36,535 bases of DNA from Planctomycetaceae bacterium (GTDB taxonomy: Bacteria; Planctomycetota; Planctomycetia; Pirellulales; Pirellulaceae), in NCBI GenBank assembly GCA_024638965.1, contig JAHEJI010000032.1, positions 1 to 36,535 on the forward strand. Reading direction: 5' to 3'. The notes beneath the pieces are model-generated. The model had not been told where the DNA came from, made no database searches, and saw only the letters and a program-made list of their open reading frames with translations. A program made the position numbers and the translations under genes. Positions 1 through 36,535 of this stretch are shown piece after piece. How positions within the stretch are numbered: the stretch's first letter is position 1; every line of letters begins with the position of its first letter.

Positions 1-86
1 AGATCAAAGCTAGAAACTAGCTCGACAACCGGATTGAAGTCCAGGTAGTCAACTACGCCGAAGAAAACGGCACCGATGTTTTTTCG

Positions 87-545
87 ATGTTTACGAAAGA
101 CAGGCTAATGTCAAATGACTGTGATCTGATCACCTATAAGACGCAGTCGTTTACTGAATTCGACATCAGCCACATCCGGAAACTTGTGCACCAGTCTGTA
201 GGCGAAACTCGCGACACGGTAGAATATCGAACGGCTGAAGAAATGGCCTTCTACCAGAAATTTACCGCAGTTAAGGGCTTCGCGTCCGTTTCTCCTGTCT
301 ACAAAGACAACGCTACATGGATCATTCTCGTCCCAAACGGCTGGTCGCTCAATTACGCAGTCGTTTCCGACATCATGCGCCTACACGACAATCCCCCTCA
401 AGAAGATAAATGGGCGAAATGGACTTTTTGGATCAAAAGTCGCCGATGGTCACTACCCATCTTTCTTGCATTTATTGCAATTCCGATCCTCGCAAAATAC
501 GTTGAATGGATTTTACTTATCGTAAACTACATCATCGGCAATTAA
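87..545 (+). CDS. Small C-terminally anchored membrane protein, unknown function
   Basis: An open frame of 152 codons ending in TAA; I do not recognise the family. The first ~115 residues are polar and soluble-looking. The last ~35 residues, from about residue 118 (RRWSLPIFLAFIAIP onward), form one or two hydrophobic helices, so the protein is probably tail-anchored with its bulk in the cytoplasm. The same frame has a TAG at 18-20, so the gene cannot extend far upstream. An alternative ATG lies at 108 (MSNDCDLI), preceded by a weak AGACAGG; the true start is uncertain between the two. It stands alone upstream of a tRNA remnant, so it could be cargo of an old integrated element. That is inference from position only. 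Confidence 0.5.
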   Translation: MFTKDRLMSNDCDLITYKTQSFTEFDISHIRKLVHQSVGETRDTVEYRTAEEMAFYQKFTAVKGFASVSPVYKDNATWIILVPNGWSLNYAVVSDIMRLHDNPPQEDKWAKWTFWIKSRRWSLPIFLAFIAIPILAKYVEWILLIVNYIIGN

Positions 546-690
546 CGCTACGGGCATGTTTATCAGGTTGTTTCAAATCGTTTCCTGTCGAAAAAGTCCA
601 GCGAAGGAAGGAAGGCAACAGCAAAACCGAAATTGGCGACACAGTGATTAAGGGTGACATTAAGTCGAGTCGCGAGACTCAGGAAATGAG

Positions 691-725
691 CTACCCAATT
701 TGCTGCAACGACTACCCAATTTGCT
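691..725. repeat. Two short direct repeats
   Basis: The 14-base unit CTACCCAATTTGCT occurs at 691-704 and again at 712-725, followed by a partial third CTACC at 730. It lies in a non-coding stretch about 100 bases before the tRNA remnant. Function is unknown; it could be a recombinase arm site or chance duplication. Confidence 0.5.
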
Positions 726-807
726 CCGACTACCTAACAAAAAAGTGCATTTACTTGCATTCCCAGTCACGTCTGATACGATATAAAGCGACATGTAAGA
801 CTTTGCT

Positions 808-865
808 GAATTGCTTGGCAATTCTGGGGGTGTGGAGGTCGCTGGTTCAAATCCAGTCAGCCCGA
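808..865 (+). pseudogene. 3' remnant of tRNA-Pro(GGG), probable attachment site
   Basis: Bases 841-857 form a good T-arm (GCTGG-TTCAAAT-CCAGT). They are followed by a 7-base acceptor strand CAGCCCG (858-864) and discriminator A (865). Upstream are a 5-base variable loop AGGTC (836-840) and an anticodon-like loop CTGGGGG (824-830), which suggests a GGG proline anticodon. The anticodon stem does not pair well (819-823 against 831-835), and no D-arm or 5' acceptor strand (expected CGGGCTG-like) lies upstream. Only the 3' half is therefore present. In its place is a perfect inverted repeat GAATTGC-TTG-GCAATTC (808-824). A tRNA 3' end kept together with its terminator is the usual footprint of site-specific integration by tyrosine recombinases. 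No integrase is visible in the window. Confidence 0.6.
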
Positions 866-871
866 CTGACG

Positions 872-909
872 AAGCTCCGGAAACAATTTTCTCGGGGCTT
901 TTCTTTTTC
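872..909 (+). terminator. Intrinsic terminator behind the tRNA remnant
   Basis: Stem AAGCTCCG (872-879) pairs with CGGGGCTT (893-900) with one G-T pair. It is followed by TTCTTTTT. It fits the terminator of the original tRNA. Confidence 0.65.
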
Positions 910-1028
910 CTGGGAGTCACTTTCCAAGTCGCCAAATTGTCCTGAATTCTCTCTTGAATTGTTTCATTTGATCGGCATTGCGGGCCACCAAGTGTTCACC
1001 CTCAACCACATGTTAGAATGCCGCAAAA

Positions 1029-2627
1029 TCAAAACGCAAACTGAATTTGCGTTCGATACAGCCAACCGATATCGCCGGGTGACATATCCAAGGCGGCCGA
1101 ATTGACGGGCGTTCCATTCAGATACGTAAAATCCGAAACTAGCTTGGCACGTTGACCTCGAAAATAGTAAGCGAAACCACCGGCGACTGTGTCGGCGCTG
1201 AGGTCAACCATCCCAAGCGTTTGGGAATCGCCAGACACCCGCGACCAACGCGTCAACAATTCCAGTTTTCCAGGAACAACAAACTTCCCAATTTGTAACC
1301 AGTGCCCATGATCCAGCAAATCTGGGATCGCGGCACCTTGAAATCCGTCTATTTGGCGAAAGTAATATTCCAGAGTAAACGACCAACCCCTGTATTTGGT
1401 GGAAATGTCAATCGCATAGAGGTTAACCGTGTACTCACCGACAGTCCTGGGCAACCGCGATGACAATAAGCTTCCGGAATCGACCACGCGAACGGTATTG
1501 AACTCGGTTGCACCAGCGCGATTGATCGTCGAATTTGCAATTCCAGCACCGATCTGCATTGCTAAACAGCGGTGCCATGTCAGGTCCGAAAGTTGTGGAT
1601 CCCCCCACTCACCAACTGGACGCCAGAAAACTCGGCCGGAGTAGGCGAAGTTGTCATCTAAATCTCCACTACTGCCGGTTTCAGCACCGCCGGTTACCAG
1701 CCCATTGAAGATCGCCACTTCCCAATTCAGTGGACCACCGAAACGGGGCGTTTCACCGTACAGTCCCCAAGCCAATGACCTGTTAACATCAAAATATGTG
1801 CTGGCCATCGAGCGATCAGCGAATTGGAGGTCCCTTCCGGATAACCAACGAGACATATGGAAAGGCATTTTGTATTTGCCGGTTCGAAATCCGATTCTCC
1901 CCGGTTCCAGCCCCCACGAATGGTGGCCAATATCAAATGAAAGGAAGTAATCCAACAAACGCAAATCGTCGCCGTCACTACTGCGACCATCGAGCTGGAC
2001 GAAGTAAGCGAAATCAGATGTGAAGGCGCTGCCGGAAAAGACTAGACGACCGCGCTTTAATTGGAATTGATTTGCACCTTCGTCAATCCCAGCGGTGTTT
2101 GCCCCTTGCGAGTTAAAGTAGGTATGACGCAGCTGACCCCAGCCATTAAAATTAAAAATAAATGGTGCGTCGCCAATTCCAAGTTCAGCTGGTTTTTCGC
2201 TGGCAATCACAAACCCGTTGTCAGCGTCATAGCCGACGCGGACATGGCTTAGCCAGTCCAATCCATCTTCGACCGCATCTACACCGTCGATTCTTGGCGG
2301 GCATTCAGATTGTGGGGCCTTTTGCGTTTCATCGTTTCCCACTAATTCAACGATTGTGGGATAGTCGTTTTGAATCGCTACGTGCGGATCCAGGGTCTGA
2401 ATCGTTGAATCCTGAAACTCTTTGGCTTCGAATTGCTGGGCCGCCAGAGGTGTGCAACATGCAATCAGAACAAGCAGGCAAGCGCCGTGAAAGGAACGCA
2501 GGAAAGTAAATTTGAGTGTTTGCCGCTGTTTGATCCAGTGATCAATACACCTCGCGCCCCGCGAAAGGTGGCATCGTCTTTCCCAGGACCTCGAGTACGC
2601 CGCGGTTGTTGAATCATCGATTCGCAT
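1029..2627 (-). CDS. Outer-membrane porin, phosphate-selective porin O/P-like
   Basis: Encodes 532 residues as drawn. A hydrophobic export segment (about residues 43-64, LVLIACCTPLAAQQ) sits unusually far from the first Met, so the real start may be a non-ATG codon within the first ~40 codons; I could not fix it. The mature part shows alternating amphipathic strands (WGQLRHTYFNSQG, FQLKRGRLVFSG, FAYFVQLDGR, GRIGFRTGKYKMPF) and ends in an aromatic residue (TQIQFAF), as beta-barrels do. The order of an FQLKRGR strand, an R-x-G-x-x-x-P-F strand and a terminal strand ending in Phe is typical of the OprO/OprP group. The likely role is diffusion of phosphate or other anions across the outer membrane; substrate is not readable from sequence. 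It runs on the same strand as the FadL-like gene but is separated from it by a terminator. Confidence 0.75.
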   Translation of the reverse strand: MRIDDSTTAAYSRSWERRCHLSRGARCIDHWIKQRQTLKFTFLRSFHGACLLVLIACCTPLAAQQFEAKEFQDSTIQTLDPHVAIQNDYPTIVELVGNDETQKAPQSECPPRIDGVDAVEDGLDWLSHVRVGYDADNGFVIASEKPAELGIGDAPFIFNFNGWGQLRHTYFNSQGANTAGIDEGANQFQLKRGRLVFSGSAFTSDFAYFVQLDGRSSDGDDLRLLDYFLSFDIGHHSWGLEPGRIGFRTGKYKMPFHMSRWLSGRDLQFADRSMASTYFDVNRSLAWGLYGETPRFGGPLNWEVAIFNGLVTGGAETGSSGDLDDNFAYSGRVFWRPVGEWGDPQLSDLTWHRCLAMQIGAGIANSTINRAGATEFNTVRVVDSGSLLSSRLPRTVGEYTVNLYAIDISTKYRGWSFTLEYYFRQIDGFQGAAIPDLLDHGHWLQIGKFVVPGKLELLTRWSRVSGDSQTLGMVDLSADTVAGGFAYYFRGQRAKLVSDFTYLNGTPVNSAALDMSPGDIGWLYRTQIQFAF

Positions 2628-2755
2628 GGGCGGCAGAGTCCGACTAGATAACAGAAAACTCGGCGATCAAATGCCGTACGATTACCTAATCGTCATAAAG
2701 CGAATGACTCCTACAGTTTGATTTTGCTTTGCTGGCGGCAAATGCTATCAGCGAG

Positions 2756-2783
2756 CAAAAAGGCGGCCAAGACATGGCCGCCT
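2756..2783 (-). terminator. Intrinsic terminator of the FadL-like gene
   Basis: Perfect stem AGGCGGCC (2761-2768) / GGCCGCCT (2776-2783) with a 7-base loop. On the minus strand it is followed by TTTTTGCTCGC. It lies 34 bases past the stop codon at 2817. Confidence 0.85.
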
Positions 2784-2816
2784 ACCTGACCGGTGTTTCG
2801 GCGTGCTGAGTCACTT

Positions 2817-4109
2817 TCATTCGTTACCGGCAATGCACCATTCATCCGGGGCAATACAACAACCGGAACCGCGCCGGAAACGCCAAGTTAATCCGCCACC
2901 GATATAGTAGCTCTCGACGGCCACCGAGGTTTGTCCAAAATCACCGGTGGTATTGAACATGCCGCCGCCGTAAATATCCACGTCGATACCGGGTAGCAAG
3001 TTCGGAATGCCAAAACCAGCGGAAAACCGGTGCTGATTAATGTTTGGCACTAATCCTTGGATGTACTGGATTGCATTTGCCGCACCTGGTGGGGTAATGC
3101 CCGCAATCACATCGCCAGGAACATCGATCATCGAATCTTCTGTCCAAACGTATCCCAGTCGCAGCTTGGCTCGGTCCATTGTATATTGGGCACCGAATTG
3201 GATCGCGAGTTGATTGTCATAAATTGCATCAAATAAGAGCGCTTCTTCCCAAAGTTTGTACGTTAGATCTGCGGCCAACAACAGACGACCATTTGCCAGG
3301 CTGTTGTTTGCTATCCCAATCGCGATATTTTGCGGAAGGTCCATGTCGATGTCGAGCGGGAGTCCGGGTCGCACTCTGAAAGGCTGAATTGTGATTGCGT
3401 CTGTAAACTCGAATGACTGTTTAGTTTGGTAATAAAAACCCAACTTCGTTTTTGGATTCACTTCGTAGTTTACGCCGATTGTTCCGCGCGCTGCGTAATC
3501 CGGCGTGGCTTTGGAATTTCCCACAAACAGTCCGTCAAATAAACCGATTCCCAGTCCAAAATTAGCTCCAATCGACAAACGATCGGTCACCTTAACGCCA
3601 ACACTCGGCTGCAACGTTAAAACCTGCAGGGTTGCCGCTGTATTGTTCGAGTTGGATTGGGCGACATAATCTAAGCCCAGTCCCGCGGTCGAAATCAATG
3701 CCACGCCAGTGGTCACCGGACGTCCTAACACATTGAAATCTTGAGTCACTCCAATGTTGCCAAGCGCACTTCCCGGCGTATCGGACTTTCCCCGAAAGGG
3801 GCCGATACCCGGCAAAAGTAAGTTTCCTCGGTGTGTCAGGTTAACCGTTGGCCCGACCCACGCGCCGCCAAATGTAAACTGCGTACCGTGAAACTGGGTC
3901 ATGGACGCCGGGTTTGCATTGATGGCGGAAATTAAATCCTGGGGTTGGGCAATACTCGTCCCGCCCATGGCACCCGATGCAGGCATTAATGAATTTTGGA
4001 GCTCGACACCAAATGCCTGTGCGTAAACTTCGTTTGCATGCATGATCATGCTTAGCGAGACCAGCGACGCCGTAATGAATCTGAGAATACCAGCTTGAGC
4101 TTGGGACAT
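2817..4109 (-). CDS. FadL/OMPP1-like outer-membrane transport protein
   Basis: I place the start at ATG 4109 (MSQAQAGILRFITASL). It is preceded by AAGGA seven bases upstream and begins a clear signal peptide cleaving near VYAQA; the frame is open further upstream but lacks these signals. The mature N-terminus (about residues 28-65: GVELQNSLMPASGAMGGTS, then INANPASMTQF) matches the FadL/TodX pattern of a small-residue, Gly-rich plug followed by NPA. Many amphipathic strands follow (LQPSVGVKVTDRLSIGANF, LGFYYQTKQ, KLRLGYVW). At 430 residues the length is normal for the family. FadL proteins import hydrophobic compounds such as long-chain fatty acids or aromatic hydrocarbons. The terminal residues (CCIAPDEWCIAGNE) follow the last strand and are unusual for the family, which mostly ends at the barrel. 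Confidence 0.8.
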   Translation of the reverse strand: MSQAQAGILRFITASLVSLSMIMHANEVYAQAFGVELQNSLMPASGAMGGTSIAQPQDLISAINANPASMTQFHGTQFTFGGAWVGPTVNLTHRGNLLLPGIGPFRGKSDTPGSALGNIGVTQDFNVLGRPVTTGVALISTAGLGLDYVAQSNSNNTAATLQVLTLQPSVGVKVTDRLSIGANFGLGIGLFDGLFVGNSKATPDYAARGTIGVNYEVNPKTKLGFYYQTKQSFEFTDAITIQPFRVRPGLPLDIDMDLPQNIAIGIANNSLANGRLLLAADLTYKLWEEALLFDAIYDNQLAIQFGAQYTMDRAKLRLGYVWTEDSMIDVPGDVIAGITPPGAANAIQYIQGLVPNINQHRFSAGFGIPNLLPGIDVDIYGGGMFNTTGDFGQTSVAVESYYIGGGLTWRFRRGSGCCIAPDEWCIAGNE

Positions 4110-4232
4110 TACGATTTCCTTGAAGTTATCAGATTCGGTTTTTTCAGCATCTAACCGTTTTTCGGGTAATACCGAAACTGCGCTACAGGTAATTTTCGAT
4201 GGTCGTAACGGTGAGCGGGCTCGTGCCGACAA

Positions 4233-4516
4233 GCTGTAACGATTAAGAGAAGAATACGACTTCGCAGACGCTTAGCATGACCAAAAATGTCCAATCGCAA
4301 TCGAACCCGTCGCTTCATGTCCGAGATTGCTAGCTGAGATTACCTGAGTTGCCCACAGATTACGCAGATAGACGCAGATGCCAAGCAGGAATGGTGCTGA
4401 ACCAATCCGCGTCTAATCTGCGTCACCTGCGGGCCGACCTTCTAGATTGCTCGTTAGAGTCGTCAACTAAGGCACGAGCAATCTGTCCCGCGACCTCGGC
4501 CGGATTAGCAAATTGG
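4233..4516. other. Non-coding gap with one palindromic repeat
   Basis: About 400 bases lie upstream of the FadL-like start at 4109. Apart from the palindrome at 4352-4433 I see no gene or RNA here. The promoter of the FadL-like gene should lie in 4110-4260, but no clear -35/-10 pair could be assigned. Confidence 0.5.
4352..4433. repeat. Palindromic intergenic repeat (ATTACGCAGAT type)
   Basis: The left arm 4352-4379 (starting CCCACAGATTACGCAGAT) is the near-perfect reverse complement of the right arm 4404-4433, with about four substitutions and one gap and a ~24-base loop. Motifs of this kind (GATTACGCAGAT/ATCTGCGTAATC) are, as I recall, widespread intergenic repeats in environmental bacteria. 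Only one copy is in the window. Confidence 0.7.
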
Positions 4517-4765
4517 TCAGGCATCCTGCTTCCGCTGCTTCAGGATCTGCGTACATTTCTTCAAAAACTGCCACGTTGATTCCGGCCGCTCATCTGGCTT
4601 GGACGCAGGCAATCCCGATTGTTGTTTCCCGCGTTCTATGACTACTGCCGCTTGGCAAGCCGAGATAATGAGTTCGCCTCTCTGTTGATGATCCAGAGAC
4701 TGAGCGTCAGTCAGTTCGTTATTCGCCTGGATTGTCGCACTGAAATCGGGTTTGGATTTTACCAC
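4517..4765 (-). CDS. Doubtful small hypothetical protein
   Basis: An 82-codon frame starting with GTG at 4765, 36 bases after the stop of the membrane protein on the same strand. The product is polar, with no signal peptide or membrane segment (ELTDAQSLDHQQRGELII, then a basic tail ILKQRKQDA). I do not recognise a family. No good Shine-Dalgarno precedes it. Its only support is the position as a possible second gene of the 4802-5368 transcript. Confidence 0.3.
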   Translation of the reverse strand: MVKSKPDFSATIQANNELTDAQSLDHQQRGELIISACQAAVVIERGKQQSGLPASKPDERPESTWQFLKKCTQILKQRKQDA

Positions 4766-4801
4766 ATTCGTCTAAATCGGGTGTTTTTAGCGCTCAAACA
4801 A

Positions 4802-5368
4802 CTATTCGAACACGGATCCTCCAGATTTTGATTTGAAGTAAAAGAACGCGGCGGCGGCGATCGCGACGGTGATCATGATCATCCACAACACAATCGAGTA
4901 TCGTTCCAACGTGGTCATCGCTACCAACATCACGGTTAAGACAACTCCCACAATCATTAACAGCCAGTCAAAGTGAACACCGGCCAGGCAACAGCTGAAC
5001 GCCAACAACAACAACGAGATGTTCGAGGCGGTTTCGCGGTCAATAATCTCGCGCCGTTCCAACAACACGAGGACGCCAATAAAGACCAGCAACATCGCCC
5101 AATGAGCCAGTTCTCGACCGATCAGCTTTTTGATCGGCTTCCCAGCCTCCTTGGCTTTCCGCGTACTTCGCCATAATCCAAGCGCGGCATAAACAACGAT
5201 CACAAACAGCCAGTATTCCCAAACACCGTTTTCAGATGCTTGGCTTAAACCCATCCCAACCAGGGCCAACAAGAGCATGCCGCATAAAACGCCCAGCTGA
5301 ATCTTCCAGCGCGAACTGGATGTCGGTTGTTCGACAGGTTCTTTTTTTTCACCAGCTTCGCTCACCAT
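4802..5368 (-). CDS. Multi-helix inner-membrane protein, unknown function
   Basis: Start chosen at ATG 5368 (MVSEAGEKKEPVEQ) because AGGAGG lies just upstream, with a GTG at 5365 as an alternative; the frame is open further upstream but reads as low-quality sequence. The product is 188 residues. A polar N-terminal tail of ~20 residues is followed by about six hydrophobic segments: around WKIQLGVLCGMLLLALVGMG, YWLFVIVVYAALG, LAHWAMLLVFIGVLVLL, ISLLLLAFSCCLAGVHF, WLLMIVGVVLTVMLVAM and IVLWMIMITVAIAAAAFFYF. A basic loop (RSTRKAKEAGKPIKK) lies between helices 2 and 3. No catalytic motif is visible. It may be a small integral membrane protein of a planctomycete-specific family; I do not assign a function. 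It is transcribed divergently from the TraB-like gene. Confidence 0.7.
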   Translation of the reverse strand: MVSEAGEKKEPVEQPTSSSRWKIQLGVLCGMLLLALVGMGLSQASENGVWEYWLFVIVVYAALGLWRSTRKAKEAGKPIKKLIGRELAHWAMLLVFIGVLVLLERREIIDRETASNISLLLLAFSCCLAGVHFDWLLMIVGVVLTVMLVAMTTLERYSIVLWMIMITVAIAAAAFFYFKSKSGGSVFE

Positions 5369-5733
5369 TGTCCTCCTAATGAAAAGTCTTTTTTCGGCCA
5401 CATTCTCGGTACCAACATTTCTGGCGGGCGCAAGACTGAAGCAGAAAAGCCGGCGCCTCCGGCCGGAGTGGAAGAGGGGAAATTTTTGAAAATCGCTCAA
5501 TAACTGAAAAAAAACAATCGAATAACGACTTTAGCTTTACAAACTGAGATTGAGCATCGTCGCGTAAAACACTGCTGATCCTATTGAAATAAAGTTCCCA
5601 TGTCAAAAACCTGATTCAAGCGTCGGATTTTTGGAGATGGTTGTATAGAATTGTGATTGAAGTGTCATATTCCGGCTGTCAAGTCAAACGCCAGGCAAAA
5701 AACCTGGTCCTATCCGGGTAAGGAACCTACATT
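5369..5733. other. Divergent intergenic region
   Basis: 365 bases between two divergent starts. It should hold both promoters. A small hairpin CCAGG-CAAAAAA-CCTGG lies near 5691-5707, in the leader of the TraB-like gene. No RNA gene or riboswitch is recognised. Confidence 0.4.
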
Positions 5734-7077
5734 GTGAATATTCAGAATCGAGTCATCGTTTCGTTATTTGCGTTCGCTTTTTCGATATCGGGGTTGAGCC
5801 AAGTCTGTTTCGCGGTTCAATCCGGCGAGGGACAGGAAGCGTCGAGTGAAGCCCCCCAAACAGTCGAATTGGCAAGGCAGGATGCGTCAGAAGAACCGGC
5901 CCCCAAGCGAATTCCGCCCAAAACCAAGTTTCTTCGTTTGTTGACCGACGAATATCAAAACCCGGTCGCGCTGCAAACGGCAACCGCAAATTACGTTCTC
6001 AAAAACGAAGAAGGGGAAATCGTCCTCGAAGTCTTTTTGGAAGGCGTAATTCATATCGCCGATGCGAGCTACTACCGCAGTTTCCAAAAACGATTTGAAC
6101 GATATGACAATGTGCTTTACGAATCCATCCTCAAACTGGAAAAAAAGGAAGCCGACGAAACGGAAACACCCAGCGGGTTTGACATGTTGCAGCAGCTGTC
6201 GACCGGAACTCTGGGACTCGCCTATCAATTCGATGAAATTGACTACCAGGCTAACGGAATGCTGCATTCCGATTTGACTCTGGAGGAAATCGCCGAACGC
6301 ATGGAAGACCGTGGTGACGACCAGGCAACGTTATTGGCAGATCTTCTCGCTCATATCATGCAGAAACTGAATGTTGCAGGCAAAGACGATGGTGCTGGCA
6401 AAGACAGCAGTGCGGCGACGGATGAGACTGAAGAGTACGCCAGCTCCAACAAAAAACTAAACCCCAAAGAACTCTTGTCGGTGTTCACGGATCCCGATGG
6501 CATTATGAAGATCCGACGCATGATGGCATCCGCGCTTGTTGATTCAAAACTGCTGGAGTCTGCGTTCCCACCCAGTATCCACAAGATGATTATCGGTGAT
6601 CGTAACGAGCGTGCCATGTCCGTGTTATCGAATCAAGTAGAAGTTGGCAAAAAACGCATTGCGCTTTTCTTTGGCGTTGGCCATATGGCGGACTTTGAAG
6701 AACGGCTAGTTTGTGAATACGGAATGAAATTGGTTGGCGTCAATTGGCGAAATGCCTGGGATTTGCGTGACGGCGCGATCGAAGGAGCTCCACTTGAGGG
6801 CTTGATTGAATCCACGTTTCGTGATTCGTTCAAAAACAAATTGCGTCAATTCGCGAAAGGAGCGACAAACAAAAAGACAGACGTCGGCGCCCAGGAAAAA
6901 ACTCAAAACGAAAACGATGCTAAAATTGAAGCCATGGAACAGGCTTTGAAAGCGTTGGAGGCCAAGTTAAAGGAATTCGAAGAACAGGCAAAAGAGAATA
7001 GCAAAGAAGCCGACAAGAAATCCGACAAGGGAAATGGCGCGGACTCGGACGATAAACAGGGCGATGTTTCGAACTGA
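5734..7077 (+). CDS. Secreted TraB/GumN (TIKI-like) family protein with coiled-coil tail
   Basis: The start is GTG 5734, with AAGGA about nine bases upstream. Residues 1-27 are a signal peptide ending near CFAVQ. The TraB/GumN/TIKI hallmarks are present in order: a strand with a His motif (EGVIHIAD, residues 103-110), the YDNVLYESI segment (124-132, equivalent to the family's 'vxxE' strand), an R-N pair (GDRNERAM, 288-295) and a second His motif GVGHM (314-318). In TIKI proteins these residues form the presumed metalloprotease centre. An acidic, Ser/Ala-rich insert (about 215-240) splits the domain. The C-terminal ~60 residues form a highly charged coiled coil (IEAMEQALKALEAKLKEFEE) not expected in the family. 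The likely location is the periplasm. The natural substrate is unknown, and the protease role is family inference. Confidence 0.65.
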   Translation: MNIQNRVIVSLFAFAFSISGLSQVCFAVQSGEGQEASSEAPQTVELARQDASEEPAPKRIPPKTKFLRLLTDEYQNPVALQTATANYVLKNEEGEIVLEVFLEGVIHIADASYYRSFQKRFERYDNVLYESILKLEKKEADETETPSGFDMLQQLSTGTLGLAYQFDEIDYQANGMLHSDLTLEEIAERMEDRGDDQATLLADLLAHIMQKLNVAGKDDGAGKDSSAATDETEEYASSNKKLNPKELLSVFTDPDGIMKIRRMMASALVDSKLLESAFPPSIHKMIIGDRNERAMSVLSNQVEVGKKRIALFFGVGHMADFEERLVCEYGMKLVGVNWRNAWDLRDGAIEGAPLEGLIESTFRDSFKNKLRQFAKGATNKKTDVGAQEKTQNENDAKIEAMEQALKALEAKLKEFEEQAKENSKEADKKSDKGNGADSDDKQGDVSN

Positions 7078-7210
7078 GCATCGCTTCGCAGCGACAATCT
7101 CGGTCCAGTCTGTCGACCACGAAGCTTGCTCCAAAAAACGCCCCGTTCCTAACCTTTGAGCAACTCGAAATCCGGGTAAGCCTCAACAATTTGCCCCCTG
7201 ATCAAAAAAA

Positions 7211-7239
7211 TTGTTGTCTGACTCGATCGAGGTTAGAAT
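7211..7239 (+). promoter_or_regulatory. Possible sigma70-type promoter
   Basis: TTGTTG (7211-7216), a 17-base spacer, then TAGAAT (7234-7239), seven bases before an ATG at 7246. The frame that follows (65 codons, basic start then a short hydrophobic stretch) does not look like a conserved gene. The site may belong to a decayed gene or be chance. Confidence 0.25.
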
Positions 7240-7569
7240 GGGATCATGAAACGAAGATTTCCATTTATGCTTTTGTTTTATTACGCTGCTGCACGGTCCC
7301 AATCAACTTCTTTAACTTCCAGTTTGCAGCCACGATCGGCTCGCGACGCGAAACCCTCGTTTGATCCGAATGCCCAATCAAATGGCCGGACGGTTAGGTA
7401 TCAAGGTCGTATCGGCAAGCCCAAACTTCTTCCTCGAAGCTGAGTGGCAAGTCGTTTGCTGATGACGGGCGTTCGATGAAACTCTCGCATTTTTACGCGA
7501 GATTCGTATCGCCGCGACCGACTGAGGTTCTCTTCCTGTGAACTTCGATTTATGCGAGAGGCCGGAGAT

Positions 7570-7658
7570 GTCATCCTGAACCGAGTGGAGCGACGTGAAG
7601 GATCTCTCGTTGGTTATTCGAACGCGAGATCCGGTCGCAGGAGCTCCCTCAGGATGAC
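7570..7658. repeat. Palindromic repeat family P1, copy 1
   Basis: 89 bases bounded by GTCATCCTGA and its inverse TCAGGATGAC. The inner arms are GAAGGATCTCTCG and CGAGATCC. Reversing copies 2 and 3 (18867-18948 and 21016-21102) lines them up with this copy through both arms; the centre is variable. The unit therefore has one arm containing GAGTGGAGCGAnGTGAAGG and another containing GGTCGC and GAGCTCCCTC. Confidence 0.85.
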
Positions 7659-8166
7659 AGGTTTTGCTAATTCGTTTTCAACATTGTTCATTGTCACGTT
7701 GTGCCTCGAAGCGGAATCCCAAGCTCAGAATGACTGGTGTTTGTTAAAACTGTCTTCCAATTAATGGCCAAGTTCTTTCTTGATGTTGTGCTAAACGCGA
7801 AATCTTGAGCTTCGGTCCGATCTCATCTCAGTCAATGAGGCCGCAAATTGTTCCAAAATCAATTTCGACTGAATTGTGAACTGGGGTAAAAAGCTTCCCC
7901 ACGGCAATTATCAAGAAATGCCAAAACAGTCGTTTTTTCAGTCATAAATGGGCCTGAGGTGATTTTTGGCGATGGTTTGATTGGTCGCGGTAGTCCGGGA
8001 GAATCGTTAATTCAAACAGCATTCGTCTCTACTTTGCCAGGATTAGTGGAAAATTTTGAACCGTTTATTTATAATCGACACCACTTACTAAATTGGAAAA
8101 TTCATCATTTTCCCCACCTTCGGAACTTAATTATTCTCTATTCCTGCTGTCTGAAAGTGCGTCCCC

Positions 8167-11100
8167 ATGACCAAAAGAAAATCTCGAAGACGACAAATTT
8201 CGAAAAAGGCTTTACAAAAAAAGCAGTTCAATCGCTTGCGACAGTCCAAGACGGTCGATTATCAGGTGCTTGAGCCAAGGCAGCTTTTGGCGATTGACAT
8301 CGGAGCTAATTTTTCGGGTGCCCAACTTGGAACCGAATCCAATTCGGTACTTTCTAACGTCAATGGTGACATTGGTCCTTTGAATTATGTTGAAGTCGCG
8401 GAAGGCGCTTTTATCGTTCATGATCGGAGCACCGGAACGCGTGTGCAGCAATTTAGTCTGGACGATTTTTGGTTGTCTGCTGGTGCTTTCATTCCAAATG
8501 GTAACACGACGTCAGATCCGAAGGTCATTTACGATCATCAGTCGGAACGCTGGTTTGCCGCTTCGAACGGTGAAGGCGCTGGAAACTGGATTTACGTTGC
8601 GGTTTCGCGCACATCAGATGCTACCGGCGTTTGGGAGTCGTCTCAATTTGTTGGCGATTCCACCGGCATTCATTTCAACGACGACGTGACTCTTTCGGTT
8701 GACAAAGATGCTGTTTATTTGACGACGAATAATTCGGGACCTTTCGGCGACGACAGCTCGATTTATTCGATTCCCAAGTCTGATCTTTTCTTACAGAACC
8801 CCACGATCACCAACATGAGCCGCTTTGAAGGGCTGGATCCGGGCCAATATGGATCCACCATTCAAGTAGCGGTCAACTTTGAAGATTCGGACGGTAAAGC
8901 GACTGCGATTGCACGAGCCGGACTCGGCGGCGTTATCGTTTATGACATTGTCGGGGCTGACGAGGCGGGGGCGACGCTCACTGAACCGGTGTTCATTAAT
9001 ACGGCGGTTAACGTCCGAGACGCAGATTTCAACGCCGTCGCGGTTGATTTTCCCATGGTCGCAACGCAGCCCAATGATGAGACGGTGATTGTCAATCAAG
9101 ACATCACAGGAACCGTTTACGAATGGAAAGGCTCGCTTTGGGGGGTGATGTCGATAACCTCTAACTTCAACCTCAACCCATTCCCGGAAATCCCGGATGA
9201 TGGTGGCGAGTTCCGAAATGGTATTCTCTGGTTTGAAATTGATGTCAATGAAAAAGTGTTGGTTGAAGGCGAACGTGGGCCAAATGCCAATACCATCTGG
9301 TCTCGTCCTGATTCCGACGAAGTCAGGGAAGTCTTTTTCAATCCCTCAATTGCCGTCAACGAATATGGGATTCTGACCATTCAATACAACAGTGTTGCCC
9401 GCGACTTGCAAGAAGACCCGGGAGTGCTTGGCCGCGGTCACTACATCGGCACGACAGCTGTCGTAGGAGCAGCAACCACCGGGATTGATCGACGAGCCGT
9501 TTTTCATGACGATCCGGTCGTCTTGCAGCCCGGCTTAGAGGATTTTGCTCCTAACTCCGGAGACGTGGAGTTTGGTGAACTCACCGCCGTCCGTGTCGAT
9601 CCATTGAATCCCAATTCGTTCTGGGGTATCTCGCCGTTTGCCGATCTTGGCGACCGCTGGACGACGCAGATTACTCAAATGAACCCGGTTGATCTCGCGC
9701 CATATATCGAAGCGGATAACGAAGATAACATGATTGTGATCTCACCGAAGCCGGAAGATTTTTCCTTGATGCAAGTTGAGATCGATGGTGTGGTGACGGA
9801 CGTTCTTCCATACGAAGTTCTTGGTGCCCCAATCATTATGGGACATGGTGGTGCGGATCATTTCCTGATGGACTACACTCTCGGCGACCCCATCACCCTG
9901 GGCGGATTGGTTCTTGATGGCGGTTTTGGCACGGACGTGGTTGAAACAAATGATCCAAACGGCGGTGCGTATATTGTCAACGAATACGACCATCCGACGT
10001 TTGGTGACACCTATCCTCAGTATTTGGAATACTGGATTTCTCATCCAATGCCGCCTTGGCCAATGGAACTTCCTGGCGATCGCCCGTTCCCGGTAGCGGA
10101 TGAAAATTTCGTTTTGAATACCGATGGTACCTACAACGATCTTTCTGAATTTATCGATGTCGAGGAACTCTGGGGCGGATCCGGTCCTGACTCATTCCGT
10201 TTTGAGAATGGTCATATGATCGGCAACGCACTCGGCTTTGAAGGAGACGACAGGTTTGAGTTTGCGAGTGATGTCATAGGGGATATCACGGGCGACTTGG
10301 TCCCGGATTGGATTGGTGCGATTCTTGGTAGTATCAATGGACACCAGGGCTTTAACACGCTCGATTTTACCGATAGTAACGTGATCGCGTCACTCGAAGT
10401 TTTGGGCGTTTCGGAATACGACAACGGATTCGACGGAAAGTCGCTAAATCCGTTCTTCACATCGTTTATGGGACCAATTGGCGGCGACAATGATACCGAC
10501 CAATGGCGAAATATCAGCTATGTTCGTGGTTCGAATAATATCGATGATTCGCTTCAAGGCATGAATGCTCCGACATTGGTTACGCTTGACGATGAGAATT
10601 CTCTCTATCAGGCGGACGGCGGAACGATGGGCTTCTTCCATTGGGAGAATATCTATGCCTCCGAGTTTGTTGACTATTTCAACGTAATCTCAAACACGCT
10701 GAATCCGGTTCGCTTGTTTGGGCTGGAACACAACGACCATTATCGATTCTCGTCCGATGCGCCTGACTATTTCGGGACCACGGATAATATCGGTGGATTG
10801 ATTTTTGCACTTGGAGGCGAAGGCAGAAACACCTTGACGGCCAGTAATTTCGCTGGATCGCAAACGGATATCCTTGTCTTGTCCCAGCGAATTTCGGGAA
10901 TGGGTGAGATCGTTTACAACGCCTTCGGCGAAAACGGTGTGAATGGAACATTTGACTTGACCATATTTACTTCACAGTTTGACGATTTCCTTCGTATCCA
11001 TTCGTTTGATCAGGACAATACCATGGTCGTTCGGTCGTTCCGTGGAGATGATCTATATTCGATCGAGGATTTGAGTAAGGCCAGCGTCAAGATTTACGGC

Positions 11101-13143
11101 GGCAATGGCGACGATACGTATGTGATTGAGCGAATTCAGGAGGTTGACTTTCGCAACCTTGAGATCTTCGACAGCATCGATGCTGAACATGATCTAGTCA
11201 CTTTGGCCGGTACGATTCTGGATGAACTTTGGGTGATTGATAATCAAACATTCGAAGACCTCACCGTGGCATTCGAAGGGATCGAAAGGTTTGGTATCGA
11301 CGGACGCGGTGGTGACGATACCTTCCACCTTCAAGAATCCATTTACGAGCTCGTCCTCGTCGGTGGTGATGGCGACGATGTCTTTAACGTCTCGTCGGAC
11401 GCACCTTTTAATTCGGGAACCGTCGGCGGAATCTTGAAATCGGTTGAGATTGAGGCTGGTACCGGAACCAATGCACTCACGATTGCTAACCCGACGGGCG
11501 TTGGCGGAACCATCGACCTGGGTGTTGACAGTATCGTAGGCCTTTTGCCGGCGCCTCTCGTGTTCACTGCCGCCGGTGGTAACTTTGCGGCGATTGACAA
11601 TCGTCTAACCGGCATTCGAATCACGGGTTCAGATGCCGACGGTGACGAATTTAACGTAACTGGTCTTTACGAAGACAATGACCTGCTGATTAGCACCCTG
11701 GGGGGTGATGATCGCATTATCATCCCTGCGGAAGTTGCCGGCGACGTCATACTTGACGGTGGTGACGATTCAGATATCTACCAGATCTCGTTCGTGGGTG
11801 GTGGAAATCGGCAAATTTCCATCAGCGATTTTGGTCTCGGAGGACTGAACCGAGCCGAGTTTTACGGAACTGACGATGACGAAGTGATTACCGTGAGCAA
11901 CTTTGAGGTCGAGCGATTTGATGAAACGGTTGAGATGAACGGCGCGTTTGGATTTATCGGCGTCGAGTCGTATGCGGGTAATGATCAGCTGTCAATTGCG
12001 AACACGCTAGGCGCGCAAAACCGCCTCCTGGCGGGACCTGGTAACGACACGATTACGATCAGCGGAACCGACAACGTCGATGGTTTGCAACTATTCGGCG
12101 ATGAGGGTAACGATGTGTTCTACTTCCTCGATATTGATCCTGATACTTTCACTCGCGGAACCGGTGGTGATGGCGACGATGTCTATATCGTTCGCCCGTC
12201 CGCATTCGGTGATATGGTCCTCGACGGTGAAGAAGATTGGGACACTTACCACATCGACCTCGTGGGTAGCGGAAACCGCAATGTTGATACTCGCGATTCG
12301 GGGATTTCTGGATTTGATAAGACGATCATCACTGGAACACCCACCGGAGACGTGATTGACATTCGGGCGAAGCGAGTCTTTTCTGCGATGGAACGAGTCG
12401 TCTACGATGTCGACACCGAACGCCTTGAAGTCCACGGAGAAAATGGTCCGGATACAATTACTTTGTTCTCCAGTCTTGCAAGTCAGACGCAAATTACTTC
12501 GCACTTTGGCCTCGACTACATAACGATTCAAAGCACTGGACCGACTGAGTCTATTGATATTGATTTGGGTTCTGGCGACGACACGATCGTCGTGAAATCA
12601 ACTAAAAGCCAGTCGACAACAACCATCGCCGGTCAAGAAGGTGATGACACGTTCCACATTGGTTCCACCCCGGAAAACTTTGGTCGGCTGGGACGAATTC
12701 GCGGTCCCGTTTCCATCACGGGTGGTGAGAATTCCTTCGGTGGTGAAGACATTATCATGGTGAACGACAAAGGATCATTAGGTTCCTTCGGCTACCATAT
12801 CGGTCCTGGTGCGATTGGCTGGACGAGTGGTCCTGCCGCTGATGGAAACCTCTTGTTCGCGGGAATCAGTTTTGATTCGGCCATTGAAATGGCACGACTT
12901 GATGGGACTCCGTTTGCAAATAGATTCGACGTGACGCCAAGTCAGGACACTCGGTTGTTTATTCATGGTAATTTGCCAGGATCGGGCGAAGCGACCAAAG
13001 ACACCATTTATCTTCATGAAGCGGCACTACATGGGGCTAATTTGACGATTACTGATCAGGCATTTGGCGAAGGCTTCTGGGACTTCACCGATGGCAGCGA
13101 AATTGTCGAATTCTCGAGCATTGAAGCTGTTTTTGAAGTCTAG
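8167..13143 (+). CDS. Giant LEPR-XLL surface protein 1
   Basis: 1658 residues. The first ~30 residues are almost purely Lys/Arg/Gln/Ser (TKRKSRRRQISKKALQKK), followed by YQVLEPRQLLA. This is the LEPR-XLL motif (LEPR at 35-38) found at the N-terminus of very large surface proteins in planctomycetes and related phyla. Residues ~45-510 form a beta-propeller-like region (FNDDVTLSVDKDAVYLTTNN, SIYSIPKSDLF, FFNPSIAVNEYGILTIQYN). The rest is a long series of Gly/Asp-rich turns (GGDGDDVFNVSSDAP, GGNGDDTYVIE, GGDGDDVYIV) resembling degenerate RTX calcium-binding repeats, which suggests a Ca-stabilised beta-solenoid. No classical signal peptide or C-terminal anchor is visible. SD is weak (GAAAG). It is paralogous to the gene at 31704 across nearly its whole length. 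The likely role is cell-surface architecture or adhesion; that is inference. Confidence 0.85.
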   Translation: MTKRKSRRRQISKKALQKKQFNRLRQSKTVDYQVLEPRQLLAIDIGANFSGAQLGTESNSVLSNVNGDIGPLNYVEVAEGAFIVHDRSTGTRVQQFSLDDFWLSAGAFIPNGNTTSDPKVIYDHQSERWFAASNGEGAGNWIYVAVSRTSDATGVWESSQFVGDSTGIHFNDDVTLSVDKDAVYLTTNNSGPFGDDSSIYSIPKSDLFLQNPTITNMSRFEGLDPGQYGSTIQVAVNFEDSDGKATAIARAGLGGVIVYDIVGADEAGATLTEPVFINTAVNVRDADFNAVAVDFPMVATQPNDETVIVNQDITGTVYEWKGSLWGVMSITSNFNLNPFPEIPDDGGEFRNGILWFEIDVNEKVLVEGERGPNANTIWSRPDSDEVREVFFNPSIAVNEYGILTIQYNSVARDLQEDPGVLGRGHYIGTTAVVGAATTGIDRRAVFHDDPVVLQPGLEDFAPNSGDVEFGELTAVRVDPLNPNSFWGISPFADLGDRWTTQITQMNPVDLAPYIEADNEDNMIVISPKPEDFSLMQVEIDGVVTDVLPYEVLGAPIIMGHGGADHFLMDYTLGDPITLGGLVLDGGFGTDVVETNDPNGGAYIVNEYDHPTFGDTYPQYLEYWISHPMPPWPMELPGDRPFPVADENFVLNTDGTYNDLSEFIDVEELWGGSGPDSFRFENGHMIGNALGFEGDDRFEFASDVIGDITGDLVPDWIGAILGSINGHQGFNTLDFTDSNVIASLEVLGVSEYDNGFDGKSLNPFFTSFMGPIGGDNDTDQWRNISYVRGSNNIDDSLQGMNAPTLVTLDDENSLYQADGGTMGFFHWENIYASEFVDYFNVISNTLNPVRLFGLEHNDHYRFSSDAPDYFGTTDNIGGLIFALGGEGRNTLTASNFAGSQTDILVLSQRISGMGEIVYNAFGENGVNGTFDLTIFTSQFDDFLRIHSFDQDNTMVVRSFRGDDLYSIEDLSKASVKIYGGNGDDTYVIERIQEVDFRNLEIFDSIDAEHDLVTLAGTILDELWVIDNQTFEDLTVAFEGIERFGIDGRGGDDTFHLQESIYELVLVGGDGDDVFNVSSDAPFNSGTVGGILKSVEIEAGTGTNALTIANPTGVGGTIDLGVDSIVGLLPAPLVFTAAGGNFAAIDNRLTGIRITGSDADGDEFNVTGLYEDNDLLISTLGGDDRIIIPAEVAGDVILDGGDDSDIYQISFVGGGNRQISISDFGLGGLNRAEFYGTDDDEVITVSNFEVERFDETVEMNGAFGFIGVESYAGNDQLSIANTLGAQNRLLAGPGNDTITISGTDNVDGLQLFGDEGNDVFYFLDIDPDTFTRGTGGDGDDVYIVRPSAFGDMVLDGEEDWDTYHIDLVGSGNRNVDTRDSGISGFDKTIITGTPTGDVIDIRAKRVFSAMERVVYDVDTERLEVHGENGPDTITLFSSLASQTQITSHFGLDYITIQSTGPTESIDIDLGSGDDTIVVKSTKSQSTTTIAGQEGDDTFHIGSTPENFGRLGRIRGPVSITGGENSFGGEDIIMVNDKGSLGSFGYHIGPGAIGWTSGPAADGNLLFAGISFDSAIEMARLDGTPFANRFDVTPSQDTRLFIHGNLPGSGEATKDTIYLHEAALHGANLTITDQAFGEGFWDFTDGSEIVEFSSIEAVFEV

Positions 13144-13297
13144 TGTGTCGCACGGACGTATAGCGTTTAAGGCGACAATATTTCACGCGAAATCGAGCAA
13201 AATGCTGCCAAACCCCATACCAAACGCCCTCAAAAACCAGGTGATCGAGGGGCGATGCGTCAAGGGCTGCCTGAAGTGGTGAAACTTACAGACACTT

Positions 13298-13328
13298 TGC
13301 CAGTCGAGGGTACATTGGCAGTTTTTTT
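13298..13328 (+). terminator. Weak intrinsic terminator
   Basis: TGCCA (13298-13302) pairs with TGGCA (13316-13320) over a 13-base loop, followed by GTTTTTTT. The stem is only 5 bp. It may end the transcript of the giant gene. Confidence 0.4.
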
Positions 13329-13421
13329 GCGTCAATTACCCGGCATTTCCGCAAAAAACGGCTGCTGCGAGAGACTTTGTCGTTTCCATGCTGGTCAAAC
13401 GTCTCAATTCCGCTCATAGTA

Positions 13422-13451
13422 TTGTCATGCGTTCATAGGTGAACGTATTAG
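13422..13451 (+). promoter_or_regulatory. Candidate promoter of the HMA selenoprotein gene
   Basis: TTGTCA (13422-13427), an 18-base spacer and TATTAG (13446-13451), 31 bases before the ATG. It is a plausible sigma70 match but not decisive. Confidence 0.35.
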
Positions 13452-13482
13452 TTTCTATTTTCATTTCCTATTGGAGGGAAAA

Positions 13483-13857
13483 ATGCGTTACGTGTTAAAT
13501 CTAGTGGCGGTCGCCGCATTTGCGGTCGCAGCCACGCTGATGGTCGGATGCGATACCGCGAAGACCGAAGACACGACGCCAGCCGCAGAAACTGGGACCA
13601 GTAGTACCCAGACGGAAGCTCCTGCTTCCGATGCTCTCGCTGGCAATGTGTCAAAAGTCAGTTTTACAGTTACCGGTATGAACTGACCTACTGGCTGAGG
13701 CAGCAAGATCCGAAAGGCTCTTGCCGAGGTACCGGGTGTATCTGTAGACGAAGTGACTAAAGGTTCTGTAACTTGTTCTGGTGACTTTGATTCGGCTGCC
13801 GTAATTGCGGCAATTGAAGGAGAGGGATTTGGAGCAAAAGTTGCTGATAGCAACTAA
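13483..13857 (+). CDS. HMA-domain lipoprotein with UxxU metal site (candidate double selenoprotein)
   Basis: Read through two TGA codons, this is a 124-residue protein from ATG 13483 (GGAGGG five bases upstream) to TAA 13855-13857. Residues 1-23 are a lipoprotein signal with lipobox LMVGC (Cys23), followed by a Thr/Ala/Glu-rich linker to about residue 55. Residues ~59-122 are a complete heavy-metal-associated (MerP/CopZ/Atx1) domain: VSKVSFTVTGMN, then the metal loop, then GSKIRKALAEVPGVSVDEV and a final strand GFGAKV. The family motif is GMxCxxC; here both Cys positions (68 and 72) are TGA (13684-13686, 13696-13698). Everything downstream is in frame and conserved, and an intrinsic terminator follows, so decay is unlikely and selenocysteine is the simplest reading. 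The predicted role is binding soft metals (Cu, Hg, Ag) or redox chemistry outside the cytoplasm. Standard gene callers would stop at residue 67. The alternative is a pseudogene with two TGA mutations at exactly the Cys codons. Confidence 0.85.
13699..13728 (+). promoter_or_regulatory. Candidate bacterial SECIS element in the HMA gene
   Basis: GCAAGA (13703-13708) pairs with UCUUGC (13719-13724). After an unpaired U (13709, opposite C13718), CC (13710-13711) pairs with GG (13716-13717) and closes a GAAA loop (13712-13715). The loop begins 26 bases after the first TGA and 14 after the second. Bacterial SECIS elements lie just inside the coding sequence after UGA, and the E. coli fdhF element has a bulged U below a short stem with a G-containing loop. 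The layout here resembles that. Outer pairing CUGG (13691-13694) with CCGG (13732-13735) is possible. One hairpin would have to serve two UGA codons. Confidence 0.5.
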
Positions 13858-13882
13858 GCATAGTAACGCTTGAAGATAAAAT

Positions 13883-13911
13883 AAACGGCTCGTTTTCGAG
13901 CCGTTTTTTTT
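13883..13911 (+). terminator. Intrinsic terminator of the HMA gene
   Basis: Perfect stem AAACGGCTCG / CGAGCCGTTT with a TTTT loop and a run of eight Ts, 26 bases after the TAA at 13857. Its presence shows the transcript is meant to run through both TGA codons. Confidence 0.95.
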
Positions 13912-14006
13912 GCGCCTGTGCATCCAATGATTCGTCACTTGAGACTGGGACTCAGGAAAGTGGTAGACTCTTGGTTAAGACAAGACTGAATTTTTTGAGG
14001 GATGTA

Positions 14007-14504
14007 ATGGCTGCCGTAATTGATGGGTTAATTTATGCGTGGAAAAAGAATCAGGATTATGGCCCCAAACTCGTTGCCGACCTGGATGAACAGCAAATGA
14101 CTTTGCAATTGGCTGAAAAGGATGCACCGGCAAACCATCCGGCATGGATCTTTAGTCATTTGAACGTCTATCTTCCCGTTATCGCCGCCATCATCGACGG
14201 TCGAGAATTTGAAGATCCGAAAACTCATCCCTTTGGAATGCTTTCGAAGCCAGAGTCTGACCGTTCCATCTATGCGACCAAACAAGAGCTTGTCGAGGAG
14301 TTTGTCGCGGGACATGAAACAGTGGTGGCAGCACTGCAAGACTGTGACGAATCAGTATTTGAAAACAAAATACGCTTACCTCGTTGGCAAGAGCTGATGC
14401 CAACTGCGGGCTTTGCGCTGCCGTATTTGATGCTGAATCATGAAAATATGCATCTCGGCCAATTAAGTGCTTGGCGCCGCATTCAAGGCCTTCCCAGCGT
14501 CTGA
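14007..14504 (+). CDS. DinB-like four-helix metal-dependent protein
   Basis: Start at ATG 14007 (MAAVIDGLIY), preceded by GAGG with six bases of spacing; the frame also has an upstream TTG at 13971 that I reject. The product has 165 residues. The DinB/YfiT pattern is visible: an N-terminal helix, a histidine segment NHPAWIFSHL (His44, His51), and the diagnostic pair LNHENMHLGQL (His145, His149) near the C-terminus. These histidines bind a divalent metal in the family. DinB-like proteins are diverse thiol transferases or hydrolases, and the substrate cannot be read here. It follows the HMA gene after its terminator, so it is an independent unit. Confidence 0.75.
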   Translation: MAAVIDGLIYAWKKNQDYGPKLVADLDEQQMTLQLAEKDAPANHPAWIFSHLNVYLPVIAAIIDGREFEDPKTHPFGMLSKPESDRSIYATKQELVEEFVAGHETVVAALQDCDESVFENKIRLPRWQELMPTAGFALPYLMLNHENMHLGQLSAWRRIQGLPSV

Positions 14505-14668
14505 GTTAACGGTGGCATGACGGCTGAAAATAGTTTTACCCTCTGGTTGTGAATTACTTTAGGAAGTTCAATGGCGGTGCAGTTGTCACCTGTATGCAAC
14601 GTCAGTTTGTTTCTCAATAATGATTCGCGAATGTCATTAGAAATTAACTTCATTTCAGGAAACTTCAA

Positions 14669-15583
14669 ATGTTCCGAAATCTCTGCGTCGGTATTAGCTT
14701 GGTATTGATTCTAAGCGTTGCTTCATTCGCGCAAACTGATGAGACACAAACCAAAAAAACTCCTCCGGGTACGCCTGCTGTCACGCCGGCGCCAACTCCG
14801 GTTGCTGTATCCAAGGGGGTGGCAACTCTATCCCCGGAAAATTCCAAAATTGAATTCGTGGGTATCCACGTCGGCGCAGATCCAAAACCACGACTTGGTG
14901 GATTCGCCAAATTCAGCGGGCAGTTAACACTTGCCGACGACGGAAAATCAGTGAGCGGCGTATCTTTAGTATTCAACATGGATTCGCTCTGGACACAGAT
15001 CCCAAAACTGACAACTCATCTGAAAACGGCAGATTTTTTTGATGTGGCCAAATATCCAACCTCGAAATTTGAAAGTACAAAAGTGACGGCCGGCGATAAG
15101 ACGGGGATGGTCATCGTGGCTGGCAATCTGTCTCTCCATGGCGAAACCAGAGAAGTAACCTTTCCGGCAAAATTTGAGCTGACTGACGAAGGCGTGCTCT
15201 TCAAAAGTGAATTCAAGTTGGATCGTACAGAGTTCGGAATGGACAAAATGACCGATCGTGTTGTCGCCGAAGTTGCGATGAATCTGTCGATCGGCGAAAA
15301 GACGACGGGGGCCGGTCCTCCAGTTGCGCAGGCACCTGGGCAAGGTCGTCGTCGTGGTCCAGTCGGCCGATTGGATCCGGCTGAGTTCTTCAAAGGATTG
15401 GACAAAGACGGTGACGGAAAATTGAGCGGGAACGAGATTCCCGAGCGAATGCGACAAGGTCTCTCAAGAATCGACACGGATGGTGACGGATCTGTTTCGC
15501 TTGAAGAAATTAAAGCCCGTTTCCAGCAAGGTGGCATTCGTGGCGGAGGCAATCCGAGTGGAGGCGGCGGCGCGAATCAATAG
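14669..15583 (+). CDS. Secreted YceI-domain protein fused to two EF-hands
   Basis: Start ATG 14669 with AGGA eight bases upstream. Residues 1-22 are a signal peptide (cleavage near SFAQT), followed by a Pro/Thr linker (30-48). Residues ~50-212 are a YceI lipocalin-like domain: [12 protein letters not shown] at the front, [20 protein letters not shown], the family signature [11 protein letters not shown] and [15 protein letters not shown]. YceI proteins bind isoprenoid or amide lipids in the periplasm. A Gly/Arg linker then leads to two EF-hand loops, [12 protein letters not shown] (245-256) and [12 protein letters not shown] (269-280), with complete calcium ligands, and a Gly-rich tail. The YceI plus EF-hand fusion is unusual and suggests calcium-dependent binding or attachment outside the cell. 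Confidence 0.85.
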
Positions 15584-15605
15584 TGCGTAGCAGAAGCTGA
15601 AGTCA

Positions 15606-15645
15606 GGCGGAGGCCGTTTTCAAAACGGGTTCCGCTTGTTTATTC
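15606..15645 (+). terminator. Hairpin terminator behind the YceI gene
   Basis: GCGGAGGCCGTTTT (15607-15620) pairs with AAAACGGGTTCCGC (15622-15635), with two imperfect positions. It is followed by TTGTTTATT. A long stable hairpin, but the U-run is interrupted. Confidence 0.6.
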
Positions 15646-15711
15646 TCAGGTTAATAACGACCTCCCACCTCTCAACCCTTGGTTGAGGAAATCTACTTTC
15701 GGTCCATCCGA

Positions 15712-15795
15712 TTTTGAAATTCCTAGTTCGAAATTTTGCTGTTCGAGAGACCGGAATATCGAACACCGAACAGGGAATTTCGCACGTTAAAGTCT
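15712..15795. repeat. TTCGA-rich palindromic repeat family P2, copy 1
   Basis: The right half contains ATATCGAACACCGAACAGGG. The left half, GAAATTCCTAGTTCGAAATT, is its imperfect inverse. The same words in inverted order occur at 18991-19086 (CCTTGTTCGGAGTTCGACAT), and a translated trace ISNTEQGIS / MSNSEQGIS is shared between the two sites. It is therefore a dispersed intergenic element. Confidence 0.65.
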
Positions 15796-16004
15796 TGCAA
15801 TCTCGCTTAGATCCAATTCCCGTTAATTCCCTTCTTCCGCTATATATTCGGCGGAGGGGAGCTAACGAATCTCGCGTGTTGGTGTTCAATATGAGATTGT
15901 CGCGCCGTCCATTCAATTTTCACGTCGCCAGCTACAATGTTGTCTTGATTGATCATCATCTGATTCTGGTCCACCACCGAAAACCAAAGACGAGCGAGGC
16001 TAGA

Positions 16005-17129
16005 TTGAAGATTCAACCATTCGCGACTGAGCAATATTTTTCGCTTTACGAATTCAATGCGCCGTACCCACTTTCGTGTTCGGATTGCGAAACCATGACG
16101 GTTTCCGAATTGCTCGAATTTAGCCAGACGACAATCGAGGAATTCGGATCTCTTCGACTCGGTTACACCGAATCACAGGGAGATGCCGGTTTGCGCGAAT
16201 CGATCTGCGAGCTGTATTTCAATATTTCCCCGGAGGACGTGGTTGTGTTGACGTCTCCGATCGAGGGTATTTACTTGACGATGCGGACGTTGCTTGCACC
16301 GGGCGATGAAGTGATTTCGCTGACTCCAGCCTACGATGCGTTAAACAATGTGGTTGAGCATGTTTGCGGAAACGTTGTCCCTTGGCATATTCAGCCAACC
16401 GACCAGGGTTGGAAGCTCGATTTTGACCAGTTTGAAAGACTCGTATCTGACAAAACCAGACTTGCGGTTGTAAATTTTCCGCATAACCCTACGGGCTACG
16501 CGCCTTCAAATAAAGACTTCGAGCGGATGTTACAAATTCTGGATCGTCATCACGTCTGGTTGTTTTGCGATGAGATGTATCGTGGGCTCGAGCTCAATCC
16601 AATGTACAAAATCCCGTCGGCAATTGAATCTTATTCCCGATGTCTGGTCTTGTCGGGTCTCTCAAAGACGTACGGATTGCCCGGACTTCGCATGGGTTGG
16701 CTGGTCATTCCCGACCATGAAATTCGCGATCAGCTGATCAACTGGAAGCATTACACATCAATTTGTCCCGCCGCTCCATCGGAAAAACTTGCCATCGCGG
16801 CTTTGAAGGTCCATGAGACTCTTCGCGATCGCAATGTTGAGCTTGTGAAACACAACCTTGACATCGCCGATCAATTTTTCAAGCGTTGGCCCGATCATTT
16901 TGTTTGGCGACGACCCGAGGCCGGTTCGATAGGCTTGGTTGAAATGAAACTCGACGCGTTCGGAAGCTCCAACGTAAACGACTATTGTCACCGGTTGGTA
17001 AAGGAAACGGGTGTTCTTCTTTTACCGGGCGACGGCCTTGGTTGCAGCCAACCATTTGTGCGGTTCGGGTTCGGAAGAAAGAATTTCGCAGAATGTTTGA
17101 GTGCTTATGAAACTTATTTGCAGTCGTAG
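16005..17129 (+). CDS. PLP-dependent class I/II aminotransferase
   Basis: Start chosen at TTG 16005 (MKIQPFATEQYF), with GAGG five bases upstream; this gives 374 residues, normal for the fold, whereas upstream codons translate a repeat. Fold type I motifs are in place: the glycine-containing turn LRLGYTESQGDAGLRES (residues 50-66), VLTSPIEGIYLTMRTLLAPGD before the cofactor site, NFPHNPTG (157-164), FCDEMYRGLE with Asp189 and Tyr192, the Schiff-base lysine in SGLSKTYGLPGLRMGW (Lys221), and the C-terminal arginine in FVRFGFGR that binds the substrate carboxylate. It transfers amino groups between an amino acid and a 2-oxo acid; the specific substrate is not readable. It stands alone between non-coding gaps. 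Confidence 0.85.
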   Translation: MKIQPFATEQYFSLYEFNAPYPLSCSDCETMTVSELLEFSQTTIEEFGSLRLGYTESQGDAGLRESICELYFNISPEDVVVLTSPIEGIYLTMRTLLAPGDEVISLTPAYDALNNVVEHVCGNVVPWHIQPTDQGWKLDFDQFERLVSDKTRLAVVNFPHNPTGYAPSNKDFERMLQILDRHHVWLFCDEMYRGLELNPMYKIPSAIESYSRCLVLSGLSKTYGLPGLRMGWLVIPDHEIRDQLINWKHYTSICPAAPSEKLAIAALKVHETLRDRNVELVKHNLDIADQFFKRWPDHFVWRRPEAGSIGLVEMKLDAFGSSNVNDYCHRLVKETGVLLLPGDGLGCSQPFVRFGFGRKNFAECLSAYETYLQS

Positions 17130-17376
17130 CCGGAACGGCGCAGAGCTTGTTCCGGCCTGCAAAAATTCGTTGGGCTTAACGATAACTCATGCTTTAGTCA
17201 CATCGTCGCCGCGATCGTCCCAATTGCGGAACAACACCAGGAGGTGCTCAAAAAACAATTGGACCAATTGTTGCTACACTGACTTTGAGGATAAGCGGAC
17301 GAATGTGATGCGACAAGGGTTGGGGATTTGTAATGGAGCAATGAGAATGCAAACTGACTTGAATCAGGAATGAATT

Positions 17377-18828
17377 ATGTTGAAGACCGTTTCGTTGTTA
17401 TTGCTGTTTGCCGTACTCGTCTCGTCAAGTTTGTTTGCGTCGGATTCAGACACTGACCGCCCCAATATTCTGTTCGTTTATCTTGACGATTTCGGTTGGA
17501 AAGACACCGGTTTCATGGGATCTGATTTTTTTGAGACTCCTAACCTGGATCGGCTTGCCTCCCAGGGAATGGTCTTTACGAATGCGTACGCAGGCGCGGC
17601 CAACTGCGCACCGTCACGCGCTTGTCTTTTGTCCGGACAGTATTCGCCGCGCCATAAAATCTACAATGTTGGAACGCGGGCTCGCGGCAAGGCCCAATTT
17701 CGTCGGCTAAAACATGTGCCGGGCGTGAATGTTCTTAATCCTGAAATTAAAACCTGGGCTCAGCGGCTTCAGAAATCCGGATATGCGACGGCAACGATGG
17801 GTAAATGGCACTTGAGCGATGACCCGGTTCCGTATGGTTTTGATTTGAATATTGGCGGCTCGCACGCAGGTGGTCCTCCCCGCGGCTACTATCCACCGCA
17901 TCCGAACGTTCCGGGTCTGGCCAATGCGCCAAACGGAGAGTACGTCACCGATCGGCTGGCGACCGAAGCGATAAATTTCATTCGCAAAAACAAGGACAGA
18001 CCATGGGCCATCTTTTTGACTCATTTTGCAGTGCATACTCCGTTGAACGCAAAAAAAGAACTGCTCGCAAAATACAAATCAAAACCCCCAGGAAAACTGC
18101 ATCAACATGTTAACATGGCTACGATGATTCAAGCCGTTGATGACGGAGTCGGCCTGATCCAGAACGCATTGGAGGAATTGGGGCTTGTCGAAAAAACGAT
18201 CATCGTCTTTTATTCAGACAACGGTGGCTACGGACCGGCTACCGATATGGCCCCGCTGAAGGGCTACAAGGGCACCTACTACGAGGGCGGAATCCGCGTG
18301 CCATTTTTTGTGAAGTGGCCAGGCAAAGTCACGCCAGAGTCAAGCTCATCGGAGCCAATCACGGCGGTTGACATCTATCCAACACTTTGTGAAATGGCTG
18401 GGGCCGGCCTTCCAGAAAACCAGATTCTCGATGGCGAAAGCCTCGTCCCGTTATTGACCGGCGAGAAGAAATCTCTGGCGGATGAAACAGATGAGCGGGC
18501 AATATTCTGGCACTTTCCCGCTTATCTGCAGTCGTATAGAGATGTCAATGATGAACAGCGAGACCCGCTTTTCCGGACGCGTCCATGTAGCGTGATGCGA
18601 ATGGGGGACTGGAAATTGCACCAGTATTTTGAAGATGGCGGTTTGGAGCTCTACAACCTGAACGACGATGTTGGCGAGACGCAAAACCTGAGCGAAAAAT
18701 ACCCGAAGCGAACGAAAAATATGTTGACCCGCTTGAAGGCCTGGCAGCAGGAGACCGGCGCAGACATACCAAGCGTGCCCAATCCCGAGTTTGATTCAGC
18801 GGTCGAGGCGGCGGCGCTTAAGAAATGA
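17377..18828 (+). CDS. Secreted formylglycine-dependent sulfatase (family S1)
   Basis: Start ATG 17377, with AGGA seven bases upstream. The 483-residue product has a signal peptide (1-21, ending SSLFA). Sulfatase features: metal-binding pair LDD (Asp37-Asp38), the activation motif C-A-P-S-R at Cys77, which is converted to formylglycine (NCAPSRACLLSGQYSPR), MGKWHL, the HFAVHTPL histidine segment, and YSDNGGYG with the second metal site. The length is normal for arylsulfatase-like enzymes. It hydrolyses sulfate esters, most likely on algal polysaccharides in planctomycetes. It is convergent with the second sulfatase at 19231-20841 across a gap filled with repeats. Confidence 0.92.
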   Translation: MLKTVSLLLLFAVLVSSSLFASDSDTDRPNILFVYLDDFGWKDTGFMGSDFFETPNLDRLASQGMVFTNAYAGAANCAPSRACLLSGQYSPRHKIYNVGTRARGKAQFRRLKHVPGVNVLNPEIKTWAQRLQKSGYATATMGKWHLSDDPVPYGFDLNIGGSHAGGPPRGYYPPHPNVPGLANAPNGEYVTDRLATEAINFIRKNKDRPWAIFLTHFAVHTPLNAKKELLAKYKSKPPGKLHQHVNMATMIQAVDDGVGLIQNALEELGLVEKTIIVFYSDNGGYGPATDMAPLKGYKGTYYEGGIRVPFFVKWPGKVTPESSSSEPITAVDIYPTLCEMAGAGLPENQILDGESLVPLLTGEKKSLADETDERAIFWHFPAYLQSYRDVNDEQRDPLFRTRPCSVMRMGDWKLHQYFEDGGLELYNLNDDVGETQNLSEKYPKRTKNMLTRLKAWQQETGADIPSVPNPEFDSAVEAAALKK

Positions 18829-18866
18829 CTAGATCGTTTCAAAATAAAAACTGGTATTCAGCCTGT

Positions 18867-18948
18867 GTCATTCTGAAGGAGCTTGCGACTGAAGAATCTC
18901 TCGCTGATTCACGGAGATCCTTCACCTCGTACCTCGGTTCAAGATGAC
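18867..18948. repeat. Palindromic repeat family P1, copy 2
   Basis: 82 bases from GTCATTCTGA to TCAAGATGAC. The arms GAAGAATCTCTCG and GAGATCCTTCACCTCG are in the same orientation as copy 3 and inverted relative to copy 1. Its boundaries carry one substitution each, so it is more diverged than the others. Confidence 0.8.
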
Positions 18949-18990
18949 GCAAGCGCAAATCAATTTTGGAACTGCCAAGTTCGCAGACAA

Positions 18991-19086
18991 CAACTTCTAC
19001 CTTCGATATACCTTGTTCGGAGTTCGACATTCGAGTCACCCCCATTGGATGTCGAATGTCGAACAAGGAAATGATGAAATCTGAAG
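18991..19086. repeat. TTCGA-rich palindromic repeat family P2, copy 2
   Basis: The left half (CCTTGTTCGGAGTTCGACAT, 19011-19030) is the imperfect inverse of the right half (TGTCGAATGTCGAACAAGG, 19050-19068). The left half matches the reverse complement of copy 1 at 15753-15795. Confidence 0.65.
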
Positions 19087-19230
19087 TAGCTTTCCTGGTC
19101 CATTAGGAACGCGGAAAATAACTTCGGGTTTGCACAGCAAGGTGTTGTTTGATTCTCATCGACTAACCAATTGGATCTCAAAAAACTGATTGGAAACCTG
19201 GAAGTTATTTTGACTCATTCTTAACACAAA

Positions 19231-20841
<1,611 letters not shown>

Positions 20842-21153
20842 CTACGAGTTCTTATTTTGGTCGAACCTGGGAATCCGATCGTTTAGCCGCGATACCCTTC
20901 ACTTCAATGAGCATGGTAATATTCAAAGTCATTCTGAGTCCCACATTCGCCTTCGCGGGACAACGTAACAAATGAACATAAATTAAATTATGTGGATGGT
21001 GTTTTGGTGTATCAAGTCATCCTGAGGGAGCTTTAGCGACCGAAGGATCTCAAGCAGCTCGACGAGAGATCCTTCACTTCGCTCCACTCAGTTCAGGATG
21101 ACTAGCTTGTTTCCGATGATTCTGTGACAGACTTTAAACGATGATAGTTTCGT
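20842..21153. other. Gap between sulfatase 2 and the regulator gene
   Basis: 312 bases holding P1 repeat copy 3 (21016-21102) and a small hairpin AAACGA/TCGTTT near 21136-21155 just past the regulator stop. The promoter of sulfatase 2 should lie in 20842-20990. Confidence 0.5.
21016..21102. repeat. Palindromic repeat family P1, copy 3
   Basis: 87 bases from GTCATCCTGA to TCAGGATGAC. Its reverse complement matches copy 1 almost base for base through both arms (for example GAGTGGAGCGAAGTGAAGG against GAGTGGAGCGACGTGAAGG). Confidence 0.85.
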
Positions 21154-22470
21154 TTACCGTGCGCGCGATTGTGATCGGAATTTGAGGGGTGTCAGGCCAA
21201 AGCGGCACTTGAACATCGTGGTCATGTATTCCGGAGTTCCAAAACCTGCGTCCTGGGCAATTTTTGCAATTGCGAGATCGGTCTTCACCAGCAACTCCCG
21301 AACTCGCGCCAATCTCAGCCGTTGAATTTCGTCCAGCGGAGTTCTTCCGAAACAATCTTTAAATTTCCGTTCAAGAGAACGACGACCAATCGGCACAGAA
21401 TCCGCGACTTCCTGAACTGTGATTCCCCGACAGGCATTCATGCGAATATATCGTACGGCTGCCAATAGGTCGGGATCTGTGATTGCCAACGAGTCAGTGG
21501 ATTTCCGTAAAGTAACCATGATCGGATCGATCAGTTCGCAAATCTGTTGAACGACATTTGTCGAACCGTTCAACAATTGATCGAGATGACGAGCGGCAGC
21601 AAAACCGATGTGCTCGGAAGCCGTCACGACGCCCGAAAGCGTGGGGCTCGTCGTACTGCACAGTAACGAATCGTCGTCACCAGCGAGAACAGAAATGTCA
21701 TCGGGAACGGAAATGCCGTTCGCGCTGCAGACATCGAGAACTTGAATCGCGGCGTTCGTTTGCCAGGAGAAAATTCCGATTGGCTTTGGCAGCATTCGTA
21801 ACCAGTCCGCCATTTTTGCTCGCCGTACATTCCATCGTTCCACCACCGCTGGATCGTAAACACAATCAAACATGTGGCATTGGAACCCGTCGCTGCGGAC
21901 TTTCTCTTGAAAGATCGCGGCGTGCAATTGCACACAAGGGCGCTGGAGTGGCCCCACGTAAGCGAAATTTTTGAGACCTCGATGATTAAAGTGTTCAACT
22001 GAAATCTCGGCGACCGCGTCCACGTTACTCGTGACCTGCGGAATCCGAAGCGAACTCGAGTCTTCTGCAGAAACATTGACGACTGGGCATCCATACGAGA
22101 CAAGTTTTTTTGCGATCGAGTCATTTTCAATGGGTGCAATGATTCCGTCCCCATTCCAATTGGCGGGCAGGTTGAGTCGGTCTCGCGCACCGGCTTGAAA
22201 TGGTCCACGCGTTGCCACCCAAAGTTTCCAGGGACCGTGTTTGACGGCGTAACTATTTACACCTTGGACCAACCGTCGGCCCCACTCACGGGACGTATCA
22301 ACCAGAATCGCAATTCTTGGAGCCCCTATTTCCGCAATCGAGGGATCCGTTTCTGTGGCTTCGATCTGCTTGATTTGGGCATCCAAGGGCCCATTTTCTT
22401 GAGTGTCCTGGTTGGGGTCAGTTTTTTCTGGGGGGAAGGGATCGAGAGAGGTTTTCGCAGATGAATTCAT
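21154..22470 (-). CDS. XylR-type transcription regulator (sugar-sensor domain plus AraC HTH)
   Basis: 438 residues. After a polar N-terminal tail, residues ~50-310 are a periplasmic-binding-protein-like (LacI/GalR type) ligand domain: RIAILVDTSREWGRRLVQGV, DGIIAPIENDSIAKKL, VTSNVDAVAEISVEHF, GIFSWQTNAAIQVLDVC, DDISVLAGDDDSLLC. Residues ~335-432 are a double AraC HTH: RGITVQEVADSVPIGRRSL and the second helix set IAKIAQDAGFGTPEYMTTMF followed by FGLTPLKFR. This is the XylR architecture used by planctomycetes for carbohydrate genes. It probably senses a mono- or oligosaccharide and controls the adjacent sulfatase; the target is inferred from proximity. No clear SD is seen before the ATG. Confidence 0.88.
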   Translation of the reverse strand: MNSSAKTSLDPFPPEKTDPNQDTQENGPLDAQIKQIEATETDPSIAEIGAPRIAILVDTSREWGRRLVQGVNSYAVKHGPWKLWVATRGPFQAGARDRLNLPANWNGDGIIAPIENDSIAKKLVSYGCPVVNVSAEDSSSLRIPQVTSNVDAVAEISVEHFNHRGLKNFAYVGPLQRPCVQLHAAIFQEKVRSDGFQCHMFDCVYDPAVVERWNVRRAKMADWLRMLPKPIGIFSWQTNAAIQVLDVCSANGISVPDDISVLAGDDDSLLCSTTSPTLSGVVTASEHIGFAAARHLDQLLNGSTNVVQQICELIDPIMVTLRKSTDSLAITDPDLLAAVRYIRMNACRGITVQEVADSVPIGRRSLERKFKDCFGRTPLDEIQRLRLARVRELLVKTDLAIAKIAQDAGFGTPEYMTTMFKCRFGLTPLKFRSQSRAR

Positions 22471-23028
22471 TTTGTCGTCACATTGGAAGTGGTCGGATCA
22501 TTTCGCGAAATCACAGAATTCATTCGCATATGTTATCTGCAGAAATATCGAATTCAAGTGTCTAATAACGGCTCAAATATCTTTAGTGTTGTTTTGGGGG
22601 AGTGCATTTTAACTTAGTTTGGGTCCTGGAAGGCGGATTCGACACGGAAAAACACGCAGAATGGACTATTTGACCAATTCGCAAAATCTCTCCGTCGATC
22701 GAGTTCTTCGCGGTACTCAAGCCCAAAAAGTTGTCCGCCCATGAGTTTTCGTTAGGACCCTGATGGCGAGGCCTTATGGTCGATGATTCCCCGCAATTGT
22801 CTGGAAATGTCGTTGAAACCCATTTAACTGAATCGAATCGATGGGGAAGCCAATTGCATTCTGAAAGTCAATGCTTCCAGTTTTTCCGTTGGTTCGTTAC
22901 AATGGAGCGAGTTAAATTCCTTGCCAGACCCGTGTGCTGGCCAATTAATTGGACTGAATTCATAGCGGATCCTCGCCCGCTTATTCCTTTTCACTGCCCT
23001 TACCTTTATTTACAGAGCTGGAGGATCA
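22471..23028. other. Non-coding gap upstream of the DUF1559 gene
   Basis: 558 bases with no gene. A TACAAT hexamer at about 22899-22904 could be the -10 of the DUF1559 promoter, but the -35 (TTCCAG) is poor. The promoter of the divergent regulator gene should be in the left part. Confidence 0.35.
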
Positions 23029-24126
23029 ATGACATCTTCTCAAGCGCGACGCAAATCAGGTTTCACGTTAGTTGAACTCTTGGTTGTCATCGCCATTATC
23101 GGGATTTTGGTAGGCATGCTTTTGCCTGCCGTACAAAAAGTTCGTGAAGCAGCACGACGCGCATCCTGCCTTAACAACATGCGTCAAGTCGTCTTGGCAA
23201 TGCACAACTATCAGAGTGCCAATTTGCGATTTCCTCCAGGAAGCACGGGACCTCTATTAGATAACAGCGGTAATATTTATGAGCAACCCGAACTTATGAC
23301 TGGAGTTGGCCTCAGCACCAACGTTTTCTTGCTCCCGTACATTGAACAGGGCAATCTTTATGACGATCCACGAATGAGCGCTTTAAGGCAAGGTGGACTT
23401 CTTCCAGCTGATACAACGCAATGGTTAGCGGAAATTGGTGACAATCCAATTCCGGCATTTATCTGTGCTTCGGCGACTCAACAGGATGAATCGGCTACAT
23501 CATTGGCTGCAGGATCGGTTTCGCATTATCTTGGGGTCACCGGTCCAACTGCCTGGGATCGGAACGACTCTAATGGTGGCGTTCCGGAATGGAATGACCC
23601 CTACGATTACCACACCCAATTTTCTTACACTAATAGCCGTTTTGGCTCTGGCATCGGCGATGATGAAAATTCACCAGGACCGATTGGTCTGAACGGTATG
23701 TTTTCGCCTACGGTCACCCCAGCAGGAGCCATTGTTTATTCGAACGCAAAGGCTAAGAATTTTGATGATATTCTTGACGGTGCGTCGAACACCATCATTC
23801 TCTCGGAGTTGTCACGATCTGCAAATCCAAATCAAGTTCCCCCCTTTGTACCGAATACTTCGGGCTGGCTTTACGGCTCGTTGTTTGATACCCAAGACGG
23901 GGTCATCCTTGGCACGAATTGCAATAAGACCGTAGCTAATGGGGTGAATGGTTCAGGAGACTTCGCGAATTGGTTGAATTGTCACGCTTCCGGTAGCAAC
24001 CATCCCGGTGGAGCGAATTTCGGACTAGGAGATGGTTCCGCAAGATTTATTTCCGATTCTATTAATGTTGAAGTTTTATGGAGAGTCACATCGATAGACA
24101 AGCGTGAAATCGAAAACTTCGAGTAA
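23029..24126 (+). CDS. DUF1559 prepilin-like protein
   Basis: Start ATG 23029 with GGAGG just upstream. Residues 1-10 are a short basic leader, followed by the type IV prepilin signature [20 protein letters not shown] (cleavage after Gly11) and [14 protein letters not shown]. The body (about 45-350) is the SBP_bac_10/DUF1559 domain that is hugely expanded in planctomycetes: [16 protein letters not shown], a variable centre and the terminal H-x-G-G-A-N-F-x-x-x-D-G-S motif ([18 protein letters not shown]). These proteins are processed like pseudopilins and probably form or decorate extracellular filaments; the exact role of this copy is unknown. It is monocistronic, with its own terminator. Confidence 0.95.
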
Positions 24127-24152
24127 GAAAGAACAGTGGTCTTTTAAAACAT

Positions 24153-24183
24153 AAGCGGCGACCATTTTGGTCGCCGCTTTTTT
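24153..24183 (+). terminator. Intrinsic terminator of the DUF1559 gene
   Basis: Perfect 11-bp stem AAGCGGCGACC / GGTCGCCGCTT with an ATTTT loop, running into TTTTTT. It lies between two convergent genes and could also weakly serve the minus-strand gene. Confidence 0.95.
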
Positions 24184-24220
24184 ATGCGCTTCAGAAAATT
24201 CAAAGTTCGAAGCCAAAATA

Positions 24221-24535
24221 TTATCTTCTACGAGCACCGAATCGTGGCGCGGTAACGACGGTTCGGACCGTCGCAGCGACATCTCGCGGCAATAGCGCTG
24301 GTGAGCCGCGAAAATACGAGCGTCGGATCGTGTTCCCGTAAAAGTGAAACGGTCGGTTCATCCTGTCCACGATTGGCGTGGCCTCAATCCATTCGCGATC
24401 CTGTCCGCGGGCAATGACGTAGGGATACCACCCGGGTTCCTGAGCCTGAACCGACGCACCCGAATCCAAACTAAATCCTGTAAAAGTCCCTAAAATCACT
24501 GCCGCGGATAAGAATAGTCTTTGTTGAAGCCTCAT
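24221..24535 (-). CDS. Small secreted basic protein, unknown function
   Basis: Start chosen at ATG 24535 (MRLQQRLFLSAAVILG), with GGAG eight bases upstream; codons further upstream have no SD. The product has 104 residues. A signal peptide (about 1-32) ends near SVQAQEP. The mature part is ~70 residues, with GWYPYVIARGQDREWIEATP and PFHFYGNTIRRSYFRG and an Arg-rich tail. I believe similar short proteins with an HFYGN-x-x-R-R segment occur in other planctomycetes but cannot confirm it. No enzymatic motif is visible. Confidence 0.65.
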   Translation of the reverse strand: MRLQQRLFLSAAVILGTFTGFSLDSGASVQAQEPGWYPYVIARGQDREWIEATPIVDRMNRPFHFYGNTIRRSYFRGSPALLPRDVAATVRTVVTAPRFGARRR

Positions 24536-25214
24536 GAAGCCGTCTCCGATTGCCTTTTTTAGAATTGTGTGAAACTCCATTCCAGTCTAATTGCCGATTT
24601 GGTATCCAAATGACCAAATTCCAAATTTCTTGGTGAGTTTGGAGGGCTCCGGCAGGCTTTCCAGTAAGCGTTGGGTTGAGTCTTGACAACTTTCAATCTT
24701 CTTTAAGAAATCCAAACTAATGAGCGACGAGGAACCAATATCACATTGCTTTTCTCTCCCCGCAGATTCGGACAAGGAAGCTCTGCCATCCGGTCAGGCA
24801 TGCTCCGAATTTGTTGGGAGTGGGCTGGAAGTAGGCTGATGAAAATGTTTGTGACAGCAGTATTCGACTAACCGAAGAAACTTGGCCACTGCCCCCACCC
24901 AATACGGTAAGCCCCCTCTCCTCGAGAATTCGGACGTATCCACGTTGTCACTTCATCAAGCGTTGACCGAATTCACGAGGAGAGGGGGTTTGGGGGTGAG
25001 GAGGTTTTGCTTTTTCCAACTCAGCGATTGCGAAAGATTTCAGTTCATCCAACTTTCAAATCCCAGGTGATACTTGGATCGTACTGCCCCTCACCCCCAA
25101 CTTGTCTGACGCAAATGTGTTAATCGAGTAACTTTGGGTAAGAAGATGGCACGAAAATAGGCCGTCCTAATATTGATCTTGTCAAATCGCAAGTTCTTGT
25201 TGGTCGAATGAAGG
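24536..25214. other. Non-coding gap with a long palindrome
   Basis: About 680 bases between the small secreted protein and the RAYT element. It holds the palindrome at 24909-24991 and another CCCCTCACCCCCAAC stretch near 25087-25101. No gene is supported. Confidence 0.5.
24909..24991. repeat. Long palindrome with CCCCCTCTCC/GGAGAGGGGG arms
   Basis: The left arm 24909-24933 (AAGCCCCCTCTCCTCG, then GAATTCGG) is matched by the right arm 24967-24991, with about 22 of 24 positions paired across a 33-base loop. It looks like a palindromic intergenic repeat or small MITE. A GGGGGTGAGG extension follows the right arm and is echoed as CCTCACCCCC at about 25089-25098. Confidence 0.75.
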
Positions 25215-25316
25215 CGAGCGCAGCTCGGTTTGAGCAGCGATAGCTGCGGCCGCGTGTAACTGTGGGCGGAAGCCCACAGCGTATCGGACTTGGCGACCGG
25301 GAGCCACGATAGTGGC
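25215..25316 (-). repeat. Left REP cluster (A-B-A, GATA/GGAA loops)
   Basis: Hairpins: CGAGC-GCA-GCTCG (25215-25227), GCAGC-GATA-GCTGC (25234-25247), CTGTGGGC-GGAA-GCCCACAG (25260-25279) and GCCAC-GATA-GTGGC (25303-25316). The second and fourth share the GATA loop with compensating stem changes (GCAGC/GCTGC against GCCAC/GTGGC), so the fold is what is conserved. Confidence 0.85.
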
Positions 25317-25343
25317 GGTCGCAACTTCTACCGACGTCCAACT

Positions 25344-25820
25344 TCATCCAACATGTTCAGCCTCAAACAAATATTTCCGTTCAAACTTAATTTTGTGCCT
25401 CTCCAGTAGCTCGATATATTCTTCTTCAAACGTTCTTGTGCGGTGGTGTTTGCGTTGGTTACGAATGTAATTTTGAACGATTTCGCTGTGCGAATAGCTT
25501 ACTGTGAATGCTCCGTATCCAATTTGCCATTCGAACTTGTCGCTTGCGTTTCTTGTATCAATTCGATTTTCGTTAATCCATTTAGAGGCGTTGGACTTGA
25601 TATCACGCACCGCGTCGGAGACGGTGATCGTTGGCGGCAAGCCAACCAGCAAATGCAAATGATCTTCGATGCCGCCTATCTGGATCAAGGTTCCGTTTCT
25701 GTTTCTGATCGTGCCTCCGATGTATTCGTAAAACGATTCGACAATTTCACTCCGAATCGATTTCCGGCGAAACTTGGTTCCGAAAACGATGTGATACGTC
25801 AGTTTTGTATATGAGCCCAT
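25344..25820 (-). CDS. REP-associated tyrosine transposase (IS200/Y1 family)
   Basis: Start chosen at ATG 25820 (MGSYTKLTYHIVFGTK), with GGAG six bases upstream; the longer open frame is the translated REP cluster. The product has 158 residues, as usual for Y1 transposases. Features: the N-terminal YTKLTYHIVFGTKFRR strand, the HUH motif in EDHLHLLV, the helix AVRDIKSNASKWINEN, and the C-terminal catalytic helix with tyrosine in EIVQNYIRNQRKHH. The enzyme acts on single-stranded REP hairpins. RAYTs are usually single-copy domesticated genes that mobilise REPs rather than themselves. The flanking mirrored hairpins are its presumed substrate. Confidence 0.92.
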   Translation of the reverse strand: MGSYTKLTYHIVFGTKFRRKSIRSEIVESFYEYIGGTIRNRNGTLIQIGGIEDHLHLLVGLPPTITVSDAVRDIKSNASKWINENRIDTRNASDKFEWQIGYGAFTVSYSHSEIVQNYIRNQRKHHRTRTFEEEYIELLERHKIKFERKYLFEAEHVG

Positions 25821-25862
25821 CTTTTTCTCCGAGCTTGAGCTGTTCGGTAATTCGTTGCGGCC

Positions 25863-25946
25863 GCCACTATCGTGGCTCGGCGTGTCGGTCGTTGCGTTAA
25901 CTGTGGGCTTCCGCCCACAGCTATATGCGATCACCACTATCGTGGC
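25863..25946 (+). repeat. Right REP cluster (A-B-A, TATC/TTCC loops)
   Basis: Hairpins: GCCAC-TATC-GTGGC (25863-25876), CTGTGGGC-TTCC-GCCCACAG (25901-25920) and CCAC-TATC-GTGG (25934-25945). The first carries GTTGCGGCC just 5' of it; the reverse complement of the left proximal copy carries GTTGCGACC at the same place. GTTG may therefore be the conserved cleavage-guide tetranucleotide. Confidence 0.85.
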
Positions 25947-25994
25947 TGGAATGCCCAAAGTGATCCCTTCGCCGACGGTTCGACAAATCGTCGC

Positions 25995-28900
25995 CTAGGG
26001 CAGAAGTCGATAGGGCTGTTTTTGTGAATACAAAGTCAGTCTGCCCTGAATTTGATCACTCAGTGCCGATTCCCCTTGAGAACTTGCAATCTCGACAGCC
26101 ATCGTCGCGGTCTTCACGGCGTCGTCGTATCGCCCCGCCTCGGCATAGGCTGCCGCGAGGATATCAAGACTTTGCGGCTGGCGATCACCCGATTTTGCGC
26201 TGACTCGTTCCGCCAGTTTGACGGCTTCCTCTGCGTCGCGTAACGAGTCGTCCGGCAGTGTCGACAGATACCAGGCCAATTGAAGTGCCGCCTGCTTATG
26301 CTGAGGATCAATGCGAAGTACGGCCCGATAGGGCTCCAGAGCGTCGGAGTGTTTTCCGGACGCGGCCAGTGCTTCTGCGAGGCTCAGCTGAATCTTGGGA
26401 TCATCAGGAGTCAGAAGCGAAGCCTGCCGAAAGCGCTCGGAAGCTTTCGCGAACTTGTTTTGACGAGAAAGTATCACTCCCAAATCGAACAGCCAGGAGG
26501 CTTGATCTGGCTGCAGCTCCACGGCGCGAGTCAGGTGGGGTTCAGCTTTTTCGGGATCGCCAAGCTGTCCGCCGTACAACCATCCGATGGCGGCATGCGC
26601 CATCGCAAATTCGGAATCCAGTCGGACCGCCTCCTGATAGCTGCTGAGCGCTTCCGGTAACCTCGTCGTCAACGACAGCGCATTACCCAAGTAAAGATGA
26701 GCCTCCTTTTGTCCTTTGTCCAACCGAATCGCTTCTCTCAGACAGCGTTCTGACGCTGCAAATTTGTGAAGTTGTAATAGGGCGATGCCCATGTTTTGGA
26801 ACGCCGGTGCGCACTTGGGATCCTTTTCGAGGGCTTGCTGAAAACACGTGATGGCTTCCGGAAATCTCCCCTGGTTCAGCAAATCCAACCCCGCGTTATG
26901 TATTTGAGAAGCTTGCTGAATAATTTTCTTCTGATCATAAAAGAGTGCGTCCTTCTCATAGCCTGCAGTCCGGAACGCGTGAGCCAGTTGAGCCATTTTG
27001 ATTTGCTGGGGCTGTGTAAACCAGCGTCCGGCGATCGGTACGCCCGCATCGCGGCGCTCGAGTTCTGACGCGTCAAGAATTACCAGGTCGCTGAGCAGGG
27101 TGTCAACGTCGATTGTCCCACGGTTGACAATGGCCAGGCGTCCCTGCCGGTCGATCAGAAAGCTGGACGGCAACGGGAAGGGTCTTCCTTTATTAAACAG
27201 CTCGCCACGCAGGATCTGCAATTTGTCGAGGAGTTCTCTACTGGCGGTTCCAGCGGGAAACGGAAAACCCATCTCTTTCAAAAAGTCACGGGCTTGTTCG
27301 GAAGTTGAAGCATCATTTACGATGCCGTCAACACTAATCGCTAAAACCTCAACGCCCGCGGCCTTTAATTCGTCCGCCCGTTGTGTGATTTCGCTCAACT
27401 CCTCTACGCAAGGGGCACACCACGTCGCCCACAGATTGACAAGCACCGCTCTACCTTGCCGGGCTGCCACGAACGATTGTTCACCCGCAAAGGAGGAATA
27501 GGGCAACTCGGGCACTTGCACCGAAGCAGAACAGATGATCTTTGCTTGATCACTCGGTTTCGGTAGCTCGGGTACCGACGGGACCAATCGAACGGTTCTT
27601 TGTGGCGGCGTCCAGGTTTCAATCGAGTTTTGACCCTGCACGACAAGATAACGGGAATCGCAGACCAGGCCCGTAAACGTTTCCGCTCGGCCTTCGTCCT
27701 GGGGCCAGCGGACCACGATCCGGTCAATCTTTGTGGATGAGCCCAATCCGAAATGCAACCATTTACTGGACTGACTCAGAAAACCACTACCGGCGCGTAC
27801 GGTTTTGATGAGTGGGTTCTCCACGCCCTGACGATAGAGTTCCACTCGTGCGCCAATCGCGTCTCGGTTGCAGGAGGTGCCTGTCAGCTTCAGCGCAACA
27901 AAGTGATTTTTTGACGTTGAATCATTTCTCAAAACCCGGACTTGTGGAGCCGTTCGGCTGTTCTGAAGAAGATCAAGATCGCCATCATGATCCCAGTCAA
28001 CGGCAGCAACAGCGCGTGCGTCGTCCAAAAAATCAAGCCCCGAGACGGCGGAGACGGTTGCAAACTCACCGCCCCCCATGTTCAGGAAACAACAATTCCG
28101 TTCATAACCACTAAAAGACTTAACGCCTTCTCGAATCATCTGCGAAAGGGCCGCTTGCGCGTCGAGGAAATCGCTTGATTCCGCACCCGCAACCTCTTCC
28201 AACGGCGACTGCGACAGAACCTGTCGCCAGAAGAAACTTCACAAATCGTGCTTGCTCTCGCGCGTTAAATAGCCATTGGCGACAACCACGTCTTCCCAGC
28301 CGTCGTTGTTAAGATCGACAAACCGTGATCCCCATGACCAGCGACCCATCATCACGCCTGCTTGCTGGCTGATATCCTGAAATTTCTCACCGTCGCTGTT
28401 CATGAACAGCGAATTACCCCGGGCAATGTATTGAAACCGGCGGCGAGCTTGTTCGTTGTCGCTACGAAAGTCAGCTTGGTGGGTGGCACGGTTTCCCGCT
28501 GCCGAGAACATGTTTGCCACATAGAGGTCCATCCAACCATCTTGATTGAAGTCCGCCCAATCCGCGGACATGCCAAAGGACTGGTCTTCGACCGCCGCCT
28601 CCGCCGCGATGTCGGTGAATCTCGAGTAATCATTGCGGTAGAAGTTATTTCTTCCGTAATCGTTGGCAACATACAGGTCGAGATCTCCGTCGTTGTCGAA
28701 GTCTTCCCAGGAAGTCGCGAACGTGTAGCGACGATTGTTTTCAGAAAGACCGGAGCCTTCAGTCACATCTCTGAACTTCCAGTCGCCTTCATTGCGAAGC
28801 AGGATATTTCGGCCGCCTGTGTTTGCGTCGTGATAGACACGCGGGAGGGCGATGAGATCAGGGTCGCCAGTTGACGGATAGTAAAAACCAACGTAGATAT

Positions 28901-30029
28901 CCAAGTTGCCGTCTTGATCAAAGTCAGTTGCCGAAAGCGAGAAACCGAATCTGGCCGCTCGCAACGTGTTTTTTGTCGTGAACTTCCCCGTCCCATCATT
29001 CGCCAGGAACAAGAGCGCATTAAACGTGGCCACAACAAGATCCTGGTCCCCATCATTGTCGAGATCGACGAACAACGCACTTCGTGAGCCCTCAAGCCAA
29101 TCGACACCTAGTTCGGCTGAGCGATCGGTCGCCGTTCCGTCCAGGTTTTGGACAAAAAGGCGATTGGGAAGGGCGGACTCCTGACACAAATAGAAATCAT
29201 CAAGCCCATCTGCGTTGACGTCACCTATCGCGATCCCCTGGTAACCGTTGATTGGCGTGAACAAAGCACGCTCGCTCCAATAATCGCATCCGAACGATAG
29301 TTGCTGTTGATAACTTTGATTAGCGCCGAGTACGGATTCCGTGCAGTCAGAAAACAAAGTACCGTTCGGAATATTGATAACGGCTTCCTCAAAGCGCTCA
29401 AAGTCAATTTGTTCTAACATCGGAGGAGCTTCCGCAGCGGGGCGGGTCCAGCGACAGGTCCAAACTGAATTCAATTCCCGGCCGCCGACCTCGTTTTTTC
29501 CGAAAATGGAGAAAAACTGTTTGGTGGTAATCGTGGTAGACGTGCTGTCGACGCGAAAGATCTTGAACTTCGCGCGAATCCCATCCAGCTCTGCGAACGG
29601 CTGCATCAATTCTTCGAGTGCCGAAACCCATCCGTCGAGACCCGTGTAGGTTACTGATCCGCTTTGTTCACCGCTGGTAAATTCCGGTTTGCTACGCCAA
29701 ACCGTGAGGTGGTCGTCCTGGAACGCACATTGAGGGTCGGGTGGGCGAAGCTGATTGCACTGAAACGTTTCGGATACGACGCTCGACACATCCTGCCCTG
29801 CCAGCTCCGTTGGATGCGAAAGCAGCTTTGCAATCTGTTTCAACTGCAGACTGACTTCCGCCTTTACCGGCTCCTCGTCTGACTCACTAACTGGAATTTG
29901 CAAACCAAGGTCTTCGTTTACAGGAAACCAAAACATCACGACTACGACAGCGATAACTGTCAGGAGCCCCGCGATTGCGATTGCTTTCAGCGAGCGCGGC
30001 AAGGAAGGTGAATGCCGGTCGTCATTCAT
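25995..30029 (-). CDS. CRTAC-type FG-GAP / ASPIC-UnbV / redoxin / TPR protein with in-frame TGA (candidate selenoprotein)
   Basis: A single 1346-residue frame from ATG 30029 (a GTG at 30035 is possible) to 25995, with one TGA at 28239-28241 (residue 597). Domain order: N-terminal membrane/signal segment (about 12-36); FG-GAP/VCBS repeats with DxDxDG loops (DVNADGLDDF, DLDNDGDQDL, DFDQDGNLDI, DFDNDGDLDL, DFNQDGWMDL, DLNNDGWEDV, DWDHDGDLDL) to about residue 690; ASPIC/UnbV domain (about 705-790); TlpA-like thioredoxin fold with W-C-A-P-C at 870-874; and TPRs (about 1050-1300). The TGA lies inside the conserved FG-GAP-to-ASPIC region: HDL-TGA-SFFWRQVLSQSP. The downstream part has no SD before its first TTG (28202) and no signal peptide, so it cannot be a separate secreted protein. 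A SECIS-like hairpin follows the TGA. Selenocysteine is the favoured reading; a nonsense mutation is the alternative. Confidence 0.75.
28204..28228 (-). promoter_or_regulatory. Candidate bacterial SECIS element in the CRTAC gene
   Basis: On the minus strand, 11 bases after the TGA, GCGACAG-GUU-CUGUCGC forms a perfect 7-bp stem with a 3-base loop; the loop is 19-21 bases past the TGA. Its apex CAG-GUU-CUG closely resembles the E. coli fdhF apex CAG-GUC-UG, whose loop G and U contact SelB. An alternative pairing GGCGAC/GUCGCC uses nearly the same bases. A bulged U below the apex is not obvious. Confidence 0.6.
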
Positions 30030-30035
30030 GACCAC

Positions 30036-30514
30036 GTGACCCTGGTTAAGCGGTGTTCACGAAACGTGTGCAGAGAGTTTTGTTGAACCATTTCAGTTCA
30101 TCAAGAAAAACTTTCGAGACGGAAAATACCTGGCAGTCGGATGGATTTGGTTGAATTCGCAGTATACGCTCAAGCGGGCGGATTGCAAGTCAAAGTGCCC
30201 AGCCGGGATTTCTCACGAAGGCCGGAACAAAGTCGCGTATGTGCTGTGCCGGATCAGCGCAAACGCCACCAATTCGACTTGCAAACTGTTTTTGCCAGGC
30301 TTCCAGAAAAGCGGCTGCAGTTCCGGCAATTACAACGTTTGCTCGTTGCCGGGCTACGACTTGTGAGAGATGCGGGCTAGCCCGTTTCATTGTGCCCCAA
30401 GCGTGAGAGCCTGAGCAAGGACTAAAACCCTCGCGTCAGGTTACTACTTGCACGTCAAACGGGGCTTGCACGAGTGATGCAAAAAGCGATCCAACGTCGG
30501 ACCCAAAAAAACGC
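30036..30514. other. Non-coding gap upstream of the CRTAC gene
   Basis: 479 bases. It contains the perfect palindrome CGGGCTAGCCCG (about 30370-30382) and inverted G/C-rich words (GCCGGGATTTCTCACGA, then TTGTGAGAGATGCGGG) but no convincing gene; short frames on both strands overlap each other and lack features. The CRTAC promoter should lie in 30036-30150. Confidence 0.4.
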
Positions 30515-31174
30515 CTATTTGTCAGATTCGTTTGGCACAGTTGCAGTTGGGCCTGGGTCGCTTGAAGATTTGTCCTTCTCGTTCGCTTGGCTAAGCGTGG
30601 AAACGTCGATTCCAAACGCCTCGCTGGCTGCTTTCGCTTGGAAGAACGGACCCAGCTTGATATCGTCAGGTGAAACCTTCCCGTCTGCTCCAAGGCTGAT
30701 GATTGAAAAGGAAGTACCGTCGGTCTGATACTCGATTGGATTTCCCCATCCGTCAATGGCGGAGGCAACGAGCTGGTCGCCTTCAGTCTGGGAAGGCAGT
30801 AATTGTTTCTCTTGCCACTGTTTTCCGACTTTGATCGTTATCGTTTGCATTTCAATCGCTGTTTCGGCCGCTGGATCAGAATTTCCAGTCGGGGCCATAA
30901 AGTTGCCGAACGAATTCGAAAACGCGTAAAAACCAGTCAAGAAATAAAACAAGGATGAGCTTAGCAATACCAATCCAAGAAGACTGAGAATAAATCCGGC
31001 CACCGCGGTGCCCCGTGGTTCTCTCTTCAAACCAATGATGCTCAATACGAGGCTCACGGCGGAGAGTGTTCCACAAGTCGATAAACCCAGCACGGACAGG
31101 ATAAAGCTAAACAAGCCCAGTCCATTACCACGTGCGGGCGGAATCTGTTCGGCAATCGGATTATGCGTTGACAT
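30515..31174 (-). CDS. Membrane protein with DUF4190-like helices and GspG-like C-terminal domain
   Basis: 219 residues. Two Gly/Leu-rich membrane hairpins (about 18-49, LGLFSFILSVLGLSTCGTLS, and 57-85) resemble the DUF4190 pattern, with the typical IIGLKREPRGTAVAGFILSL link. Residues ~130-175 read DGWGNPIEYQTDG then FSIISLGADGKVSPDDI. This matches the calcium-binding C-terminal end of type II secretion major pseudopilin GspG (D-x-W-G-N-P, then S-L-G-A-D-G). The N-terminal prepilin helix of GspG is missing and replaced by the membrane hairpins. The tail (KDKSSSDPGPTATVPNES) is disordered. Function is unknown; a role at the inner membrane in protein export is only a guess. No clear SD is seen. 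Confidence 0.7.
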   Translation of the reverse strand: MSTHNPIAEQIPPARGNGLGLFSFILSVLGLSTCGTLSAVSLVLSIIGLKREPRGTAVAGFILSLLGLVLLSSSLFYFLTGFYAFSNSFGNFMAPTGNSDPAAETAIEMQTITIKVGKQWQEKQLLPSQTEGDQLVASAIDGWGNPIEYQTDGTSFSIISLGADGKVSPDDIKLGPFFQAKAASEAFGIDVSTLSQANEKDKSSSDPGPTATVPNESDK

Positions 31175-31703
31175 GGGAATTTCTGCGACGTGCGGTGTTC
31201 GCTTGGCAATATAACCTACACTCCGAAACCAGAAAGATGTGCGTTGACCTAAAAGTCCATGGTCAAAAGAGTTGCAGTGACCTGGCAGATCGCGCTACTT
31301 GACGCAACTTTTCAAGTTTATTCTAACGACACGGTTGGCCCTGGTTTGTTTTGAGCAGCGTAAGGAGGTCGTGATTCGACAATTCCTGCTTTTCGGTTTT
31401 CGGCTGACGCGAGAGCTGATCGTCGGTAGCGTGGGGATTGAAATGAGTCACATAATTCCAATTCTTCGAATTGAATTTGCTCGCTCAATCGTCTGAAAGC
31501 CGACTAAAAAGTTGATTTTGGACGTTTTTTCGTGCAACAAATCAAGGCTCTAGCTACTATGAATAGTTAATATCGAACTAACCGATTTTTCGGTTGGATT
31601 CCCAATCACAGGCATAATCATTTACGTAACCTGGAGCAATTTTTGTTCGCTCGATAGCCGATCCACGGCAATGTCGATCTGAATCATTGAATTGAGGCCT
31701 CGA
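31175..31703. other. Leader region of giant gene 2
   Basis: 529 bases with no gene. A hairpin AACCGA-TTTT-TCGGTT (31580-31595) lies ~110 bases before the start and could be a leader structure. No riboswitch class is recognised. Confidence 0.4.
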
Positions 31704-34700
31704 ATGACTTTCGAATCTACTTCTGAATCACCTGATCCCCGTCGCTCTCGTCGTTCAAAAAACGGTCGTCGCAACAAACGCCAACAAAAATCGGCTCGTC
31801 GAAACCATGCCGAGTATCAAACGTTGGAAGCCAGAATGCTGTTGGCTGTCGAGGTTGGCTTGAACTTTACCGGAAGCATCGGTGGCGTTGATAGCAATCT
31901 GACGCCTCCAGATACAATGGGTGGCGTTGGTCCCAATCATATCGTTGAACTGATCAACGGACGTTACAAAGCATACGATAAATCAGACGGCACCGTATTA
32001 GAGTCCAAAACTCTAAACGATTTTTGGTCGGATGCGGGCGCTGTCGTGCTTTCGACAACATTTGATCCACGGATCGTGTATGACCCAATCGAAAGCCGTT
32101 GGTTTGCCAGTTCAATTGACGGCGGCGCGGGCAATACGATCTTCGTCGGTATCTCCGAAACGGATGATCCAACCGGAACCTGGAGGAGTGTCCAATTTCA
32201 GGGCGATTCCACCGGAGTCGACTTTAATGACTATGACACGTTGTCCGTTGACGCGAATGGAGTTTACCTAGCGACCAATAACTTTGGTCCAACGTTCGAC
32301 GTTTCGATATTCTCCATTCCCAAACGCGATTTGCTGGGCCCGACGCCTTCGATCTTTAGAATGACTCGGTTCGAAAACCTTGACGCCTCCGTGTATGGGA
32401 ATTCGATCCAAGTTGGCTTGGACTACGACGTAAATGCGCGAGGCATCGCGCTCGGAACGTTTTCATCAGGAACGTCCATTGTCCGAACGGATATCGTCGG
32501 ACCATCTGGACCGGGAGCCGGACTCTCGGTACCGGCCGAGATTACGGTTCCGTTTTATGAACAGGCTCCTGAAGGACGTCAACTTGGTGGACGTGGACTC
32601 GAAAACGTTTCGCCTCGATTCACGGGTAACGTCATCCGAAATAATGGCAATCTGTGGGCAGTTCATGCGGTAATGGGAAGCTCTGGAAACTCGGCGGCCC
32701 GTTGGTACAAAATCGACATCGCCACCAACACATTGGCCGATTGGGGAACGATTGAAGATCCGGAAATCGATTATTTGGATCCATCGATTGCGGTGAACGA
32801 CTATGGCGTGATTGCAATCGGCTTCACCGCAACGGGCCCGAACCAATTTCCCAGTGCAGCGGCCACGTTTGGTTACACGGTTAATGGACTGGTAACGCCG
32901 ACGATCGAATTTGGCGAAACCAAAATTCTTCGAGCCGGCTTGGAAGCTTACGACTCAGGCTCTTCTCGCAATCGCTGGGGTGATTACAGCGCGACCCAGG
33001 TTGATCCGGACGATCCGTTTTCATTCTGGACTTTCCAGGAATGGGCTAACACCGGTAGCAACTGGAGCACTCGTATTTCCGAGACCGGTTTGTTTGATGT
33101 GACTCCGACGGTTCGTGCCAATGCGCTTGATAATGACATCATCATTCGCAGCTCACCGATGAACTCGGACTGGGTTGAAGTTTCGATTGACGGGACAGTG
33201 ACGGACATTTTTGAACGGCGATCTCTTACCGGATTAAACGTTGATGCGGCGGACGGCAACGATTCAATCGTCATTGATTATTCATTTGGCGATCCCATGC
33301 CCTTCTCCGGAATCACGGTTCGCGGCGGAGACGGATACGATATCGTGGAAGTTTCTGGTGGAACGGTTGGGCACAACTGGATTGTCAACGGTGACGGCAG
33401 CGGAACGATCGACGGAAACTCGCGGTTCTTCAATTTTGAAGAGCTGATCGGATCGGATAATGCGGATCGCTTTGAGGTTCGTGAAACTGGAACCGATTTG
33501 ATTATTCGAGCCGGCGATGGAAACGACGAATTATTTGTGACTGGCCCAATCGTTGGACAGCTAACCCTGATGGGGGAAGCGGGTGACGATAATTATCGCG
33601 TGCCAATCGAGACCATTACGTCGATAATAATTATTGACAGCATTGGTAGTGAATCGGATGTTTTGACTGCATTTGCGACCAATGGTGATGATGTCATTAC
33701 TCTCAATAACTCGACCGTCTCACTCAACGGCTCAACCACGGTTGACTTCATTGTCTCAGGTGTTGAGGCCGTCGCGATCGATGGGCTTCAAGGGAATGAT
33801 ATTTTCAATATCCAGGCCATCCTCGATCCGTTTACATTCTTTGGCTCGGAGGGCCAGGACTTGTTTAACGTTTCGTCGGATGCTCCAGTCAATCTGGGCA
33901 ATAGCGACAGTCTCAACAACACGTTGAGCATCGATGGTGGTGCAGGCCGAAACAAGTTGGTCGTTTCGGCATTCAGCAGCGACTCAAAAAATGTCGTTGT
34001 TACGGATAACAAGATTACTGGCATTGGAACTTCAGACATAAACTACGTTGCCACGGGTGGCAACTTCGGTCCGGCCGGAGCAGATGCAGGGATCGTTTTG
34101 ATCGGGTCGGATACCGGAGGTGACCAATTCGAAATCGTGTCGTTGCTTGAAGCAAATCGTTTAAGAGTGAATGCGGGCGGCGGAACCGACCGAATGGTCG
34201 TTCGGGGTGGCGTATTTGGCGATGTCGATCTTGACGGACAAGTTGGCTCAGATGTTTACCAAGTCGCCATGGAGGGACTGGGTGGTCGGACGGTGATTGT
34301 GGGCGACACCGGTGGTGGAGATGTCGACCGAGTCGCCGTGACTGTTTCGGATCGCGATGATGTGTTCTCGATTCAGAACGACACGATTCAAATTCTCTCG
34401 GAGCGTTTGGTCACGGGTTTTCAAACTGAAGTACTCGTCGTCAACACGCTCGTTGGAAACGACATTGTCACCGTCAAAAACAACAACGTGGACAACATTC
34501 GAGTCCTTACTGGCGTAGGCGAAGACCGTGTGTCGATTCAAGGAACGCGGGGAATAAAAAATCTTCGTATCGAAACGGGTACTAGCAATGATCAAGTCTC
34601 GGTTGAACGATCAGTTGTGGCAACCTATCTGCTGGTAAACGGAGGAAGTGGCGCGGATACGATCGACGTTCTAAACACCTCGTATGCGTCCGGGCGTTTT

Positions 34701-35831
34701 GACGGGCAGGACGACGCCGATTTGGTGATGGTCGATTTTATTGGTCGTACCAACCGCGTAATCAATGCTCGCGACACAGGCTCGGGAGGAGATGACAATC
34801 TTTTGGTCACAGGGACCGGCGGAATCGACCGCTACATGCTCAGAACGCAGAGTTTGTCCAACCTGGTCGAACGAGTCCTCTTTGACGGAAATACGGAACG
34901 ACTGAACGCGAATCCTGGAAACGGAAACGACATCGTCACGGTATTTGGATCCCTGGCACCAATTACTCAGATCTCGACGGGGCAAGGCGATGATCTGGTC
35001 CAAGTCGAAAGTACGTCAGGAGCCCAATCGCTCCTTATCGAAACCGGGTTTGGTAACGACGATATTAACGTTCGAACAACTTCGACCGGCGCCAGTGTCG
35101 TCCTCCGGGGAGAGGGTGGTAATGACGTTTTCCGAATCGGTTCAACGGCAGCTGAAAACGATGGTAACCTTGGCCGAATTCGCGGTCGCATCCACGTAAA
35201 TGGTGGTGTGTCGGCAATCGAAGATCGTTTGTTGGTGAACGACCGAGGCGCAACAGGTGCATATGATTACTTCGTGTCGTCGACGCAGGTTGTGGACTTG
35301 GGCTCAGCAAGTTCTCTTCCCCGTGACATCTTTGCGGGCGTGTTTCACAATTCGGTGGAGTTTGTTCGAGTTGACGGAACCGATCAACAGAACCAATTCA
35401 ACGTACGACCTGGCGATACGACTCGATTCTACATCGATGGGAACTTGCCTGTGCAGGGTCAGCTGAATGGTCTTCGTGGTGATTACTTGAACCTGCTTGG
35501 TGATGGCAGCGATGGTCGTTGGCTAACGACGGACAACAAGGGTAATGGCGTCTGGCGATTCACTGACGGCACCCAGGACGTCCGTTTCGAAAGTATCGAA
35601 GACACGAACGTGGTTGCAGGCTCAAGATCGAACGGATCAAATAAATCGGGTGACCAGAACGGGCCACAATACATGCGAGTGACAAGTGATACGGCCAATA
35701 ATCCTGCGCTGGCAGGTTCGATTCAACTGGATGATATTCGGGACGCGCTCGAACAGGAACTGGTTTCAGTTCAATCAATGGTTGACGATGTGTTTGCGTC
35801 AGAGCAAGACTTTGGCAGTGACCTTATCTGA
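31704..35831 (+). CDS. Giant LEPR-XLL surface protein 2
   Basis: Start at ATG 31704 (MTFESTSESPDPRRSRRS), with GAGG six bases upstream; a TTG at 31692 is less likely. The product has 1375 residues. It opens with a Arg/Lys/Gln-rich stretch and the degenerate motif YQTLEARMLLA (LEAR at 41-44). Residues ~48-480 are homologous to the first part of protein 1: DFWSDAGAVV, DPRIVYDPIESRWFASS, FQGDSTGVDFNDYDTLSVD and DPSIAVNDYGVIAIGF. Gly/Asp-rich repeats follow (GDGNDELFVTGP, GSEGQDLFNVSSDAP, GGGTDRMVVRGG, NPGNGNDIVTVFG), and a C-terminal module is shared with protein 1 (FRIGSTAAENDGNLGRIRG, VNDRGATGAYDY, RFYIDGNLP, GVWRFTDG). Protein 1 carries a mid-region insert of several hundred residues that this copy lacks; this copy has a ~60-residue polar C-terminal tail. 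Likely secreted or surface-bound. Confidence 0.88.
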   Translation: MTFESTSESPDPRRSRRSKNGRRNKRQQKSARRNHAEYQTLEARMLLAVEVGLNFTGSIGGVDSNLTPPDTMGGVGPNHIVELINGRYKAYDKSDGTVLESKTLNDFWSDAGAVVLSTTFDPRIVYDPIESRWFASSIDGGAGNTIFVGISETDDPTGTWRSVQFQGDSTGVDFNDYDTLSVDANGVYLATNNFGPTFDVSIFSIPKRDLLGPTPSIFRMTRFENLDASVYGNSIQVGLDYDVNARGIALGTFSSGTSIVRTDIVGPSGPGAGLSVPAEITVPFYEQAPEGRQLGGRGLENVSPRFTGNVIRNNGNLWAVHAVMGSSGNSAARWYKIDIATNTLADWGTIEDPEIDYLDPSIAVNDYGVIAIGFTATGPNQFPSAAATFGYTVNGLVTPTIEFGETKILRAGLEAYDSGSSRNRWGDYSATQVDPDDPFSFWTFQEWANTGSNWSTRISETGLFDVTPTVRANALDNDIIIRSSPMNSDWVEVSIDGTVTDIFERRSLTGLNVDAADGNDSIVIDYSFGDPMPFSGITVRGGDGYDIVEVSGGTVGHNWIVNGDGSGTIDGNSRFFNFEELIGSDNADRFEVRETGTDLIIRAGDGNDELFVTGPIVGQLTLMGEAGDDNYRVPIETITSIIIIDSIGSESDVLTAFATNGDDVITLNNSTVSLNGSTTVDFIVSGVEAVAIDGLQGNDIFNIQAILDPFTFFGSEGQDLFNVSSDAPVNLGNSDSLNNTLSIDGGAGRNKLVVSAFSSDSKNVVVTDNKITGIGTSDINYVATGGNFGPAGADAGIVLIGSDTGGDQFEIVSLLEANRLRVNAGGGTDRMVVRGGVFGDVDLDGQVGSDVYQVAMEGLGGRTVIVGDTGGGDVDRVAVTVSDRDDVFSIQNDTIQILSERLVTGFQTEVLVVNTLVGNDIVTVKNNNVDNIRVLTGVGEDRVSIQGTRGIKNLRIETGTSNDQVSVERSVVATYLLVNGGSGADTIDVLNTSYASGRFDGQDDADLVMVDFIGRTNRVINARDTGSGGDDNLLVTGTGGIDRYMLRTQSLSNLVERVLFDGNTERLNANPGNGNDIVTVFGSLAPITQISTGQGDDLVQVESTSGAQSLLIETGFGNDDINVRTTSTGASVVLRGEGGNDVFRIGSTAAENDGNLGRIRGRIHVNGGVSAIEDRLLVNDRGATGAYDYFVSSTQVVDLGSASSLPRDIFAGVFHNSVEFVRVDGTDQQNQFNVRPGDTTRFYIDGNLPVQGQLNGLRGDYLNLLGDGSDGRWLTTDNKGNGVWRFTDGTQDVRFESIEDTNVVAGSRSNGSNKSGDQNGPQYMRVTSDTANNPALAGSIQLDDIRDALEQELVSVQSMVDDVFASEQDFGSDLI

Positions 35832-35853
35832 CAAGCTGGGTTAAATCAGTTTT

Positions 35854-35894
35854 AAAAAACGCCGATCGGTTCATTCGGGACGGCGTTTTTTTTT
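35854..35894 (+). terminator. Intrinsic terminator of giant gene 2
   Basis: AAAAAACGCCG (35854-35864) pairs with CGGCGTTTTTT (35881-35891) over a 16-base loop, ending in a long T-run, 23 bases past the TGA. Confidence 0.92.
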
Positions 35895-35969
35895 GCGCCT
35901 ACTGGATGTCGCAACCTCGATCGGGCAGAATCGACTTGTCAGATTATGAGTCTTTGCAGTGAGGCGATG

Positions 35970-36535
35970 GTGAAAGGTGTTTGTTTTGAGGCTGTTGAGC
36001 GGGTTGCCTCGCACGATGTGCCAGATCCCGTGATTTTAGATCAACGCGACGCAATCATCAGGGTGTCTTTGGCGGGACTATGCGGATCGGATCTTCATCC
36101 TTATTTTGGACGGGAATCGGGGCTTGATCGAGGCACGGTAATGGGCCACGAGTTTGTTGGCGAGATCGTCGAGTTGGGCAGCGGTGTCGGTGATGGATTC
36201 TCCGTTGGAGATCGAGTCGGTGCTCCATTTTCGACCAATTGTGGTGACTGTTTTTATTGCGAACGCGGTCTGACCAGTCGCTGTCTGGACAGTCAGCTAT
36301 TCGGTTGGATTCAAGATGGCAAAGGCTTGGGCGGTTGCCAATCTCAATTTGTCAGAGTTCCGCTTGCCGACGCGACGCTAATGAAAATTCCTGAAACCGT
36401 AACCGATGAAGAAGCTTTACTTTTGGGTGACAATCTGAGTACGGGATACTATTGTGCCGATCTTGCTCGCATGGAAATGGGTGGCAGCTGCGCCGTGATT
36501 GGCTGTGGCACGGTTGGGCTTTTGGCGATCATGTC
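35970..36535 (+). CDS. Zinc-dependent alcohol dehydrogenase, 5' part (runs off the window)
   Basis: Start chosen at GTG 35970 (MKGVCFEAVERV), because GAGG lies five bases upstream and the family normally begins M-K-G/A; ATGs at 35967 and 35946 are in frame and possible. The 188 visible residues are the catalytic GroES-like domain and the beginning of the NAD(P) fold. Catalytic zinc ligands are Cys38 (LAGLCGSDLHPYFG) and His60-Glu61 (VMGHEFVGEIVELG). Structural zinc cysteines are 91, 94, 97 and 105 (NCGDCFYCERGLTSRC). The dinucleotide motif is VIGCGTVGLLA. It oxidises an alcohol or polyol or reduces an aldehyde with NAD(P); the substrate is not readable. The gene continues beyond the right edge. 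Confidence 0.9.
   Translation, partial: MKGVCFEAVERVASHDVPDPVILDQRDAIIRVSLAGLCGSDLHPYFGRESGLDRGTVMGHEFVGEIVELGSGVGDGFSVGDRVGAPFSTNCGDCFYCERGLTSRCLDSQLFGWIQDGKGLGGCQSQFVRVPLADATLMKIPETVTDEEALLLGDNLSTGYYCADLARMEMGGSCAVIGCGTVGLLAIM

Follow-up and report, generated by a model that had tools for sequence, protein, structure and literature searches.

A frame at positions 13483-13857 of the forward strand in a 36,535-nucleotide stretch of DNA from a Planctomycetaceae bacterium (hereafter, the window) has two in-frame TGA codons where an HMA domain would carry its metal-binding Cys codons. Is this the gene of a selenoprotein, and what would a pair of selenocysteine (Sec) residues do at such a site? 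HMA domains bind soft metals through a GMxCxxC motif, and an earlier note on this DNA had proposed a lipoprotein with both Cys ligands replaced by Sec. Judged from sequence comparisons, the frame is almost certainly a selenoprotein gene: homologues with Cys or TGA at the same positions, the presence of selA, selD and a partial selB in the genome, and a covarying hairpin downstream of the TGA codons all support this reading.

Gene structure and TGA codons in relatives

The gene starts with an ATG located 4 nt downstream of a Shine-Dalgarno sequence, GGAGGG (13473-13478), and comprises 124 codons when TGA is read as Sec. It ends with TAA at 13855-13857, and neither TAA nor TAG occurs in frame before this stop. 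The readthrough product, a predicted HMA-domain lipoprotein of 124 residues (MRYVLNLV...GMNUPTGUGSKIRKAL...ADSN), has predicted Sec residues at positions 68 (TGA at 13684-13686) and 72 (TGA at 13696-13698). A hydrophobic, signal-like stretch (13483-13551) ends at a lipobox-like VGC, and the HMA domain is encoded by 13663-13830. An intrinsic terminator with a 10-bp stem and a T tail follows at 13883-13906; the whole window has three terminator-like sites versus 1.0 expected from shuffles. All elements of the earlier description, i.e., a single open frame with TGA at 13684 and 13696, an HMA domain, a Shine-Dalgarno sequence and a terminator, were confirmed. All of these features lie on the forward strand.

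We searched for the family in 99 genomes, including the source genome. Matches were found in 37 genomes, 24 of which were flagged for in-frame TGA. We read 21 of the 24 TGA-bearing genes (the source gene and 20 relatives, leaving out G053, G059 and G068), with start codons chosen by hand and, for L028, L029 and L038, a terminal TGA treated as the stop codon. All 35 internal TGA codons in these 21 frames fall on the two motif positions. The first position is TGA in every frame; the second is TGA in 14 and Cys in 7, alternating between TGA and TGC or TGT, for example between L028 and L029. Genomes from five families of the order share TGA at these positions. One relative from a separate record, L023 (an uncultured Pirellulaceae MAG), is 95% identical by tblastn and keeps both TGA codons, with 7 of 125 codons changed relative to the source gene, 3 of them silently; it is the same record as L026 (G024) and was counted once. 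The spacing is UxxU in L046 and UxxC in L050.

Cys forms also exist. Two lipoproteins, L036 (G052) and L049 (G044), have Cys at both positions in the form CPxxC, and further Cys forms were present among protein-database matches. Homologues thus have either Cys or TGA at the motif positions, which answers one of the checks set by the earlier note. Its argument that two chance nonsense mutations at these codons would be improbable is likewise strengthened, both by L023, which keeps the pair, and by the confinement of all internal TGA codons to the motif. Past the second TGA, dN/dS was 0.19-0.49, i.e., below 0.5, in eight hand-picked pairs, where constraint on the RNA may lower dS.

TGA-bearing kin reach other parts of Planctomycetota. 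A search of 392 genomes of this phylum gave matches in 273 at E 1e-6, a number that is not the size of the family, since many of these matches are long TGA-free frames resembling HMA ATPases. Among the 29 loci read (L106-L134), the first motif position is TGA in 13, and L128 is the sole locus of those 13 with TGA at both. A Paenibacillus locus (L024) was rejected as a relative; it matches residues 1-72 only, mainly in the leader.

The predicted HMA domain and its selenol pair

The motif of the predicted protein is G-M-N-U-P-T-G-U, in which three residues separate the two Sec, against two between the ligands of CxxC. Since three codons separate the TGAs, the motif is UxxxU (CxxxC spacing), and the names CxxC and UxxU used in the earlier note were wrong, although its own spelling of the site as TGA-xxx-xxx-xxx-TGA already gave the right spacing. 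The CxxC ligand spacing of HMA (PF00403) is therefore not that of this protein, and alignments to solved HMA chains place one extra residue inside its motif. With Cys put for Sec, PF00403 matches residues 61-116 with 32.4 bits (Pfam cut-off 24.8). A structural model, also with Cys for Sec and based on 21 sequences, predicts an HMA fold in residues 71-120 (block pLDDT >90). Its strand-helix-strand-strand-helix-strand order is the ferredoxin-like beta-alpha-beta-beta-alpha-beta fold of HMA. The whole model has a mean pLDDT of 70.5 and a pTM of 0.51, with low confidence in the leader. The best PDB matches found by Foldseek were a Thermus heavy-metal protein and domains of PacS, ZntA and ATP7B, i.e., Cu/Zn HMA domains, with MerP at rank 10; the match 2roe has a TMt of 0.81 to the model.

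In an alignment of 21 rows (A1: 19 TGA members and two Cys forms; L032, a fusion, and L046 were left out), the Met preceding the motif is invariant and the Gly nearly so. Residues G22-C23 are also invariant in these rows, and GC is found in L032 and L046 as well. Otherwise, the segment before the first TGA varies among relatives in length and sequence, and the conserved domain follows that TGA. An invariant Gly-Cys after a hydrophobic stretch suggests that the protein may be lipidated, and it likely sits on an envelope membrane.

The predicted HMA fold and the invariant Gly-Cys together lead us to prefer an envelope protein that binds soft metals through a selenol pair. Thus, the gene probably encodes an HMA protein with a lipobox-like start, likely at the envelope membrane, whose predicted UxxxU selenocysteines would be inserted with the help of a downstream hairpin. 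Soft metal ions, for example Cu(I) or Hg(II), would be held by this selenol pair. The Se pair may need a reductant; a DsbD_N-like domain occurs in the chain of one relative.

Metal binding is deduced here from the predicted fold, and the main rival is a redox role, in which the selenol/thiol pair would be a thiol-disulfide (diselenide or selenenylsulfide) oxidoreductase built on an HMA scaffold instead of a metal ligand. Several features fit such an enzyme: among the TGA members read, Sec is constant at the first position and the second holds Sec or Cys, a pattern resembling UxxC redox motifs; compared with the CxxC of metal sites, the motif has an additional residue; the DsbD_N-like domain in the same chain of L032 scores 21.2 bits, below the Pfam cut-off of 25; and most selenoproteins of known function are oxidoreductases (PMC2398784). 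However, the protein passes the HMA cut-off, its predicted fold matches metallochaperones and metal-ATPase domains, the Met before the motif does not vary and the Gly hardly does, and for other families a role of Sec in metal ligation has been proposed (PMC13188914). We regard the redox role as rather unlikely, and metal binding as the preferred function. A natural di-selenol on a well-studied soft-metal fold would make the effect of Se-for-S replacement on affinity for Cu(I), Ag(I) and Hg(II), and on redox potential, measurable against natural Cys and mixed Sec/Cys members.

Gene neighborhoods were also inspected and offered no hint of function. No metal-resistance gene was recognized beside the gene in the window, where four neighbors were compared with Pfam, or in 20 neighborhoods of relatives; clusters common to several of these 20 look like housekeeping genes. 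Three loci of one genus (L091, L093 and L097) have an efflux-like set 0.4-0.5 kb downstream of the HMA gene on the same strand, consisting, by look, of a membrane-fusion-like protein, an ABC ATPase and a permease. In L032:889-1893 (G041), the DsbD_N-like domain comes after the UxxxU HMA lipoprotein part within one chain, a possible hint at how the Se pair is reduced. Within the window, the products of 8167-13143 (1658 aa, no Pfam match at E 0.01) and 31692-35831 (1379 aa) look like paralogues, with LEPRQLL/LEARMLL starts and N-terminal parts that are similar by eye.

How does this protein relate to known families? A 2026 review tables NF041115 (UxxU_metal_bind) as a UxxU metal-binding (seleno)protein with two Sec, citing a survey of Olavius symbionts, and also lists Sec forms of a MerT-like protein and of a cation ATPase (PMC13188914). 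The NF041115 model shares the HMA-like character and the two Sec in the motif, and it is weakly matched by 20 of the 21 aligned members (E up to 0.01). It differs in its UxxU spacing and in its 74 positions, compared with UxxxU and 124 residues including a lipobox-like start in our protein, which scores 24.3 bits against a cut-off of 95 (best of 10 other members, 46.7). The selenoprotein model NF045683 (MerT/CopZ fusion-like heavy metal transport selenoprotein) has a similar CopZ/HMA-like part but describes, by its name, a transporter fusion; the score here was 13.4 bits versus a cut-off of 375, and 48.7 for the best other member. MerP (TIGR02052, periplasmic by its model name) and CopZ-type metallochaperones (NF047957) share the HMA fold and the GMxC start of the motif. 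Both of these families have CxxC and are not known to contain Sec. The protein scores 20.9 bits with the former (cut-off 92.55; best of 10 members, 58.2) and 43.4 with the latter (cut-off 85; best of 10 members, 54.2). None of 10 further members reached the cut-off of any NCBIfam model listed for them at E up to 1e-7.

Planctomycete genomes P1 and P2 have Sec machinery and selenoprotein genes, as does the genome studied here; section 17 of that report names FdhA and FmdB, and its main text does not contain the words HMA or heavy metal (PMC4807772). In open-licence PMC literature, searches turned up neither an HMA selenoprotein with UxxxU spacing nor one that is a lipoprotein. The occurrence of Sec in HMA proteins is known, and this family, its UxxxU spacing and its SECIS arrangement were not found described in that literature.

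A SECIS-like hairpin downstream of the TGA codons

A codon alignment of the region past the TGAs revealed a segment, (N)TA-CCG-GGT-GTA, that is kept even at silent positions and has pairing bases on both flanks. These bases form a 6-bp stem with the loop CGGGU. In the source gene, the hairpin AGGUAC[CGGGU]GUAUCU occupies 13727-13743, and its loop lies 46 nt past the first TGA and 34 nt past the second. We examined it in 17 TGA members representing 16 distinct sequences (alignment A2; left out were L026, with the same hairpin as L025, and L040, L047 and L050), rows that were selected for having the hairpin after the pattern was noticed. All 96 cells were paired, three pairs covary, 23 cells show a double change, and the covariation score is 0.672. 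The observed numbers of paired cells and double-change cells, and the covariation, were each reached by 0 of 500 shuffles; two of the five hairpin measures were ordinary, being reached by 439 and 148 of the 500. Slid stem partners pair in 16-62% of cells. RNAalifold, given a longer alignment of the same 17 members, recovered the same six pairs unprompted. Loop variants are CGGGG in L031 and CGGGA in L046. The relatives set apart (A4: the two Cys forms and L040, L047 and L050) paired in 11 of 30 cells, these three TGA members being without the distal hairpin.

Since the A2 rows were chosen for the hairpin, frames fetched afterwards provide a fairer test. Twelve of 20 such regions had two TGAs; L145 (odd motif) and L146 (CxxC, with TGAs outside the motif) were dropped, and the other 10 frames (L135-L144) were analyzed. 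The hairpin was at the same place in four of them, three of one genus with the loop CGUGG and one with CGGGA. Other frames have hairpins 35-43 nt past the first TGA, and L140 has only a weak one.

Folding energy alone did not reveal a SECIS element: the 57 nt past the TGA gave a z of -0.45 in the window, and values ranged from -2.45 to +0.77 over 23 sequences. Hairpins of TGA forms were only slightly stronger than those in eight Cys forms (one-sided P 0.043). A search of the genome with a hairpin model gave the source gene as the sole match at E <1 (8.1e-4; next 1.6; 150 of 1057 candidates scored), a match that is not independent, since the model contains its sequence. A SECIS element was among the checks set by the earlier note, and a SECIS-like hairpin, conserved through compensatory changes, is present.

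In E. coli formate dehydrogenase, too, the SECIS element has a small apical loop in which position 2 is G and another G comes next. The published rule for bacterial SECIS elements calls for G within the first two positions of the loop, in many cases with G or U next, and a distance from the UGA that is mostly 16-37 nt; some selenoprotein genes deviate from it (PMC13188914). The loop CGGGU and its distance from the second UGA satisfy this rule and share the small apical loop of the consensus; the distance from the first UGA falls outside the range, and here one hairpin is present for two UGAs.

Four members with UGA only at the first position (L029, L031, L034 and L038) retain the far hairpin, and so does L115, with the loop CGUGG. 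Other one-UGA members have a near hairpin, either GGUCU at 25 nt (L123, L124 and L127) or GGU at 20 nt (L040 and L047). An automatic hairpin pick, which sometimes takes another hairpin (e.g., in L029, L032, L037 and L043), gave a median distance of 46 nt in 24 two-UGA frames, including one UxxU frame, versus 25 nt in 27 one-UGA frames, including two UxxC frames (P 0.007). This sample comprised 22 of 23 family frames, 19 of the 29 phylum loci L106-L134 and 18 of 20 later loci.

In the proposed mechanism, SelB with Sec-tRNA would read both UGAs of the gene, and the single downstream hairpin would serve both. It is possible, if somewhat doubtful in this full form, that these genes constitute a family of envelope selenoproteins spread across the planctomycete phylum, with a UxxxU metal site formed by a di-selenol. 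A single SECIS, displaced downstream, would then recode a pair of UGAs separated by 12 nt, acting on the first across 46 nt and thus from beyond accepted SECIS reach. How far a bacterial SECIS element can act could be tested directly on such a gene, in which two UGAs go with one displaced hairpin.

Two additional observations concern these hairpins. L110 (G279), a Cys form with TGT, keeps the 8-bp GGUCU hairpin of L127 (G419) of the same genus, and it is probably a recent Sec-to-Cys change with the SECIS still in place. In one family (L137, L138, L139, L128 and L115), LPWVEE replaces LPGV and the loop CGUGG replaces CGGGU at the same spot, so that the RNA loop and the protein changed together.

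Sec machinery and other readings of the TGA codons

The source genome has selA (574.8 bits; cut-off 267.9), selD (357.3 bits; cut-off 125) and the N-terminal half of selB, 323 codons that run off the contig end (328.9 bits; cut-off 242.25). The selD gene (G000:C267:877-1803, L020) has one in-frame TGA, in ASCAGUAGKIPP, and a hairpin, CGCAC[AGGUU]GUGCG, whose loop starts 31 nt past this TGA. From this TGA, SelD looks like a selenoprotein itself.

A selC gene was not found in the 88.57%-complete source assembly (G000) by a covariance model, by ARAGORN, or by using the gene of a relative as a DNA probe, the last without a positive control. There were 11 sub-threshold Rfam matches, and the 8 checked by ARAGORN coincide with other tRNAs; the selA locus (L018) contains no tRNA. 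In relatives, tRNA-Sec does not adjoin selB at any of 30 loci and adjoins selA at one, to which coordinates add selA adjacency in G080 and G089, so the truncation of selB at a contig end is no explanation for the absence of selC. With regard to the machinery genes listed for checking in the earlier note, selA, selD and half of selB were present, whereas selC was not found in this assembly.

Across the 99 genomes, tRNA-Sec of at least 60 bits, a line set in this analysis, occurs in 60, and at Rfam's own 47 bits in 68. ARAGORN named tRNA-Sec (UCA) in all 10 loci given to it from the 30. Genomes with the TGA form were enriched in these components in comparisons that ignore kinship. By Fisher tests, tRNA-Sec at 60 bits was present in 21 of 24 TGA genomes versus 39 of 75 others (P 0.0014), selA above cut-off in 21 of 24 versus 41 of 75 (P 0.0028), and either one in 23 of 24 versus 45 of 75 (P 0.0004); at 47 bits, tRNA-Sec was found in 21 of 24 versus 47 of 75 (P 0.017). 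In many Sec-competent relatives, the same 45 genomes, no TGA form was found. Among the TGA genomes, G041 has selA and no clear tRNA-Sec, and G002 and G085 have tRNA-Sec and no selA above cut-off. G024, the sole TGA genome with neither, has a completeness of 71%, and a fragment of selA lies at one of its contig edges. As for the genomes with the Cys forms, G052 has neither selA above cut-off nor tRNA-Sec, and G044 has a selA match of 354 bits and no tRNA-Sec of 60 bits.

Could the TGA codons be read otherwise? The first TGA might serve as a regulated stop, making a 67-residue lipoprotein the chief product and restricting synthesis of the HMA domain to conditions of abundant selenium. Recoding of UGA is indeed partial, at 30-40% in vivo in one study (PMC4513850), and a serial UGA pair would be expected to cut the yield further. 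On the other hand, such a chief product would correspond to the part that is variable among relatives, with the conserved domain placed after the TGA, and we consider this possibility very unlikely. More improbable still, to an extreme degree, is a decayed gene, i.e., an ordinary Cys HMA lipoprotein hit by two nonsense mutations and now a pseudogene or a 67-residue stub. In the protein database, the closest relatives were indeed represented solely by stubs that stop at the first TGA, P0002 (68 aa) and P0020 (67 aa), but decay is at odds with the retention of TGA at the same positions across five families, with the dN/dS values past the TGAs, with the lack of TAA or TAG before the terminal stop, and with the covarying hairpin. 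With Sec decoding as the preferred reading, the family would add a selenoprotein group whose nearest database entries are such stubs. Finally, the chance that TGA is a sense codon for Trp or Gly in this lineage is vanishingly small: in P0007, a database protein of 119 aa that resembles L047, W occupies the first motif position, from TGA through another table or from a true TGG, but TGA ends 8 of the 18 window ORFs listed as plausible genes, and the internal TGAs of relatives occur at Cys positions only.
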